This document shows positions 1-64,000 of a stretch of 64,000 bases of DNA, piece by piece. Origin of the DNA: Mogibacterium sp. (GTDB lineage: Bacteria; Bacillota; Clostridia; Peptostreptococcales; Anaerovoracaceae); contig JAFWGQ010000031.1 of NCBI GenBank assembly GCA_017512365.1, positions 1-64,000 on the forward strand, in the 5' to 3' direction. Position 1 is the first letter of the stretch. The number at the start of each line of letters is the position of its first letter. The notes below the pieces were generated by a model, which did no database searches, was not told where the DNA came from, and saw only the letters and a program-made list of their open reading frames with translations. The position numbers were made by a program, and so were the translations under genes.

Positions 1-2
1 GG

Positions 3-740
3 GCTCTTTATTTTATCGGTAACTATAATTACTGGCATATACCGTTTTTTCTTGGAGAGGCAGCAGGATTATATTATATAATAAAAACTACAGAAATAAC
101 GAAAGAAACTCTTCGTATATCAAACAGGATCTCGAAGGTACTTAAGATTGAGATTTCTCTGCTTATTACTACACTTATTGTAAATCTGCTTAAATACTTG
201 GACAGACTCTTATTGTTGCCAGTACTAGGGGGTGCTGCGGTTTCTACATACACAGTAGCATCTTACGTTGGTAAAAGCTTTGGAATAGTCATGACACCTT
301 TAGCGGGGGTTATGCTCAGCTATTATTCACAATCTAACTATGAAATGAATAGGAATAAGTATTGGAGAATAAATGCAATGATGATTGGCTTGGCAGCTCC
401 ATTTTTCCTAATGTGTACATTACTGGCTAAGCCGATTACAGAATTCTTCTTTCCTACACTTTCAGAAAGTGCAATGCCCATATTATTTCTTTCTAATGCA
501 GCTGCAATAGTTAATACTGTTGCGAACATGACCCAGCCAGCAGTGTTGAAGTATGCTAATATCTATTGGCAAATTCTGATACAAATAGTTTATGCAGGGA
601 TATATCTCGGAGCTGGATACTTTGGAGCAACATCATTTGCCATACAAGGATTTGCAGCAGCATCTTTGATAGCAGCTTTTGTGAGGTTATTGTTGCTATA
701 TGCAATAGGTCATTTTTCTATCAAGAATAGAAGCGTATAG
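3..740 (+). CDS. Wzx-type polysaccharide flippase, 3' part only
   Basis: The reading frame is open from the left edge, so the N-terminal part lies outside the window and about 245 residues remain. What is visible is a run of hydrophobic helices separated by short polar loops, ending in a hydrophobic C-terminus and a basic tail, as in MATE/MOP-superfamily Wzx flippases that turn undecaprenyl-linked repeat units across the membrane. The next gene, a Wzy-like polymerase, starts within about 25 bases, which fits a Wzx-Wzy pair. A second, complete Wzx lies at 30518. The family call rests on helix pattern and context, with no catalytic motif to check. Confidence 0.7.
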   Translation, partial: ALYFIGNYNYWHIPFFLGEAAGLYYIIKTTEITKETLRISNRISKVLKIEISLLITTLIVNLLKYLDRLLLLPVLGGAAVSTYTVASYVGKSFGIVMTPLAGVMLSYYSQSNYEMNRNKYWRINAMMIGLAAPFFLMCTLLAKPITEFFFPTLSESAMPILFLSNAAAIVNTVANMTQPAVLKYANIYWQILIQIVYAGIYLGAGYFGATSFAIQGFAAASLIAAFVRLLLLYAIGHFSIKNRSV

Positions 741-764
741 GAGTTGCGTACATGGGGAGGACAA

Positions 765-2129
765 ATGTTTTATAATCTTAAAAAAATACTCTTCTCAGCA
801 ACACGTAAAGAGATGTTACTATTCTTGTTATACAAAGTTCTGTTGGACATTTTTTATTGCATCCACTACTCTTTACATTATGCGTATGTTGCAGGTGATC
901 CTAATCCAAATCTATACAAGCTTGCAGTTACGTGGATTTTTACAGCAGTAATCATAGTGATAGTTTATTATATTAGTAACAATACATTGCGCTTTGCTGT
1001 CACGATGCTGATAATACTGTCTGCTGAACCCACTTTAACCGTCTTTTGGGTTAGAGATGCTAATGTTAGTGATACAGTTCAGATAATGATTTACTGGATA
1101 GTTTTCTGCTTAAGTGCTTTTGTATTGTCACATAGTAGGGCAGGAAGAGGTAGAGTTTGTTTGCCATGCATAAGAAATAATTTTTCAGTTGTTAGCATCT
1201 TGTTTTTTTGGCTGTTGATTTCGACAACTTATTTTTCGTACAAATATGGAGACTTTCGTTTGTTTGTAAAATTCTCAGACGTGTATGCATATAGGATGAA
1301 TAAGTTAAACAGCATGTCTGGAATAGAAGCGTATCTATATCTGTGGAATTCAAATCTGTTTCTTCCGCTGTGCATGATTAACCACTTGAATAGAAAGATT
1401 ACACTTTTTATAACAGCAGACGTCATAATAGGAATGATGATATATGGTATATATGGGAACAAATATGTGATATTCCAAATGGTATTAGTTTTTGCTATAT
1501 GGGCTTTCAGCCATAATGAATTGTGGAGAAAAACTTTAGATGGGGCAATCATTGCAGGAATAAATGTTGGTATTATACTGTCATATTATCTTCGGGAAAA
1601 GATGTTCGGTGTTTGGGTTACAGCAATTACTTACAGACTTTTGTTCATCCCTGCAGAGGCCCACTACTATTATTTTGATTTTTTCCATAATCAGGAAAAA
1701 CTATTACTAAGGCAAAGTGTTTTAAGGCGATTCTTTCAAAATCCATACAGTGAGCAGGTTTCGGTGCTGATAGGGAGTAATAGTAAATACAACCTGACTG
1801 CAGATTATAATAACTTGAATAATGGCCTTGTTTCGGATGCGTATGCAAACTTTGGCGTTGTCGGAGTATTTATTTACCCTATAGTTATATGTGCTATACT
1901 GTTATTATATTCGTGTCTAATGTATAAGCTCAATACGGCGACAAAAAACACGCTAATCGCGATTTACATTATTCAGGTTATGGGAACATCTCTGTTTCAA
2001 ACATTCATAACTGGAGGACTATTGCCGGCGATGGGGTTGCTGGTTCTGATAAATGGAAGTAGACAAGAGCAAAATAATCCTGGAATCATGGAAGTAGAAA
2101 GAAGACCAGCTATGAAAAGTCAAGAATAA
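765..2129 (+). CDS. Wzy-like repeat-unit polymerase (membrane protein)
   Basis: 454 residues and strongly hydrophobic, with about ten or more predicted membrane helices and a larger polar loop in the second half (roughly residues 310-370), the usual Wzy architecture. Wzy proteins join lipid-linked oligosaccharide units on the outer face of the membrane and share little sequence, so the call is by topology and by its place directly after a Wzx. I take ATG 765, which has GGGGAGG four bases upstream, rather than the TTG at 744. It is very AT-rich and is followed at once by the IS110 element, which may have separated it from genes downstream. Confidence 0.7.
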   Translation: MFYNLKKILFSATRKEMLLFLLYKVLLDIFYCIHYSLHYAYVAGDPNPNLYKLAVTWIFTAVIIVIVYYISNNTLRFAVTMLIILSAEPTLTVFWVRDANVSDTVQIMIYWIVFCLSAFVLSHSRAGRGRVCLPCIRNNFSVVSILFFWLLISTTYFSYKYGDFRLFVKFSDVYAYRMNKLNSMSGIEAYLYLWNSNLFLPLCMINHLNRKITLFITADVIIGMMIYGIYGNKYVIFQMVLVFAIWAFSHNELWRKTLDGAIIAGINVGIILSYYLREKMFGVWVTAITYRLLFIPAEAHYYYFDFFHNQEKLLLRQSVLRRFFQNPYSEQVSVLIGSNSKYNLTADYNNLNNGLVSDAYANFGVVGVFIYPIVICAILLLYSCLMYKLNTATKNTLIAIYIIQVMGTSLFQTFITGGLLPAMGLLVLINGSRQEQNNPGIMEVERRPAMKSQE

Positions 2130-2245
2130 TTTAGGCAGAAATTACCGCGAATCCCATTCTGCTATCGGTGGTAAAAAAGGGTAACTTTAACCGAGCTCCC
2201 TAAGGGTGCGTAATCAAATCTACCGATCAGTGGATATCCCGACTA

Positions 2246-3415
2246 TCAGTCGAGATTGAATTCTACGTTGTCAGTGAGCATCTTGTAGATGACTCTGACG
2301 AGTTTGCCGGCACAGTGCCCGAGGGCATTGTAATGAGTCCGGCCCTGCGCCATCTTGGCATCATAGTATGCCTCAAATGTCGCATTGTTTTTAACCACGT
2401 TGTGAGCAGCATTCACAAGAGCATAGCGAAGGACCTTGGATCCGCGCTTAGACATCTTTGTCTTCTTCGCCTGGAACTGCCCGGACTGGTAGACAGTCGG
2501 GTCAAGACCTGCGAAAGCAAGAAGCTGCTTAGGGCTTGAGAAGCGATGTATGTCGCCGATCTCTCCCAGGATCATTCCGCCATTGATGTAGCCAATGCCT
2601 GGAATGGTCATGATGACGGAATCGCGAACTTTCATGATGTCTGTCATCTCCGCCTCAACGTGGGCGATCTGACTATCCAGAAGTTCTATCTGCTCGACAG
2701 CATGAACTATCTGAATAGCGATAGCACTGTCATGGTAACCGACAGAGTTCCGTGCGAGAACCCTTAACTCTTTGGCCTGTTCCTTCTTGAAATGGCCGTG
2801 GGAAGCAACTTCAAGGATGTGAGCCAAATGGGTCAGATGCATGGAAGCAACGTCTTTAGCCGTAGGGGCTTCTCTGAGCAGTGCATAGACACCTTTCTGG
2901 TGCAGCCCTGACTTAAAGAAATACTGAAGCTCAGGGAAAGTCTGATCGATCGAAGCATTGAGCTGGATCTTGAGTCTTGATCTCTGCTTGATGGCCTTCT
3001 GGCGAAAGCGGCCAAGCGATTTGAGATCCATGAGATCCAGATCATCGAAGCTTACGAAGCGATGAGACTGCTGCATAGCAAGTGCCTTGCAGATGACGAA
3101 TGTGTCCACTTTGTCCGTCTTGGTCTTGCGTATGTTGTTCTTCCGCAGAGTGGCGGTCTGAATCGGGTTCAGGATACACACGTCATAGCTACGACAAACG
3201 AGATAACGTACAAGGTTGTTGCCGTAGTGAGCCGTCGACTCAAGACCGATGATGACTTTGTCACCAGGCGGAAGCGATTCCAGCCTGGATGACAGAGTGT
3301 GGAAGCCATCAGCTTCGTTTCTGAATTTGAACGGCTCGATGAGTACTACGCCATCTGAGTCAATTGCAGATGCGTAGTGATCGAGTTTGGCGATATCGAT
3401 GCCAACATAGATCAT
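2246..3415 (-). CDS. IS110-family transposase (DEDD recombinase)
   Basis: 389 residues. The N-terminal RuvC-like DEDD domain shows YVGIDIAK (first Asp), IGLEST (Glu) and KTDKVD (Asp-x-x-Asp). The C-terminal transposase_20 part contains IPGIGYI and FAGLDP, then SGQF and [10 protein letters not shown], which carries the family's conserved serine region. Family members carry out RNA-guided recombination. Start: the frame could extend to a TTG at 3436, but ATG 3415 has GGGAGG nine bases upstream on the minus strand and gives the usual N-terminus [10 protein letters not shown]. It appears intact, with no frameshift or internal stop. Confidence 0.95.
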
Positions 3416-3436
3416 GAGGTCGTACCTCCCTTTCAA

Positions 3437-3640
3437 GTATTAGATATCGTGATATCCACCAGCGATTATCATCGTAGACTTGACGGATATAAGAACTCAG
3501 AGGCTCATAGCAGCCACCGGAAACATCCAGCTATAAACAAATCAGATAAAGGTAGCGGCAATACACTCCAACCGAGAAGTCAAGCTACAGGAAAAAATCA
3601 ATTGTCCACAGTATCTGAGTTGTATTGAACCACGGAGATA
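3437..3640 (-). ncRNA. Candidate IS110 bridge-RNA region
   Basis: In the IS110 group the bridge RNA is transcribed from the non-coding end upstream of the transposase. Here that region holds two long-range inverted repeats. GTAGACTTGAC at 3474-3484 pairs with GTCAAGCTAC at 3579-3588 with one bulge, and AACTCAGA at 3494-3501 pairs perfectly with TCTGAGTT at 3614-3621. The two pairings interleave, so they would be alternative structures or a pseudoknot. Guide loops cannot be assigned without the element's ends and the empty target. Position and pairing are seen; function is inference. Confidence 0.4.
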
Positions 3641-3692
3641 AAAGAAAGGAAAAGTGGTGTTTTAGCTTCTGCAAGCATCATACAAGAACCTA

Positions 3693-4703
3693 ATGGACTG
3701 TATTTTTTGCACATTATTTGACTCGAGTTATCTTGATAAAGGTATTACTTTATATCAATCAATGGAAGAATGGATGGATGAATTTGTTCTCTATGTTTTT
3801 GCCTTCGATGATAAATGCTGTGAAATATTAAATAACGAGAACTATAGATACATGAAAGTCGTTCCTCTAGAGGAGTTTGAAACAGAGGAGTTATTAAAAG
3901 TCAAGAAGGAAAGAACGGCAGCAGAATACTGTTGGACATGCTCGCCTTGGATAATAAAACATGTACTGGACCGATATAATGAGGAGATTTGTACCTATAT
4001 TGATGCTGATATGAGATTCTACTCGTCACCTCAGCCGTTATTTGACAAACTACGAAGCAGTGGCAAATCAACAATTATAGTGCCACATAGATTCAGAAAT
4101 GAAAAAGAAGAGAGAAAAGCTTTTGAATCAGTGGGATCATATTGTGTCGAATTCAATACATTTGTTAATGATAGTAACGGATATGAGGCTCTGTCATGGT
4201 GGGCGGAGAGATGTTTGGAGTGGTGCTATTATACGGTTCCGGGAACGACAGAATGGTATGGTGACCAAAAATATCTTAATGTATTCCCTGAAAAATTCGA
4301 GGGAATAATGATTTGCACTCACTATGGCGTCGGGCTAGCACCATGGAACATTGAACTAGTAGATTATTATGGAAACGAAAATGGAGTTCCTTTAATTAAA
4401 GTTAAAAAAACGGGAGAGATTTTTCCGGTTATTATTCATCACTTTGAAAATGTGGGATTTGTTACAGAGCATATCCTAAATGCTTCATCTAGGACCAAGT
4501 CAAAACAGCTCTTTTTAGCTATATACAAACCTTATATTGAACGCCTTATATACAATAGAGCGTATATCGAGGATAGATATAACATAAAGTTAACAAGAAA
4601 AAAAAGAATAGTCACAAAGAATAAACTGCTAATGATATATCAAAGGTATTTTTCTCCCCTGAGAAGAATTAAACATTTTAGAGATTTGTTTTGGGTTAAA
4701 TGA
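3693..4703 (+). CDS. Glycosyltransferase, GT8-like nucleotide-sugar fold
   Basis: 336 residues. The N-terminus begins with a short strand and then SSYLDKGITLYQSM, a pattern seen in GT-A enzymes that bind a nucleotide-sugar. A DxD metal site lies at D104-A-D106 (TYIDADMRFY) and is followed by SSPQPLFDKL, as in GT8-like proteins of polysaccharide clusters. The C-terminal 50 residues are basic (KLTRKKRIVTKNK), suggesting peripheral membrane contact. No good ribosome site precedes ATG 3693; the IS110 element just upstream may have altered its leader. The sugar and acceptor are unknown. Confidence 0.7.
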   Translation: MDCIFCTLFDSSYLDKGITLYQSMEEWMDEFVLYVFAFDDKCCEILNNENYRYMKVVPLEEFETEELLKVKKERTAAEYCWTCSPWIIKHVLDRYNEEICTYIDADMRFYSSPQPLFDKLRSSGKSTIIVPHRFRNEKEERKAFESVGSYCVEFNTFVNDSNGYEALSWWAERCLEWCYYTVPGTTEWYGDQKYLNVFPEKFEGIMICTHYGVGLAPWNIELVDYYGNENGVPLIKVKKTGEIFPVIIHHFENVGFVTEHILNASSRTKSKQLFLAIYKPYIERLIYNRAYIEDRYNIKLTRKKRIVTKNKLLMIYQRYFSPLRRIKHFRDLFWVK

Positions 4704-4784
4704 GATAAATAACATGATGATAAATGTAGTTTAGATAATATAGAAACGTTAGGCGCAAACTTTTATAACCGTGGGAGATCAGCT

Positions 4785-5879
4785 ATGAAAATAATGCCAA
4801 ACCGCTTGGATCGCGGGTTTTATATGTATCAACAAGAATTTGAAAGAAAGGCTCTTGAAGTGCTCCGATCCGGATGGTATGTTCTTGGCGATGAGGTGCG
4901 GTCCTTTGAAGAAGAATTTGCATCATATACGGGAGCTAAGCATTGTATTGGGCTTGCTTCTGGACTGGATGCTCTCTGGATTTCTTTTAGACTTTTAAAC
5001 ATCGGTAGAGGAGATGAGGTTATCGTTCAAGGAAATACATATATAGCATCGGTGATGGGAATTACCATTAACGGAGCAACACCTGTTTTTGTAGAGCCAG
5101 ATCCTCATTTTGGGATAGATCCCTTAAGAATAGAGAGAGCAATCACAGAAAGGACAAAAGCGGTACTGGTTACACATCTGTACGGTATGGCATCAAAAAT
5201 GGATGACATTTCTGAAATATGTAAGAGATATGGCCTTCACTTGGTTGAAGATTGTGCTCAATCGCATGGCGCTCGTTATAATGGGCAAATGACAGGTACT
5301 TTCGGAGATGTAGGATGTTTCTCCTTTTATCCGTCTAAAAACATCGGAGCTTTTGGTGATGCAGGCGCTGTTGTTGTTAATAATGATAACTTAGCAGAGG
5401 CTTTCAGAATCTTCAGAAACTACGGATCAGAAAAACGATATTATAACAAGGTAATTGGAGCAAACAGTCGCTTGGATGAATTGCAGGCGGGACTCCTTCG
5501 TGTTCGACTCTCTCACATAGAGGAGTTGACACAAGAGAGACAAAAAATAGCAGAGAGATATAACAACAATCTAAACAATCCTTTGATTCGCCTTCCGGAG
5601 TTAGCCAAAGGTGCTACGAGTGTTTGGCATCAATATGTCGTTCGATGTGAAGAGCGAGATAGGCTAAAAGCGCATCTTGATAATCTTGGCATAGGGACAA
5701 TTATCCATTATCCAATCCCCCCTCATCTTGCTGAGGCTTATCTTTATTTAAACTATAAAAAGGGGTCTTTGCCAATTACAGAGCATATGGCAGACACAGT
5801 GCTTTCTATACCTATGTATAATGGTATTACTGAAGAAGAGCAGGAATATGTGATTAATGGTATTAATCATTTTAGATAG
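4785..5879 (+). CDS. fdtB: FdtB/QdtB-like dTDP-3-keto-sugar aminotransferase (DegT family)
   Basis: 364 residues, the usual length for DegT/DnrJ/EryC1/StrS PLP aminotransferases. The PLP lysine is K185 in FSFYPSKNIGAFG, and LVEDCAQSHGA carries the Asp that holds the pyridine nitrogen. The N-terminal region matches the FdtB/QdtB/TylB branch, which aminates C3 of a dTDP-3-keto-6-deoxyhexose. The next gene is an FdtA-type ketoisomerase, which supports this substrate over a UDP-sugar. No RmlA or RmlB, needed to make the dTDP-4-keto precursor, lies in the window. The substrate (Fuc3N or Qui3N series) is inferred. Confidence 0.8.
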   Translation: MKIMPNRLDRGFYMYQQEFERKALEVLRSGWYVLGDEVRSFEEEFASYTGAKHCIGLASGLDALWISFRLLNIGRGDEVIVQGNTYIASVMGITINGATPVFVEPDPHFGIDPLRIERAITERTKAVLVTHLYGMASKMDDISEICKRYGLHLVEDCAQSHGARYNGQMTGTFGDVGCFSFYPSKNIGAFGDAGAVVVNNDNLAEAFRIFRNYGSEKRYYNKVIGANSRLDELQAGLLRVRLSHIEELTQERQKIAERYNNNLNNPLIRLPELAKGATSVWHQYVVRCEERDRLKAHLDNLGIGTIIHYPIPPHLAEAYLYLNYKKGSLPITEHMADTVLSIPMYNGITEEEQEYVINGINHFR

Positions 5880-5926
5880 TAGAACAAGGAATGTATGCAA
5901 AGCAAACAAGGCGAAGGAGATCGGTT

Positions 5927-6340
5927 ATGGGTTTAAAAGATATATGCAAGACTCTTCAATTCAGCGATCTTGGTGATGAGAGAGGGAAACTAATTGTCAT
6001 TGAGGGTGAAGACTCTGTACCATTTGAAATTAAAAGAGTTTTTTATATTTATGACTCTGATCCTACAGTTGTAAGGGGAAAACATGCAAATAAAAAGAGT
6101 GAGTTTGTTCTCATTAATGTTGCAGGGCAGAGCAAAGTTAGAATAACCGATGGCTACGAAGAAACAGTTGTAGAGCTAAATAAACCAATGATGGGTGTAT
6201 TTATACCTAGGATGATTTGGAAAGATATGTATGACTTTTCTGATGATTCGGTTCTTTTGGTGCTAGCTAGCGAACATTACGATGGAGATGAATATATCCG
6301 CGATTATAATTGTTACCTAAAAGAGAGAGGGATACTCTGA
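5927..6340 (+). CDS. fdtA: FdtA/QdtA-like dTDP-4-keto-6-deoxyhexose 3,4-ketoisomerase
   Basis: 137 residues, the size of single-domain cupin 3,4-ketoisomerases (FdtA, QdtA, WxcM-like). The sequence reads DLGDERGKLIVIEG, RVFYIYDSDPTVVRGKHANKKSEFVLIN and PRMIWKDMYDFSDDSVLLVLASEHYD. The ...RGKHAN... and ...EHYDGDEYIRDY... stretches are diagnostic, and the His in GKHANK is a catalytic candidate. Start: a frame from 5891 exists, but ATG 5927 has GAAGGAGA six bases upstream and gives the family length. It follows fdtB closely and together they make a dTDP-3-amino-3,6-dideoxyhexose. Whether the product is a galactose or glucose isomer cannot be decided by eye. Confidence 0.85.
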   Translation: MGLKDICKTLQFSDLGDERGKLIVIEGEDSVPFEIKRVFYIYDSDPTVVRGKHANKKSEFVLINVAGQSKVRITDGYEETVVELNKPMMGVFIPRMIWKDMYDFSDDSVLLVLASEHYDGDEYIRDYNCYLKERGIL

Positions 6341-6396
6341 CTTGTTTTGACAAGGAATATAGATTAGGGCCTCATAATTCTAGAAAAGGAAAAAAC

Positions 6397-7590
6397 ATGA
6401 AGATTGTTCATATTGAAGATTTTTTTCATCCCTCCGCAGGATATCAGGTTAATGTCTTGGCAAAGTATATGTCGAAAAATGGACATGATGTTTTTATCAT
6501 CACTTCTGAAATGGAGAAGATTCCAGATGGCTTGAAACACTTTTTTGGAGACCAAAACATAGTTGAACTAGATAAAGAATATGAGAAAAAATATTCTGTT
6601 AGAATAATTAGAGTTCCCTTGCTCACTTATAAGAGCGGGAGGAGTATTTATAAATGCAGAAAAATATGGTCCCTTTTGGAAGAAATTAATCCTGACCTCA
6701 TATATGTTCACGGGAACGATACCTATATAGCAATTCGAGTTTTCTTGCGCAATAATAGACTGAAAGGGACAATCATTTCCGATAGTCATATGGTTGACAT
6801 TGCCTCGACAAATAGGTTTAGAGATGCCTTTAGACTAATATATAGAAATACAATTACTCCTATTATTATTAGAAAAAAAATTAAGGTTATCAGATTGTCG
6901 GAAGATGGTTATATATGGAACCATTTCAGGATACCATTGAGGCAGGCTCCTGTTGTTTCATTTGGAACAGATACATTGCTGTTTAAGCAAAACAAGGATA
7001 GTAAAGAAAAGTATAGGGAGGATCATAATCTTCCGAAGAATGCGTTCGTGGTATTATATGCAGGTAAAATAAATAAAGAAAAAGGAGGCGAATTACTCGC
7101 TAATCTTACATGTGCTGATTTTTCTGATTGTCGGCCGATAGTATTTATAATAATAGGCAATACGGTAGGGGAATATGGAGAAAAAGTAGAAGAATTATTT
7201 AATAGCAGCAAAAATACAATTATAAGGTATTCTACTCAACCTTATGAGGAATTAGCTTCCCTATATCAGGTAGCGGATGTTGCTGTTATTCCAGCTCAAT
7301 GTAGTTTGAGCATTTTTGATTTTGCTGCGTGTGGCTTGCCGATAATTGCTGAAGATAACGAGATTAATCAAGAGAGAATAGAGTCCCTGGAAGAAGGGAC
7401 CTGCTTTAAAAGCGGAAATATTGAGGAACTATCAAAAGCAATTAAGAAATACGCAAAAATGGAAAAAAAAGAGTTGGAAAAAAAGCAAAAGAATATAGCG
7501 AGCAAAGCAAATGCAAAGTTTGGATATGAAATACAATACAAGAAATACATGGAAATAATTGAAAGCGCAATGAAGGATCATAACAAGTAG
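6397..7590 (+). CDS. GT4-family glycosyltransferase
   Basis: 397 residues with the GT-B plan. The N-terminal acceptor domain starts MKIVHIEDFFHPSAGYQVNVLAKYM, and the C-terminal domain has VLYAGKINKEKGGELLANL, followed by ADVAVIPAQCSLSIFDFAACGLPIIA, the E/S-x7-E-like donor region of GT4. The canonical first Glu is replaced by SIFDFAACG, so the E-x7-E motif is imperfect. Start: a frame exists from 6310 inside fdtA, but ATG 6397 has AAAAGGA in place and gives a normal N-terminus. Very AT-rich. Donor and acceptor are not predictable. Confidence 0.8.
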   Translation: MKIVHIEDFFHPSAGYQVNVLAKYMSKNGHDVFIITSEMEKIPDGLKHFFGDQNIVELDKEYEKKYSVRIIRVPLLTYKSGRSIYKCRKIWSLLEEINPDLIYVHGNDTYIAIRVFLRNNRLKGTIISDSHMVDIASTNRFRDAFRLIYRNTITPIIIRKKIKVIRLSEDGYIWNHFRIPLRQAPVVSFGTDTLLFKQNKDSKEKYREDHNLPKNAFVVLYAGKINKEKGGELLANLTCADFSDCRPIVFIIIGNTVGEYGEKVEELFNSSKNTIIRYSTQPYEELASLYQVADVAVIPAQCSLSIFDFAACGLPIIAEDNEINQERIESLEEGTCFKSGNIEELSKAIKKYAKMEKKELEKKQKNIASKANAKFGYEIQYKKYMEIIESAMKDHNK

Positions 7591-7628
7591 ATAGTTAAGG
7601 TGTTATAGAAAAGGAGATGTAAGAGTTT

Positions 7629-8717
7629 GTGAATGCAATGAAGATAGTGACAGTAGTAGGAGCAAGGCCTCAGTTTATTAAAGCTGCAGTTGTATCACAT
7701 TTGCTCAGAGAGAAGCATGAAGAAATACTTATTCATACAGGGCAACACTTTGATTATAATATGTCGGAGCAATTTTTTGAGGAATTGGATATCCCGAATC
7801 CAGACTACAACTTAGGCATCTCCGGAGGTTCTCATGCCCAAATGACGGGAAAGATGATGATTGCAGTTGAGGATGTCTTGGGAAAAGAAAAGCCAGACTG
7901 GCTGCTTGTTTATGGGGACACAAATTCAACGTTGGCTGCAGCGCTGGCTGCAGCAAAAATACATATTCCTATTTGCCATGTTGAAGCTGGTGCCAGGACA
8001 CATTGCATGACAAATCCGGAAGAGATCAATCGAATATGCACAGATCATGTATCGAGCCTGCTACTTGCATCTACACAAAGTGGATATGACGAGATGAAAA
8101 AAGAAGGATTAAGTAAAAGAGGGATTCTTGTAGGAGATCCGATGTATGACGCCTTCATTAAGTACAGTAGTAGATTGCAGATAAAGGATGTAGTATTGCA
8201 CATGCTCTATGGTGGACATATTACCATTCCAGATGAGTACTACTACATGACATGTCACCGTGAAGAGAATACAAGTGATGATAAAGACCTTGCGGAGATA
8301 CTCAAAGCAACAGAGTTGCTGGATGCCCCTACGATTTATCCAGTCCATCCAAGAAATAAACAGAGAGCCCTTAAACTTCGAGAGAAATATGGCTTCAATA
8401 AAGTGATATTAACTGAGCCAGTTGGTTATCTTGAAAGCGCCTGCCTTGTTAGGAATTCGAAAAAAATAATTACAGATTCGGGAGGTCTTCAAAGAGAAGC
8501 CTTTTACGCAGGAAAAAAGTGTGTAACAGTTCTTGACTTTGTGTGTTGGCCAGAAACCATGGTAGGAAAAAGGAACGAATTAAGTCGGCCAATAGCAGAA
8601 GAGATTGTCGATAAAATAAATCACAAACAGACGGTAGACAACCATTATTTGCCATTTGGAGATGGTCATTCGGCTGAAAAAATCGTAATGGCACTAGAAC
8701 ATGAAGTAAATAAATAG
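7629..8717 (+). CDS. wbpI: Non-hydrolysing UDP-N-acetylaminosugar 2-epimerase (WecB/WbpI family)
   Basis: 362 residues. WecB-family marks include VGARPQFIKAAVVS, HTGQHFDYNMSEQFF, YGDTNSTLAAALAA, CHVEAGARTHCMTNPEEINR, TCHREENT and TDSGGLQREA. These enzymes invert C2 of UDP-GlcNAc-type sugars through a 2-acetamidoglucal intermediate. Because it directly precedes wbpA-, wbpD/LpxD- and wbpE-like genes, its best role is WbpI/WlbD: UDP-GlcNAc3NAcA to UDP-ManNAc3NAcA. A plain UDP-GlcNAc/ManNAc epimerase is the alternative. GTG 7629 has AGGAG twelve bases upstream; ATG 7638 is another possible start. Confidence 0.85.
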   Translation: MNAMKIVTVVGARPQFIKAAVVSHLLREKHEEILIHTGQHFDYNMSEQFFEELDIPNPDYNLGISGGSHAQMTGKMMIAVEDVLGKEKPDWLLVYGDTNSTLAAALAAAKIHIPICHVEAGARTHCMTNPEEINRICTDHVSSLLLASTQSGYDEMKKEGLSKRGILVGDPMYDAFIKYSSRLQIKDVVLHMLYGGHITIPDEYYYMTCHREENTSDDKDLAEILKATELLDAPTIYPVHPRNKQRALKLREKYGFNKVILTEPVGYLESACLVRNSKKIITDSGGLQREAFYAGKKCVTVLDFVCWPETMVGKRNELSRPIAEEIVDKINHKQTVDNHYLPFGDGHSAEKIVMALEHEVNK

Positions 8718-8734
8718 CACAAGGGAGAAACAAA

Positions 8735-10063
8735 ATGGAGGTTAATGAAATATATAGGGGCTTAATAGCGGGGAAAGAAAAACTAGCGCTAATTGGACTA
8801 GGATATGTGGGAATGCCTATAGCGGTCGAATTTGCAAAACATATCAATGTAATAGGCTTTGATATCAATAAAAAACGCATAGAGGAATACAAAAATGGCA
8901 TCGATTCAACAAACGAGGTTGGAGAGGCGATAAAAAATACTACGGTAGATTTCACCGCTGACCCGGGTAGGCTTTCAGAGGCTAGCTTTCTTATTGTCGC
9001 AGTCCCAACGCCAGTAAAAGATGATAACAGTCCGGATCTTGGACCAGTTATGGGAGCTTCGAAGATAATAGGGCAGAATCTTTCTGTAGGATCTATAGTG
9101 GTTTTCGAATCTACTGTTTATCCGGGTGTAACAGAAGATGTTTGCGTCCCGATTATCGAGAAGGAATCAGGGTTAGAATGCGGTGTGGACTGGAAAGTCG
9201 GGTACTCGCCGGAGAGGATCAATCCGGGAGATAGAGTACATACCTTGACGAATATCAAGAAAGTAGTTTCGGGTATGGATGAAGAGTCTGCAAATGAGAT
9301 CAAGAAAGTCTACGATATCGTAATCAAAGCAGGTACATTCCCCGTTTCAACGATCAAGACCGCGGAAGCAGTCAAAGTCGTAGAGAACAGCCAGAGAGAT
9401 ATCAATATAGCTTTCATGAACGAAATAGCCATCATATGTGACAAGATGGGCATCGATACTGATGAAGTTCTTGCTGGAATGAATACCAAATGGAATGCAC
9501 TTGGATTCAAGCCAGGTCTTGTCGGGGGACATTGTATAGGTGTTGACCCGTATTATTTGACTAATGCTGCAGAAAAGCTTGGCTACCATAGCCAGATTAT
9601 ACTCAACGGACGGCAGGTTAACGACAGCATGGGTTCATATGTAGCGGATGCAGCGATCAAGCAGATGATAGAAGCCGGAATGGCTCCAAAGAAAGCTACA
9701 GTAGTTGTCCTTGGCCTTACTTTCAAGGAGAATTGTCCTGACACAAGAAACAGTAAGGTCGTTGATATAATCAATAGACTCGGGGAATTCGATATTGATC
9801 CTGTTGTTACCGACAACTGGGCAGACCCTAATGTAGCAAGAAAGGAATATGATGTAGAATTGACCCCGTTCAGTGATATCCCGAAGGCGGACTGTGTAAT
9901 AGTCGCCGTAGGCCACAATGAGTACAGGTCGATGTCCATGATGCAATTAAAATCGCTTTTCAAAGAAGATCTTTTGGATGGAGAGAAGGTGCTCATAGAT
10001 GTTAAGAGTCTTTACAGGATGGATGAACTCAAGGCGTCAGGCATGAGGTACTGGAGACTATAG
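8735..10063 (+). CDS. wbpA: UDP-N-acetyl-D-glucosamine 6-dehydrogenase (WbpA/TviB type)
   Basis: 442 residues. The NAD-binding start is IGLGYVGMPIAVEFAKH, followed by VAVPTPVKDDNSPDL and ESTVYPGVTED. The catalytic Cys is C267 in GGHCIGVDPYYL, and the UDP-binding third domain contains GLTFKENCPDTRNSKV. The motifs assign it to the WbpA/WbpO/TviB group, which oxidises UDP-GlcNAc or UDP-GalNAc to the uronic acid, and not to the UDP-glucose dehydrogenase at 42211. Directly followed by the LpxD-like and aminotransferase genes. The first third is visibly more AT-rich than the rest. Confidence 0.88.
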   Translation: MEVNEIYRGLIAGKEKLALIGLGYVGMPIAVEFAKHINVIGFDINKKRIEEYKNGIDSTNEVGEAIKNTTVDFTADPGRLSEASFLIVAVPTPVKDDNSPDLGPVMGASKIIGQNLSVGSIVVFESTVYPGVTEDVCVPIIEKESGLECGVDWKVGYSPERINPGDRVHTLTNIKKVVSGMDEESANEIKKVYDIVIKAGTFPVSTIKTAEAVKVVENSQRDINIAFMNEIAIICDKMGIDTDEVLAGMNTKWNALGFKPGLVGGHCIGVDPYYLTNAAEKLGYHSQIILNGRQVNDSMGSYVADAAIKQMIEAGMAPKKATVVVLGLTFKENCPDTRNSKVVDIINRLGEFDIDPVVTDNWADPNVARKEYDVELTPFSDIPKADCVIVAVGHNEYRSMSMMQLKSLFKEDLLDGEKVLIDVKSLYRMDELKASGMRYWRL

Positions 10064-10075
10064 GGAGGAGCACTT

Positions 10076-10987
10076 ATGTTATTATCTAAAGAGCTTTCTA
10101 GGATCGGAATAGGATGTAGTTGTTATGCCGAGAAGAACTTCGACTCTCTTGGGTTGGCTGGATATAATGATGGCAAGAACGTATGTACGTTTCTTGCGGC
10201 GGCAAATTATGCTACGGGATTGTCAGACGGCATAAACATGATACTCACTTCTCAGAGCGTGTACGATGAACTTAAAGGAGCCGACAGACTGTTAGGGAAC
10301 TACGGTATCTGTATCGTGGAAAACCCGAGGCTAACGTACTTTCTTCTACACAATGCATTGTGTGATTCTAAACATTATGCAAGAAAACAATATCCGACAC
10401 AGATTGCCGAAAGTGCACAGATCAGCCCACTTGCGCTCATAGCTCCCAATAATGTGAACATTGGTGAAAATACTGTTATTGAAGAGTTTGTATCCGTTAA
10501 GGAAAACACGGTTATTGGAAACGATTGTGTCATCAGAGCAGGGACTAAGATCGGAGGACCTGGCTTTGAAATAAAGAATGACGGGGAAAAGACGATCACC
10601 GTGAAGCACATAGGAGGGGTCAGGATTGGCAAGAACGTAGAGATCCAGCAGAATTCCAATGTGGATAAGGCAATCTATCCTTGGGATGATACCGTTATTG
10701 AAGATCATGTTAGAATAAACAGCCTTGTCCAGATTGCACATGGAGATAAAATCGGAAGATATACAGAAATCGTTGCAGGCACCAGCATTCAGGGAAGAGT
10801 ACAAATCGGGGAGAATGTCTGGATCGGACCAAACTCGGTGATTCGCAATGGCCTTACAATAGGGAATAATGCCCGGGTGAATATGGGAGCAGTAGTAACG
10901 CTCAGTGTTCCCAGTGGGCATGCTGTCAGCGGCAATTTTGCACGCGATCATGGTACACTTATTGAAGAAATGAAAAAGTATAAGTGA
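10076..10987 (+). CDS. LpxD-like left-handed beta-helix acyltransferase, probable 3-N-acetyltransferase
   Basis: 303 residues. An N-terminal domain of about 100 residues is followed by hexapeptide repeats of a left-handed beta-helix (SPLALIAPNNVNIGENTVIEE, TVIGNDCVIRAGTKIG, IGENVWIGPNSVIR) and a short helical end. This is the plan of LpxD, but a Gram-positive genome has no lipid A and no other lpx gene is here. It sits between wbpA and wbpE homologues, exactly where WbpD/WlbB would be. I infer that it acetylates the 3-amino group of UDP-GlcNAc3NA. Its length (303 against about 190 for WbpD) is the odd point. Confidence 0.7.
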   Translation: MLLSKELSRIGIGCSCYAEKNFDSLGLAGYNDGKNVCTFLAAANYATGLSDGINMILTSQSVYDELKGADRLLGNYGICIVENPRLTYFLLHNALCDSKHYARKQYPTQIAESAQISPLALIAPNNVNIGENTVIEEFVSVKENTVIGNDCVIRAGTKIGGPGFEIKNDGEKTITVKHIGGVRIGKNVEIQQNSNVDKAIYPWDDTVIEDHVRINSLVQIAHGDKIGRYTEIVAGTSIQGRVQIGENVWIGPNSVIRNGLTIGNNARVNMGAVVTLSVPSGHAVSGNFARDHGTLIEEMKKYK

Positions 10988-11017
10988 TCATACTTGGGGA
11001 TAGAAAAGGAGATTCAA

Positions 11018-12154
11018 ATGCAGTTCAGAGATCTTAAAAAGCAGTATAACGTATTAAAAGAAGAAATGGATAGAGCGATGATTGAAGTCGCTGGATCTAG
11101 CCAGTACATCAACGGACCATGGGTCAAAGAGCTTGAAGCACAGCTGGCAGACTATGTAGGGGTAAAGCATTGCATCACCTGCGCTAACGGAACAGATGCG
11201 CTTTCTATCGCAATGATGGCATGGGGAATAAAAGAAGGTGATGCGGTATTTGTACCGGACTTCACGTTCTTCTCTTCCGGTGAAGTGGTTTCACTCGCAG
11301 GAGGGACTCCTGTGTTCGTAGATGTCGATAAGGATACGTACAATATAAGCGCTGAATCGCTCGAAAAAGCCATCCTGAAGGTCAAAGAAGAGGGAAAGCT
11401 GACACCGAAGGCTGTTGTTGCAGTAGATCTTTTCGGACTCCCGGCGGACTTTAAGACTCTCAGACCGATAGCTGATAAGTACGGGATACTGATCCTTGAG
11501 GACGGAGCACAGGGGTTCGGCGGAGAGATCGACGGCAGAAAGGCCTGCAGTTTCGGAGACATATCGACGACATCGTTCTTCCCGGCAAAGCCGCTCGGAT
11601 GTTATGGAGATGGTGGCGCGGTATTTACGGATGATGATGAGATTGCCGCTTTGGCTCAGTCGATAAGAGTTCACGGCAAAGGGACTATGAAATATGACAA
11701 TGTCAGGATCGGGCTCAATTCCAGACTCGATTCCATACAAGCGGCGATCCTGCAGGTCAAATTGAAGGCTTTCAAGGATCACGAGCTTGATGATGTAAAC
11801 AAGGTAGCAGATAAGTATACCGAGCTTCTCAGTGAGGCACTGGGTGATAAAGCAACTCTCCCGATAATACCGGAAGGATTCATTTCATCCTGGGCTCAAT
11901 ATACTGTCCGGTTAAAAGGCAGAGAGACCAGGGATTCAGTGCAAGCGGCTTTAAAAGAAAAGGGTATACCGACAATGGTTTATTATCCAAAGCCGATGCA
12001 CTGCCAGCAAGCATTCGGTATTGAAGGAGACTATGAGTTTGATTGCAGTAACACAGCCGAGCTTTGTGATACAGTTCTTTCGCTGCCTATGCATCCGTAT
12101 ATGACAGACGAAGATATCAGGACAGTTGTTGAAACTCTCAAAGAGGTGCTGTAG
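11018..12154 (+). CDS. wbpE: UDP-3-keto-GlcNAcA 3-aminotransferase (WbpE/WlbC type)
   Basis: 378 residues, DegT/DnrJ/EryC1/StrS family. The PLP Schiff-base lysine is K191 in TTSFFPAKPLGCYGDGGA, and LILEDGAQGFGGE supplies the cofactor-ring Asp. The N-terminus (MQFRDLKKQYNVLK, YINGPWVKELE) and the FFPAKPLGCYGDGG region are characteristic of WbpE/WlbC. Start: a TTG frame begins at 10994, but ATG 11018 has AAAAGGAG six bases upstream. It converts the 3-keto product of the WbpB/WlbA-type dehydrogenase (14818) to the 3-amine using glutamate. Confidence 0.88.
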   Translation: MQFRDLKKQYNVLKEEMDRAMIEVAGSSQYINGPWVKELEAQLADYVGVKHCITCANGTDALSIAMMAWGIKEGDAVFVPDFTFFSSGEVVSLAGGTPVFVDVDKDTYNISAESLEKAILKVKEEGKLTPKAVVAVDLFGLPADFKTLRPIADKYGILILEDGAQGFGGEIDGRKACSFGDISTTSFFPAKPLGCYGDGGAVFTDDDEIAALAQSIRVHGKGTMKYDNVRIGLNSRLDSIQAAILQVKLKAFKDHELDDVNKVADKYTELLSEALGDKATLPIIPEGFISSWAQYTVRLKGRETRDSVQAALKEKGIPTMVYYPKPMHCQQAFGIEGDYEFDCSNTAELCDTVLSLPMHPYMTDEDIRTVVETLKEVL

Positions 12155-12170
12155 CGTTCAAACATAGAAG

Positions 12171-12215
12171 CATAAAGCATGTAGGATCCATCTATTGGAT
12201 TCTGCATGCTTTATG
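12171..12215 (+). other. 20-bp stem-loop between wbpE and the AlgX-like gene
   Basis: ATAAAGCATG (12172-12181) pairs perfectly with CATGCTTTAT (12205-12214). The pairing continues inwards through 12182-12190 with 12196-12204, with only G-U variants, to a five-base loop at 12191-12195, and one more C-G pair closes the base at 12171/12215. No T-run follows on either strand, so it is not a standard terminator. The first possible ATG of the next gene (12206) lies inside the 3' arm, so the hairpin could hide that start, attenuate, or mark an RNA-processing point. Confidence 0.6.
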
Positions 12216-13396
12216 AGGATCAATTCTTAAAAATAGTGAGCAAAGAAGGAAAGGGAGAAAAGAAATCATTTAGGATGGCACGGGCGGCAGCAGCAATGCT
12301 GTTCGTTGTTTTTATTTGCCTCGGTTTCTTTCAATTCCTGATTAGTTACAAGAGTGGCGGCGAAACAAATGCAAAAGAAAAGGTAGAAGCATATTTCAAT
12401 GATATTCGAAGCAAGAATGAATATATCGAATTGTACGGATACATCCAAAGGCTGCTCGGGAAGAGACAAATAGAGAATTTTACTATATATAAGACCAATG
12501 GAGGCAGCCTTGTCCAGCCGCGAGCTGAATTGAGTGATGAAGAAATACAATCAAAAGTAGATGAAGCCTCAGTTATATGGCAGCACCTGGATGAAAAGGA
12601 CATTCCTTTGCTATATATTGAACCTCCGCTTCCTATCGGCGATGAAGATCCTATCCCGTATGGAGCAAGGGATTATTCGGACGAAAATTCAGAAAAACTT
12701 AATGAGTTGATTTCTGATATATCAGTGCTAAAGGTGTCTGACAACATAGATACGACAGATGACGAAATGTTTTACCGCACGGATCATCACTGGAGCGGCG
12801 ATGCAAGTTTTGAGACATACAGAGCGATCGCAAGGTGGTTGCTAACGGAAAAAATCATCGATGACAGTCATGCTGACGATCGATTCGAACGTACAACAAC
12901 AGAAGGCTTTCTTGGTTCGTACGGCGTGAAAGTGGGAAAGTATTTTGCTGGGACAGATGACTATGTGTATTACGATCCTGTTTTTGAGACAGATTTCACA
13001 TATTATGAGATGAATCCGTCAGGAGGACTGATTGACACAAAGAAAGGCAGCTGGTCTGAGGCGTTGATGGACCAGTCTGTACTGGAAGACCCTGAATACA
13101 ATAACAAATACAACGCTGCACTCTGGGGAAACAGCGGAGTAAACAGGATCATAAATACAAATGACAGGAGCGGGAAAAAAGCGCTCATCATAGCCCATTC
13201 ATACGGACGACCACTTGCAGCGTACCTCGCACTGGATGTTGAGGAAGTCAGGTATATTGACCCTCAGGAGGGACGCTTCGAGGGAGATTACATACAGTAT
13301 ATTGATGAGTTCGACCCAGATGTGGTCTTATTCATGGGCGAATTTGAAGGCGAGTTGATAGGTGAATACGTAACAGGAAAGGAGAAGGCAAAATAA
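12206..13396 (+). CDS. AlgX/AlgJ-like DHHW-motif protein of an O-acylation system
   Basis: Up to 396 residues. It has a membrane anchor (about residues 24-46) followed by an extracytoplasmic domain with FYRTDHHWSGDA at residues 190-200, the signature of the DHHW/AlgX-AlgJ SGNH-like group. LIIAHSYGRP near the end occupies the place of the catalytic-Ser strand. In known systems this protein takes the acyl group exported by an MBOAT protein and puts it on the polysaccharide. The MBOAT gene follows with a one-base stop/start overlap. The start is uncertain: ATG 12206 lies in a stem-loop and lacks a ribosome site; GTG 12237 and ATG 12275 are alternatives. Confidence 0.75.
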   Translation: MLYEDQFLKIVSKEGKGEKKSFRMARAAAAMLFVVFICLGFFQFLISYKSGGETNAKEKVEAYFNDIRSKNEYIELYGYIQRLLGKRQIENFTIYKTNGGSLVQPRAELSDEEIQSKVDEASVIWQHLDEKDIPLLYIEPPLPIGDEDPIPYGARDYSDENSEKLNELISDISVLKVSDNIDTTDDEMFYRTDHHWSGDASFETYRAIARWLLTEKIIDDSHADDRFERTTTEGFLGSYGVKVGKYFAGTDDYVYYDPVFETDFTYYEMNPSGGLIDTKKGSWSEALMDQSVLEDPEYNNKYNAALWGNSGVNRIINTNDRSGKKALIIAHSYGRPLAAYLALDVEEVRYIDPQEGRFEGDYIQYIDEFDPDVVLFMGEFEGELIGEYVTGKEKAK

Positions 13397-14766
13397 TGGT
13401 TTTTTCCAGCCTGGTGTTTTTATTCGGCTTTCTTCCGCCGTGCATAATGATCGGCACGCTTCTGCACAGACGTATCGATTTGCAGAATCTGTTCCTTCTT
13501 TTTGTCAGCCTGCTGTTTTATGCGTGGGGCGAACCAAGACGTGTTCTGTTATTTGTGATTACCATCTTTCTTAATTGGTCGCTTGTAATTCTGTCTGCCA
13601 GGGCAGACAGTGATAAAGGCCGCAAAACGCTTGGCATAGCGGCTATAACAATAGATATCCTGATTCTCTTCTGGTTCAAATATGCAGGCTGGCTCGGAAG
13701 AGGAATAGGTTTGGAGATCGGCAGCGCTACGCTTCCGATAGGGGTTTCATTCTACATTTTCCAGGCCATATCATATGTTGCAGATGCTACATTGCTCGGC
13801 AAATACGAGGCAGAAAAAAGCCCTGTCAATGTCGGACTTTATATTGCATTCTTCCCACAGCTGATAGCAGGACCTATCGTGCGTTATGAAGAAATGCGGG
13901 ATCAGATCAGAAACCGAAGAATGACACTTGACAGGTTTGAGCAGGGTTGCTTTCGTTTTATTTTCGGTTTTTGCAAAAAAGTATTGCTGGCAGACACAGT
14001 AGCAGTGATAGCAAATAGAGCATTTTCTCTTGGAGGAGACCTGACTTCAAGCTTTGCATGGATCGGAGCAATCGCATATACCTTTCAGATATTTATGGAT
14101 TTTTCCGGATATTCAGATATGGCGATAGGCCTCGGGGCAATGTTTGGGTTTAAGATTCCTGAAAATTTCAACTGCCCATACAGGGCATCCAGCATCAGAG
14201 ACTTCTGGAGAAGATGGCACATCACTTTAAGTGTATGGTTCAGAGATTATGTGTATATCCCTCTTGGAGGAAGCAGAAAAGGTGATAGAAGGACAATACT
14301 GAATGTCGCAGTAGTTTGGCTTTTGACCGGTATCTGGCATGGCGCGAACTGGACATTCATTTTATGGGGAGTAATATATGGAGCTCTGGTACTGACTGAG
14401 AAGATTATAGATATCGATAGACATATCCGCGAGTGGAACAGCGTCAAACGCGTCGCATACAGAATGTTCTCTCTTCTGGCGATAATGCTCTTATGGGTAT
14501 TGTTCAGAGCAGAGAACATAAGTTCTGCTGCTGCCTATGTTGGCAGCATGTTCAAATTCGGATCAGAGGGGATCAGCGAAGCCGTCCTATACATTTCAGA
14601 AATGAAGTGGAGCCTGATTGGCTGCACTGTATTAAGTGTAGTCCCATATGATAAAATCAACAGGAAAAGAACTGTATTGTGGCCGATGATATTGATACTG
14701 TTTTTAGTCAGCGTATCGTATTTGGTAAAAGGTACATTCAGCCCATTTCTCTACTTCAATTTTTAA
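13396..14766 (+). CDS. MBOAT-family O-acyltransferase (AlgI-like)
   Basis: 456 residues with about ten or more membrane helices. It carries the AlgI/DltB/PatA hallmarks RRWHITLSVWFRDYVYIPLGG and GIWHGANWTF, with the catalytic His at H315 in the second motif, and FKYAGWLGRG near the N-terminus. It moves an acyl group, usually acetyl, across the membrane to be placed on a polymer. The start codon overlaps the stop of the DHHW protein by one base (TAATG), so the two are translationally coupled and very likely form one modification machine. The acceptor is probably the uronic-acid-containing polymer made by the surrounding genes. Confidence 0.9.
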   Translation: MVFSSLVFLFGFLPPCIMIGTLLHRRIDLQNLFLLFVSLLFYAWGEPRRVLLFVITIFLNWSLVILSARADSDKGRKTLGIAAITIDILILFWFKYAGWLGRGIGLEIGSATLPIGVSFYIFQAISYVADATLLGKYEAEKSPVNVGLYIAFFPQLIAGPIVRYEEMRDQIRNRRMTLDRFEQGCFRFIFGFCKKVLLADTVAVIANRAFSLGGDLTSSFAWIGAIAYTFQIFMDFSGYSDMAIGLGAMFGFKIPENFNCPYRASSIRDFWRRWHITLSVWFRDYVYIPLGGSRKGDRRTILNVAVVWLLTGIWHGANWTFILWGVIYGALVLTEKIIDIDRHIREWNSVKRVAYRMFSLLAIMLLWVLFRAENISSAAAYVGSMFKFGSEGISEAVLYISEMKWSLIGCTVLSVVPYDKINRKRTVLWPMILILFLVSVSYLVKGTFSPFLYFNF

Positions 14767-14817
14767 GAACAGAGGATAGTTAGGTAATACGAATTTAGAG
14801 TAAGGAGAGATGAATAG

Positions 14818-15888
14818 ATGAAATATGCACTTATCGGTTGTGGGATGATATCTCCAAATCATATTAAAGCAGCTCTGGCAAATGATCTTGAGATCGTAGC
14901 CCTGTGCGATCTTGTTGAGGAAAACAGGAACAAAGCACTTGAACTGATTCCTGAAGGAAAGAGAAGTATTGTGACACTTTACGGAGATCATAAAGAGATG
15001 CTCGAAAAAGAGAAGCCGGAGCTGGTAGCCATAGCACTTGGAAGCGGTCTAAAAAGGAGACTTTCTGTTGACTGTATGGAAGCAGGTGCGAACGTAATAG
15101 TTGAAAAACCTATTGCGCTATCACTTGAAGATGCCGATGTCATGATAAAGACGGCCGAAGAATGCGGTGTAAAACTTATAGTCAATCATCAGCTGAGATT
15201 CGGCAATACAGTACGCGCTCTTAAAGAAGAAGCACAAGCGGGAGAATTTGGGAAACTGCTTCATGGAACTGTACAGGTCAGACGCAACCGAAACAAAGCA
15301 TACTTTGATGCCGGTAAGTGGCGCGGCACCTGGGCCAATGACGGAGGAACGCTCATGAATCAGTGCATCCACTACACAGACCTGCTTCAGTGGGTAATGG
15401 GGAGTGATGTTGATGAAGTGTTCGCATATACCGATAGGATGACTCACCCGTATATTGAGGCGGAGGATCTGGGACTTGCCGTATTGAAATTCAAGAATGG
15501 TGCCTATGCTACAATAGAGGGCACAGTGAACACATATCCGAAAAACTTGTCAGATTCGATGGCGGTCTTCGGAGAAACGGGAACAGTTTCTTTAAGAGGA
15601 AAAACTCTCGACGATGTCGAAGCATGGAGCTTCGAAGAAGGCCCACAGAACAGAGATCAGGCCATAGAGCAGTTTGCTATCGAAAACATGGGTACCGGAC
15701 ACGCTCCGCTTTATAAGTATGCTATCGGAGTAATTAACGGTAAGGCCGATAACCTTTGCCCAGCCACAGACTCCCGTAAAGCACTGGAACTGATACTAGC
15801 AATATACAAATCCGCCGCTGAAGGCAGACCAGTAAAGCTGCCACTAACAGGTGTATCAACTACAGATTTCGAAGGAAGGTTTAATTAG
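14818..15888 (+). CDS. wbpB: UDP-GlcNAcA 3-dehydrogenase (WbpB/WlbA type, Gfo/Idh/MocA family)
   Basis: 356 residues. The N-terminal Rossmann motif is YALIGCGMISPNH; VEKPIALSLEDAD holds the EKP lysine, and KWRGTWANDGGTLMNQCIHYTDLL carries the family's conserved HxxD-like active site. Length and the last motif match WlbA better than the shorter WbpB. It oxidises C3 of UDP-GlcNAcA ahead of the WbpE-type aminotransferase. An AAGGAG site precedes ATG 14818. With genes at 7629, 8735, 10076 and 11018 it completes the five-step route to UDP-ManNAc3NAcA, although separated from them by the acyltransferase pair. Confidence 0.82.
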   Translation: MKYALIGCGMISPNHIKAALANDLEIVALCDLVEENRNKALELIPEGKRSIVTLYGDHKEMLEKEKPELVAIALGSGLKRRLSVDCMEAGANVIVEKPIALSLEDADVMIKTAEECGVKLIVNHQLRFGNTVRALKEEAQAGEFGKLLHGTVQVRRNRNKAYFDAGKWRGTWANDGGTLMNQCIHYTDLLQWVMGSDVDEVFAYTDRMTHPYIEAEDLGLAVLKFKNGAYATIEGTVNTYPKNLSDSMAVFGETGTVSLRGKTLDDVEAWSFEEGPQNRDQAIEQFAIENMGTGHAPLYKYAIGVINGKADNLCPATDSRKALELILAIYKSAAEGRPVKLPLTGVSTTDFEGRFN

Positions 15889-15947
15889 TAAGCACCATTA
15901 ATCAAATAAAACAAGTGTGTTTTGGGATCATAATAGAGAGGGTGTCA

Positions 15948-16322
15948 ATGAAGATAAAAAAGCAGTTAGCAAAGATGCGGGAGTGTTTTACTAACCATTA
16001 TGAGGATTTAAAAGAAAAAGGAAATGCAATTATAGCCTATGAAGTATCTTCCAACACTATTTGGGGAGGTAATGGTGATTTAGATGTGGATGCATATATT
16101 TCATTGAATCGGAATGGTTGGATTGAAGAAATAATAACAACAGAGACTGGAGAATATCAAAAAGGCGATGGGGTTACTGATAGAAAGGTAAGTGAAGTAA
16201 CCGATGAATATGTTGAACAACTTATAAATGGGGATATGGTAACATATGCCAATATAATGCCGCTTTTTATGCTTTACGATGAATTACGGCGGGATTATTC
16301 AAAAGAATTACCTGATTGGTAA
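15948..16322 (+). CDS. Small acidic protein of unknown function
   Basis: About 124 residues from ATG 15948 (GAGGGTGTC upstream; a frame extends to 15915 without a better site). It is soluble and acidic, with no signal peptide or membrane helix. Notable stretches are IAYEVSSNTIWGGNGDLDVDAYISLN and TDEYVEQLINGDMVTYANIMPLF. I do not recognise a family. It is markedly more AT-rich than the genes on both sides and breaks the boundary between the UDP-ManNAc3NAcA and UDP-FucNAc blocks, so it looks like inserted cargo. The size and acidity recall immunity or anti-restriction proteins, but nothing specific supports that. Confidence 0.55.
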   Translation: MKIKKQLAKMRECFTNHYEDLKEKGNAIIAYEVSSNTIWGGNGDLDVDAYISLNRNGWIEEIITTETGEYQKGDGVTDRKVSEVTDEYVEQLINGDMVTYANIMPLFMLYDELRRDYSKELPDW

Positions 16323-16408
16323 ACGCTTGTTTGTAAGTGAGAAATAAAAACTACAAGCAAGAACAAAAGAAATTGTAACGCGCAGAATACTCATACAGAG
16401 GTAATTGT

Positions 16409-16417
16409 TGATATAAT
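16409..16417 (+). promoter_or_regulatory. Extended -10 promoter for the fnlACB genes
   Basis: TG at 16409-16410, one base, then a perfect TATAAT at 16412-16417. This places transcription start near 16424, just before AAAGGA and ATG 16439. No good -35 is present, as is common with extended -10 promoters. The 100-base AT-rich gap before fnlA contains no other signal I trust. Confidence 0.5.
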
Positions 16418-16438
16418 AAGTTTGAAAGGACGATAACA

Positions 16439-17485
16439 ATGTCTGCATACAGTGGAGCAACTTTAATGATAACAGGAGGAACGGGGTCGTTTGGCAACAC
16501 CGTACTCAAGCATTTTTTAACATCTGATATTGGGCAGATCCGTATCTTCTCCCGCGATGAGAAGAAACAGGATGATATGAGGCATGACCTACAGGCGCGT
16601 TATCCTGAACACGCCAAGAAGGTCAAGTTCTTTGTTGGAGATGTTCGCGATCCTCGTTCAGTAGCAGACGCAATGCCGGGCGTTGATTACATATTCCATG
16701 CAGCAGCGCTCAAGCAGGTTCCGTCCTGTGAGTTTTTTCCAATGCAGGCTGTTAAGACTAACATTGAGGGGACTGATAATGTGCTTCATGCAGCAATAGA
16801 TGCAGGGGTTAAGAGGGTAGTGTGCCTTAGTACAGATAAGGCCGCTTATCCAATCAATGCAATGGGCATCTCCAAGGCTATGATGGAACATGTTATTACC
16901 GCAAATGCTCGTGTTGCCGCAGATAGGGGCGGTACAGTAATATGCTGTACGCGGTATGGTAATGTTATGTGCAGCCGTGGATCGGTCATTCCTCTTTTTA
17001 TTGATCAAATCAAGAATGGGCAACCAATAACAATTACTAATCCTGCGATGACAAGATTCCTTATGAATCTTGATGAGGCTGTCGACCTTGTTAAGTTCGC
17101 ATTCGAGCATGCTGAGCCTGGAGATTTGTTTATTCAGAAGGCAGATGCGTCAACTATAGGAGATTTGGCAAAGAGTGTGCAGCAGTTGTTTGGGGATACC
17201 GGTACAAATATCATAGGTACAAGACACGGAGAAAAGTTGTATGAAACTCTTATGACACGAGAAGAAAGGCTTCGTGCTGAAGACATGGGGAATTATTTCA
17301 GAATATCTGCAGATAATAGAGACCTCAACTATGATAAGTATTTTGTAGAGGGAAAAGTTGAGACAGAAGCAGATGAGTCATATACATCACATAATACAAA
17401 ATTACTCGATGTTGAAGGCGTTGTTCAGAAGATATTGACAACAGATTATGTACAGGAAGAACTGAAAGGCATCAGACATTTCTGA
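16439..17485 (+). CDS. fnlA: UDP-GlcNAc 4,6-dehydratase/5-epimerase (FnlA/CapE)
   Basis: 348 residues. The SDR start is MITGGTGSFGNTVLKHF, followed by FFVGDVRDPRS, FHAAALKQVPSCEFFPMQAVKTNI and CLSTDKAAYPINAMGISKAMME, with T132-D133-K134 as the dehydratase triad region and the SK dyad. Sequence and length fit FnlA/CapE, which makes the UDP-2-acetamido-2,6-dideoxy-lyxo-4-hexulose intermediate. The order fnlA-fnlC-fnlB downstream makes the UDP-N-acetyl-L-fucosamine pathway complete. PseB is a close relative, but the neighbours argue for FnlA. Confidence 0.92.
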   Translation: MSAYSGATLMITGGTGSFGNTVLKHFLTSDIGQIRIFSRDEKKQDDMRHDLQARYPEHAKKVKFFVGDVRDPRSVADAMPGVDYIFHAAALKQVPSCEFFPMQAVKTNIEGTDNVLHAAIDAGVKRVVCLSTDKAAYPINAMGISKAMMEHVITANARVAADRGGTVICCTRYGNVMCSRGSVIPLFIDQIKNGQPITITNPAMTRFLMNLDEAVDLVKFAFEHAEPGDLFIQKADASTIGDLAKSVQQLFGDTGTNIIGTRHGEKLYETLMTREERLRAEDMGNYFRISADNRDLNYDKYFVEGKVETEADESYTSHNTKLLDVEGVVQKILTTDYVQEELKGIRHF

Positions 17486-17497
17486 TTTGGTGATATT

Positions 17498-18670
17498 ATG
17501 GCAAATTGGAAGAATAATGGAAAACTGAAAGTGCTCATTATTGTGGGAACCAGACCAGAGATTATCCGCCTTGCGGCCGTCATCAAGAAGTGCCGGAAGT
17601 ATTTCGATACTATCCTTGCGCATACTGGCCAGAATTATGATTACACTCTGAACGGAGTGTTTTTCAAAGATCTGGAACTTGATGATCCAGATGTCTATTT
17701 AGATGCCGTCGGTAACGATCTTGGCGAGACAATGGGTAATATCATAGCAAAGAGTTATCAGCTTATGGTTGAACTCAAGCCGGATGCTGTGCTGGTTCTA
17801 GGTGATACGAATAGCTGCTTGTCAGTTATTGGTGCTAAACGGCTTCATATTCCGATTTTCCATATGGAAGCAGGAAATAGATGCAAAGATGAATGCCTTC
17901 CGGAAGAGACAAATCGCAGGATAGTGGACATAATCAGTGATGTCAATCTTGCTTACAGCGAACATGCCCGCCGCTATCTTGCTGACTGTGGTCTGCCAAA
18001 AGAGAGGACATATGTTACGGGTTCTCCGATGGCGGAAGTCCTCCGCATGAACCTTGACAAGATCGAAGTTTCTGATATACACGAAAAACTGTGTCTGCAA
18101 AAAGGCAAATATATACTGCTTTCGGCACATCGCGAGGAGAATATCGATACTGAAAAGAACTTCCTGTCACTCTTTACGGCAATCAATAAGATGGCAGAAA
18201 AATATGACATGCCTATTCTTTACAGCTGTCATCCGAGGTCAAGAAACCGTCTTGAACAGATGAAAAAAGAAGGTAAGTTCGAACTTGATAAACGAGTCAT
18301 ACAGCATGAGCCTCTGGGATTCCATGACTATAACTGTCTGCAGATGAATGCGTTTGCAGTAGTTTCGGATTCGGGCACACTTCCTGAGGAATCCAGTTTC
18401 TTTACATCGATAGGGAAACCATTCCCGGCAGTATGCATACGTACATCCACCGAAAGACCGGAAGCCCTCGACAAAGGCTGCTTCATCCTGTCAGGAATAG
18501 ATACTGTAGGATTGCTGCAGGCGGTGGATACAGCAGTCGATATGGTCAAGAATGGAGATAACGGCATACCAGTACTTGATTATATTGACGAAAATGTTTC
18601 AGACAAGGTAGTCAAGATAATTCAGTCGTATGTAGGGGTAGTCAATAAAATGGTGTGGCGAAAGTTTTAA
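17498..18670 (+). CDS. fnlC: UDP-N-acetyl-L-talosamine 2-epimerase (FnlC/CapG)
   Basis: 390 residues, WecB-like GT-B fold. Motifs: IIVGTRPEIIRLAAVIKK, HTGQNYDYTLNGVFF, LGDTNSCLSVIGAKR, MEAGNRCKDECLPEETNRR, SAHREENI and SDSGTLPEESS. The variants NRCKDECLPEETNRR and GTLPEESSFF are typical of the CapG/FnlC branch and differ from the WbpI-like paralogue at 7629. It performs the last step to UDP-L-FucNAc. Thirteen bases separate it from fnlA. Confidence 0.92.
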   Translation: MANWKNNGKLKVLIIVGTRPEIIRLAAVIKKCRKYFDTILAHTGQNYDYTLNGVFFKDLELDDPDVYLDAVGNDLGETMGNIIAKSYQLMVELKPDAVLVLGDTNSCLSVIGAKRLHIPIFHMEAGNRCKDECLPEETNRRIVDIISDVNLAYSEHARRYLADCGLPKERTYVTGSPMAEVLRMNLDKIEVSDIHEKLCLQKGKYILLSAHREENIDTEKNFLSLFTAINKMAEKYDMPILYSCHPRSRNRLEQMKKEGKFELDKRVIQHEPLGFHDYNCLQMNAFAVVSDSGTLPEESSFFTSIGKPFPAVCIRTSTERPEALDKGCFILSGIDTVGLLQAVDTAVDMVKNGDNGIPVLDYIDENVSDKVVKIIQSYVGVVNKMVWRKF

Positions 18671-18681
18671 GCGAAGAGTGA

Positions 18682-18702
18682 GAGAGGGTTCAAATCCCTC
18701 TC
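18682..18702 (+). other. Hairpin identical in form to a tRNA T-arm
   Basis: A 7-bp stem (18682-18688 with 18696-18702) encloses the seven-base loop TTCAAAT; the core GAGGG-TTCAAAT-CCCTC matches a tRNA T-arm consensus. No acceptor, D- or anticodon arm surrounds it, so there is no complete tRNA. It lies in the 56-base gap between fnlC and fnlB. Confidence 0.45.
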
Positions 18703-18726
18703 ACAGTATGTAAGTGAGGAAAACAC

Positions 18727-19983
18727 ATGAAAATACTGGTAACAGGAGCAAAAGGATTTGTTGGCAGGAATCTCGTAGAAAACCTTAAGAATATAAGAGA
18801 TGGTAAAAACAGAACCAGACCGGCTTTGCAGATAGATGAGATATTTGAGTATGATCTGAATTCGACTGCAGAAGAGTTAGATATGTACTGCCGTGAAGCG
18901 GATTTCGTATTCAATCTTGCAGGGGTGAACCGTCCAAAGGATCCAGAAGAGTTCAGAAAGGGGAATTTTGGATTTGCTTCAACTCTGCTTGATGCACTGG
19001 AGAAGTATAACAATAAGTGCCCGGTAATGCTGTCATCATCTGTACAGGCGACTCTTGCCGGTCGATTCGGCACTTCTGAATATGGCCTTTCAAAGAAGGC
19101 CGGTGAGGACCTGTTTTTCGAGTACGCGAAAAAGACAGGTGCTCCTGTTATGGTATACAGATTCCCTAATCTTGCAGGTAAGTGGGTGAGACCAAACTAC
19201 AACAGCGCTGTAGGGACATTCTGCAATAATATTGCGAATGATATGCCAATAACTGTTAATGATCCGTCTGTGGAATTAGAGCTGCTGTTTATTGATGATC
19301 TCGTAGAAGAGATGTTCGATGCCCTCGAAGGAAAGCCACACAGATGCAATTATCCTGCTGTAGGAGAGGTGATAGACGGTGTGGAATACGATGGGCTGAC
19401 ACCATTGTGGTGTGATGATGGTGTGTATTGCGGGGCAACTGTTACACATAAAGCAACTTTGGGATATATAGTTGAGTGTCTTGAGAAGTTCCATGATCAG
19501 CCGTCAACCTTGATGATGCCTTCGATCCCAGATGGCTCGTTTGAGAAGAAGTTATATTCGATGTATCTGTCATATCTGCCGGCGGATAAGGTCGCTTTCG
19601 ATTTGGACATGAAGTGTGATGACAGAGGATCTTTCACAGAATTGCTTAAAACTATCGATCATGGACAGTTCTCAGTAAATATCAGTAAACCGGGAATCAC
19701 TAAAGGACAGCACTGGCATAATAGCAAGTGGGAATTCTTTATCGTTGTCAGCGGACACGGATTGATCCAGGAACGCAAAATCGGTATTGACTTTGATACC
19801 GGAAAACCGTATGAACCAATCGAGTTCGAAGTCAGTGGCGACAAGATACAGGCGGTTCATATGCTGCCGGGATATACCCATAACATTATCAACTTGAGTG
19901 ATACGGAGGATCTTGTGACACTAATGTGGGCAAACGAATTATTCGATCCTGAACACCCGGATACGTTTTACGAAGAGGTATAA
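18727..19983 (+). CDS. fnlB: Bifunctional 3-epimerase/4-reductase (FnlB/CapF)
   Basis: 418 residues in two domains. Residues 1 to about 280 form an SDR reductase (VTGAKGFVGRNLVENL; a YGLSKKAGED Tyr-x3-Lys). Residues about 285-418 form a cupin epimerase with KGQHWHNSKWEFF, whose His residues bind metal. This is the CapF/FnlB arrangement that converts the FnlA product to UDP-2-acetamido-2,6-dideoxy-L-talose. It ends just before a terminator hairpin. Some FnlB cupin domains are inactive; here the HWHN metal site is kept. Confidence 0.93.
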   Translation: MKILVTGAKGFVGRNLVENLKNIRDGKNRTRPALQIDEIFEYDLNSTAEELDMYCREADFVFNLAGVNRPKDPEEFRKGNFGFASTLLDALEKYNNKCPVMLSSSVQATLAGRFGTSEYGLSKKAGEDLFFEYAKKTGAPVMVYRFPNLAGKWVRPNYNSAVGTFCNNIANDMPITVNDPSVELELLFIDDLVEEMFDALEGKPHRCNYPAVGEVIDGVEYDGLTPLWCDDGVYCGATVTHKATLGYIVECLEKFHDQPSTLMMPSIPDGSFEKKLYSMYLSYLPADKVAFDLDMKCDDRGSFTELLKTIDHGQFSVNISKPGITKGQHWHNSKWEFFIVVSGHGLIQERKIGIDFDTGKPYEPIEFEVSGDKIQAVHMLPGYTHNIINLSDTEDLVTLMWANELFDPEHPDTFYEEV

Positions 19984-19986
19984 AAA

Positions 19987-20016
19987 ACCGCGCGGCTTGC
20001 TGTCGGGCCGCGCGGT
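19987..20016 (-). terminator. Terminator of the minus-strand wzz gene
   Basis: A perfect 10-bp GC-rich stem (19987-19996 with 20007-20016) has a ten-base loop. On the minus strand it is followed by TTTTTT (19981-19986 region), a good intrinsic terminator for the wzz gene ending at 20045. It may also slow plus-strand transcription leaving fnlB. Confidence 0.85.
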
Positions 20017-20044
20017 AGGTATCGATAGGACAGTGCACTTGTGA

Positions 20045-21532
20045 CTACAGCTCTTCGAGATAGACTGTGCCCAAAGGGGTCACATCATAATCCTTTATAA
20101 GCGATATCAAATTACCAAGGTTGTCGACTTTGGATTTGCTGCAAAGCATATATATAGCATTTTTAACAGATCCTAGAGTCTTTTCGTCCATTTTGTCAGC
20201 ATTGACTAGATTAATGCTGATTTTATTGTTTTCAGAGCTGCAAGTCGTTACTATTCTGTCAACAATGTCATCGAATACATTATCTACACCGCTGAGAATC
20301 ATAGTTAGTTTATCTATGCCATGATGTGCACATACAGCATCTACTGTAGCGGCAAGTGCAGAGATCTGTTTGTCCGAGTCAAGCTTATCCTTATATCTCC
20401 AACTGGCGACCACATCACTGGAAAGAAGCCACCTGAGTCCTTTGTGATTTACCCTCCGGTAAACTTCACCGAGGAGTCTTGTGTCAGTATAACTTTGAGC
20501 AGTGCTTGCGGAAGCTACGACTTTCTTCAGCACGAGCAATACGACAAATATTCCGGCGTAAAGGAATGCTCCGAGCGCGAACCCGAGCACGGCATATTTC
20601 TTGCTGAACCCTGGCTTCTGAGTATCCGATGACGATGTTTCCTCTTTGGGAACAGACTCCTGAACAGAACCAGAGGACTGTTTGATTGCGACTATGGACT
20701 CGCATGCAGCCTGTTGCTCGACGCTGAGTTTGCCCTTGGCACTGTCTATGCTGGAGTTGAGGTTGTTTATCGTATATGTCAGATTCGCGCGTCTGTCAAT
20801 CATATCCTTGTTGAAAACGGAGCGATCCTCGACATTAACTCTAAATATACTGTGTTCACCCACACTAGAGTTGATCTCATCATGGAATTCGTCGACTTCG
20901 GAGTCGATGAGTTCGACGATTCTGTCTGCGTCAACATCGTCGGGAAGAGTGATAGAGATTGTATACATAGCACTTTCGACATCTCCGGCCCAGATATCTT
21001 CATTCCTCGTATCGATCAGTTCTTCGATGTATACGATATCTGTGTCAGGAGAAATAATCTCACGAAGGCTTTCGAGCGTGTCAGCTCTGTGCAGGTAGGT
21101 GCTGTATGAGTTTGCAAGAGTGCGCATGTCTGTCCCGTTATCGCTTTTGAGAACGAATTTGAGTGCAAGCTGTCTCTGGTTTGCAGGGTCTGTGTTCATC
21201 AGTATAGAATTGTTAAGGTATTCCTTTTGAACGTCTACCATATCCTGCTGCTGGACAACAAATAGGACATCCTCTCTCTGGTCGGCCGGCAAAAGCTTGA
21301 GCGCAGCATCTATACGATCTTCGACCGGTTTTGAGGCCTCCTCTTCAGCCTTTTTTTTATCTGCAAGTTCAGCTTTATATGCGCTGGAGTCTTTGGCATA
21401 CTTGATGCCTGGGATCAGCAGGGCCATGGCTATGCATACTAAAAGCATGGCCTTCCACTGCATGAGAAGCTTCCAAATAAGATCTGCCAGATCGATCTCG
21501 ATCTCTCTTGGTGCGTTATAGCTGTTTTCCAT
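20045..21532 (-). CDS. Wzz/CpsC-like chain-length protein with a C-terminal pseudokinase-like domain
   Basis: 495 residues. Membrane helix 1 is at about 28-46 (AMLLVCIAMALLIPGIKY), a periplasm-facing or extracellular coiled domain follows, and helix 2 is at about 330-352 (YAVLGFALGAFLYAGIFVVLLV). This is the PCP/Wzz plan. About 140 cytoplasmic residues follow and end NAIYMLCSKSKVDN...VTPLGTVYLEEL, resembling the last strands of CpsD/BY-kinase domains, but no Walker A GKS/GKT is present. It probably regulates chain length without kinase activity. Oriented opposite to its neighbours, with its own promoter and terminator. A paralogue lies at 44660. Confidence 0.85.
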   Translation of the reverse strand: MENSYNAPREIEIDLADLIWKLLMQWKAMLLVCIAMALLIPGIKYAKDSSAYKAELADKKKAEEEASKPVEDRIDAALKLLPADQREDVLFVVQQQDMVDVQKEYLNNSILMNTDPANQRQLALKFVLKSDNGTDMRTLANSYSTYLHRADTLESLREIISPDTDIVYIEELIDTRNEDIWAGDVESAMYTISITLPDDVDADRIVELIDSEVDEFHDEINSSVGEHSIFRVNVEDRSVFNKDMIDRRANLTYTINNLNSSIDSAKGKLSVEQQAACESIVAIKQSSGSVQESVPKEETSSSDTQKPGFSKKYAVLGFALGAFLYAGIFVVLLVLKKVVASASTAQSYTDTRLLGEVYRRVNHKGLRWLLSSDVVASWRYKDKLDSDKQISALAATVDAVCAHHGIDKLTMILSGVDNVFDDIVDRIVTTCSSENNKISINLVNADKMDEKTLGSVKNAIYMLCSKSKVDNLGNLISLIKDYDVTPLGTVYLEEL

Positions 21533-21573
21533 GAATACGTCCCCTCCGCTTAAGCGATTAGTTTGCTACATGT

Positions 21574-21602
21574 AATATATCATATAGAGATAAGGGTGTC
21601 TA
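21574..21602 (-). promoter_or_regulatory. Promoter for the minus-strand wzz gene
   Basis: On the minus strand, TAGACA (21597-21602) and TATATT (21574-21579) are separated by exactly 17 bases, each matching consensus at five of six positions. It lies about 40 bases upstream of ATG 21532, with GGAGGGG near the start codon. Confidence 0.7.
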
Positions 21603-21660
21603 TTTACTACGATATGTAACAAAACTTAACTTAACGTTTATGAAGCGAAGGCCGTAATCC

Positions 21661-21689
21661 TTGAATATAGGCCGCTGTTCGGGTAATAT
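21661..21689 (+). promoter_or_regulatory. Promoter for the priming transferase gene
   Basis: TTGAAT (21661-21666) and TAATAT (21684-21689) stand 17 bases apart, four of six matches each, followed by AAGGAG at 21703-21708. It is divergent from the wzz promoter 60 bases away, so this 246-base gap is a divergent control region. Confidence 0.5.
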
Positions 21690-21720
21690 AAAAGCGTTAG
21701 AAAAGGAGCGGTAACTGCAG

Positions 21721-21795
21721 ATGAAACAGCAGCTATCGCTTTATTGTTACGACAAGGAATCGTGCCGGAAAATGTATCATGCATGTTCAGAATAA
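21721..21795 (+). CDS. 24-residue upstream peptide overlapping the priming transferase start
   Basis: ATG 21721 follows AAGGAG by twelve bases and opens a 24-codon frame rich in Cys, Lys and Tyr (MKQQLSLYCY...HACSE). It ends at 21795, seventeen bases inside the next gene, whose ATG (21779) is in another frame and has no ribosome site of its own. The arrangement suggests translational coupling or a leader peptide. The peptide itself resembles nothing I know. Confidence 0.4.
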   Translation: MKQQLSLYCYDKESCRKMYHACSE

Positions 21796-23209
21796 ATACA
21801 GCTGGATAAAACACATAGACTTCATCGTTCTGAACCTGGCATCGCTGGTCATCTCATTCTTACTTGCGCTGCATATCAAGTTCGGAAGCATTTCGATCAT
21901 CCTGCACTCGTCGTGGGATGCGGTCCTTTTGGTGCTATGCCTCATCAACATCGCGGTAACGCTTGCGATCAATCCGTACAGCGGGATCCTGCGAAGACCG
22001 TATTATGTGGATGTGATCAAACTATTCCAGCTAACGCTTTACAGCTTTATCCTCGTCACTATCTTCTTCTATCTGTTAAAGATAGGCGCTGTGTATTCCA
22101 GGGTCACACTCGGTCTGACCTTCGTTTTCTATCTCTTGTTATCCATATTGTTTCTGTATGTCAGAAAAAGACTGATCCTCACAGGAAGGATCCAGCTGTT
22201 CAATGTCCGAGAAAGACAGCTGCTGGCAATCATCAATTACGAAGGAATGGAAGAGTTCTCCGAGGAGATCAGATCCGAAGAAGTCAGAGAATACAAAATA
22301 GCAGGATACTGCCTCCCGAAAGACGACATCAGGACTGATGAGATCGACGGTGTGCCGGTCATAGATAAAGCAGATGTCGCAGATTTTGCAGTCAATAATC
22401 ATATAGATGACATATACATATCTGTTGACCCTGGGCTCTTTCCGGCGTCAAGCTATAAAGCCTTCATGGATAACGGAATCAATGTCAATCTGGACATTGA
22501 ATCGCTGGTAGGGATGCAGCCGGATGATCAGTTTATCTCCAAGGTAGGAGCGTACAACACGCTTTGCGTCGGCCCTTATGCCATGGACAGCAATCAGGCC
22601 TTCTACCTGATGATCAAAAGAGTTCTGGATATATTCTTCGGACTTATCGGATGCATCCTCCTGCTGCCGCTGGCGCTGATCGTAAAGCTCTCATACTTGC
22701 TGAGCGGTGACACATCATCTATTTTTTATACACACGACAGAGTGGGGCAGTTCGGTAAAGTGTTCAGGCTGTATAAATTCAGATCGATGGTCCCGAACGC
22801 GGATGAGGTACTGAAGGAGCTATTAAAGAAAGACGAATACAAAGAGCAGTGGGAAAAGAACCAGAAGTTCGACAAAGACCCGAGGATCACCCCGACAGGA
22901 AGGATACTGCGCAAGACATCGTTGGATGAGTTTCCGCAGTTCATCAACGTGGTCAAGGGGGACATGTCCCTGGTCGGGCCGAGGCCTCTCGTTAAAGGAG
23001 AACTGGAGGAACACAACGGCCTGACCCTCTACAATAAAGTGAAACCGGGCATCACCGGATGGTGGGCCTGCAATGGCAGATCAAATATAAGTTACAGGGA
23101 ACGCCTCGACATGGAGTACTTCTATGTAAAGAACTGCTCGCTGCATCTTGATTTACTCATAGTGCTCAGGACGGCAGTCTCGGTCATAAAGAGAGACGGA
23201 GCTCAATAG
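21779..23209 (+). CDS. Priming sugar-phosphate transferase (WbaP/WcaJ type)
   Basis: 476 residues. Four or five N-terminal membrane helices (about 10-130), a middle CoA-binding-like domain and the C-terminal bacterial sugar-transferase domain: KRVLDIFFGLIG, THDRVGQFGKVFRLYKFRSM, RITPTGRILRKTSLDEFPQF, MSLVGPRPLV and KPGITGWWACNGRSN. It transfers a sugar-1-phosphate from a nucleotide-sugar to undecaprenyl phosphate and so starts each repeat unit. It is the only priming enzyme in the window. The next gene begins three bases after its stop. Confidence 0.93.
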   Translation: MHVQNKYSWIKHIDFIVLNLASLVISFLLALHIKFGSISIILHSSWDAVLLVLCLINIAVTLAINPYSGILRRPYYVDVIKLFQLTLYSFILVTIFFYLLKIGAVYSRVTLGLTFVFYLLLSILFLYVRKRLILTGRIQLFNVRERQLLAIINYEGMEEFSEEIRSEEVREYKIAGYCLPKDDIRTDEIDGVPVIDKADVADFAVNNHIDDIYISVDPGLFPASSYKAFMDNGINVNLDIESLVGMQPDDQFISKVGAYNTLCVGPYAMDSNQAFYLMIKRVLDIFFGLIGCILLLPLALIVKLSYLLSGDTSSIFYTHDRVGQFGKVFRLYKFRSMVPNADEVLKELLKKDEYKEQWEKNQKFDKDPRITPTGRILRKTSLDEFPQFINVVKGDMSLVGPRPLVKGELEEHNGLTLYNKVKPGITGWWACNGRSNISYRERLDMEYFYVKNCSLHLDLLIVLRTAVSVIKRDGAQ

Positions 23210-23211
23210 GC

Positions 23212-24006
23212 ATGGACATAAAGATAATAGTAGCCACACATAAGAAATACTGGATGCCCGGAGACGATATATATCTGCCGGTCCATGTAGGAGCAGAGGG
23301 GAAGACCGATGGCAAAGGACAGCCACTCGATCTGGGATATGTTAAAGACAATACAGGCGATAACATAAGCAGCAAAAACAAGAACTACTGCGAACTGACC
23401 GGTCTGTATTGGGCGTGGAAGAATCTGGATGCAGACTACATCGGACTGGCTCATTACCGCAGACACTTTACCCTGCATCCGGGCAGAGGCAACAAGAAAC
23501 TGAAGCCTATCAGGAGAGAAGAGCTGGAGCCGCTGCTTGCGAAATATGATGTGCTCCTGCCGAAGAAGCGCAATTACTTCATAGAGACAAATTACAGCCA
23601 GTATGCACACGCTCATCACGCCATAGATCTCGATACAACGAGGCAGATAATCGCTGAAAAATATCCGGAGTTTCTCAGGGCATATGACAGGAGCATGAAG
23701 AGGACGTCCGGACACCGATTCAATATGTTCATTATGAAGAGGGACAAGTTTCACGCATACTGCGAGTGGCTGTTTGACATACTCTTTGAACTCGAAAATC
23801 GGCTGGACATATCCGAGCACAGTAACTATGACGCCAGAGTATTTGGTTTCGTTAGCGAGAGATTGCTGGATCCGTGGATCGAGACTAATAAGATCAGGTA
23901 CAGAGAGATACCGCATGTGTTCATGGAGAATCAGAATTGGCTGATCAAAGGTGGAAACTTCCTGAAACGCAAAATAGGATTTGATAAGAAATGGGCAGCG
24001 AAATAA
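23212..24006 (+). CDS. DUF4422-family glycosyltransferase
   Basis: 264 residues, complete DUF4422 protein: VATHKKYWMPGDDIYLPVHVGA, DNTGDNISSKNKNYCELTGLYWAWKN, IGLAHYRRHF, GHRFNMFIMKRDKF and a C-terminal WIETNKIRYREIPHVFMENQNW. These proteins occur in capsule and O-antigen clusters as glycosyltransferases, several probably handling galactose or galactofuranose. The Glf gene at 43542 provides a possible UDP-Galf donor. It is followed by about 170 bases in which I see no gene or signal. A truncated paralogue is at 27322. Confidence 0.8.
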   Translation: MDIKIIVATHKKYWMPGDDIYLPVHVGAEGKTDGKGQPLDLGYVKDNTGDNISSKNKNYCELTGLYWAWKNLDADYIGLAHYRRHFTLHPGRGNKKLKPIRREELEPLLAKYDVLLPKKRNYFIETNYSQYAHAHHAIDLDTTRQIIAEKYPEFLRAYDRSMKRTSGHRFNMFIMKRDKFHAYCEWLFDILFELENRLDISEHSNYDARVFGFVSERLLDPWIETNKIRYREIPHVFMENQNWLIKGGNFLKRKIGFDKKWAAK

Positions 24007-24174
24007 TAGGAATGGTACTGGTTTACCGCATTCATTTTATTGATACATTCTCTATTGTTTATAGACTGGGCTCGCCGTTTATCATTGTGCCTATAGCAAT
24101 AACTGCTTCCTGGATGTTGAGGGAAATACCTATAATATAAGTAACCGTCCCATGAAAAATACAAATATTGAGAG

Positions 24175-25200
24175 ATGAGCGTTTTAAAGGATAAGATATT
24201 TATTACGGTAATAATACCGGCTTATAACGCAGCCCAAACCATTGAACAGGCTATAGAGAGCGTTGCGCGGAACTTAAGCGATTATGAGATCATAGTTGTT
24301 GAAAACGGTTCGACGGATAATACAAGCCAGTTTGTTGAGAGCCTTGTGGAAAAAAACCATGGAATTAAGGTGATTCATACGGAAAAGGGCGTTTCAAAAG
24401 CTCGAAACGAAGGGATCAAGGCTGCGAAAGGAGACTGGATTGCTTTTGTTGATGCAGATGATGAATGGCTGACACAACAGAAACATATAAATAAGATAGT
24501 TTCTGTCAATGAGCAGGCAGATATTATTTGCTTTAATTACTTTAAAGGCAAAAGCGAAGTAAGAATATATAATCAGGAAAGGAAGCAATTATCAGAAAAC
24601 AAATTGGCAGGTGAAGTTGAGATAATGCTCTCAAATCCTACAAAATATACAACAGTATGGGCAAAGCTCTTCAGGAGGGATTTTATCGTTCAAAACCAAA
24701 TACTGTTTGATGAAGAATTAAGGGTATCGGAGGATTCCGATTTTATCGTTAAGTGCTTGAGCAAATGTACGAACATAATAACAGATGAAACTTGTGTCTA
24801 TAGATATAACTTGGCAACAGGATCAACTACACGATCAATAGATCCTACCAGGGCAAAAGCATACCTATTGGCGTTAAGAAATGTTAGATCATCTATTGAT
24901 AAAGGCACTATTCAAGTCAGCAATGACAGTTTAATAAACTATACCGTTGCACAGTTAAATCTTATTGCAGTTCATGATGTATTCGACTGTGACATGAAAT
25001 GTAAATGGGGAGAAAGACTGGGCCTGATAAGGATGATAACAGAAGATGGCCTAATCAAAGAAGCCATAGAAACTCTTAGAATACATAATATAAAAAAAGC
25101 AAGTAAAATACCGGCGATCTTATTCAGTAACGGTGCATATTCGTTAGGTGGTGCCATTTGTTATATGAGATCAACTTACAATAGATATCGATATAAATAA
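24175..25200 (+). CDS. GT2-family glycosyltransferase
   Basis: 341 residues. GT-A start FITVIIPAYNAAQTIEQAIESV, then IIVVENGSTDNTSQFV, GVSKARNEGIKAAKGDWIAFVDADDEW (DxD as DADD) and SEDSDFIVKCLS, where the Glu-Asp in SED is the catalytic-base region. The last 100 residues are helical and unassigned. It begins the AT-rich 24-31 kb segment. Donor sugar unknown. Confidence 0.85.
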   Translation: MSVLKDKIFITVIIPAYNAAQTIEQAIESVARNLSDYEIIVVENGSTDNTSQFVESLVEKNHGIKVIHTEKGVSKARNEGIKAAKGDWIAFVDADDEWLTQQKHINKIVSVNEQADIICFNYFKGKSEVRIYNQERKQLSENKLAGEVEIMLSNPTKYTTVWAKLFRRDFIVQNQILFDEELRVSEDSDFIVKCLSKCTNIITDETCVYRYNLATGSTTRSIDPTRAKAYLLALRNVRSSIDKGTIQVSNDSLINYTVAQLNLIAVHDVFDCDMKCKWGERLGLIRMITEDGLIKEAIETLRIHNIKKASKIPAILFSNGAYSLGGAICYMRSTYNRYRYK

Positions 25201-25215
25201 GCAAAAGGAATAGAA

Positions 25216-26322
25216 ATGATAAGAGTATTAGTATTTGGAATGACTGAAAATCCCGGTGGTGTAGAAAGCTTCTTGTTGAATTATTATCGTCATATTGACA
25301 GGAATCAAATTCAATTTGACTTTCTGTGTAATTCTTATGACCCTGTCGCTTATGAGGATGAGCTGATTGAATTAGGGGGGCGCACATTTCATATTACCGC
25401 GAGGAGCAAAAACTGGATTAAGTATTATGAAGAACTTAACAAGATTTTCAAACAGCATTCGTCAGAATGGGATGCAATCTGGGTTAATGTTTGTAGTTTA
25501 GCAAATATTGATTATTTAAAATTTGCTAAAAAATATGGTATTAAAAAGCGCATTATTCATAGCCATAATTCTCAAAACATGGACAGTCGATTGAGAGGAC
25601 TGCTTCATTTGCTGAATAGAAGAAGAATACACAAGTATGCATCAGACTTTTGGGCTTGCTCAGAGGATGCAGCGATATGGTTCTATAATAAAGAATTACT
25701 AAAGAAGGCAATAGTGATTAATAATGCCATTGATGTCAAACGAATACTTTTTAATGAAGAAAAGAGAAAACAGATAAGAAAAGAACATGATTGGGATGAT
25801 AAGTACATAATTGGGAACATAGGAAGATTACACTTTCAAAAGAATCAAAAATTTATAATTGATATATTTCAACAGTATCATGCCGATAATCCGGATAGTA
25901 TGTTGGTCCTTATAGGGAAGGGAGAGGACGAGTCGGATTTAAAACAAAAAGTTGATAATTATGGATTGAATGAGGCGGTATATTTTGCAGGTATTCAGAA
26001 AGATATACAAGGATGGCTGAGTAGTTTTGATATATTTCTCTTCCCGTCAAAATTTGAAGGAGCCAGCATAGCAGCGCTTGAAGCTCAGGCGAATGGATTA
26101 CCTGTTCTGGGTTCGAAAAGAGTAATACCTGAAGATATAAGAATTAATGATAATTTCATTTTTTTTGATCTGGATAAAGACTGTTCGGAATGGGCAGATC
26201 AAATTAGAAAGATGGAGCCAATTAGACGCAAGCAAAAGGAAGAAATCATCGACAGCTTTAAAAAGGCAGGATATGAAATTACAGAAGAGACAAAAAAACT
26301 TCAGCAATTGCTTGAGAATTAG
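25216..26322 (+). CDS. GT4-family glycosyltransferase
   Basis: 368 residues, GT-B plan. The start is VLVFGMTENPGGVESFLLNYYRH, typical of EpsF/CapM-like GT4 enzymes. The donor domain has NIGRLHFQKNQKFIIDIF, LIGKGEDESDLK and FLFPSKFEGASIAALEAQANGLPVLGS, which contains the E-x7-E motif (EGASIAALE). It retains the configuration of its donor. AT-rich, 15 bases after the GT2 gene and 25 before the next, so the three are co-transcribed. Confidence 0.87.
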   Translation: MIRVLVFGMTENPGGVESFLLNYYRHIDRNQIQFDFLCNSYDPVAYEDELIELGGRTFHITARSKNWIKYYEELNKIFKQHSSEWDAIWVNVCSLANIDYLKFAKKYGIKKRIIHSHNSQNMDSRLRGLLHLLNRRRIHKYASDFWACSEDAAIWFYNKELLKKAIVINNAIDVKRILFNEEKRKQIRKEHDWDDKYIIGNIGRLHFQKNQKFIIDIFQQYHADNPDSMLVLIGKGEDESDLKQKVDNYGLNEAVYFAGIQKDIQGWLSSFDIFLFPSKFEGASIAALEAQANGLPVLGSKRVIPEDIRINDNFIFFDLDKDCSEWADQIRKMEPIRRKQKEEIIDSFKKAGYEITEETKKLQQLLEN

Positions 26323-26347
26323 TGAGAATTGAAAGGAATGTGAAGAC

Positions 26348-27262
26348 ATGAGAATCACAGTTGTTTTGGTTACATATAATAGACTTAATGACTTAAAAAC
26401 AACCCTAGGAGATTATTCGAAGCAAATAAGAGTTCCTGACGCGATAATCGTTGTCAATAATGCCAGTACAGACGGAACGGAATTATTCCTTAAAGAGTGG
26501 GAAAGAAGAGAGGAACCATATAAAAAAATAATAATTAACTCTAACAAGAATCTTGGGGGTGCAGGCGGATTTGCGCTGGGAATAAAAAGAGCACTTGATA
26601 CGGATTGTGACTATATCTTTATTGCAGATGACGATGCATTTCCAGATATACATATGTTAGAAGCATTAATTAATGTAGTAGATGAAAAAAACAATGAAAA
26701 TATAGCGGCTTATTGCACAACTGTTATTAATAACGGAAAAATAGATACAATGCATAGAAGGCGGCTGATCAAAAAATTAGGCTTTGTTATTAAGGATGTC
26801 CCTGTTGATGAAGATGAGTATAAAAAAGAATTATTTGAATTGGATTATCTGACTTTTGTTGGAGCCTTAATAAAAAAGAAAACCATTGAGCGTATTGGAT
26901 TACCAAGAGTCGATTATTTTATAAGAGAGGATGACACTGAATATTCGCTGAGATTAGGTCACTGCGGGGGAATATTATGCGTTACTAAAAGCGTAATGAA
27001 CCATAATACCGGAACAACATCAAAGCTTTGGCTTGACTACTATACTATAAGAAACAATTTAATTAACATAAAGAATAATTTTGGAACATCTTATTATTAT
27101 TATGCCATGCTAGTTTGGTATATAAAACGGTGCTCATTCTTAGCCCGGATCATTAAGCATAGAACAAAAAAATATAGATGCATGTGTAAACAAGCGATAA
27201 AGGATGCAGAAAATAATACGCTTGGTTTTAATGAATTATACAATTCTAACACTATATTATGA
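26348..27262 (+). CDS. GT2-family glycosyltransferase (GlfT2/rhamnosyltransferase-like)
   Basis: 304 residues. ITVVLVTYNRLNDLKTTL, IIVVNNASTDGT, NKNLGGAGGFALGIKRAL and the extended metal motif FIADDDAFPD are the pattern of the rhamnosyl- and galactofuranosyltransferase branch of GT2. FFIREDDTEYSLRLG-like sequence (YFIREDDTEYSLR) supplies the base. Given Glf at 43542, a Galf transferase is possible but not shown. The C-terminal helices are basic and may lie on the membrane. Confidence 0.85.
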   Translation: MRITVVLVTYNRLNDLKTTLGDYSKQIRVPDAIIVVNNASTDGTELFLKEWERREEPYKKIIINSNKNLGGAGGFALGIKRALDTDCDYIFIADDDAFPDIHMLEALINVVDEKNNENIAAYCTTVINNGKIDTMHRRRLIKKLGFVIKDVPVDEDEYKKELFELDYLTFVGALIKKKTIERIGLPRVDYFIREDDTEYSLRLGHCGGILCVTKSVMNHNTGTTSKLWLDYYTIRNNLINIKNNFGTSYYYYAMLVWYIKRCSFLARIIKHRTKKYRCMCKQAIKDAENNTLGFNELYNSNTIL

Positions 27263-27321
27263 TGAAATGCAGTACTCCCTTTTCGGGCAACAAAATGACA
27301 AGCAGAATAGTATAATTACTC

Positions 27322-27624
27322 ATGGAAAAGGAGTTTTTTAATGTGAAGGACATTAGTTTATATGGTGCAACACACCAAAAAATAGATCTTGAGCTACCGG
27401 ATATCTATAAAACTTGTCAGGTCAATGCAGAGATGAATGGCAGGTGGAAGGGGAATTATGCTCATGATGATGATAGTCCGGATAATATTTCTATAAAGAA
27501 TGAGTATTACTGTGAATTGACGGCTCTGTATGAGTTGTGGAAGAATAACCAATCAGAAATTAAGGGTCTATGCCACTACAGGCGTTTTTTTACAAGAAAA
27601 ACTACGGCTAAAAAAATTGTTTAG
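27322..27624 (+). pseudogene. DUF4422 glycosyltransferase, N-terminal fragment
   Basis: 100 residues align with the first third of DUF4422 proteins: GATHQKIDLELPDIYKTCQVNA, DNISIKNEYYCELTALYELWKN and KGLCHYRRFF. The protein then stops after a few residues, and no later frame up to 27700 carries the rest of the domain. Compared with the intact 264-residue copy at 23212 it lacks the whole C-terminal two-thirds. It is most likely dead. Confidence 0.75.
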
Positions 27625-27700
27625 TTAGAGCATTAGTAAGTCAAATGTAAAAGATACGTGTATCGACAATATAAACAATATAACCGAGGAGGAATACAAA

Positions 27701-27793
27701 TTGTATAAGAGTAATGCCTTAAAACTATCAGTACTGCTTCGCGAGGGATATTATACAAAAGCAGCAATTTATACTCTGAATATGTTCAAATGA
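27701..27793 (+). CDS. 30-residue ORF with a strong ribosome site, or a gene remnant
   Basis: TTG 27701 follows GAGGAGG by eight bases and opens a 30-codon frame (YKSNALKLSVLLREGYYTKA...) that ends one base before ATG 27795. The peptide is basic and helical, like the tail of a glycosyltransferase, so it may be the scar of the gene whose start is at 27322. The strong site could instead serve to couple translation into the next gene, which has no good site of its own. Confidence 0.35.
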   Translation: MYKSNALKLSVLLREGYYTKAAIYTLNMFK

Positions 27794-27794
27794 T

Positions 27795-28904
27795 ATGAAA
27801 AAGCAAGTTGTTATCGAAGAAAAGAGAATAGCCTTTATTATATGGACGCCCCTCCATCTTTTTAATTCTGTCCGGTTTATATTGAGCAGAAATATGGTAG
27901 GAGAGTGTGATGCCTTCTATATATGCCAATCAAAAGGCATGAAAATGTATTACGAAGGAGTGCTTCAGAAGGGCATTTTCAAAGATGTCTATTATACGAC
28001 CTCGGAAATGCTTGGAAAGCATCAGCATCTATGGGAAATAAGTAGCGGGCTATTTATGCCAACGTTATATGTCAGGCATATATTTGGAAGAGGCTCAACT
28101 GGAAAAAAGTATAACCAAGTCTTTATGAGCGTTCCAACCAGACTAAACGAAGCTATCATCAGATCCAACTATTGTGATGAAGTAATTGGATATGATGATG
28201 GAACTGGAAGCTACATCAGCAATCTATATGATTGTTCATTGGGCAGGAAATATGAATTGATTAAAAAAGTGATTAACATACCTCCGCATCGGGTAGCAAA
28301 AGCATATGTCAATAATCCTGAAATCATTATTCAAGACAATGGTATGCTGCATGAAAAGTTGCTGGCAAGAGAACTAACAGATGAAGAGAGATTACAAATT
28401 AAAAATGTCTTTGGATATATCGATGATGACGATTTAACGCCATATATTTATCTTAATCAGCCTTTAAAAGAGATTATGTATTGCCAGGACTATATGCAGA
28501 CAGAAAAAAAGATAATCGAGATGCTTGCTAAGGAATTAGGACCTGAATTATCTGTACGAATGCATCCGAGAGAAAACGACAAAAACCATTATAAAGGATT
28601 GACAATAAATGACAATACTCAAATGTGGGAAATAATATGTAGTGAAGAAAGCATTGATGATAAAGTGCTGATATCCTCTTTTTCGACTGCTCAATTTACA
28701 CCAAAACTCTTTTTTAATAAAGAACCCTGGGTTGTTTTTACTATAAAAGCGTATAAAGACTATTGCGACAAACAGACTATCATTAATGCCGAGAAGCTTA
28801 TCGATTTACTCAGGGAAAAATATGAGAAAAAAAAAAGAGTGATTTCTGTCAATAATATAGCAGAACTGGAAAAGATATTACACGAGATAAAGGATTTGCA
28901 TTAA
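27795..28904 (+). CDS. Sialyltransferase-like glycosyltransferase (GT52/polysialyltransferase group)
   Basis: 369 residues. FIIWTPLHLFNSVRFIL at the N-terminus, D-D-G at residues 134-136 (YDDGTGSY), H257-P258 (RMHPRE) and SSFSTAQF towards the end form the D/E-D/E-G, HP and S/T motif set shared by bacterial sialyltransferases of GT52 and the polysialyltransferase group. It would move a CMP-activated nonulosonic acid. This agrees with the CMP-sugar synthetase and NeuB-like genes at 31994-34661. Family assignment is by motif; the exact GT number is uncertain. Confidence 0.7.
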   Translation: MKKQVVIEEKRIAFIIWTPLHLFNSVRFILSRNMVGECDAFYICQSKGMKMYYEGVLQKGIFKDVYYTTSEMLGKHQHLWEISSGLFMPTLYVRHIFGRGSTGKKYNQVFMSVPTRLNEAIIRSNYCDEVIGYDDGTGSYISNLYDCSLGRKYELIKKVINIPPHRVAKAYVNNPEIIIQDNGMLHEKLLARELTDEERLQIKNVFGYIDDDDLTPYIYLNQPLKEIMYCQDYMQTEKKIIEMLAKELGPELSVRMHPRENDKNHYKGLTINDNTQMWEIICSEESIDDKVLISSFSTAQFTPKLFFNKEPWVVFTIKAYKDYCDKQTIINAEKLIDLLREKYEKKKRVISVNNIAELEKILHEIKDLH

Positions 28905-28936
28905 GTAGTACAGATAAAAGATGTCTTTGGAAATGG

Positions 28937-28960
28937 AAAAGGTAGTTCTTTATACCTTTT
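28937..28960 (+). terminator. Weak terminator-like stem-loop
   Basis: AAAAGGTA (28937-28944) pairs perfectly with TACCTTTT (28953-28960) over an eight-base loop, followed by GCTTTTG. The stem is A/U-rich and the T-run is broken, so any termination would be partial. It lies in the 126-base gap before the second Wzy. Confidence 0.35.
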
Positions 28961-29054
28961 GCTTTTGTGGGACTGATATTTTGACCTAAAGTTTGCTGTA
29001 TATGCTCCCTAAACAACTACTTAGTAGGAATTGAGTGTTATAGAGAGAAGCCTA

Positions 29055-30467
29055 ATGGAATACAGTATTGAATATCAAACAACAACTAGAGGATTGATAT
29101 TAAGAAATGTCGCAGTAAACCTGATTGTTGGAACTGTTCTTTTTTCTTGTGCGTTGTTGGCAGAATTCTGTATTACAATAATTGTTAGCTTGATTTGCAT
29201 GGTTGTATTCTATTCCCTTATTTTTTTCTATAGACCCATTATCTATTTTAAGTATTTCCACTTTATTTTTGGAAGCAGTATAGCTATAGCTGGGTGTGCG
29301 GTGATTGAATTGCTTAAGGTCGATTTGTGGGAGATAAGCGATTATTCTGCATTTAACGGGGCGTTGCCGTTACTTACTTTTTCGTGGTGGGCGTTTCTAT
29401 CGACTGTGATGCTACATGATGCCTGGCTGTCGGAAAAGCTATCTTACAGGAGAGATAAGTTATCGCTTGCTTTTAGAGACACATTTAGCAGCAACTCAGA
29501 AAACAAAGGATATTTTATCACTATTGCTACGTGTACAGGATGCATTTTGATAGTATATACATTTGCAGTGGTCTTTAGAAATCCATCTTTTATAATAGGT
29601 GTCGATAGATTCAAGTATTCGTTAATGTTTGACTATGGATTGCTGTACGAACAGGCAAACAGATTTATAAGATACCTACTAATTATCTGTATTGTAGCTT
29701 CAATATATACAAAGAATCGTATAGGGTGGCTGGCACTTATAGTATACTGTATGCATTCATTCTGGACGGGAAACAAATTTGGCAGTTTCTTTTCATTGCT
29801 GTGTACATTTCTGATGATATACAGCACAAGAATTGAGCCTGTTATCATGAAAAAAAAGAGAGTTATCATATCAGTAGGGCTATTGACTTGCATTTTGATC
29901 GGATTTGCAGTTTTTGGAGTTTCATTTACAAGAGATGAAGGAACTTCGGGTTACTTAGTTTCAAGACTGGCACAACAGGGACAGTTGTGGTGGAAGACAT
30001 ATGGAACTACCGATACGATTCACATTAATGAATTTGGGGATGAAGTTGCATCTATTAAGAAAGGAACTACGGACATTAAGGAAAATGTTGGGGCAAGATA
30101 TGGAATATATAAAATAATGTACTATACAACACCCAAAAGTCAGGTTGATGCAAAACTGAAAAGTGGCTCCAGGTATACTGCAGCAGGCTTTGCAGCTGCA
30201 TACTACTATCTGGGTATGCCCGGCTGTATATTATTTGCGGTTATTGGAGGAATCCTTACGAGCGTTTTTGTCAATTATTTTCTGTTTTTTCTAAGATATA
30301 ATCAGTTTATTAGGGCATTTATTCATCTAAGATTGTACACTAACATGACTGTTTTCATGGGAATGTTCTTATTCTTTCCTTTTTTTAACAAAACATCCGT
30401 TCTTAGCTATGTAATCCTGCTGTTGGGACACAACAAAATTTTTAAATATGGGAAAGAACAAGTATAA
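29055..30467 (+). CDS. Second Wzy-like repeat-unit polymerase
   Basis: About 470 residues (TTG 29031 with TAGGA upstream gives 478). About eleven to twelve membrane helices, with a long polar loop at roughly residues 300-370 that includes FTRDEGTSGYLVSRLAQQGQLWWKTYG. That loop and the SRYTAAGFAAAYYYLGMPG segment recall O-antigen polymerases with a DUF6418/O-antigen-polysaccharide-polymerase-like layout. It is followed by a complete Wzx, so this is the more likely polymerase of the active cluster. AT-rich. Confidence 0.75.
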   Translation: MEYSIEYQTTTRGLILRNVAVNLIVGTVLFSCALLAEFCITIIVSLICMVVFYSLIFFYRPIIYFKYFHFIFGSSIAIAGCAVIELLKVDLWEISDYSAFNGALPLLTFSWWAFLSTVMLHDAWLSEKLSYRRDKLSLAFRDTFSSNSENKGYFITIATCTGCILIVYTFAVVFRNPSFIIGVDRFKYSLMFDYGLLYEQANRFIRYLLIICIVASIYTKNRIGWLALIVYCMHSFWTGNKFGSFFSLLCTFLMIYSTRIEPVIMKKKRVIISVGLLTCILIGFAVFGVSFTRDEGTSGYLVSRLAQQGQLWWKTYGTTDTIHINEFGDEVASIKKGTTDIKENVGARYGIYKIMYYTTPKSQVDAKLKSGSRYTAAGFAAAYYYLGMPGCILFAVIGGILTSVFVNYFLFFLRYNQFIRAFIHLRLYTNMTVFMGMFLFFPFFNKTSVLSYVILLLGHNKIFKYGKEQV

Positions 30468-30517
30468 AATGCAGAGAAAAAATGGCAGGTGCTTTTGTGC
30501 TTGAGGTTGATTAGATC

Positions 30518-31972
30518 ATGATATCAGGTGATTCAGATAAAAAAGCTCTAAAATCCGGCATATGGTATATTGCAAGTAATTTTGCGGCTAAAGGAGCTGT
30601 GTTTTTTTCAACACCCTTGTTTACAAGGATAATGACAAAAGAAGAGATTGGGACATTCTCTAATATTAGCGCGTGGGTAAGTCTCTTGGTCGTAATCACT
30701 TCATTAGAGCTTGCTACATCGATCACTTTTGCAAAATATGAGTATGGGCAGGAGTTAAATCGTTTTGTGGCGTCAGTTCTAAAACTGAACTTTTTGGTAT
30801 CAACCTGTTTATACATTGTTGTTCTCGCGTTCCATCCCTTCTTTACTAAGTTTTTTGGAACGGATTTCATGGTGTTAAATATAATCTTTTTATATTGCAT
30901 ATTCTCCCCTGCACTACAGATGATACAGGTGAAAAACAGAGTGCTCTATCAATATAAGTTCTCTTCCGTTTTAACGTTATCCTCCGTGTTGATATCTATT
31001 TTAGTCTCTCTGGCACTGGTACTTATCATGAATGACAAAGTACATGGCCGCGTGATAGGGTATTTCGGATCACTTATCGTTTTTAATATTGCACTAAGCG
31101 TCTATCTGCTGTATTTGGGAAGAACTGGAAGAAAAAGTCACGAATTCTGGCCCTTCGCACTATCGATATCGCTTCCAATGATCATCCACCTGCTCTCTGG
31201 TCAATTATTAAATTCGAGTGACAGGATAATGATCACGAAAATGTGTGGAAGTGCAGATAATGCACTCTACAGTATCGCCTATACCGCTGCAGCAATAATA
31301 AGCACATTGTGGACATCATTAAATACTGCATGGTCACCCTGGGCTTATGATCAAATGGATAATGAGGACTATCACAGACTCAAGAAAGCATCCAGATCTT
31401 ATTGCCTTTTGTTTTTTGCGATAATCGTTTTGTTTTTATTATTTGCACCGGAGATCCTGCTCCTGATGGGAGGAAGGCAGTATCTTGAAGCCGTTGCAGT
31501 GATTCCCCCGGTTGTGATTGGGATGTTTTTTCAATTTGTATATTCTTTGTATGTAAATATCGAGTTCTTTCACAAGAAACAAAAATATACTGCTGTTGGA
31601 ACTACGATAGCGGCAGCTATAAACATAGGCCTGAATTGGGCATCGATTCCGATATTTGGCTACGTTGCTGCGGCATATACAACACTTGTTGGTTATATTG
31701 TGCTATTTGCGATTCATTATTATATTGTATATAGAATGGGAAAAGCATGGTGGTATGATACAAAATTTAACTATACAATACTGCTACTTTCATTGGTGCT
31801 TATACCGATTGCAGAACTGCTGTATGAAGCGACTGCTGCAAGATGGGGGCTTATTGCTGCAGTATTTTGTGCAACCATAGTAATCCTAATCATTAATCGG
31901 GATATAATAAAGAGCATAATTAAAACAAGATCTCTTAAACCGTTGATGCCGATGCTAAAACTCGATAAATAA
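30518..31972 (+). CDS. Wzx flippase (polysaccharide biosynthesis MATE-like protein)
   Basis: 484 residues and about fourteen helices. The N-terminus KSGIWYIASNFAAKGAVFFSTPLFTRIMTKEEIG is the classic Wzx/PST start, with LLSGQLLNSSDRIMITKMCG at mid-protein. It turns the finished lipid-linked unit to the outer face. Pairs with the Wzy just upstream. The first 100 residues are AT-rich; the later part is closer to the genes that follow. Confidence 0.92.
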   Translation: MISGDSDKKALKSGIWYIASNFAAKGAVFFSTPLFTRIMTKEEIGTFSNISAWVSLLVVITSLELATSITFAKYEYGQELNRFVASVLKLNFLVSTCLYIVVLAFHPFFTKFFGTDFMVLNIIFLYCIFSPALQMIQVKNRVLYQYKFSSVLTLSSVLISILVSLALVLIMNDKVHGRVIGYFGSLIVFNIALSVYLLYLGRTGRKSHEFWPFALSISLPMIIHLLSGQLLNSSDRIMITKMCGSADNALYSIAYTAAAIISTLWTSLNTAWSPWAYDQMDNEDYHRLKKASRSYCLLFFAIIVLFLLFAPEILLLMGGRQYLEAVAVIPPVVIGMFFQFVYSLYVNIEFFHKKQKYTAVGTTIAAAINIGLNWASIPIFGYVAAAYTTLVGYIVLFAIHYYIVYRMGKAWWYDTKFNYTILLLSLVLIPIAELLYEATAARWGLIAAVFCATIVILIINRDIIKSIIKTRSLKPLMPMLKLDK

Positions 31973-31993
31973 TACTATTCTGGAGGATCAAGA

Positions 31994-33598
31994 TTGAAAA
32001 TACTTGCTGTTATTCCTGCCCGGGCAGGATCTAGAGGCATACCGAATAAGAATATAAGAATAATCGGGGAGCATCCGCTCATCTATTATTCTATCCGTAA
32101 TGCCATAAAATCATCTCTGATTACAGATATCATAGTATCTACGGACTCAACGGAAGTCGGAATCATAGCGCAGCAGATGGGAGTTATGGTCCACTGGCGG
32201 GATGCTTTGCTCTGCAAAGATGAGATCACACTTGACGCAGTCATAGCTGATGCTATACCAGGGGGTGTGAAGTGGGATTATATCGTCACCATGCAGCCGA
32301 CATCACCTACGCTTCGCGTGGAGACCCTGGATGCTGCTGTCAAATATACCATCGATAATGATCTTGACACCGTTATTTCGGCAATCAATTCTCCTCACCT
32401 TTCATGGGGGGAGGAGAGGGACGGAAGAAAAGTACCCAATTATACCGAACGCCTGAATCGGCAGTATCTCCCTCCGTGTTATTTGGAGACGGGAGCATTT
32501 GTTATCTCTAAATGTTCGGTGGTTACTCCGAAAACCAGAATAGGTGAGAAAGTAGAAATATTTGAGGTTCCCGAGGGAGAATCGCAGGATGTTGATACAT
32601 TTGTTGATCTTAGGGCTGCGGCATTTATGCTGGATAGACAGAAAGTCGGGATATATGTGAATGGCAACAATAAACGAGGAACCGGTCATATATACAGGGC
32701 TCTTGAGATTGCAGATGAGTTCTTTGTTAAACCGGACATTTTCTTTGATATAAATCAGACGGATGCAGGTGTGTTTGGAGATACGAAGCACAGTTTGATT
32801 CCGGTCAACGGGCTGGCCGAGCTGTATCAGAGATGTAATGATGGGCAGTATACTATTTTTATAAATGACATATTGACCACATCGATCGACTACATGATAG
32901 GTCTCAGAACTGTCATGCCGGATGTCAGAATCATAAATTTTGAAGACGATGGAGAAGGAGCTGCTAAAGCTGATCTCGTGATCAATGCTCTTTTTCAGGA
33001 AGCGGAATTGCCTCAGATGAGATCCGGCGAGAAGTATTATATTTGCGGTAAAACATTTATGTTCTATGAACCGATCGTAATCAGAGAACATGTCAAACGT
33101 GTCCTTATAACCTTTGGCGGCGCTGATCCGCAAAATTACACAGATAGGATGCTTCATATTATCAGCAAACCGGAGTATACAGACTATGAGTTTGTAGTTG
33201 TGCTTGGGCGGGCTAAAGCAAATGTTGAAGAGCTCATGAAGTACAACAAGTATGAAAACATTGAAGTCCTTTATAATGTTTCAAATATGCCTGAACTGAT
33301 GTCAGGCTGCGACATTGCCATAACATCGAGAGGAAGGACAGGCTTTGAACTTGCTCTGCTGGGCATTCCGACAATTGCAATGTCGCAGAACAAAAGAGAA
33401 GAAAAGCATGGCTTTGTAAGCAATGAAAATGGATTTACATACATAGGCCTTGATCCGACTGATGAAATCATTGAATCAAATCTTCAGATGTATCTGAAGA
33501 TGAGCAAAGCAAGCCGGAAACGTTTCCAGGATATGCTTCTCAGCCATGATTTGAGAGGCGGTCGCAAGAGGGTCATGAATCTGATCAACAGCCTTTGA
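31994..33598 (+). CDS. CMP-nonulosonate synthetase fused to a PseG-like UDP-sugar hydrolase
   Basis: 534 residues in two enzymes. Residues 1 to about 215 form a NeuA/PseF/LegF cytidylyltransferase (AVIPARAGSRGIPNKNIR, STDSTEVGIIAQ, TMQPTSPTLR). Residues about 217-534 form a PseG-like GT-B hydrolase with KRGTGHIYR, where H232 is the catalytic-His candidate, NFEDDGEG, LITFGGADPQN and GRTGFELALLGIP. PseG removes UDP before the NeuB-type condensation and the cytidylyltransferase acts after it, so the fusion joins two non-adjacent steps. Start TTG 31994 has GGAGG seven bases upstream. PseB, PseC and PseH partners are not in the window. Confidence 0.85.
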   Translation: MKILAVIPARAGSRGIPNKNIRIIGEHPLIYYSIRNAIKSSLITDIIVSTDSTEVGIIAQQMGVMVHWRDALLCKDEITLDAVIADAIPGGVKWDYIVTMQPTSPTLRVETLDAAVKYTIDNDLDTVISAINSPHLSWGEERDGRKVPNYTERLNRQYLPPCYLETGAFVISKCSVVTPKTRIGEKVEIFEVPEGESQDVDTFVDLRAAAFMLDRQKVGIYVNGNNKRGTGHIYRALEIADEFFVKPDIFFDINQTDAGVFGDTKHSLIPVNGLAELYQRCNDGQYTIFINDILTTSIDYMIGLRTVMPDVRIINFEDDGEGAAKADLVINALFQEAELPQMRSGEKYYICGKTFMFYEPIVIREHVKRVLITFGGADPQNYTDRMLHIISKPEYTDYEFVVVLGRAKANVEELMKYNKYENIEVLYNVSNMPELMSGCDIAITSRGRTGFELALLGIPTIAMSQNKREEKHGFVSNENGFTYIGLDPTDEIIESNLQMYLKMSKASRKRFQDMLLSHDLRGGRKRVMNLINSL

Positions 33599-33617
33599 AG
33601 AGAGGGGAGCCTGCAGC

Positions 33618-34661
33618 ATGAGAAACACAACTCCGTATCTGATTGCCGAAATAGGCGTGAACTATTATGATACAGCCAAAGTAATGGAAATCACACCGCT
33701 GGAAGCAGCGAAGATTTATATTGATAAAGTTGCGGAAGCAGAGATTGACTGTGCAAAATTTCAGACATACAAGGCCGGTGCGATAGTATCAAAGAATTCC
33801 CCTGCTTATTGGGATACAACTAAAGAAGCAACGAAGACACAATATGAATTGTTCCGGAAATATGATCATTTTGGAGAAAAAGAGTATCAGGAATTGGCTG
33901 ATTATGCACATTCAAAGGGTATAGATTTTACATCCACACCGTTTGACTATGCTTCTGCCGATTATCTGGTGAATATGGTGGATTTTTATAAGATCAGTTC
34001 TTCAGATCTTTCAAACCTTCCGTTTATAAGGCATATCGGAGAGAAAGGAAAGCCTGTAGTTCTGTCTGTTGGCGCGGCGTATCTGTCGGAAGTCGATGAA
34101 GCCATACGAGCGTTAGAGGATTCAGGATGTAAAGACATCACTATCCTACATTGTGTTCTTTCTTATCCTACCGAACCCCAAAATGCGAATCTCAAAATCA
34201 TTGAGACTATGAAAAGGACTTTTCCTAATGTGAAAGTGGGCTTCAGCGATCATGTGGCTCCCGATGAGACAATGATGACACTGGCTGTCGCATACATACT
34301 GGGCGCGGAGGTGATCGAGAAGCATTTCACTCTTGATAAGACTTTGCCTGGCAATGACCACTACCATGCAGGAGAACCTGAGGATTTTAAAAAGGCCATA
34401 GCAAACTTCAGATGGATCGACAGAGTGCTTGGCAACGGAGAAAAGACTGTTCTTGAATGTGAAAAAGTCCCAAGACGCGAAGCCAGGAGATCTCTTGTGC
34501 TGACGCGCGATATGAAGGCGGGAGATGTGATCCGTCAAGAGGATATAATGCCAAAGAGACCGGGAACGGGGATTTCGCCGAATTATACAGACATCGTTGT
34601 TGGCAGAAAAGTTCTAAGAGATCTTAAGGAAGATACTATTTTGACATGGGATATGGTGTAA
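33618..34661 (+). CDS. neuB: NeuB/PseI/LegI-like nonulosonic acid synthase
   Basis: 347 residues. A TIM-barrel carries YLIAEIGVNY, DCAKFQTYKA, STPFDYASADYL, KISSSDLSN, LHCVLSYPT, VGFSDHVAPDE and IEKHFTLDKTLPGNDHYHA. A C-terminal SAF domain (RRSLVLTRDMKAGDVI) completes the full length of the family. It condenses phosphoenolpyruvate with a 6-carbon amino sugar to form a nine-carbon sugar. Which one (Pse, Leg or Neu) cannot be decided by eye; the PseG fusion points to Pse or a relative. GGGGAG precedes ATG 33618. Confidence 0.9.
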   Translation: MRNTTPYLIAEIGVNYYDTAKVMEITPLEAAKIYIDKVAEAEIDCAKFQTYKAGAIVSKNSPAYWDTTKEATKTQYELFRKYDHFGEKEYQELADYAHSKGIDFTSTPFDYASADYLVNMVDFYKISSSDLSNLPFIRHIGEKGKPVVLSVGAAYLSEVDEAIRALEDSGCKDITILHCVLSYPTEPQNANLKIIETMKRTFPNVKVGFSDHVAPDETMMTLAVAYILGAEVIEKHFTLDKTLPGNDHYHAGEPEDFKKAIANFRWIDRVLGNGEKTVLECEKVPRREARRSLVLTRDMKAGDVIRQEDIMPKRPGTGISPNYTDIVVGRKVLRDLKEDTILTWDMV

Positions 34662-34672
34662 AGGAGATAGAT

Positions 34673-35827
34673 GTGGACTGTATATATGAGACCGGGGGTA
34701 TCATTACCAGAATAGACGGAGAAAAAGATGATCCGTACTACTGTGCATTTAAGGATTATTTCTCTGAAAGAAGGACTACTATCGGATGCGAAGAAATTAC
34801 CCCTGATTTAGTGATAACTATCGGGAAGAACGGGGACAAGATTCAATTCGATCCCGATCTATTTTCGTTATCAGGCAGCATTTCTTTTAATAAAGAAGCC
34901 TATCGTATTATAAAAAGTAATTACCTATATACCGTAAAGAATCTTTTTGCTTCTGATAAAACAACTGAGGTCTGCTTTACACCCGTCGAAACAAAGAAAA
35001 ATTCTATCAAAAGAATACACTCCTCCATCATAGGATCCAGAATATCGGAATTAGGGAAATATAACGCATTTGTCGATGATATAGCAAATTACAGTTGCCT
35101 GTGGTATATATTCGCGATGACACTCATGAAGAAACGTAGTCTGTTTGTGCATTGCGGAATGATGTCGAAAAATAATCGCGGACTCATCCTCACCGGAACA
35201 AGCGGGTGCGGGAAAACATCGACTATGATGGAACTGATTACAAACAGCGGATATTCATATATGGCGGAAGATTTTGGCGTGCTGCGGTTTGATGGTGCAA
35301 TGTTTGATATGCAGAAAAAAGCAGCCGTTTATCAAAGCGATATTAAATGGGGCAATCAATATTTGAAAAGAGCCTATTCTAATCTGCGGCTACAGCTGAG
35401 AATAAACTGGGAGATTAAAAAACTCATAGGAAGTAATCCACATCATTTTTTTAAGCCCGCTGAGATTTTTGCTTCAAATATAATGCATGAATCCAAAGTC
35501 GATACAGGGTTTTTTCTGAAAAGGATACCGCAAAATAAGGCCTTAGTATGTGGCAATATAGATTCGCAGACTTTTGCCGAAAGAATGAAAACAGCATCAT
35601 TCAGAGAACTAAAGGAACTATACGAGATATTGAGCAATATCCGGGCTGTTGGAGGAGAAGAGTATTATGATTACTATCCCTCAATTCACGAGCTGGAAAA
35701 AAGATATACATCTATAGCAAATGATGCGCTTACAGGAGTGGAATGCTATGAGATTGCAGTTCCGTTGAATGTTGATCCCGTAGATACTGCAAATAGCATT
35801 CTGAGCATTAGCGAAAGGGATAATTGA
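34673..35827 (+). CDS. HPr-kinase-like P-loop protein
   Basis: 384 residues. The last two-thirds resemble the HprK nucleotide-binding domain: SLFVHCGMM, then Walker A GTSGCGKT at residues 175-182, then YMAEDFGVLRF, which matches the HprK strand with an acidic pair. It has no HprK N-terminal domain. Such HprK-related proteins occur in polysaccharide and peptide-modification clusters with unknown substrates. Start: GTG 34673 has AAGGAG six bases upstream, the site overlapping the neuB stop; an ATG at 34646 lies inside neuB. The next gene starts within three bases of its stop. Confidence 0.65.
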   Translation: MDCIYETGGIITRIDGEKDDPYYCAFKDYFSERRTTIGCEEITPDLVITIGKNGDKIQFDPDLFSLSGSISFNKEAYRIIKSNYLYTVKNLFASDKTTEVCFTPVETKKNSIKRIHSSIIGSRISELGKYNAFVDDIANYSCLWYIFAMTLMKKRSLFVHCGMMSKNNRGLILTGTSGCGKTSTMMELITNSGYSYMAEDFGVLRFDGAMFDMQKKAAVYQSDIKWGNQYLKRAYSNLRLQLRINWEIKKLIGSNPHHFFKPAEIFASNIMHESKVDTGFFLKRIPQNKALVCGNIDSQTFAERMKTASFRELKELYEILSNIRAVGGEEYYDYYPSIHELEKRYTSIANDALTGVECYEIAVPLNVDPVDTANSILSISERDN

Positions 35828-35829
35828 CG

Positions 35830-36723
35830 ATGGAACAGACACCGGCCGATGTCAGAGGCTTTTTCGTAAATAAGGGCATTACTGAGTTTAAGATAATTGA
35901 ATATAATGAGTGGAAGGGACGATACTGTTTTCAATTCAGATATGGCAGTCGTGATTATTTTCTGAAATGGAATGAGAAGACGCCCCAATATATATCACAT
36001 TATGAATCTTTACGTCTGGAAGAAAGCCTGTATCATATGCTGGAAGGTCAGGGTATTGTTCCGAAAACAATTGATATAAATGATCCTGATGAATTTTTTG
36101 TGTCTGATTATATCAGTAACGCAATGACTTTAAGAGAAAAAATCAAGAATCTGTTAAGCACAGACGACATAGCAGAGATAGAGAGAATAGTGAAAGAAAC
36201 ACTTATAAAATGGGATAAACTCGTTACTATTGTCAATAGTGATGAAATACATAAGGTAGAATTGAAGAAAAACGACAACAATTTATTTTTTGTGTATCTT
36301 GACAGTTTGTTATGTTCCGGACCAATGGGAACCAGTTCCTCTTTTATCCAACGTAAGAGGAACGCAGTTCTGAAAAGAGCATACAAGCTGATAAAATCGA
36401 AAAAAATAATCAGCAAAATAGATAGTGTCTATCCGTCAGGCTTCCCTGTTATACACGGAGATTTTCATGCGAACAATGTAATAGCAGGGAATGATTCGAT
36501 ATATATAATTGATCTGGAAAACTGCCGGTTTGGCGCGCCAGAGGTAGAACTTGCGTATTTTTATGCGCAGATTTCTCTTTTGCTGAATGACAAAAAAGAA
36601 TTATTAAAATGCTTTGATATGTTTATTATGGAAAAGATGAGCATGCTGACAGATATGGGATTATTCTGGAGAATATATCAAATATTCTTTAGGGTAGTTA
36701 AACTGAACAGGCGGTTTTATTGA
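35830..36723 (+). CDS. Aminoglycoside/choline-kinase-like phosphotransferase
   Basis: 297 residues with the APH/choline kinase fold. The catalytic loop is IHGDFHANNVI (Asp211 in HGDFHANN, His209 first), and IIDLENCRFGAPEVELAYF gives the metal-binding Asp228. The N-lobe has YFLKWNEKTPQY, whose Lys is the ATP-binding candidate. In sugar clusters these enzymes phosphorylate small molecules (choline, sugars) or glycans. It is packed between the P-loop protein and the membrane protein, with overlaps at both ends, so the three probably act together. Substrate unknown. Confidence 0.75.
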   Translation: MEQTPADVRGFFVNKGITEFKIIEYNEWKGRYCFQFRYGSRDYFLKWNEKTPQYISHYESLRLEESLYHMLEGQGIVPKTIDINDPDEFFVSDYISNAMTLREKIKNLLSTDDIAEIERIVKETLIKWDKLVTIVNSDEIHKVELKKNDNNLFFVYLDSLLCSGPMGTSSSFIQRKRNAVLKRAYKLIKSKKIISKIDSVYPSGFPVIHGDFHANNVIAGNDSIYIIDLENCRFGAPEVELAYFYAQISLLLNDKKELLKCFDMFIMEKMSMLTDMGLFWRIYQIFFRVVKLNRRFY

Positions 36724-38636
36724 CAGAGATTGTTGTGCATACACTGGAACAAGTACAGCACATTCATGATTCGAAAGATTTATTATCAAAAATGAGCACA
36801 AAGGCAGAGAAAAAGATAATCAGAGATACAGAGACAACACGGATAATTTGGCGTGTTGTATTCAGCTTCCTGCTGGCGGGAATTGTGCTTATGGGACTAG
36901 TGATCAGGCTTTCTCCAAAAGAAAAGACTGTCACGGGCATGATTATATCCAATGGGACCGGCGTACTTGTTACTTATGCATTGCTGTTCTTTTGCATGTG
37001 GATCATGATGGACAAGCTGTTCTGCAGTATTGATGCAGCTATTAAAACAGAGAAAAGAACAGACACTTTTAACAGCAATACATTACACAATAGACAATAC
37101 GTATTTAAAACAGCTGCCATCATTTTCTTAAGTTGGCTTCCCTATCTGATAATTTGTTATCCGACCATTACGAGAGGATATGATTTCTTTTGGCAGCTAT
37201 TACAGGGAATGGGTGTGTTCCCGCTTTCAAATCATCATCCGATATTTGGAAGTCTTGTTTTCGGTGCTATATTCAGGCTTGGTTATGCCCTTGGCGGAGC
37301 ATCATTCGGGCTGGCCCTTATATCTATAGTTCAGATGATCCTGATGGCCCTTTCGATGGGTGTTGCATTTGCTGTACTACAGACAATAGCGACAATACCT
37401 CGCAAGGTTTATTATGCGTTAGTTGTCTTTGTCTGCCTTTGCCCTGTTTTTCCCGGACATGCTGTATGGGCAATCAAAGATGCGATTTTTACAGCAATAA
37501 CGATATTTTTGATCTCACAATATCTTTTGAATATCTGGTGTATTTCCAATAATGTTCATGTTCCGGCAACAGCATCGTTGCCGTCACTTGTGTTTACCAT
37601 GGTGCTGTTTTCTCTATACAGAAACGGCGTGGCTTTGATTGCCGCAGTACTGATACTTGTTTTGATATTCTTTAACATCAGAATATGTAAAAACATGAAT
37701 AGAGCAGTGAAATCTGCAGTTGCATTACTGGTATACTGCGTTTTCATGCTTTCCTGGAATAGCTTGATGTCAATAATGGATGTTTATCCGACTAATATCA
37801 GGGAGGCAGTATCTCTTCCAATGAGACAAGTAATTAAAATGCTTCAAATACACCCGGAGGAGTTAAATACAGAGAGTGAGAAGATTCTTAATAGCCTATA
37901 TTATGAGCAGATTTCCAAAGGGAGAGATATAAAAAGTATTATCAGCAGCTACGATGACAATAATGCAGATTTTATCAAGGTTGATTTTATAACTGATAAC
38001 AACGTTATAAGGGCTCTCATATACTATTGGATTCACATGGGAGCTAAGCACCCAGGCTCATATGCTGATGCTCTGTTGAGAGGAACCGATGGCTATTGGT
38101 ATTTTGGGAAAAACCCTCATCGTGAGAAAAACGGGGAAATAATACATGCTATAAATACAACAGGACCTGAGGATGACTTTGCAAATGACACAATGATTGA
38201 CAAGCGGCTGGATGCACTGTTTTTGCCAACTGTTAAGTCTCTGGAATTTGCCGGTGCGGATACTAGTAAGACCTTCGGATCAATATGTAAAGAGACCCCT
38301 TGGCTCGATGATCTTATGCATGTTAGCTCTACATTTCCATCGGCTCGAGTTACGTTTGGAATAATACTGGCTAGAATGGAAAACATTCCGTTGGTTTCAC
38401 TGATCCTAGCACCGGGAACTTACTTTTTTATACTGCTCCTTTGCTTTGCCTATATGTTCGAGCGCAGGAAAATCGGAAGACTTTTGTGGCCAATCATTCT
38501 GATAGAAGTGCTTGCATGGCTGTCACCGGTCAATGGATATACAAGATATGTGTTACCGGTAGCGTTCGTTTCGATTCTGCTGATTGGAGCGTGCTTCACA
38601 AATGATCCAATTAAAAGAAGCGATGAAAACCAATAA
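36720..38636 (+). CDS. Large polytopic membrane protein (DUF6020-like, GT-C-type)
   Basis: 638 residues from a TTG that overlaps the stop of the kinase gene by four bases. About twelve helices. TRGYDFFWQLLQGMG followed by LSNHHPIFGSLVFGAIFRLG is the conserved signature of DUF6020 proteins, which look like GT-C glycosyltransferases or acting membrane enzymes with a large outer loop. Here the loop is about residues 370-530 and contains EAVSLPMRQV. It could attach a lipid-carried sugar or phosphoglycan outside. The IS66 remnant begins 43 bases after the stop. Confidence 0.7.
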   Translation: MTEIVVHTLEQVQHIHDSKDLLSKMSTKAEKKIIRDTETTRIIWRVVFSFLLAGIVLMGLVIRLSPKEKTVTGMIISNGTGVLVTYALLFFCMWIMMDKLFCSIDAAIKTEKRTDTFNSNTLHNRQYVFKTAAIIFLSWLPYLIICYPTITRGYDFFWQLLQGMGVFPLSNHHPIFGSLVFGAIFRLGYALGGASFGLALISIVQMILMALSMGVAFAVLQTIATIPRKVYYALVVFVCLCPVFPGHAVWAIKDAIFTAITIFLISQYLLNIWCISNNVHVPATASLPSLVFTMVLFSLYRNGVALIAAVLILVLIFFNIRICKNMNRAVKSAVALLVYCVFMLSWNSLMSIMDVYPTNIREAVSLPMRQVIKMLQIHPEELNTESEKILNSLYYEQISKGRDIKSIISSYDDNNADFIKVDFITDNNVIRALIYYWIHMGAKHPGSYADALLRGTDGYWYFGKNPHREKNGEIIHAINTTGPEDDFANDTMIDKRLDALFLPTVKSLEFAGADTSKTFGSICKETPWLDDLMHVSSTFPSARVTFGIILARMENIPLVSLILAPGTYFFILLLCFAYMFERRKIGRLLWPIILIEVLAWLSPVNGYTRYVLPVAFVSILLIGACFTNDPIKRSDENQ

Positions 38637-38774
38637 GAAAGTTTTCGTGGCTATATAATACAATGAGAGTTGCTCTATAGTAAGCGCCAAGTATGAGGGT
38701 GGATTGTAAGTGCCTGATGTTGGACTCATAATATTGGAGTAGGACCATTTCACTCCAACAAGAGAGGCAACATC

Positions 38775-39176
38775 ATGAATATTAGGAATCTCACCCCGCA
38801 GGATCGCTTTGATCTCATCATGGAATGCCGCAGCAGCGGCCTTACCGATTACCAGTGGCTCAAGGAGAACGGTGTCTCCAGAAGCACTTTCTACTACTGG
38901 ATATCTCAGTTCAGGAAGAACGGCCATCCAAACATAGATGAGATCCCTAAGCCCCTGAAGCAAAGCTCCCCTCATAGAGCTCAGCCCCAGGAGGTCGTCA
39001 AGATCAACGTTGTACCGGACGGACCATTGGAGCGAAATGCTCCAATGCAAAGAGCATACTCCAACATCGATTCGGTAATGGAGATCATCTCCGGCAACAC
39101 AGTCATCAGACTGTCCAACGGCACAGATCCGTGCCTTCTGGAGACCGTTCTCCGAAGCCTGGGAGGTGTCATATGA
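38775..39176 (+). CDS. tnpA: IS66 accessory protein TnpA
   Basis: 133 residues, the normal length. FDLIMECRSSGLTDYQWLKENGVSRSTFYYWISQFRK is the IS66 Orf1 helix-turn-helix. The centre (KQSSPHRAQPQEVVKINV) and the end (NTVIRLSNGTDPCLLETVLRSL) are also conserved. It is intact and its stop overlaps the tnpB start as ATGA. Without TnpB and TnpC it cannot drive transposition, but it could still bind the element's ends. Confidence 0.9.
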   Translation: MNIRNLTPQDRFDLIMECRSSGLTDYQWLKENGVSRSTFYYWISQFRKNGHPNIDEIPKPLKQSSPHRAQPQEVVKINVVPDGPLERNAPMQRAYSNIDSVMEIISGNTVIRLSNGTDPCLLETVLRSLGGVI

Positions 39177-39265
39177 TCGGTGACATCTCTCTGGCAACTA
39201 ACATATACATAATCACCGGCTATATTTCAATGTGCGTGAGCACACACTATCTACACGATCGTTGA
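39173..39265 (+). pseudogene. IS66 tnpB, N-terminal remnant
   Basis: The frame starts MIGDISLATNIYIITGYISM, matching the TnpB start (xGDLSxxxxIYLxxGYTDMR). It then runs into sequence from the far end of the element and stops after 30 codons. The deletion junction is about 39230-39240. Confidence 0.8.
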
Positions 39266-39410
39266 GATGGCTAAGCTCTACGGCTTGAGCCGTTGCAAAT
39301 ATCTTGAATATATACTTGAGCATCGTCCAGACGCGAATATGTCTGACGAAGAGTTGGAACATTTCGCTCCATGGAACGAAGATGTTCAGGCAGCTTGTGC
39401 TAAAGGTTGA
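39240..39410 (+). pseudogene. IS66 tnpC transposase, C-terminal remnant
   Basis: Fifty-six codons ending at 39410 (IYTIVEMAKLYGLSRCKYLE, then LEHFAPWNEDVQAAC) are the last part of an IS66 transposase. A stop codon sits just upstream in this frame, so it is not expressed. Catalytic residues are gone. Confidence 0.85.
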
Positions 39411-39479
39411 TCCAAGAACTTGGAGTATAGTGCTCCAAGCACAAAGTGATAGCTAACACCCCGTCACTTTGCGCTTACG

Positions 39480-39869
39480 TTTATCGCATCATCTCATCTA
39501 AATCCTGAACGGATCTTCCAACTAATGCAAGCCATGAAAAAGGCAGGGTATGTGGAACTCATATACTATGAGCATCAGACACCATTATGGTATTTCTCTA
39601 AGAACCTTTCTGACAGCAAAATCAATGCAGTATGGGATTATAAAAATGGAGTTGTACGAATTCGAAACATTGGGCCTGCCTGGTTGAACCATGAATATGA
39701 AACTGTTCGTGTTGTGGATAAAGTATCCGGAACAGCGGCATATTTACCAAAGTTGATCGCTCCAGGTCAGGAAGTAGAAGTAGCTCTGACATGTGGGGAT
39801 GAAGCAGAATTGACAATGATGAACGAGGAAGGAATCATTTGTATCGAAGGAGGATTTAGACATGAGTGA
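39480..39869 (+). pseudogene. 5'-truncated gene beside the IS66 end, function unknown
   Basis: The frame is open from the IS66 right end through 39869. ATG 39525 would give 114 residues (MQAMKKAGYVELIYYEH...GGFRHE), but there is no ribosome site. The piece reads like the end of a larger protein: a short helix, LWYFSKN, then a beta-rich stretch (VVRIRNIGPAWLNHEYETVRVVDK, split by the reader at will). The upstream part does not appear on the other side of the insertion. Its stop overlaps the gtrB start, so the parent gene was in the gtrB-gtrA operon, where a third glucosyl-transfer gene is common. I do not recognise the family. Confidence 0.55.
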
Positions 39870-40557
39870 TTCATATACGCTATCGATAGTTATTCCATGC
39901 TATAACGAGAAAGAAAGCATTCATTCCATTATAGCGAAGGTACTTGACGCTCCAATCTCTAACAAGGAAATAATCGTTGTGGATGATAAGAGTACAGATG
40001 GAACCAGTGAGATTCTTGATATAGAGATAGCGCCGTTGGTAAGCAAAATAATTCATCATGAAGTGAATCAGGGCAAGGGCGGCGCATTGAAAACAGGCTT
40101 CATGCATGCCACAGGTGATGCTGTTATTATACAGGATGCAGATCTTGAATATGATCCTAATGAATATCCACTGGTTGTAGATCCTGTTATTCATGGTGGC
40201 TACGATGTATGCTATGGTTCTCGATTTTTAAATCAATCAGGAAAGGGATATCTGGCAAATCAGCTGGCAAATAGAGGATTGACAGCCTTGTCTAATTTTT
40301 TCACACATCTCCATCTTACTGATATGGAGACTTGCTATAAATGTTTTCGTCGCGAAGTTATTCAAGCTGTAGATATTCAGGAGAATCGTTTCGGATTTGA
40401 GCCGGAGATTACCGCAAAAATATCGCGTATGCCTGGAATACGTATTAAAGAAGTCCCTATCTCATACTATCCGCGAACTAACGAGGAAGGGAAGAAGATT
40501 GGATTTAAAGACGGACTCAGGGCAATCTACTGTATATGGAAGTACAGAAAAGGTTGA
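39862..40557 (+). CDS. gtrB: GtrB/DPM1-like polyprenyl-phosphate glycosyltransferase
   Basis: 231 residues. LSIVIPCYNEKESIHSII, EIIVVDDKSTDGTSEIL, NQGKGGALKTGF and VIIQDADLEYDP (DxD) followed by YGSRF are the dolichyl-phosphate mannosyltransferase pattern. The usual C-terminal helices of GtrB are absent, as in DPM1. It would load a sugar onto undecaprenyl phosphate in the cytoplasm for flipping by the adjacent GtrA. Starts with an 8-base overlap on the truncated gene. Confidence 0.88.
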   Translation: MSDSYTLSIVIPCYNEKESIHSIIAKVLDAPISNKEIIVVDDKSTDGTSEILDIEIAPLVSKIIHHEVNQGKGGALKTGFMHATGDAVIIQDADLEYDPNEYPLVVDPVIHGGYDVCYGSRFLNQSGKGYLANQLANRGLTALSNFFTHLHLTDMETCYKCFRREVIQAVDIQENRFGFEPEITAKISRMPGIRIKEVPISYYPRTNEEGKKIGFKDGLRAIYCIWKYRKG

Positions 40558-40594
40558 TGATGGATCACTTCAGTTTAAAGAGAAGTACGAGGAT

Positions 40595-41011
40595 ATGAGA
40601 AGATTGTTGTCAAACACTTTCGCCCGGCAGTTTATATCATATTTTGGGGTGGGTGGTGTATCGGCATTAGTTGAATGGATAGTGTTTTCAATTCTCGAAT
40701 ACTTGCTGGATCTTCCTTACATGGTTGCGACAGTGATATCTTTCCTGGTGTCCACTACAACCAACTGGATCTTGGGTCGGACATTCACATTCAAAAATTC
40801 CGATTATAAGGACAAGCGAACCAAAGAATTGCTTTTGGTATTTTTGGTAAGCGCCATAGGTCTTGCAATTAATATGTTGCTCATGCTGATATTTGTAGAG
40901 TTCATTGGAATGCAAACGAATCTTATGAAGATAGTTGCCAAGGTCATGTCTACTGGAATAGTGTTTATGTGGAATTTTTTGAGTAGGAAATACATTATAT
41001 ACAAGATATAA
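40595..41011 (+). CDS. gtrA: GtrA-like flippase
   Basis: About 138 residues with four helices. ARQFISYFGVGGVSALVEWIVFSIL and FLVSTTTNWILGRTFTF are the GtrA signature, and LMKIVAKVMSTGIVFMWNFLSRKYIIY is the typical end. It flips the sugar-phosphate lipid made by GtrB. ATG 40595 has only a weak GAGG upstream. The frame extends further upstream into gtrB but without a start that has a ribosome site. Confidence 0.88.
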   Translation: MRRLLSNTFARQFISYFGVGGVSALVEWIVFSILEYLLDLPYMVATVISFLVSTTTNWILGRTFTFKNSDYKDKRTKELLLVFLVSAIGLAINMLLMLIFVEFIGMQTNLMKIVAKVMSTGIVFMWNFLSRKYIIYKI

Positions 41012-41063
41012 TAAATAATTGTTAATGATTTGTTGACGATTTATACAGTAAAGTGAGATTGCT

Positions 41064-42002
41064 ATGAGAAAAACGCGAGTGGTAGTTACTGGAGGAGCAG
41101 GCTTCATAGGCTCGCACCTTTGCGATAGGTTACTTCAAGATGGGAATGATGTTATCTGCGTAGACAATCTGTTTACAGGTTCTAAGGATAACATCAGACA
41201 CTTGTTATCTAATCCATACTTTGAGTTTATACGTCATGATGTTACGCAGCCTATTTTCGTTGAATGTGATCAGATATACAATCTGGCATGTCCTGCGAGC
41301 CCTAAATGGTATCAGAAAGATCCCATATATACATTCAAAACGTCAGTATATGGAGCAATGAATTGTCTGGGTCTGGCAAAACGCACAGGTGCAAGAGTGT
41401 TGCATGCATCAACATCAGAGGTTTATGGCGATCCTTTAGTACATCCGCAGCCGGAGACTTACTGGGGCAATGTCAATACTGCCGGTATTCGTTCTTGTTA
41501 TGATGAAGGAAAGAGGGCCGCAGAAACACTTTTCTTTGATTATAACAGGAAGCATAATGTTGATATCAAGGTGATGAGAATTTTCAATACGTATGGACCG
41601 CGCATGGACATAGGTGACGGAAGGGTTGTCAGTAATTTTATAGTTCAGGCACTTCAGGGGCATGATATTACCATTTATGGCAATGGAGGGCAGACACGTA
41701 GTTTTTGCTATGTTGATGACTTGGTAGAAGGAATGATTCGGGTCATGAATAGCAGAGAAGGCTTTACCGGTCCGATCAATATTGGAAACCCCGGAGAATT
41801 TACAATTAAAGAACTTGCTGAAATTGTGATGGAACTGACTGGATCAGAGTCAAAGATAGTTTATGAACCTTTGCCTGCCGATGATCCGGCACAGAGGAGG
41901 CCGCTGATTGATATGGCCAGTAGGGAACTAGGTTGGGAACCTAAAGTTGAATTGAAAGAAGGGTTAAAAAACACGATACAGTATTTTGAATCTATATTAT
42001 AG
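41064..42002 (+). CDS. uxs: UDP-glucuronate decarboxylase (UDP-xylose synthase)
   Basis: 312 residues. [18 protein letters not shown] is the NAD site; [24 protein letters not shown] is diagnostic for UXS, and Tyr146-x3-Lys150 in [11 protein letters not shown] is the SDR dyad, preceded by [27 protein letters not shown] is also conserved. It converts UDP-GlcA to UDP-xylose. The UDP-glucose dehydrogenase that makes UDP-GlcA follows at 42211, so the two steps are neighbours. Confidence 0.93.
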
Positions 42003-42053
42003 TTATTTACGATTCTCGAATGCCAGTGTGGTGATTCGGGATTCCAGGTTGGA

Positions 42054-42188
42054 ATGATCTTTGAGAAATTACCAATCAGTTTTCCGGGAACCATCATGAT
42101 AAAGGCGCTTGCAGGTTTATTGATGATAATTGCCGCTGTGGCAATATGGAAGAAGATGGAACCATTTCGCCGATCATTACACAACTGA
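42054..42188 (+). CDS. Possible 44-residue single-helix membrane protein
   Basis: ATG 42054 opens a 44-codon frame containing one hydrophobic helix ([18 protein letters not shown]) followed by [12 protein letters not shown]. It ends 22 bases before ugd. AGGTTGG lies just upstream of the ATG but too close to be a good site. It could be a real small membrane protein or the tail of a lost gene; the frame is open back to the uxs stop. Confidence 0.35.
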
Positions 42189-42210
42189 AACACGAATGGG
42201 AGACGCAAAT

Positions 42211-43437
42211 ATGAATATCGCGGTTGCAGGAATAGGTTATGTCGGATTGTCACTGGCGGTTTTATTATCACAGGAGAATAAAGTCACTGCTGTAGATATC
42301 GTGCCTGATAGGGTTCAGATGCTGAACAATTGGGAGAGTCCGATAAAAGATGAATACATTGAAAGGTATCTGGCAGAGCATGAATCAAGAGGTCTGGACC
42401 TAAACGCGACAACAGATGGAAATTCCGCGTATGCGTCAGCAGATTATGTCATTGTTGCGGTACCGACGAATTATGATCATCAAAAGAATTACTTTGATAC
42501 AAGCGCTGTGGAATGTGTGGTCGAACAGGTACTAAATGTTAGCGACTCTGCAGTGATAGTTATCAAGAGCACAATCCCGGTTGGCTTTACCGAAAGAAGC
42601 AGAAAAAAATACAACACCGATCGAATTATGTTCAGCCCCGAGTTTTTGCGTGAGTCCAGGGCATTATACGACAATCTGTATCCGAGCAGAATAATAGTAG
42701 GGCACAGCGGCTATCGTGAAAAGGCGGAGGAGTTTGCTAGGCTCCTCAAGTCATGTAGCATAAAGGAGGATGTTGAGACCCTTTTTATGGGGACTACTGA
42801 GGCAGAAGCAGTAAAGCTTTTTGCTAATACGTACCTTGCGTTAAGGGTGTCATTTTTTAACGAGCTCGATACATATGCCGAGGTGAAAGGTTTGAACACA
42901 GAATCCATCATACGGGGTGTAAGCCTTGATCCTAGGATAGGAGACTTTTATAACAATCCTTCTTTTGGATATGGCGGGTACTGCCTTCCAAAAGACACAA
43001 AACAACTGTTAGCAAACTATCAGGATGTACCGGAAAACCTTATAGAGGCAATCGTTGCGTCGAACCGGACACGGAATGATTATATAGCCGATCGTGTGCT
43101 AAAACTGGCAGGTTATTATGACAAGGGAAATAATGTGGCTGATGCAGAAAAAAGATGTGTTATCGGAGTTTACCGCTTAACAATGAAAAGCAATTCTGAC
43201 AATTTCAGACAGAGCAGTATTCAAGGAGTCATAAAACGAATCAAAGCGAAAGGCGCAACTGTTATAATTTATGAGCCATCCCTAGAGGATGGCGGCACGT
43301 TTTTTGGAAGCAAGGTTATCAATGATCTGTCGGAGTTCAAAGCGAGGTGCCAGACGATTATCGCAAACAGAATGAGTCCGGAACTGAACGATGTTATAAA
43401 CAAGGTTTATACCAGAGATTTATATAGAAGAGACTAA
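42211..43437 (+). CDS. ugd: UDP-glucose 6-dehydrogenase
   Basis: 408 residues, the short E. coli Ugd type. [45 protein letters not shown] and [20 protein letters not shown] are followed by the catalytic Cys258 in [14 protein letters not shown]. It makes UDP-glucuronate for the UXS just upstream and perhaps for direct use. Start: ATG 42211 with GGGAG eight bases upstream; a longer frame from 42130 has no such support. It differs clearly from the WbpA-type enzyme at 8735. Confidence 0.93.
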
Positions 43438-43541
43438 TGTATGAATGAAAGAACAGATTCATGGCCTTATGGAACCTATCACAAAGGAAGTGCACAGAGC
43501 TGTGGGAAAAACCATATGCGAAGAGATAAAGGGGAATGATT

Positions 43542-44663
43542 ATGATTGATTATCTTATTGTCGGGGCCGGTCTTTTTGGTGCCGTCTGCGCAAGACAGTT
43601 CGCGGATACCGGCAGGAGTGTGCTTGTCATTGACAAGAGAGATCACATTGCGGGCAATGTGTATACCGAGAAGATCGAAGGGATTAACGTGCATAAATAC
43701 GGTGCGCATATCTTCCATACCAACAATGAAGAGGTGTGGGACTATGTGAACCGGTTTGCTGTGTTCAACAGATTCACCAACTCACCGGTCGCGAATTACA
43801 AAGGTGAGCTCTACAGTCTGCCTTTCAACATGTACACATTCAATAAGATGTGGGGAGTGGTCACACCTGAAGAAGCTGCCGCAAAGATCGAAGAGCAGCG
43901 CAAGGCCGCAGGGATAACTGAGCCGAAGAATCTCGAAGAGCAGGCTATCAGCCTGGTCGGTACGGACATCTACGAGAAGCTGATCAAAGGATATACACAG
44001 AAGCAGTGGGGCCGCGAGTGTAAGGAACTGCCTGCTTTTATCATCAAAAGGCTGCCGGTAAGGCTGACCTTTGACAACAACTATTTCAATGCTCTGTTCC
44101 AGGGCATACCGGTCGGCGGATATACGAAGATGGTAGAGAACATGCTCGACCACACAGGTATCAAAGTTCAGCTCGGAGTAGATTATCTTGAGGACAGGGA
44201 GAAGTGGAACGCCGTGGCAGATAAGATCGTCTACACCGGACCGATCGATGCATATTTCGATTATAAGCTGGGCTGTCTGGAATACCGTTCGGTACGCTTT
44301 GAGAATGAACTTCTGGACATGCCGAACTTCCAGGGCAATGCCGCCGTCAATTACACTGATGCAGAGACGCCGTGGACACGCATCATAGAACATAAGTGGT
44401 TTGAATTCGGCAAAGATGAGGACGGAAACGATCTGCCTAAGACGGTGATCTCCAGGGAATACAGCTCGGAGTGGAAGCCGGGAGATGAACCGTACTATCC
44501 GGTCAATGATGAAAAGAACTCGGCTCTCTACAGGGAGTACAGGAAACTCGCAGATAAGGAGACTCGTGTTATAATGGGAGGAAGACTGGGCGAGTACAGG
44601 TACTATGACATGGATCAGGTCATAGCGGCCGCCCTTGAACGGGCAGAAGAGGAATTGAGATGA
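43542..44663 (+). CDS. glf: UDP-galactopyranose mutase
   Basis: 373 residues. DYLIVGAGLFGAVCARQFA binds FAD; DKRDHIAGNVYTE, GAHIFHTNNEEVW, YTQKQWGRE, LPVRLTFDNNYF and YTGPIDAYFDYKLGCLEYRS are all Glf landmarks. It interconverts UDP-Galp and UDP-Galf, so galactofuranose is probably in a repeat unit. ATG 43542 has AAAGGGG at the proper distance; ATG 43536 is too close to it. Its stop overlaps the next start as ATGA. From here GC content is higher. Confidence 0.95.
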   Translation: MIDYLIVGAGLFGAVCARQFADTGRSVLVIDKRDHIAGNVYTEKIEGINVHKYGAHIFHTNNEEVWDYVNRFAVFNRFTNSPVANYKGELYSLPFNMYTFNKMWGVVTPEEAAAKIEEQRKAAGITEPKNLEEQAISLVGTDIYEKLIKGYTQKQWGRECKELPAFIIKRLPVRLTFDNNYFNALFQGIPVGGYTKMVENMLDHTGIKVQLGVDYLEDREKWNAVADKIVYTGPIDAYFDYKLGCLEYRSVRFENELLDMPNFQGNAAVNYTDAETPWTRIIEHKWFEFGKDEDGNDLPKTVISREYSSEWKPGDEPYYPVNDEKNSALYREYRKLADKETRVIMGGRLGEYRYYDMDQVIAAALERAEEELR

Positions 44664-46144
44664 ACAGCAATAACACAGGACGACTCGAAACAGTGATCAA
44701 TATCAAAGAGATCATCTGGGATCTCCTTGAGCAGTGGAAAGCGGTGCTTATCACGGCACTTTTGGTCATGGCGCTGGTGGCCGGGGCAAAGTATGCCAAA
44801 GACATGAAGAGCTATGAAGCGGCACAAGCTGAAAAAGAGGCGCAAAAGCAGTCAACAGCCTCAGCCGAAGAACAGATAAGTGCTGTTCTTGAGGCGCTTC
44901 CTGAGAGCGAGCGGTCCACGGTCATGACGATCATCAATCAGAACGAATGGATCGAGAAAGAAAAGGAGTATATCAACAATTCCCTACTCCTGAATACCGA
45001 TCCCACGAATCAGAGGACACTGGTTGCGGATTATTACATCGCGGCAGCAGAAGACACTGATTCTGTCAGGGACTCTCTGTTGTTCGGATACAGATCGCAC
45101 CTGAAGGATAAGGAAGTAGCAGAGGCTCTCGGGAAGGTGATAGATCCCGGTGCAGAGACAAAGTATATTGCTGAACTTATAAGCGCTGAGAATTCAGGAT
45201 CATCTGATGAAGCCACAAGCGCTGACGCTATCCTGGAGATCCAGGTGGTTCTTCCGGACGGCGCAGATCCGCAGAAGGTAGAGGAGACGCTGACAACTCT
45301 TCTGAAAGAACAGTCTCCTGAAATGAGCAGCAGAATCTGTCCTCACCGCATCGAGCTGATAAGCGCGGGAGAAACATATCTGTATAACAGCGGAGCGGTC
45401 AACAACCGCACAAACATCCTGTACAGCATCAATAATCTGCAGAACAACACGAAGAACATGCAGACAAGCCTCTCGGACGGACAGAAGGCCGCTATAGAGT
45501 CCATAAGCGCTGTAAAGGCGGCAGAAAAAACAGCGGCCACGGCTGGATCTGAAAAGACAGATGCTAAGGATACAGAAGACAGCAAACCGAGGGTCAGCAG
45601 GAAATACGCCCTGCTGGGGTTCGTGCTCGGTGTTATGATGTATGCTCTCGTATATCTGTTGATAGTCATATACAAAGGCTGTATCACAAATGCGGGGGAT
45701 GCAGAGTATTACACTCAGTCAAGACTGCTCGGTGAAGTGTATACAAAAGAAGAGCATAAGGGGATCAGCGCCCTCCTGCACAGTGCTTTTGTGGATAAAA
45801 TCAGGTATAAGGGCAGGCTGGATGAAGAAGAGCAGATCCGCAGGCTCGCTTCTGCGCTCGAAGTCGTCTGCAAACACGAAGGCATCGAAAAGGTGTCGGT
45901 ACTCGGCTTCTCTGAAATGGACGAGACAGGCGGGAAGGTGATAAAAGCCATTAATGACAAAGGCATAAAGACTGCAGTGACTGACATCTCCAAAGAGGAG
46001 GATGGCAGCTATCTGCTGGACGTCAAAGATGTTGTATTCATGACGGACCGCAGCTGCAAGGCGGAAGACCTGCTGGAACTTGGGAGCCTGCTTGATGATT
46101 GCGAGGTCTCTCGCACAGGCAGTATTTACATGGGAAAAATATAG
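44660..46144 (+). CDS. Second Wzz-like protein with a C-terminal pseudokinase-like domain
   Basis: 494 residues, paralogue of the protein at 20045. Helix 1 is at about 33-50 (LITALLVMALVAGAKYAKD), helix 2 at about 325-345 (YALLGFVLGVMMYALVYLL). The pair share KEYINNSLLLNTDPTNQR-like sequence, and both end in a cytoplasmic domain without a Walker A (VFMTDRSCKAEDLLELG, SRTGSIYMGKI). The outer domain of this copy carries Ala/Glu-rich coils. It is translationally coupled to glf. Two Wzz proteins in one region suggest two chain-length settings or two polymers. Confidence 0.85.
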   Translation: MNSNNTGRLETVINIKEIIWDLLEQWKAVLITALLVMALVAGAKYAKDMKSYEAAQAEKEAQKQSTASAEEQISAVLEALPESERSTVMTIINQNEWIEKEKEYINNSLLLNTDPTNQRTLVADYYIAAAEDTDSVRDSLLFGYRSHLKDKEVAEALGKVIDPGAETKYIAELISAENSGSSDEATSADAILEIQVVLPDGADPQKVEETLTTLLKEQSPEMSSRICPHRIELISAGETYLYNSGAVNNRTNILYSINNLQNNTKNMQTSLSDGQKAAIESISAVKAAEKTAATAGSEKTDAKDTEDSKPRVSRKYALLGFVLGVMMYALVYLLIVIYKGCITNAGDAEYYTQSRLLGEVYTKEEHKGISALLHSAFVDKIRYKGRLDEEEQIRRLASALEVVCKHEGIEKVSVLGFSEMDETGGKVIKAINDKGIKTAVTDISKEEDGSYLLDVKDVVFMTDRSCKAEDLLELGSLLDDCEVSRTGSIYMGKI

Positions 46145-46151
46145 GACAGAG

Positions 46152-47492
46152 ATGATAAGGATACTCTTCATTCCGCACTGCATAGCAGTCAATCTTTTAT
46201 ATAAGCTGTCGCATCGTCTGAACGAAGAAACAAAGACCTGGATGATCAGGGCAGCAGCCATGGGGATATCTCTTATCGGGGTGCTGCGGTATTTTAACGA
46301 CGATCTGAAGGAGTTTATTTCGTACGACTCCGGCGCAGTCAGGATGATAAGCACGCTTCTGTTGTTGATGCTGGTGACGGCGAGCATAGATAAGAAGGCA
46401 GATATACGCAGGCTGCATCCCGACAAGCTGTTCTGGGCCGGATGGTTCGTTTGCTTTTTTATTATGCTTGCAGCAGCGTTTGTTAACCCGGTAAGGAAGG
46501 ATTACTTCCTCTGGAGCATCCTGAGCCTCACTCTGTTTCCGATGATGATGATCGTCTGGACCCGGCATGATGACATACAGAAGGTGATCAGGATCATCGC
46601 GCGATGCATGGTCGCGATGTCATTCGTCTTTATCCTGATGAATTTTGTGATAATGATGTTTACGGTTCCACCGCAACCTTTTGATGACTATACCGGCATG
46701 TTCGGCAACCCCAATAACAACGGGCTCATATGCACTGCTTTCTATACTTCTGCCTTGTTCCTGCTGATAACAGACCGGACCGACGAGTTTGCCTATATGT
46801 TTTCACTTTGTATATGCATAGTGTTTTCCGTTATTTCTGTTTGCCATACTGCTCAGCTGTGCATGCTGATCGAAGCGCTGACAGCGGTATATGTGTGTAA
46901 AAAGGGCAGTTACTTCAAATGGGAAGTATCTGCAAAAGGTGTGAAGCTCTTCATAGCTGCGGCAGCCATCAGTATCGCCGCAGGCTGCATGCTTGTAAGC
47001 ATGGAAAAAAAAGATATAAACGCATATGCGATAACAGATTACGAAGAAGCGGTAGAGTGGGTATGCTCTGAGGACACAAGGATGAAACTGAACGTATTAT
47101 CTAGCGGAAGACTGCTGATATGGAGGGCATACTCAAGGAATCTGTCGGCTTTCGGCAAAGGGTCCCCCGATGGTCCGCTGATGCCGGAAGAAGAAGCCAG
47201 CACATGGGCGCACAACAACGCCCTAGATATCGGATATATATCAGGGGTCATTGCCATGACAGGATATCTGATCTGGCTTGCTGTCGGATGGATATTCCTG
47301 ATCGGATATCTGATCAGGCCTGATCTTATGCGCAGAGAATATCTGTTTACGATACTGGCATTTACGGGATACTTCATACATGCAATGCTTGAGATCACTA
47401 TATATCCCATGATAACAGGCGTAGCATTCCTGGCTTTCATATCATTAGGCCCTGTTGCCTTCAGAGAACATCAAACAGCGAAGAAAAAGTGA
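46152..47492 (+). CDS. WaaL/Wzy-family membrane protein (O-antigen ligase-like)
   Basis: 446 residues and about ten to twelve helices. FDDYTGMFGNPNNNGLICTAFY is the conserved loop of the Wzy_C/O-antigen-ligase family, and SGRLLIWRAYSRNLSAFGKG followed by WAHNNALDIGYISG is the second conserved loop with the usual Arg and His. It either polymerises a second repeat unit or ligates a finished glycan to its wall anchor. ATG 46152 has AGGA upstream; a frame from 46080 overlaps wzz too far. It ends in a terminator hairpin shared with the convergent gene. Confidence 0.82.
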   Translation: MIRILFIPHCIAVNLLYKLSHRLNEETKTWMIRAAAMGISLIGVLRYFNDDLKEFISYDSGAVRMISTLLLLMLVTASIDKKADIRRLHPDKLFWAGWFVCFFIMLAAAFVNPVRKDYFLWSILSLTLFPMMMIVWTRHDDIQKVIRIIARCMVAMSFVFILMNFVIMMFTVPPQPFDDYTGMFGNPNNNGLICTAFYTSALFLLITDRTDEFAYMFSLCICIVFSVISVCHTAQLCMLIEALTAVYVCKKGSYFKWEVSAKGVKLFIAAAAISIAAGCMLVSMEKKDINAYAITDYEEAVEWVCSEDTRMKLNVLSSGRLLIWRAYSRNLSAFGKGSPDGPLMPEEEASTWAHNNALDIGYISGVIAMTGYLIWLAVGWIFLIGYLIRPDLMRREYLFTILAFTGYFIHAMLEITIYPMITGVAFLAFISLGPVAFREHQTAKKK

Positions 47493-47510
47493 GGACGAGT
47501 CCGTCCTCAC
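47489..47510 (-). terminator. Terminator of the minus-strand beta-helix gene
   Basis: A perfect 9-bp stem (47489-47497 with 47502-47510) with a four-base loop, followed on the minus strand by TTTTTCTT. It overlaps the stop codon of the plus-strand membrane-protein gene, so it may stop both converging transcripts. Confidence 0.8.
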
Positions 47511-47537
47511 CATGTGGTATCCTGATACAGCCTGAGT

Positions 47538-49388
47538 CTATTTTATCTTCTTGTTCCCGCTGGCCTTGACCTTGTATTTTGATTTTGCAGCGTAGCCCTT
47601 TCCTCCGACCCTGTTGGACTTCACCTTGCAGCTCTTGCAGTATCCCTGCAGGTATATCGCATATTTCGATTTTCCCTGCTTTACAGTGTTCCTGAGTATG
47701 CTCACCGTTGAATACTTTTTCTTGCTCGGCCCGAATACATATATCCCCATATTCTTATTGCCGCTGAGCTGATTGTTGCTGATGGTGACCTTTTTCGAAG
47801 CCTTCAGTGAGATGCCGCAGGCTTTGGATGACTTGATCTTATTGCCTTTGATCGCCGGCTTTCCGGTACAGCTTTCCAGGTAGATTCCGTTCTTCTTTGC
47901 AGATGATATGGTGTTGTTCTGCAGAACGATGCCCGAACTGGAATGGACATAGATGCCGTTGTCCTTTGAACTGCTGATCACAGTGTTCTTTACCACGACC
48001 CCTTTGGCCTTCTTGCCGTATACAGCAGTCTGCCCGGAATTGCTGATCCTGGAATTCAGCACCGTGATCTTCGAAGAATTGGCAGCTCCGATGGCAGGCT
48101 TGCCCGGGCTGCTGTTTGAAAGGGTCACTTTTGAAGCGGTGACAGTCGATCCGGTATCTGCGTATATAAGAGAATTTTTGCTGCCTCTGTTTGACTTTCC
48201 GTTTATGACTACGTTACTGATATTTGCCGTAGAGTGATTGTGCACGAATATCGTCGGACCAACATCTCCGTCTCTTCCGCTGAGGCTGATCCCGGAGACG
48301 GAAGCAGATCCGTCGGAAACCCGGGCTATCGCAGACGCCGAGGATGCAGAACAGTTTGATATCGAAGAACCGGTATAACTGCAGAAATTTGCCATCTGAC
48401 CCCAGATATTCTCAAATCTGCAGCCGCTTATCACAAGACCGCTCGCTCTGCCGCAGTTTTTATATTTTGCCTTATCATTAATGAACTCGTGGTGTGTTCC
48501 TGCGCCTGCACCGACATTGCTGAACGTACAGCCGCTTATCCGTATGTTGCTGCACGGAGTACCGTCACTGCGGTACTTGCTTGGCTCGCCTTTGGCATTC
48601 AGAAAGTCCAGATGGACCGCCTCGAGCTGGGCGTAGCGTTTCTTTACAGCCTGCGAATCACTTCGGTTGACAGACCCCCAGAAGGAATGGTCCGAACCGG
48701 TATATCTGATATTATTTTTGAATGTGCAGTTCGTGATGACGATATCCTTCGAGCCGCTGAGATTTACCAGGTGATTCGTCGCATTCATGAATGCTGCGTT
48801 TTTTAGAGTGATATTCCTGCTGTGAATGAAGGTCAGCACAAAGGAGTTGCATGATGCGGCGCTGTTTCTGTTCCAGGTGCCGCCGTCGATGGTTATGTCG
48901 TGCTCCTGATTGTATGCACCGCGATCGCATTTGCTGTTTTTCATCCCTGTGCATGGCGAACCATTGGAATCGAAATGCATGCCGTTTATCATGTTGCCGT
49001 CAGCAGTTCCTTTAAAGGTGATCACCGCGCCTGTTGCTATGACAGTCGTATTTGACCAGACAGAAATACTCTGATCAAGACGGTAATTGCCCGCAGGTAT
49101 TCTTACCGTCACAGGCGCGTCTGAATATTTTGCGATATCCAGAGCAGCCTGAAATGCGCGGGATGAGTCGGCTTTGCCGGTCTTGTCTGCGCCGTAATCA
49201 ACAACATCGACGTTGTCTCCGGCAGCTGCTGAAGCGCTGACCGGAATGGAGCCAGACAGAATGATGCCGGTCAATGCCATTACCGATATAAGAATGCAGA
49301 CCGCAGTTTTTCTAAATACTGTCATGTTCGGTATCCGTGCTGCCGGCCGGCGGCACGTGCCTCCTTCCTGATCGTATCCGTTTTTCAT
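47538..49388 (-). CDS. Secreted right-handed beta-helix protein (pectate-lyase/GH28-like fold)
   Basis: Up to 616 residues. A signal peptide is visible (TAVCILISVMALTGIILSG, with SASA before the mature part). VDYGADKTGKADSSRAFQAAL then opens the pectate_lyase_3 region, and PbH1-type repeats of N/S-G-I-Y units follow to the end (KGVVVKNTVI, SGIVLQNNTI and others). The C-terminal repeats are Lys-rich. These folds cut or bind acidic polysaccharides. It points against all its neighbours, with its own terminator, and may trim or release the polymer. Start unsure: the frame opens at 49388, but MTVFRK, 22 codons in, would also leave a signal peptide. Confidence 0.8.
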   Translation of the reverse strand: MKNGYDQEGGTCRRPAARIPNMTVFRKTAVCILISVMALTGIILSGSIPVSASAAAGDNVDVVDYGADKTGKADSSRAFQAALDIAKYSDAPVTVRIPAGNYRLDQSISVWSNTTVIATGAVITFKGTADGNMINGMHFDSNGSPCTGMKNSKCDRGAYNQEHDITIDGGTWNRNSAASCNSFVLTFIHSRNITLKNAAFMNATNHLVNLSGSKDIVITNCTFKNNIRYTGSDHSFWGSVNRSDSQAVKKRYAQLEAVHLDFLNAKGEPSKYRSDGTPCSNIRISGCTFSNVGAGAGTHHEFINDKAKYKNCGRASGLVISGCRFENIWGQMANFCSYTGSSISNCSASSASAIARVSDGSASVSGISLSGRDGDVGPTIFVHNHSTANISNVVINGKSNRGSKNSLIYADTGSTVTASKVTLSNSSPGKPAIGAANSSKITVLNSRISNSGQTAVYGKKAKGVVVKNTVISSSKDNGIYVHSSSGIVLQNNTISSAKKNGIYLESCTGKPAIKGNKIKSSKACGISLKASKKVTISNNQLSGNKNMGIYVFGPSKKKYSTVSILRNTVKQGKSKYAIYLQGYCKSCKVKSNRVGGKGYAAKSKYKVKASGNKKIK

Positions 49389-49493
49389 ACTTAATATGAA
49401 AGAAATGTATCATAAATACCATACAGATAAAAGCACCGAAGGGCATGAATTCCTTGAATAATCAGTACGTTTCACTTAAAATTTATAGTGGAT

Positions 49494-49502
49494 TGGTATA
49501 TT
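49494..49502 (+). promoter_or_regulatory. Extended -10 promoter for the 49.5 kb operon
   Basis: TG plus one base before TATATT (49497-49502). No convincing -35 lies 17 bases upstream. It is about 37 bases before ATG 49539, in a 150-base divergent gap that otherwise shows nothing I can name. Confidence 0.4.
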
Positions 49503-49538
49503 AAGTCAGCGAAAAGTGTTCAAGAGGACCGACGATAA

Positions 49539-51290
49539 ATGGACGGCAACAATAATACAGAAGCCATCAGGATAAGTATCATAGTCCCGATATACAATGT
49601 TGAAGAGTATCTGAGCGAATGCCTGGACTCTGTTTCAGCGCTTGCATCAAAGGTCAGTACCGAGGTGCTGCTGATAGATAACGGATCAACCGATAAAAGC
49701 GCTTCGATCGCAGAATCGTATTGTGCCGGCAATGAGTGCTTTACTTATTACAGGACGGAGAACAACGGGGTCTCTGCGGCCAGGAATTACGGACTGGACC
49801 GGGCAAGAGGCGACTATATCCAGTTTGTGGATGCAGACGACGTCATTTTGCCGGAAGTCTTTGAGGAGATGCTTGCGATCGCGGATAAAACCGGTGCTGA
49901 TGCAGTAAGGTGCGGCTTTGAGCGGTATAAGAACGGATCCGTAAAAAAGTCCGGTCTTTCGCGCAGAATAACTTGTGGATTGGGATCTTCTGTCATCAGT
50001 ATATCTGATGACCCGTGTCTGATCTACGACACAGTATGCTGGAACAAGCTCGTAAAAAGATCCCTTTATCTGGATCATGATATCAGATTCCCCGAAGGAG
50101 TGATATATAACGAGGATGAACCGGTGGCGGCGCGCATCTACACGAATGCCGGCAAATGTGCTGCCTGCTTTAAGGTGGGATATCTCTGGCGCTTGCGCAG
50201 CGGCGGGACAAGATCGGTCACACAAAGACAGGACGAGCTGCAGATTCTCCACGACAAGTATGACATGATACGCGACACGGTGGAGTATTACAGGGCGGCA
50301 GGAAACGAACTCGCTGCCCGCAAAACGATATGGAAAAGCCTGGCGTTCGTCCTTCCTCAGTTTGCAGACTTTCCGGAGGATTCAGTGACGGAAAGGATAC
50401 AGTATCTTGAACGATACATAGATGATCACTGTGATGACGGAATCAAAAGCGAGCTTCCGGCAGCAAACAGACAGATCATATCCGACATAAAAAGAAGAAA
50501 GCCGAATCACCTGAAACGGTTAATGAATTACATGGAATCCGCTTACAAAAGTGCTCCGTTTGTTTACGATGCGAATGGGCATATATCCTTCAGACTCCCC
50601 GAAGACCTGTTTGACGCAGATGAATACCCGGCCGTGAACGAGCTTACCGACAATCCTCCTGCGATATCAGTCAGAGGCTGTGATTTCCTCGATGACAAAC
50701 TCATACTGAGAGGACATATAGTCCAGAGGAGAGTGCAGACATCACAGGCTCATCCGCAGACCGTGGAAGCTTTCCTCGCAGACAGCCATGATGAGACGAT
50801 GATCAGGCTTTGCGCGGAATCTTTGCCTTCAGAATATCTGACGGAGGAATACGGCTCGGTGATATGTTACGAGGACTATGTCAGATACAGTTATGATCAC
50901 GACATGGGAGGCTTTGAGATCACGATAGATGTCGGAGCTGTGGATGAGCATGAGCCGGACGAAGAAAAGCGGGACCTGGCGATACTCGTAAAGTTCAGCA
51001 ATGTCCTCAATGAAGGCACATTGTCTCTGGCCGGAGCGACTGCAGAAGTCAAAAAGATTCTGAAAAAATGGAAATATTCGGGCGAAAACTCGGATATTTC
51101 GGTATTATTTGACAGAGGCGGCAATATCTTCATAAGGAGACAGAAGAAACCCGAACCTCCGGCAGAAAAGCCGGACAGCGATAAGACGGATACAGCCGTC
51201 AAAAAGAAGAAGGCTGCCAGCAGGGAAGTGTTCCACCTGCCTGTCGGCAGCAGGTATTTCATTTCGCTCAGGCGCAGAGAAAAACAGTAA
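49539..51290 (+). CDS. GT2 glycosyltransferase with a long C-terminal domain
   Basis: 583 residues. GT-A domain 1 to about 250: ISIIVPIYNVEEYLSECLDS, LIDNGSTDKSASIAE, GVSAARNYGLDRARGDYIQFVDADDV (DxD) and YNEDEPVAARIY. The next about 300 residues are alpha/beta with no family I recognise; a similar tail occurs in the GT2 at 59576. The end is Lys- and Pro-rich (KKPEPPAEKPDSDKTDTA), then SREVFHLPVGSRYF. Teichoic-acid-type clusters often have such two-part GT2 enzymes. GC content is higher than in the AT-rich blocks. Confidence 0.82.
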   Translation: MDGNNNTEAIRISIIVPIYNVEEYLSECLDSVSALASKVSTEVLLIDNGSTDKSASIAESYCAGNECFTYYRTENNGVSAARNYGLDRARGDYIQFVDADDVILPEVFEEMLAIADKTGADAVRCGFERYKNGSVKKSGLSRRITCGLGSSVISISDDPCLIYDTVCWNKLVKRSLYLDHDIRFPEGVIYNEDEPVAARIYTNAGKCAACFKVGYLWRLRSGGTRSVTQRQDELQILHDKYDMIRDTVEYYRAAGNELAARKTIWKSLAFVLPQFADFPEDSVTERIQYLERYIDDHCDDGIKSELPAANRQIISDIKRRKPNHLKRLMNYMESAYKSAPFVYDANGHISFRLPEDLFDADEYPAVNELTDNPPAISVRGCDFLDDKLILRGHIVQRRVQTSQAHPQTVEAFLADSHDETMIRLCAESLPSEYLTEEYGSVICYEDYVRYSYDHDMGGFEITIDVGAVDEHEPDEEKRDLAILVKFSNVLNEGTLSLAGATAEVKKILKKWKYSGENSDISVLFDRGGNIFIRRQKKPEPPAEKPDSDKTDTAVKKKKAASREVFHLPVGSRYFISLRRREKQ

Positions 51291-51302
51291 AGAGATTTTT
51301 TT

Positions 51303-52877
51303 ATGTACGACAGACGAAGCGATGACCATCCGACAATACGCGGAATGATGCTGCAAAAAACCGCAGCGGGATTTATAGCGGTCGTGATGACGATGATATT
51401 GCTCATATCGTCGGTCGCTTCATATGCCGAAGATGATCACACGGAGCCCGCAGCACCGGCCGCCATAGAGCTCAGAGTCATGTATAAATCGGGAAGAGCA
51501 CTCACTCTTGAGTGGACCGGGCCGAAGTATTTCGCGGACGCGGCTTCCTGTTTTGTCTACAGGAACGGGAGCGAAGAGGGTACTGAGGTCTCACTCAAAA
51601 ATGATGAAGAATCCGACGATGGAGGCGAGCTGCTGAGGTATACGTATACCGATTTGGAGTACAATACCCTGTACACATTCAGAGCCGCGTATTTTGACGA
51701 AAACGGAAATGAGATAAAAAGCTCGGATGTGATCTCCGCGATGTCGGCGGTCGCGCCTCCGCAAAAAAGGATGCTTGGCAGTTTTACTGTCAGAAAACCG
51801 CCGAGACTTCTTAAAAAGGGCGCTGTATTCAACCTCAGAAAATATGCCAAAGAGCCGCATAACGGCTATGCCATAGTACAGGGCAGCTGCATAGACAACA
51901 GAGGCGAGTATTCCTACTACTGTCTCGTGGACAATGGAAACTACGGAAAGCTGGTCAAGGTACGCATGAGTGACAATATCTGCGCAGGGGTATCGCGCAC
52001 ATACCGCTTCGCACACGGGAACGGCATGTGCTTCGACTCAAAACGCAATAAGGTCGTCGTGGCTTCATACGATAACGGCAGGCGTACCCTGACGTTTGTC
52101 GATCCCGACAACCTCAATAACATTTATCAGAAGAATGTCACCTTCCCGAGCAGTCTCAGAAACAGAGTAGAAGGGAATGCGACAGGGATAACGGCACTGG
52201 CCTACAACGCCAAATACGACTGCTATCTCGCGATGCAGAGGCGAGACCGCAACATAATCATCTATGACGCGGAGACACTGAAAGCAAAGGCTGCGGCGCT
52301 CACCGTTTTTGAAAGCAGCTATACCGGCTGCTTCCAGTCTGTGGATGCTGATGACACATATGTATATTTCCTTCTGAGCCCGTACGGAAGCGGCCAGCTG
52401 CGCAACATACTTGTTGCTTTTGACTGGCATGCCGAGAACTACGAAGAACTCCTGAACGGCAATTCTGAAGAGGACGTATGGCTGTGCGGTCCCGGCAACG
52501 GGAGGTGCTCCGCTGTTATCAGGATCACCGGCGCTGCTGAGATAGAGAGTCTTTTCCATACTGATGCAGGAGGGGGGAAGGGACATTTTTATCTGACGAA
52601 TTATGACACCGATCCGAAGTACACCAGCAAGAAGGTCAAATGGAAAAAGGTAAAGAAAAAGGTAAAAGTAAAGGTCAAATGGAAAAAGGTAAAGAAGAAG
52701 GTAAAGTGGAAAAAGGTAAAGACCAAAAAAGGAAAAATAAAATGGAAGTATAAGTATAAGAAAGTCTGGAAGTACAAATACAAGTATAAGACAAAGAAAG
52801 TCTGGAAATACAGGAAAGTAAAGGTGTTCAGCTATTACAACAGGGACAATTATGTCATGGATCTGGGCGTCTTCTAG
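51303..52877 (+). CDS. Secreted beta-propeller-like protein with a Lys/Trp/Tyr-rich tail
   Basis: 524 residues. A signal peptide (TAAGFIAVVMTMILLISSVASYA) comes first, then a fibronectin-III-like domain (about 55-150: LTLEWTGPKYF, YTYTDLEYNTLYTFRAAYF). Residues about 160-440 form a beta-rich domain with strand-loop repeats (NKVVVASYDNGRRTLTFVDPDN, YLAMQRRDRNIIIYD). Residues about 443-507 are almost only Lys, Val, Trp and Tyr in repeats such as KVKWKKVKKK and KKVWKYKYKYK. The tail is a good candidate for non-covalent binding to anionic wall polymers. No sortase motif is present. Function otherwise unknown. Confidence 0.7.
   Translation: MYDRRSDDHPTIRGMMLQKTAAGFIAVVMTMILLISSVASYAEDDHTEPAAPAAIELRVMYKSGRALTLEWTGPKYFADAASCFVYRNGSEEGTEVSLKNDEESDDGGELLRYTYTDLEYNTLYTFRAAYFDENGNEIKSSDVISAMSAVAPPQKRMLGSFTVRKPPRLLKKGAVFNLRKYAKEPHNGYAIVQGSCIDNRGEYSYYCLVDNGNYGKLVKVRMSDNICAGVSRTYRFAHGNGMCFDSKRNKVVVASYDNGRRTLTFVDPDNLNNIYQKNVTFPSSLRNRVEGNATGITALAYNAKYDCYLAMQRRDRNIIIYDAETLKAKAAALTVFESSYTGCFQSVDADDTYVYFLLSPYGSGQLRNILVAFDWHAENYEELLNGNSEEDVWLCGPGNGRCSAVIRITGAAEIESLFHTDAGGGKGHFYLTNYDTDPKYTSKKVKWKKVKKKVKVKVKWKKVKKKVKWKKVKTKKGKIKWKYKYKKVWKYKYKYKTKKVWKYRKVKVFSYYNRDNYVMDLGVF
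52632..52820 (+). repeat. Tandem coding repeats of the Lys/Trp tail
   Basis: A 26-base block at 52632-52657 recurs without a mismatch at 52671-52696, a period of 39 bases or 13 codons. Shorter copies of GGAAAAAGGTAAAG continue to about 52720, and AAAGTCTGGAA/GTACAA-type units follow. The frame is kept throughout. Slipped-strand changes in length are expected here. Confidence 0.85.
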
Positions 52878-52912
52878 GGATACCGGAAAAAAAGCGAAAG
52901 GAACGATACAGC

Positions 52913-54238
52913 ATGAGCCCCAAAAAAGTGATCACATACGGAACATTCGACCTGTTTCATCAGGGCCATTACAATATACTCAAACGCGCCAGGGAGTACG
53001 GCGATTATCTCATCGTCGGCGTTACCGGCGAGAATTATGATGTGGGACGCGGCAAACTGTCGGTACACGATTCCCTTGCGGACAGGATAGAGAATGTCAA
53101 AAAAACAGGCCTTGCAGATGAGATAATCGTGGAGGAGTATCTCGGGCAGAAGATAAGCGATATCGTCAGATACGGAGTCGACACCTTTGTCATAGGCGAT
53201 GACTGGAAGGGAAAATTCGATCATCTGGACAAGTACTGCGACATGGTATATCTGGAGAGGACTGCGGGCATTTCGAGCACCAAGATACGGAAAGAAACGC
53301 TCGATGTCTACAGGATAGGGATAATCGCGGATGATCTGGATGACAACACCATCGTCTCCGAGTCAAAACTGATAAACGGCTTCAGGGTCACTTCCGTATA
53401 CGCCGAAGACGAAGAGCTGAGAGAGGCCTTCAGGGAACGCTATGACATACCCGAATCCTCTGATTCGTGCGGACAGCTCTTTGAGCAGGCAGACATCGTG
53501 TATATCAGATGCTCGCTGAAGAACAGAAGCAGATACATCAGAAAAGCGCTTGAAGCAGGGAAGCATGTGATCTGCGATCCTCCGTTCACCATCAGTTCTG
53601 CTGAGCAGGATGAACTCCAGAAGATGGCAAAGGACAGAAACTGCATACTTATGGATAATGTCAAGATGGTCCATATACATGTGTTCAACCAGCTCCTGTG
53701 GATGACGCAGGGAGGACTGATAGGAGATATCCTGAGCTTCAACGCGTCCATCTCGAGAGAAGACAGGACAAAGGCGGATCTGTTCTACGATCTGCTGGCT
53801 CTGGCCCTGTGCCCGATGATCAAGATAATGGGCTGCGATTACAACAGCGTGGATATCCAGACATCTGAGGAGAACAATATAATAGAATTTGCGTCGCTCG
53901 ATTTCAGGTATGACAGCGGAAGAGCGGTCATCAACGTAGGAAACAGGATAAGGACGAAAAGCCGGATAGAGATCGTAGGCACAAAGGGAACCATAAGGAT
54001 GGACAACAGATGGTGGAAGGGCAGCTACTTTGAGCTCGACAACCCGGATGCGGTCGATCTTGAGATCTACAACACAAATTATCAGGGCAACGGATTCAAG
54101 TATCTGCTGAAGGCGATCTCCACAATGCTTGAAAACAACAGGACTGAATCGATGGGACTTTTTTCCGGAGAATCGAGGGAAATAGTAAAGATCGCCGAAA
54201 TGACAGAGAAATCACGGACAACAGGCAAGGGGTGTTAG
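52913..54238 (+). CDS. Glycerol-3-phosphate-type cytidylyltransferase fused to a degenerate Gfo/Idh-like domain
   Basis: 441 residues. Residues 1-130 form a TagD-like cytidylyltransferase with TYGTFDLFHQGHYNILKRA (HxGH at H16-H19) and ISSTKIR at 120-126, both intact; it makes a CDP-alcohol. Residues about 132-441 have the order of an Gfo/Idh/MocA oxidoreductase. The Rossmann glycine loop is replaced (RIGIIADDLDDNTI), the EKP motif reads CDPPF, and the active-site segment (FYDLLALALCPM) lacks the usual His. So the second half is probably not a dehydrogenase. It ends directly at the licD start. Confidence 0.8.
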   Translation: MSPKKVITYGTFDLFHQGHYNILKRAREYGDYLIVGVTGENYDVGRGKLSVHDSLADRIENVKKTGLADEIIVEEYLGQKISDIVRYGVDTFVIGDDWKGKFDHLDKYCDMVYLERTAGISSTKIRKETLDVYRIGIIADDLDDNTIVSESKLINGFRVTSVYAEDEELREAFRERYDIPESSDSCGQLFEQADIVYIRCSLKNRSRYIRKALEAGKHVICDPPFTISSAEQDELQKMAKDRNCILMDNVKMVHIHVFNQLLWMTQGGLIGDILSFNASISREDRTKADLFYDLLALALCPMIKIMGCDYNSVDIQTSEENNIIEFASLDFRYDSGRAVINVGNRIRTKSRIEIVGTKGTIRMDNRWWKGSYFELDNPDAVDLEIYNTNYQGNGFKYLLKAISTMLENNRTESMGLFSGESREIVKIAEMTEKSRTTGKGC

Positions 54239-55849
54239 ATGACAGATACACAAAAGGAACTTCTCAGACTGTACGAAGAGATCACTGTAATATGTGATAA
54301 GTACGACATCGTCTATTATCTTGCGGGAGGGACCCTGATAGGAGCGCTGCGGCACAAGGGCTTCATCCCGTGGGATGACGATCTGGACATTATGATGTCG
54401 AGAGATAACTGGCTGAGATTCATAGAGGCTTATAAAAAGGAGAAGCCTCAGAACAGGGTCCTGGAATGCCAGGAGCTGAACAGAAACTATAATAATGTCT
54501 TCGGAAGGTATATAGACACTGAAACTACCGCGATACATAAGAATGAGCTGGTAGGAGACTGCGGCACGGGATATCTCATAGATATCATTCCGCTCGATCC
54601 GGTGCCGGATGAGGATACGTTCAGAAGATATACGGAGGACATGCTTCTTTATTCGGACCTGATCAACGAGACCGGTCTGTTCAGCTACAGATACGGGATC
54701 AACAGGGAAAGGTTCCATGAAGCTCTGAAAAGGACAGAGACAGAAGGGAAAGATGCTGTCCTGTCAGAACTCGAAGACAGGATGTTCTCTTACGATGAAG
54801 ACAAATGCGATTACTGCGTCCTCCGCTGGGGCGGCGTGCCTTTTATGTTTGAGAAGGACCTGTACGGTCATTCCAGATGGGGAGAGTTCGAGGGAATAAA
54901 AAGCAGGATACCTGACAGGGCGAGCGACTATCTTGTCAGGCATTTCGGAGATGAATGGACCACCATACCGCCTCATGATGAGCAGATAGAACATGATGCG
55001 ATATTCAGTCTGGATATCGATTACAGGACGTTCAAAGAGGATTACATGCCGCTCGTTGATGCCGATGCTGTCAGAAAAAAGTGGCTTGAACGAAAGAAGC
55101 TGTATTTCAGCAGCATGGAAAGCCGGAGGAAGCTGGCTGAAATAAAAGTCAGGAGTACAGCCGAACTCAGAAGGCTCGAGATAAACCGGATACTGGATAA
55201 AGAAGGGGCAAACATCCCTTCCCTTCTCAGCAACGGAGATTACAAGGCGCTCAGCGACATCTTCGAGGACTACTTCAGGGCCCAGTTCGACAGGGACCTT
55301 ATCGGCAGAGAAGATTACGGAGGGATGCAGAGATTCGTCTCTCCGGTGCTCATAGATATCCCTGACGATGTGCTGCATGCGGCGGCTATCACTCTTATCA
55401 ACACGAACAGAGTCTCAAAGGCCCACAGGCTCCTGGAGATAAGAAAACAGGTGAGGGGAGAGCTCACCCCGGAGCTTGAGGGTGCGGAAAGAAAGATCGC
55501 TCAGTTCAGAAGGATAATCTCGGACTACGACGCCGGCCTGATAAAGCAGGCAGAGACAGAAGCGGAAGAGATGTATGCGGACAATCCTTCGATGATCAGC
55601 CTCGAGATGTTCCTCTGCCGTGTATATCTCGAGACCGGAAAAGCGGACAAGGCGATCAGACTGATCGAAAAGTGCATATCCGAATATCCGAAAGAAGGCT
55701 ATTTCAAAAAATATAAAGGAGATTATTATCTGAATGAAAAAGCCGATGTCGGGACGGCAAAGAAGCTGTATGCCGAAGCACAGAAGACGAGCGATAACGG
55801 CATGGTATTACTGGAGATAAAGGAAACACTGGAAAGAATAAATGGGTAA
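54239..55849 (+). CDS. LicD-family phosphotransferase with a TPR-like C-terminal half
   Basis: 536 residues. The LicD core is complete: YYLAGGTLIGALRHKGFIPWDDDLDIMM (GGT at 30-32, PWDDDLD at 44-50), then FGRYIDTETTAI and YLIDIIPLD. LicD proteins transfer a phospho-alcohol from a CDP donor to a glycan. The donor may be made by the fused cytidylyltransferase, whose stop touches this start. From about residue 360 helical repeats appear (NTNRVSKAHRLLEIRKQ, MFLCRVYLETGKADKAIRL), like TPR units, which could bind the acceptor or the paralogue encoded next. Confidence 0.88.
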   Translation: MTDTQKELLRLYEEITVICDKYDIVYYLAGGTLIGALRHKGFIPWDDDLDIMMSRDNWLRFIEAYKKEKPQNRVLECQELNRNYNNVFGRYIDTETTAIHKNELVGDCGTGYLIDIIPLDPVPDEDTFRRYTEDMLLYSDLINETGLFSYRYGINRERFHEALKRTETEGKDAVLSELEDRMFSYDEDKCDYCVLRWGGVPFMFEKDLYGHSRWGEFEGIKSRIPDRASDYLVRHFGDEWTTIPPHDEQIEHDAIFSLDIDYRTFKEDYMPLVDADAVRKKWLERKKLYFSSMESRRKLAEIKVRSTAELRRLEINRILDKEGANIPSLLSNGDYKALSDIFEDYFRAQFDRDLIGREDYGGMQRFVSPVLIDIPDDVLHAAAITLINTNRVSKAHRLLEIRKQVRGELTPELEGAERKIAQFRRIISDYDAGLIKQAETEAEEMYADNPSMISLEMFLCRVYLETGKADKAIRLIEKCISEYPKEGYFKKYKGDYYLNEKADVGTAKKLYAEAQKTSDNGMVLLEIKETLERING

Positions 55850-57092
55850 CAAGTACAGAAGCAAGAGCAAAGCGCAGGCAGCATCCGAACTGCTTGCCGA
55901 GGCAGCGCAGATCTGCGAAGCCAACGGTATCGAATACTTCCTTGCACCTACTCTGGTCAAAAGGGCTGTCGACGGTCTTGACTATGACATGTTTTTTCTT
56001 CCGCCGTCGGTATTCATGACTGTGGATAATGTTGTCAGATTCATTGAAACAGTCGAAAAGAGCGGGCGTGAGGGGAGAAGCCTTGATTACCTCGGCAACA
56101 ACAGCGAGTATGTCGGCTTCAATGTGTCTTATGTCAATACAGACACAACCTATATCGATATAGCGAGAGGGCTGGATTTCTCGAAATACGGTATCAGCGT
56201 AGCCATACACGTCCTGCGCGATGACATAAAGAACAGGATCCCGGCCTTCGTTGAGACAGGAGTTGATGAGAACTCAGCTCTGGTGGACATATCGGGCAAG
56301 GGCAGCTGGAAGAAAAAGGTCGTGGAAAAAGGGGTAGCCTCGGCAAAGACTGTCATAGGAAAAAACTTCAACAGAAAGCTGTTTGATTACTACGTAAAGC
56401 AGTTCAGCAGCGCCCCCGGATCGGAACGGGTATTCGTCAAGACATTCAAATCAAGACGGCGCTACTTTGACAGAGATATCTTCAGGGATAAAACGACGAT
56501 CGACTTCAGCGGCAGATCATATACGGTGCCGAAGGATATCGACGCGTATCTGGAAGGCTATTACGGGACGAATGCAAAAAACACGGAAATAAAGGAATTC
56601 CGTATCAGCAGCGCGCTGATCTCAACGGTGATACCTTATCAGGAATACCTTGAAAGCATGAAAGAAGCAGGGATCCCGATCGAAGGCCTGTTTGAACAGA
56701 ACAACGAGATCCGCGAAAGCATAGCGGCGAACCGCGACGTGATATATGCTGTCAATACAGTGAATGACACGGCGCACATGAGCGAGGACCGCATGCGTCT
56801 GTATAAGGACCTCCACCCGAGGATGGATGAGATACGCAGGCTGCACGCGGAAGGGGACTACGAAAAGCTGACGGAGATATTCACGGAGTACAACGATCTG
56901 GCCCGGTATTACGTGAACCGGGATCTGACCCTGTGCCCGGATGAGGAGCTGTTCGATATACTCTGCGATATCATGGAGCGCAGAGGCGCGACGGGCAGGG
57001 TGGCAAAAATGAGGAAGAACCTTGCGGAGCATCACAAAAGACCTCTGATCGGAAGGAGCGGTCAGCAGGGACAGTACGGAGACAGTAAATGA
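55842..57092 (+). CDS. Degenerate LicD-like protein
   Basis: 416 residues. It starts with an 8-base overlap on licD. AAQICEANGIEYFLAPTLVKRAVDGLDYDMFFL lines up with the LicD core, but GGT is lost (APT) and PWDDDID is reduced to GLDYDM (46-50). DTTYIDIARGLDF stands in the place of the second acidic motif. The C-terminal third (MRLYKDLHPRMDEIRRLHAEGDYEKLTEIF) resembles the LicD partner's helical region. It is probably a non-catalytic subunit or an enzyme with an altered site. I know no characterised relative. Confidence 0.65.
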   Translation: MGNKYRSKSKAQAASELLAEAAQICEANGIEYFLAPTLVKRAVDGLDYDMFFLPPSVFMTVDNVVRFIETVEKSGREGRSLDYLGNNSEYVGFNVSYVNTDTTYIDIARGLDFSKYGISVAIHVLRDDIKNRIPAFVETGVDENSALVDISGKGSWKKKVVEKGVASAKTVIGKNFNRKLFDYYVKQFSSAPGSERVFVKTFKSRRRYFDRDIFRDKTTIDFSGRSYTVPKDIDAYLEGYYGTNAKNTEIKEFRISSALISTVIPYQEYLESMKEAGIPIEGLFEQNNEIRESIAANRDVIYAVNTVNDTAHMSEDRMRLYKDLHPRMDEIRRLHAEGDYEKLTEIFTEYNDLARYYVNRDLTLCPDEELFDILCDIMERRGATGRVAKMRKNLAEHHKRPLIGRSGQQGQYGDSK

Positions 57093-58828
57093 AATCAAGC
57101 GACTATATAATTGACTATCTGGTAAAGAAAGGCGTCGATCACATATTCGGCTTCCAGGGCACGATGATCGCGCATTTTGTCGATTCCGTCTGGAAGAACA
57201 GCGGACTGACGAACCACAGCTGCTACAACGAGCAGGGAGCCGGCTTCGCTGCCGTGGGCTATGCGAAGGCGAGCGGGAGGACCGCTGTTGCCTATTCCAC
57301 CAGCGGACCGGGAGCTGCCAATCTTGTATCGGCGATAGCGGACGCGTATTATGACAGCGCGCCGGTCGTGTTCTTCACCGGACAGCTCAACACGTATGAA
57401 TACTTCGATATAGACGGCCTCAGGCAGAACGGCTTTCAGGAAATGGACGTCATATCCATGGTAAAGGGCGTAACGAAATACTGCGTGCAGATCACGGACG
57501 TAAACGATCTGAGGTACTGCCTCGAAAAGGCGTTCTATCTCGCGGAGCACGGAAGGCCGGGGCCTGTCGTGATCGACCTGCCTATGGACATGCAGAGACA
57601 GGAGATCGATCCGGACAGGATGAGATCCTTCGAAGAGCCCGAAGAGCCGGATTACAGCGAAAAGGCCGCCGCAGCCGCAAAGGATATCCTGAAAAAGCTG
57701 AACAGCGCGGAAAGGCCTGTTCTCATGGTCGGTAACGGCGTAGAGTACGGCTCGGATACCCACAGAAAGGTTCTGCAGATCGCCTCGAAGCTGAGGCTCC
57801 CGGTGATCACGAGCATGCTCGCCAGGGATCTGATGCCTTACGAACACGAGCTGAATCTCGGACATATAGGCGGAGGGTACGGACACCGCTATGCGAACGT
57901 CATAGCGAACAAAAAAGCCGACCTGATAGTTTCGCTCGGCTGCAGTCTGTGCAAGAGACAGACGACCACAAAGACCGAGAACTTCGCGACCGCCGCCGAG
58001 ATCGTGAGGGTGGAGATCGATCCGAAGGAGCTCGAGAGAAAGATCCATGACGATGACATCGGCTACTGCCTCGACTGCAGGCCGGTGATCGAAGAGCTGC
58101 TCCGTATGATAAGCGGCGGCGACAAGAGGCACGACGGGTGGCTTGAGGTCTGTCAGGAGATAAAGAAAAAGCTGACTGAGTTTGATGACAGCTGCGAGGA
58201 AAGAGGAGCGAACCGCCTGATCGATGAGCTGAGCAAGCAGCTCGATGAGAACGCGGTGATATGCTGCGACGTGGGACAGCATCAGGTCTGGACGTCGCAG
58301 TCGTTCAGGATAAAAGAAGGACAGCAGCTCCTGTTCTCGGGCGGGCACGGAGCGATGGGCTTCGCTCTGCCTGCGGCGATAGGCGCGTATTATGCGACGG
58401 GGAACAAGGCTGTTGCCGTGTGCGGAGACGGAGCCTTCCAGATGAACATACAGGAGCTCCAGTGGGTGTTCCGCGAGAAGATCCCTGTGACGATGATAGT
58501 GATGAACAACGACTCGCTGGGCCTGATCAGGCAGCAGCAGGATGACATGCTCGACGGGCTGTATGCGGGATCTCTGGCGGAAGGAGGCTTCAGCTCTCCG
58601 GATTTCTGCAGGATAGCCGAAGCGTACGGGATAGAGGCCGTCAGGGTCGGGGATGCCGGCGATTTGGAGAAATGCGGGAAATACATGAATTACGACAGGC
58701 CGGTGCTCATCGAGGTGATCGTCGACAGGTTCCTGGGCGCTTATCCGAAGACCCATTTCGGAGAGGAGATGCATAACCAGAGACCGTACATGCCGGAAGA
58801 GCTGATGGCGGATATCATGGAGCTGTAG
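57089..58828 (+). CDS. Thiamine-diphosphate enzyme, acetolactate-synthase-like
   Basis: 579 residues with the PYR, central and PP domains of the acetohydroxyacid synthase family. Catalytic Glu48 is in CYNEQGAGFAAVGYAKASG; STSGPGAANLVSAIADAYYDS is conserved; the ThDP/Mg site is GDGAFQMNIQELQ (about 445) to MNND (about 472). It joins a two-carbon unit, usually from pyruvate, to an acceptor. Placed between LicD and SDR genes it is unlikely to serve branched-chain amino acids; a sugar-branching role like YerE or a non-standard alcohol is possible. Coupled to the gene before it by ATGA. Confidence 0.85.
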   Translation: MKSSDYIIDYLVKKGVDHIFGFQGTMIAHFVDSVWKNSGLTNHSCYNEQGAGFAAVGYAKASGRTAVAYSTSGPGAANLVSAIADAYYDSAPVVFFTGQLNTYEYFDIDGLRQNGFQEMDVISMVKGVTKYCVQITDVNDLRYCLEKAFYLAEHGRPGPVVIDLPMDMQRQEIDPDRMRSFEEPEEPDYSEKAAAAAKDILKKLNSAERPVLMVGNGVEYGSDTHRKVLQIASKLRLPVITSMLARDLMPYEHELNLGHIGGGYGHRYANVIANKKADLIVSLGCSLCKRQTTTKTENFATAAEIVRVEIDPKELERKIHDDDIGYCLDCRPVIEELLRMISGGDKRHDGWLEVCQEIKKKLTEFDDSCEERGANRLIDELSKQLDENAVICCDVGQHQVWTSQSFRIKEGQQLLFSGGHGAMGFALPAAIGAYYATGNKAVAVCGDGAFQMNIQELQWVFREKIPVTMIVMNNDSLGLIRQQQDDMLDGLYAGSLAEGGFSSPDFCRIAEAYGIEAVRVGDAGDLEKCGKYMNYDRPVLIEVIVDRFLGAYPKTHFGEEMHNQRPYMPEELMADIMEL

Positions 58829-58844
58829 AAACTGCAGGTGGAAA

Positions 58845-59585
58845 ATGGACAGAGTAACAGTTGTGACGGGCGGCACCGCGGGCATAGGCAGGGCCATAGT
58901 AAAAAAGATCATTTCGGAGTCGGACAATGGCGGCGACCTCGTATTTGCCGTCTACGGACACAATGACGAGCTTGCGGAGCAGCTCAGGAACGAACTGCCT
59001 GAAGCGGACCGAGGGAAGCTTGTCCTGATCAAGGCCGATCTGTCGGACTACGGCAGCACGGGCGTGATAAAAAGCGCGGTATCCGAAAGGGCGGACCATG
59101 TCGACTGGCTCGTCCTCAATACAGGGGTCGGCACTTATGAGAAGTTCGAAAACTATACGCCCGAATTATGGGACCGCATCATGAGGACCAACGCCGGGGT
59201 CCCTGTGTTCATCGTAAAGGAGCTTGAGGACATGATCGCCGATGAGGGAGCGATACTGTTCATGGGATCGCACTCCGGACAGGCGACATATTCCTCGTCG
59301 CTTGCATACAGCGTTTCAAAGGCTGCGGCCATGTTCGCGGCAAGGTCGATGGTAAAGCTCTTTGATGACAGGGGGATCAGGATAAATGCCGTGGCTCCGG
59401 GCTTTATCGAGACGAGATGGCAGGACAGCAGGTCCGAGGAAAGCTATGAGAGGATAAATAAAAAGATCGCCCTGCACAGGTTCGGGCTGCCGGAGGAGGT
59501 GGCGGATCTGTGCTATCATCTGCTGACGAACGGATATGTGAACGGAAGCGTTTATGACATACACGGAGGATATGACTATTTCTGA
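58845..59585 (+). CDS. Short-chain dehydrogenase/reductase (FabG-like)
   Basis: 246 residues. VVTGGTAGIGRAIVKK binds NAD(P); VLNTGVG replaces the common NNAG, SHSGQATYSSSLAYSVSKAA holds Ser-Tyr-x3-Lys, and INAVAPGFIETRW and NGSVYDIHGGYDYF complete the fold. Seventeen bases after the ThDP gene, so it probably reduces the keto product of that enzyme. Its last ten bases overlap tail-to-tail with the minus-strand GT2. Confidence 0.88.
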   Translation: MDRVTVVTGGTAGIGRAIVKKIISESDNGGDLVFAVYGHNDELAEQLRNELPEADRGKLVLIKADLSDYGSTGVIKSAVSERADHVDWLVLNTGVGTYEKFENYTPELWDRIMRTNAGVPVFIVKELEDMIADEGAILFMGSHSGQATYSSSLAYSVSKAAAMFAARSMVKLFDDRGIRINAVAPGFIETRWQDSRSEESYERINKKIALHRFGLPEEVADLCYHLLTNGYVNGSVYDIHGGYDYF

Positions 59586-61063
59586 TAACTGCGAAGCTTA
59601 CGCCTGAGCCTGCGTGAAAAAGACGCGGCCTTTGACTGGCGGGTGATGCAAAGGATATGGCCGCTGCGGTACGCCGTGCGGCCTTTTTCATTCAGCTCGC
59701 CGCTCTTTCTGTCAAGTTCGGTAGAGGTCATGTACTCAGGAGCAGTGATGAACTCCCTTCCGGAGAACGATACGGTAAAATACAGTTCGTTCCCGGCGCT
59801 GTAGTCCACGGCTTTTCTCAGAGAATATGTCAGGTTCGACTTAAGCACGCCTTCAAGATAAGTCTTTGCGTTCAGATCGGAAGGTGCGGCTGCGATCTCT
59901 CCGGAAACGCCGTTCAGACAGAAGCGCATGCAGAAACGATCATCGTCAAAAGGATAGTTGATCTGCCCGTCTGCTTCAAAGGCGTCATCATCCATGCGCA
60001 GAGAATCTATCCTGATCAGAGGCTGCCTTGTCAGATCAAAGACAGGATGGTCCTCATACCTGATGATACCCGCATCGTCAGCGCTGATCCTGTCCGATAC
60101 ATCTCCGCTGTGCTTCAGACTGAGCGCGTAGAGCTGAAGGGCAAGAGCGATCCTCTTCTGCCCGAGTATGATATCGTCGTCGATATCCTCAAGAAGCTTT
60201 ACAAGCAGATCGAAATATTCACGGCGGGGCTCTTCATCCAGCCCGGTCTCCGCGAGAGGTATCTTGAGACGCCATCTCAGATCGTACATCACGCAGTACT
60301 GCAGATATCTGAGCACGTGCCCGAACATATCGCGCGACCTGTCGAAGAGGTACTCGTATACACTGCGACATGTCGGGACATAGTAATCAGGATCGCTCAC
60401 GGACGTCTGTATCGCGGAATCGCCGGCAGGTCGCCTTCTGTACCAGTAGACGGGATCTCTGAGGAGCATCATCTCAGGCCTTTCCAGCAGTATCTCGTTT
60501 ATGAAGCGGAAGTCTTCGGAATACTTGAGCCCTTCGGTAAAGCTGTGGCCTTTGACGGCGTCGGCCGTGATGAACACGGACGATGAGCTGAGCTGCGGAA
60601 AGCTGTAGTCTTCTGTTATATCGATGACGCGGTCTTCTTCATACTTGTAATTGAGCTGATGTTCGCCTGTCTCACCGTCAAAAAAGACCATCCTGCAGCT
60701 GAATACGCTGACGCCGGGATGAGCCTTATATGCCTCATACGCGGTCTCAAAGGCCTCCGCGCTCCATTTGTCATCGCCGTCAAGAAAGGTGATGAGCTCG
60801 CCTTCGGCAAGCCCGATCCCCCTGTTCCTCGCAGCGGATACGCCCGAGTTCGGCTGCTCTGCATATATGACATTTTCCGGATGCGCGGCGGCGAAGCGCC
60901 GGCAGACCGCTGCCGAATCATCCGGGGAGCCGTCGTTCACGAGTATGACCTGGATATCGCTGAAGCCGATCGTCTGCGAGGCGATGCTCGCAAGGCATTC
61001 ATCAAGATAGTCCCGGACATTGTATACGGGTATTATTACCGAGATCTTATAGGTTTTTTCCAT
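59576..61063 (-). CDS. GT2 glycosyltransferase, possibly on a leaderless mRNA
   Basis: 495 residues. ISVIIPVYNVRDYLDECLASI, VILVNDGSPDDSA, GVSAARNRGIGLAEGELITFLDGDDKW (DxD as DGD) and LKYSEDFRFINEIL mark a GT2. About 230 residues of alpha/beta sequence follow, ending in a basic helix (RRLRRKLRSYQK). The tail resembles that of the GT2 at 49539. The frame is open back to 61492, but MEKTYK at 61063 is the natural N-terminus. A strong promoter ends only six bases before this ATG, so the transcript may start at the start codon. Confidence 0.85.
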   Translation of the reverse strand: MEKTYKISVIIPVYNVRDYLDECLASIASQTIGFSDIQVILVNDGSPDDSAAVCRRFAAAHPENVIYAEQPNSGVSAARNRGIGLAEGELITFLDGDDKWSAEAFETAYEAYKAHPGVSVFSCRMVFFDGETGEHQLNYKYEEDRVIDITEDYSFPQLSSSSVFITADAVKGHSFTEGLKYSEDFRFINEILLERPEMMLLRDPVYWYRRRPAGDSAIQTSVSDPDYYVPTCRSVYEYLFDRSRDMFGHVLRYLQYCVMYDLRWRLKIPLAETGLDEEPRREYFDLLVKLLEDIDDDIILGQKRIALALQLYALSLKHSGDVSDRISADDAGIIRYEDHPVFDLTRQPLIRIDSLRMDDDAFEADGQINYPFDDDRFCMRFCLNGVSGEIAAAPSDLNAKTYLEGVLKSNLTYSLRKAVDYSAGNELYFTVSFSGREFITAPEYMTSTELDRKSGELNEKGRTAYRSGHILCITRQSKAASFSRRLRRKLRSYQK

Positions 61064-61069
61064 GCCTCC

Positions 61070-61098
61070 AATATATTGATACCGCAAAGATAAGTCAA
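61070..61098 (-). promoter_or_regulatory. Strong promoter directly at the start of the minus-strand GT2
   Basis: On the minus strand TTGACT (61093-61098), a 17-base spacer and TATATT (61070-61075), five of six matches each. The -10 box is six bases from ATG 61063, putting the expected first base at the start codon. Confidence 0.65.
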
Positions 61099-61119
61099 GG
61101 AAACGTGCGGATACAATCT

Positions 61120-61148
61120 TTGTTGTGGGGCGCCGGTTATGGTAGAAT
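61120..61148 (+). promoter_or_regulatory. Extended -10 promoter for the tarF/L-tarI-tarJ genes
   Basis: TAGAAT at 61143-61148 has TG one base upstream, and TTGTTG at 61120-61125 lies 17 bases away. It is divergent from the minus-strand GT2 promoter, the two -35 regions about 20 bases apart. Confidence 0.5.
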
Positions 61149-61195
61149 GATATCTGGAAAAAGACGTCCGGCAGGATAAAACAGCAAAGGCAGGG

Positions 61196-62737
61196 ATGAC
61201 AGCAGACAGCTTGGATATAAAAACACTGACGATAGACGGCGGCCGTCTTGTGATACGGGGCACAGAGCGTTCGGGCATGGCCCCGGAGGATATCGGCATC
61301 TTTGCCTGCGATGAGACCGGCAGCGAGACAAAGGCTGAGACAGCGCCGTACAGAAGCGGTGCAGTATGCTTCAGCCTCGATATCCCCGTCCATGACGGCC
61401 AGGTGATATCCTTCCGGGCAGATCCGGGAGAGGCCGGAGGCCCGGCGCTGTCGTTTGACCGCAGCACGGGGCTCAGGAACAGGATAAAGCACGACTACAC
61501 CGTGATAAACGGATATATAGTCGCCAGAAAAGGCAGAAAGCTGGTCATACTCAGGGATACGCCGCTAAACAGGGCAAAGGCGGAGGCGTATGTCGCGTAC
61601 GAGATGCTCCGCAAGGACAAGGCGGCGTGGCCCGGCAAAAGGCTCCGGGAGCTCAGGCTCAGGAGGATGATCGAGTCGGCTCCCCCTGAAGACCGGGTCG
61701 CGTTCATCACGCCGAGGAGCACGGACTGCCTCACGGGCAGCATGGAAAAAGTGTATTCCGCCCTGGATCTGCCGAAGACATATCTGGCGGTCCCGGACAT
61801 GGGGTACGACAGCGCGGGGGCGGAAAAAGCGCTCAGGCTCATCGCCTCCAGCAGGATAGTCGTGACCGATGATTACCTCACCCCTCTGAGGCTGTATGAC
61901 AAGAAGCCCGGCCAGAGGATCGTGCAGCTGTGGCACGCGACCGGAGCCGGCAAGAAATTCGGCCGGGACGGGACGAACATGTTCCCGGAGGTCGACGCGC
62001 TCACCCACAAGGATTATGACGCGGTCACTGTCAGCGCGGAAGGCATACGCGGATTCTACGCCCACGCCCTCAGCCTCCCGGTCAGCAGGATAAAGGCGAC
62101 CGGAGTGGCGAGGACGGACGACTATTTCGATCCCGGATACGCGGAGGCTGCGCGCAGGATGGTCTTTGAAAAGCATCCGGAACTTGAAGGACGGAGGCTG
62201 ATCATGTACGCGCCGACGTTCCGCGATGTTCCGGGAGAGGGACGCAGGAGCTTCAGGCCGGACATCGACTTCGGCGAACTGTCGGAAGCTCTGCCTGAGG
62301 ACTGCGTGTTCGTCATATGCCCGCATCCTGTGATGACAGAGAGGATACTGGACGGCGAATACGACAACATCCTCGAGCTGAGGGACATCAGCACGAAGGA
62401 CATGATGTTCGCCTCGGATGTGCTCGTAACGGACTACTCTTCGGTGTTCTTCGAGTATTCTCTGCTCGACAGGCCGATGGCGTTCTACTGCTATGATTTC
62501 GATACATATGAGCGGGACTTTTACATGGATTTTGAGAATGAGATCCCGGGCCCGCTGATGAAGACCAGAGAGGAATTCATGGATTACATCCGCAGGGGCG
62601 AGTTCATCAGGACTGAGAGCTATGCCGGCTTCAGGGACAAATACCTCGGTGCGTGTGATGGACACAGCACGGAAAGAACAGTTAAAATGATAAAAGAGAT
62701 GTTCGACGGAACATTCAGCGACCAGGAGGCAAAATGA
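61196..62737 (+). CDS. TagF/TarL-like CDP-alcohol polyol-phosphate transferase
   Basis: 513 residues. The N-terminal about 110 residues are beta-rich. The GT-B catalytic part carries IVQLWHATGAGKKFG (H247), MYAPTFRD, FVICPHPVM (H377) and VTDYSSVFFEYSLLDRPMAFY, all landmarks of the CDP-glycerol/CDP-ribitol glycerophosphotransferase family. It adds or polymerises polyol phosphate on a lipid-linked teichoic acid. TarI and TarJ follow with overlaps, so ribitol phosphate (TarL/TarK-like) is the more likely unit. AAGG precedes ATG 61196. Confidence 0.9.
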   Translation: MTADSLDIKTLTIDGGRLVIRGTERSGMAPEDIGIFACDETGSETKAETAPYRSGAVCFSLDIPVHDGQVISFRADPGEAGGPALSFDRSTGLRNRIKHDYTVINGYIVARKGRKLVILRDTPLNRAKAEAYVAYEMLRKDKAAWPGKRLRELRLRRMIESAPPEDRVAFITPRSTDCLTGSMEKVYSALDLPKTYLAVPDMGYDSAGAEKALRLIASSRIVVTDDYLTPLRLYDKKPGQRIVQLWHATGAGKKFGRDGTNMFPEVDALTHKDYDAVTVSAEGIRGFYAHALSLPVSRIKATGVARTDDYFDPGYAEAARRMVFEKHPELEGRRLIMYAPTFRDVPGEGRRSFRPDIDFGELSEALPEDCVFVICPHPVMTERILDGEYDNILELRDISTKDMMFASDVLVTDYSSVFFEYSLLDRPMAFYCYDFDTYERDFYMDFENEIPGPLMKTREEFMDYIRRGEFIRTESYAGFRDKYLGACDGHSTERTVKMIKEMFDGTFSDQEAK

Positions 62738-63441
62738 TATACGCAGCAGTTCTTGCCGGCGGCACGGGAAACCGCATGGGCAACGTCGACAAACCAAAAC
62801 AGTTCCTGCATATCGGAAAGAAGCCGATCATCATCCATACAGTCGAAAAGCTGATCATCAATGAGCGCTTCGACAAGGTGATCGTGCTGTGCCCCGAGCA
62901 GTGGATGACATACACGAAAGATATACTCAGCAAGTATCTTCCGGGAAACGATGCTGTGGTGGTCACGCCCGGGGGCGACACGCGCAACGGCACCATACTG
63001 AATGCCGTCAATTATATCGAAGAGAATTACGGCCTTGACGATGAGACCGTTCTGGTCACACATGACGCGGTAAGACCTTTCGTCACGCAGAGGATAATCG
63101 ACGAGAATATCGACAGCGCGGTCAGCGGCACAGCCTGCGATACGGTCGTCCCTGCCGCGGACACGATAGTCGAGAGCATCGACGGAAAGTTTATCAGCAA
63201 TATCCCGAACAGGGCTTATTACAATCAGGGACAGACGCCGCAGAGCTTCAGGGCAAAGCGCTTCAGAGAACTGTACGAAAGCCTGACGGATGAGGAGAGA
63301 TCGATCCTCACGGACGCCTGCAAGGTGTTCGTGGTCAAGGGAGAGCCGGTAGCCATCATAAGAGGAGAGACCTTCAACATCAAGGTGACGTATCCTTACG
63401 ATCTGCAGCTGGCCGAGACTCTGCTTGGAGGAGACAGGTAG
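62734..63441 (+). CDS. tarI: Ribitol-5-phosphate cytidylyltransferase (TarI)
   Basis: 235 residues, IspD-like fold: AVLAGGTGNRMGNVDKPKQFLHIG (nucleotide loop with KPKQF), VTPGGDTRNGTILNAV, THDAVRPFVT and NQGQTPQSFRA. The last motif and the neighbour TarJ separate it from the isoprenoid enzyme IspD. It makes CDP-ribitol from D-ribitol 5-phosphate and CTP. Starts in the ATGA overlap with the polymerase gene; AGGAGG lies just ahead. Confidence 0.92.
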   Translation: MIYAAVLAGGTGNRMGNVDKPKQFLHIGKKPIIIHTVEKLIINERFDKVIVLCPEQWMTYTKDILSKYLPGNDAVVVTPGGDTRNGTILNAVNYIEENYGLDDETVLVTHDAVRPFVTQRIIDENIDSAVSGTACDTVVPAADTIVESIDGKFISNIPNRAYYNQGQTPQSFRAKRFRELYESLTDEERSILTDACKVFVVKGEPVAIIRGETFNIKVTYPYDLQLAETLLGGDR

Positions 63442-64000
63442 TGCTTAACACTGTATACAGACTTGTAGAGCCAAGAAGAATAGAGGCGGAGTTCTGCGAC
63501 ATCGATGTGAACGGCGACGACATCATCGTGCGGCCGACGCATCTGGCCATCTGCAATGCCGACCAGAGGTACTTCCAGGGCATAAGGCCGCCTGAAGTGC
63601 TCAGACAAAAGCTTCCGATGGCGCTTATACACGAGGGCATCGGCAGGGTCGTTCACGACCCGAAAAAGGAGTTCCCTGCCGGGACCTGCGTCGTCATGGT
63701 GCCTAATACCCCGGTCGAAGATGATCCGGTGGTCGCGGAGAACTACAGGAGAAGCAGCAGATTCCGCTCATCCGGCTATGACGGGTTCATGCAGGACGTA
63801 GTGTCCATGAGAAGGGACAGGGTCATCGCGCTTCCTGAAGGGATAGACAGGAACGTGGCGGCCTTTACCGAGCTCGTTTCGGTATCGCAGCACACCATCG
63901 ACAGGTTCATGGCAAAGGCTCATGAGCGAAGAGATGTCATCGGAGTGTGGGGGGACGGAAACGTCGCTTTCATTACGTCGCTTCTGCTCAAAAAGCGGCT
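63441..64000 (+). CDS. tarJ: Ribulose-5-phosphate reductase (TarJ), 5' part
   Basis: About 186 codons before the window ends. It is zinc alcohol-dehydrogenase-like: VRPTHLAICNADQRYFQG (catalytic Cys region), MALIHEGIGRVV and VVMVPNTP are TarJ-type, and VIGVWGDGNVAFITSLLL begins the NADPH-binding Rossmann domain. It reduces D-ribulose 5-phosphate to D-ribitol 5-phosphate for TarI. Start GTG 63441 shares its first base with the tarI stop and has GGAGGAG seven to eight bases upstream. Confidence 0.92.
   Translation, partial: MLNTVYRLVEPRRIEAEFCDIDVNGDDIIVRPTHLAICNADQRYFQGIRPPEVLRQKLPMALIHEGIGRVVHDPKKEFPAGTCVVMVPNTPVEDDPVVAENYRRSSRFRSSGYDGFMQDVVSMRRDRVIALPEGIDRNVAAFTELVSVSQHTIDRFMAKAHERRDVIGVWGDGNVAFITSLLLKKR

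Follow-up and report, generated by a model that had tools for sequence, protein, structure and literature searches.

The stretch of DNA analysed here (the window, 64,000 nucleotides of a Mogibacterium sp. contig) carries five adjacent genes for a cytidylyltransferase fusion, two LicD proteins, a ThDP enzyme and a short-chain reductase, and the question they raise is what these proteins make together and where the product is placed. Our preferred answer, to which we give a probability of about 0.42, is that the module builds a small branched alcohol in CDP-linked form and then decorates a surface glycan with it. This answer draws on the observed gene conservation, family placement, motif loss and cassette swapping.

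Layout and conservation of the module

All five genes are plus-strand ORFs at the place given in the earlier note: FUS (52913..54238), a TagD-like cytidylyltransferase joined to a Gfo/Idh/MocA-fold domain (CTP_transf_like and GFO_IDH_MocA matches); LICD1 (54239..55849), a LicD phosphotransferase with an intact PWDDDxDI motif and a C-terminal TPR region; LICD2 (55842..57092), a degenerate LicD; THDP (57089..58828), a ThDP carboligase of its own clade with TPP_enzyme N, M and C domains; and SDR (58845..59585), a short-chain reductase. They are tightly packed as had been said, but "mostly overlapping" was slightly too strong, since only two of the four junctions overlap (by 8 and 4 bases), while another abuts and the remaining one leaves a 16-base gap. 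Directly upstream and outside the conserved module lies a gene for a repeat-rich protein with no family match (51303..52877, plus strand), and downstream a convergent family-2 glycosyltransferase gene (59576..61063, minus strand), relatives of which follow SDR at loci L063, L064 and L065. The next three genes, all on the plus strand, match a CDP-glycerol-type, TarL/TarF-like glycerophosphotransferase (61196..62737), a TarI-like D-ribitol-5-phosphate cytidylyltransferase (62734..63441; NF001183, 351.5 bits, cut-off 166) and a dehydrogenase (63441..64000). The last is a partial gene of 186 residues running into the window end, with a 36.9-bit match to L-idonate dehydrogenase far under the cut-off, so that in the TarI/TarJ pair proposed earlier as a separate CDP-ribitol route TarI holds and TarJ fits without being proven. 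These neighbouring genes suggest teichoic acid as the target polymer.

The same five-gene order, which the earlier note had asked to be sought in other genomes, was found unchanged in Blautia wexlerae and B. schinkii, so that a lack of joint conservation, named there as a refutation, does not apply. Among 12 further loci that carry this ThDP clade, the C-domain of the fusion was present at 10, SDR at 11 and LicD at 9, compared with 0/73 control ThDP loci, and the gene association therefore exceeds chance; the 73 controls are those left after loci shorter than 7 kb (the IlvB loci of the genus included) and L139, whose ThDP frame is broken, had been set aside. A looser search of other ThDP loci (E 1e-5) gave no match to the fusion, SDR or LicD1. 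The five genes are a real conserved module present in several distantly related bacteria, and the proposal that CDP activation, ThDP carboligation, SDR and LicD form one unit is borne out at the level of gene conservation. At L131, L132 and L133 the fusion, ThDP and SDR genes stay adjacent though the order of LicD shifts or LicD is missing (L132 has a single LicD and L133 none). The last two loci count against the preferred answer, as do L130, whose 11.9 kb contig lacks every partner, genome G056, where a distant fusion is some 24 kb off, and the lack of an acceptor kinase within the module.

The fusion protein and its exchangeable partners

The cytidylyltransferase half of FUS was recognised earlier (residues about 1-131; CTP_transf_like, 59.3 bits, cut-off 21), and the second half, then left unnamed, is the Gfo/Idh/MocA-fold domain (residues about 131-441). 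Like TagD/TarD enzymes of CDP-glycerol synthesis, the fusions carry HxGH and RTxx[IV]SS motifs (31/31, four with Ser for the next Thr; these counts and the half-identities below omit L067, L098, L111, L123 and L124, for which no usable fusion ORF was picked, and partial fusions of 340 aa or less), and 1coz is the top sequence match of FUS. Unlike them, FUS scores 111.1 bits against the TagD equivalog TIGR01518, under the 165.4 cut-off, and has the extra domain fused. A set of 19 standalone TagD-type proteins served to define invariant residues; of these, R63 is replaced by Gly and W74 is lost in 36/36 fusions, and others are also changed. The R63 and W74 changes lie in the acceptor region and make a non-glycerol acceptor possible. 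A TagD-type gene is also present elsewhere in the own genome, outside the module, and G053 likewise has one in addition to its fusion, a point against the preferred answer.

In the other half the Gfo fold is retained (VIA list, residues 130-441, with the N half barely covered). The catalytic lysine (EKP) is absent from the window protein and 27 others of the 31 fusions and kept in L114, L116 and L122; the glycine-rich NAD motif is absent from the window protein and partly kept in some of the 27 other lysine-less fusions. With neither the glycine motif nor the lysine, the Gfo half of FUS does not look like an active Gfo/Idh/MocA oxidoreductase.

Elsewhere the same fusion adjoins aminotransferases or LuxC/LuxE-like genes instead of ThDP, and in sister modules the aminotransferase is AepZ/PhnW-like, below cut-off. 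Across these builder types identity is about 70% in the cytidylyltransferase half and about 30% in the C half; within builder types N-half identity is 67-76%, against 70% across types, and no N-half position separates ThDP from aminotransferase modules in the aligned fusions. Such a conserved N half would also fit an enzyme of broad tolerance, without a single set acceptor.

That the N half changes so little across unlike builders favours one common acceptor, with the later chemistry on a CDP-linked intermediate in the manner of YerE, and the alignments favour a shared CDP-linked core altered by swapped enzymes over the order of the earlier note, which we have changed to activation first. In the order of the earlier note, ThDP and SDR first build a phosphorylated alcohol, one possible pair of substrates being pyruvate and a triose or glycolaldehyde phosphate; the fusion then turns the alcohol into a CDP derivative and LicD transfers it. 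We consider this order less probable than ours but a serious rival. The same gene set and its conservation fit it too, and so does a fusion whose acceptor region departs from TagD. DXS, DXR and IspD act in succession in isoprenoid (MEP) synthesis, where building also comes first, and the Bacteroidales contig of L139, with LicD, SDR and ThDP genes alongside an IspD-type cytidylyltransferase, recalls that pathway and speaks slightly for building first. Building first predicts, however, a cytidylyltransferase that differs between ThDP and aminotransferase modules, whereas no N-half position separates them and identity across types resembles that within types; moreover, the most securely placed relatives of the ThDP enzyme occur in clusters making a CDP-linked ketone.

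It is improbable that the fusion supplies only CDP-glycerol for LicD to add phosphoglycerol while ThDP and SDR serve another sugar nucleotide made in the locus. The window does carry other nucleotide-sugar genes (a UDP-sugar dehydrogenase, an epimerase, a UDP-galactopyranose mutase and a CTP_transf_3 protein), but fusion, ThDP and SDR keep together at the three loci where LicD is rearranged or lost, the module genomes hold no CDP-hexose dehydratase above cut-off, and the acceptor region is again unlike that of TagD.

The ThDP enzyme and the short-chain reductase

The best family model for THDP is the acetolactate synthase model TIGR00118 (433.6 bits, under the 538.35 cut-off). YerE itself is named acetolactate-synthase-type in an excerpt of PMC10338323. 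In the tree the module clade is split from IlvB at 100/100, and a 95/86 fork joins it with six of the nine rows labelled by RfbG/H, including L068, L125 and L126, which all have RfbF, RfbG and RfbH. The tree holds 61 of 119 rows (those with at least 35.8% identity, all RfbG/H-labelled rows and every third remaining one), YerE itself being left out, and "YerE-like" is a neighbourhood-based label, with an RfbG match in only 4/9 rows and just a 25-27% RfbH-like match in 5/9. One RfbH-only row falls on the IlvB side, and the YerE-like side includes four long-branched rows. When the groups were compared by residue, with five rows assigned to none of them, Q113 was found in 13/13 module, 8/8 YerE-like and 0/35 IlvB-like rows, Q291 in 11/13, 8/8 and 0/35, respectively, and Asp at position 289 in 35/35 IlvB-like rows and in no module or YerE-like row. 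The position of plant AHAS Trp574 was dropped as a diagnostic, because the Gln found there in 10/13 module rows occurs in AHAS I too.

The own genome (92.9% complete) gave no match to IlvC (KARI), and a second ALS-like gene was not found in it. This genome thus gives no sign of a branched-chain amino acid role, which bears on a further refutation named in the earlier note, complementation of an ilvB mutant. On tree position and residues, and in support of the earlier note, the ThDP enzyme is not a valine-pathway acetolactate synthase but forms a separate clade, on the same side as enzymes of CDP-hexose (YerE-type) clusters. That THDP is simply an acetolactate synthase serving the formation of valine, leucine and isoleucine or of acetoin, placed here by chance, is very improbable. 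For the branched-chain pathway it was rejected on the clade separation and on the lack of a match to IlvC and of a second ALS-like gene in the own genome, and the retention of partners at 9-11 of 12 loci also speaks against it, even though the best model is of this family and SDR has a 111-bit meso-butanediol-dehydrogenase match, itself below cut-off. SDR scores 117.9 bits for adh_short (cut-off 26.6), and TGGTxGIG and YSVSK can be read from its translation.

In G314, of the same bacterial family, a related ThDP enzyme that is not part of the module lies among RfbF, RfbG and RfbH, all over cut-off. At the module loci these three had no match (12/12 loci), and CDP-glucose 4,6-dehydratase (TIGR02622) gave only sub-cut-off matches in the seven module genomes, G314 being positive. 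CDP-hexose branching was rejected, as no RfbG-type dehydratase was above cut-off in the seven.

The LicD pair and the proposed pathway

LICD1 contains a LicD domain (134.9 bits, cut-off 22.6) with the DDD metal motif in 7/7 aligned module copies, whereas LICD2 barely passes the same cut-off (24.2 bits) and has the motif in 0/7. The predicted model of LICD2 matches FKRP structures weakly (best E 3e-3, TM about 0.3). The domain and motif of LICD1 and the FKRP match of LICD2 are in keeping with LicD/FKRP-type transfer of phospho-alcohols from CDP donors, from which the module differs in having an active and degenerate pair with a TPR region. In relatives LICD1 continues into a LICD2-like stretch within one protein, and judging from these natural fusions LicD1 and the dead LicD2 probably act as partners.

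We infer the substrates, products, step order and target polymer of the pathway as follows. The TagD-like half of FUS would couple CTP with a small phosphorylated acceptor of three-carbon type, giving a CDP-linked alcohol or ketone common to many sister modules. The YerE-like ThDP enzyme would decarboxylate pyruvate or another 2-keto acid and attach the acyl unit at the carbonyl carbon of this intermediate, SDR would reduce the new keto group, and LicD1, partnered by the catalytically dead LicD2, would transfer the phospho-alcohol to the polymer. The dead-looking Gfo domain may hold the CDP intermediate without oxidising it. As a guess of low certainty, the product could be CDP-2-C-acetyl- or CDP-2-C-(1-hydroxyethyl)-glycerol, built on CDP-dihydroxyacetone.

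A more general and rather speculative version is a plug-in system in which the fusion makes a common CDP-linked small carbonyl, exchangeable cassettes turn it into different products and the active/dead LicD pair delivers these. The cassettes would be two unrelated kinds of aminotransferase, ornithine-cyclodeaminase-like enzymes, LuxC/LuxE-like reductases, or ThDP carboligase and SDR, and the cassette of the window would make a C-C bond on the CDP carrier to give a branched phospho-alcohol. To our knowledge, such a phospho-alcohol is known from no cell wall.

If the proposed pathway is true, making C-C bonds on a nucleotide carrier is a route not only to branched sugars, where it is known, but also to small wall decorations of Firmicutes, and it could be tested directly in Blautia wexlerae, one of the hosts. 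The many unrelated enzymes that accompany one cytidylyltransferase family would then have an explanation, and both the dead oxidoreductase domain and the dead LicD partner would have a role. The pathway would also supply new stereoselective carboligases and suggest that a family of phospho-alcohol antigens has gone unseen. The cassette looks like a pathway without earlier description; titles and abstract openings of open-licence PMC papers contained no description of the five-gene module, which is weak evidence of absence.

One of the closest known systems is the yersiniose A pathway, which branches CDP-4-keto-3,6-dideoxy-glucose; YerE takes activated acetaldehyde from pyruvate and joins it to a CDP-linked ketosugar (excerpt of PMC12247030). 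Both rely on CDP-linked chemistry and on ThDP carboligases that fall on one side of the tree, and in yersiniose A, too, reduction follows the acetyl branch, as excerpts of PMC12247030 and PMC4753412 describe. The module differs in lacking RfbF, RfbG and RfbH, in CTP activation by a TagD-like enzyme, and in that its product is apparently moved by LicD and not by a glycosyltransferase. CpgD was dropped as a TagD-like precedent, its paper in the part available reporting no homology to TagD. A phosphonate route was rejected, as no PEP mutase was found in the own genome. This, and an aminotransferase missing from the present module, sets it apart from the Pnt pathways of aminoethylphosphonate CTP activation (PMC6697681, in excerpt), which the sister modules resemble in pairing CTP activation with an AepZ/PhnW-like aminotransferase.

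The module and its locus

The ORF and domain/family searches returned the five genes of the module (52913..59585, + strand) at exactly the positions and in the families that the earlier note had given them, and the successive junctions are abutting, an 8-base overlap, a 4-base overlap and a 16-base gap. The second half of the TagD-like cytidylyltransferase fusion, left unnamed there, is a Gfo/Idh/MocA domain. Nucleotide-sugar genes, including UDP-galactopyranose mutase, lie upstream of the module, while its downstream side in the window carries a convergent glycosyltransferase, a TarL-like CDP-glycerol phosphotransferase, TarI and a cut-off dehydrogenase-like gene, followed beyond the window end (L026) by an ABC-2 permease, an ABC ATPase and another CDP-glycerol phosphotransferase. 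The module's locus is a surface-polymer locus, for which we infer a teichoic acid as the polymer. Another nucleotide-activation gene of this locus (31994-33598) encodes a CTP_transf_3 domain of the CMP-sugar synthetase type and then a weak DUF354-like match. The protein encoded at 51303-52877 has long C-terminal WKKVKKK-type lysine/tryptophan repeats and no family match.

The PWDDDxDI motif was present in 7/7 sequences of the intact LicD1 and 0/7 of the degenerate LicD2. Both are joined in a single 960-residue protein (L103), with the LicD1 match at 1-535 and the LicD2 match at 564-950 (E 7e-26), of which Pfam detected the first LicD alone; in the proteins of L100-L102 (1107-1109 residues) a second LicD-like stretch is also present but matches less strongly, the weakest case being LicD2 in L100 (3e-4). 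Each of these four proteins has one WDDD motif, located in the first half. The predicted model of LicD2 gave weak FKRP matches in the first 13 rows. The likeliest role of LicD2 is that of a docking or regulatory partner.

Affinity of the ThDP enzyme

The module ThDP enzyme is the sole acetolactate-synthase-like protein found in its own genome, and IlvC was not found there in a search whose control was positive (14/14), the assembly being an estimated 92.9% complete with 6.9% contamination. Of 47 genomes of the genus, its own among them, 37 gave a ThDP match, and many gave two; this strain may depend on a supply of branched-chain amino acids.

In a 61-row tree the 13 module rows formed a clade (100/99), which a 95/86 fork united with 5ahk and six RfbG/H-labelled rows, in a tree drawn without YerE itself and with the YerE-like label resting on adjoining RfbF/G/H-type genes. 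AHAS I (6lpi) and the IlvBs of the genus lie on the far side of a 100/100 branch. The label is uneven in strength: RfbF, RfbG and RfbH are all present at L068, L125 and L126, L138 has RfbG (29%) and RfbH (44%), and L136, L137, L141, L159 and L175 have a 25-27% RfbH-like match only, L175 falling on the IlvB side. Q113, Q291 and the E104 insertion are common to the module and the YerE-like rows (eight); none of the 35 IlvB-like rows has them. QGTM at 23-26 is typical of the module (13/13 rows), and Asn47 precedes the catalytic Glu48 in 12/13 module, 1/8 YerE-like and 0/35 IlvB-like rows.

Distribution of the module

With the ThDP protein alone as query, 8/349 genomes of the same family matched at E 1e-115 or better. 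Module genes surround the match in seven (own, G045, G053, G056, G171, G202 and G331); the eighth, G314, has a CDP-hexose cluster, with RfbF, RfbG and RfbH each over its own cut-off. The module is rare, since when the phylum was sampled evenly the ThDP query matched 3/398 genomes, namely the own genome and two with RfbF, RfbG and RfbH at the locus. A wider scan compared a seven-row ThDP alignment with 84,980 genomes, each representing a different species. Among its best 80 matches, Blautia wexlerae MSK.20.46 (L129) and B. schinkii MSK.6.26 (L140) have the order fusion-LicD1-LicD2-ThDP-SDR, and four MAGs have LicD1-LicD2-ThDP-fusion-SDR (L131), LicD-fusion-SDR-ThDP (L132), fusion-ThDP-SDR (L133) or ThDP alone (L130).

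The exact five-gene order, which the earlier note had proposed to look for elsewhere, recurs outside the window in L063, L064, L129, L140 and G045, where the fusion is split over two contigs. One gene is inserted in L065, the module is rearranged in L066 and L131, and L067 is without a nearby fusion. At E 1e-15 the 12 other loci of the ThDP clade matched the fusion C-domain in 10, the SDR in 11 and LicD1 in nine, and none of the three matched at 73 other ThDP loci, all at least 7 kb, even at 1e-5. At L066 13930-14316 (G053) a standalone TagD-type gene occupies the usual place of the fusion, which comes after the SDR. A Lachnospiraceae MAG (L134 1-3219) carries two tandem ThDP genes, the second being sister to the module clade; fusion and SDR matches are absent from the fetched stretch.

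Neighbours of the fusion and a proposed route

According to labels assigned from gene-order tables, 36 fusions are accompanied by a HisC-like aminotransferase (9), an AepZ/PhnW-like aminotransferase (10), ThDP and SDR (10) or none of the three (7), and an ornithine-cyclodeaminase-like protein also stands beside some. On the fusion tree the ThDP label has to change 5 times (shuffled mean 8.5), and well-supported branches account for at least 4 of these changes, while the ThDP protein forms a single clade. Identity of the fusion N-halves is 70.2% over the 280 pairs of different type and 67-76% within types; for the C-halves the figures are 30.2% and 30-36%. At a threshold of 80/20, none of the N-half positions tells the ThDP type from the aminotransferase types. 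Our reading of these comparisons is that the fusions would all make the same CDP product, the C-half and neighbours being module-specific; a tolerant cytidylyltransferase is the alternative.

In the proposed route, a small phosphorylated carbonyl or alcohol would be activated by CTP, carboligated while sitting on the CDP carrier, reduced by the SDR and transferred by LicD. YerE takes activated acetaldehyde from pyruvate and adds it to CDP-3,6-dideoxy-4-keto-glucose (PMC12247030); the later reduction in the yersiniose pathway was uncharacterised as of 2016 (PMC4753412). The module is a new combination of known parts, and no published description of it was found in the open-licence literature. 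HisC and AepZ, relatives of the two aminotransferase kinds, act on carbonyls near phosphate or phosphonate, for which reason a DHAP-like core is tentatively favoured.

A sister cassette in G031 (L022 8162-18807) consists of the fusion with lactate dehydrogenase, AMP ligase, LuxE-like, LuxC-like, GNAT, SDR, LicD1 and LicD2 genes, a set suggestive of an acid-to-aldehyde route that would supply the same CDP core; most family matches of sister-cassette genes are below curated cut-offs. Fusions with an AepZ-like aminotransferase, an ornithine-cyclodeaminase-like protein and LicD genes (L097, L104, L128) may represent an amino-alcohol branch of this platform. The fusions of L114, L116 and L122, whose Gfo domain retains the glycine motif and the EKP lysine, are perhaps the ancestral active form.

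The earlier note had the ThDP enzyme and SDR make the alcohol before its activation as a CDP derivative. This order is backed to a degree by a Bacteroidales MAG contig (L139 6931-10668), with a row of four genes: LicD (163.9 bits), IspD-type cytidylyltransferase (79.2), SDR (87.0) and ThDP, the last split over two reading frames. The row supports the idea of the module and, coincidence aside, is possibly an independent assembly of its functions with another cytidylyltransferase.
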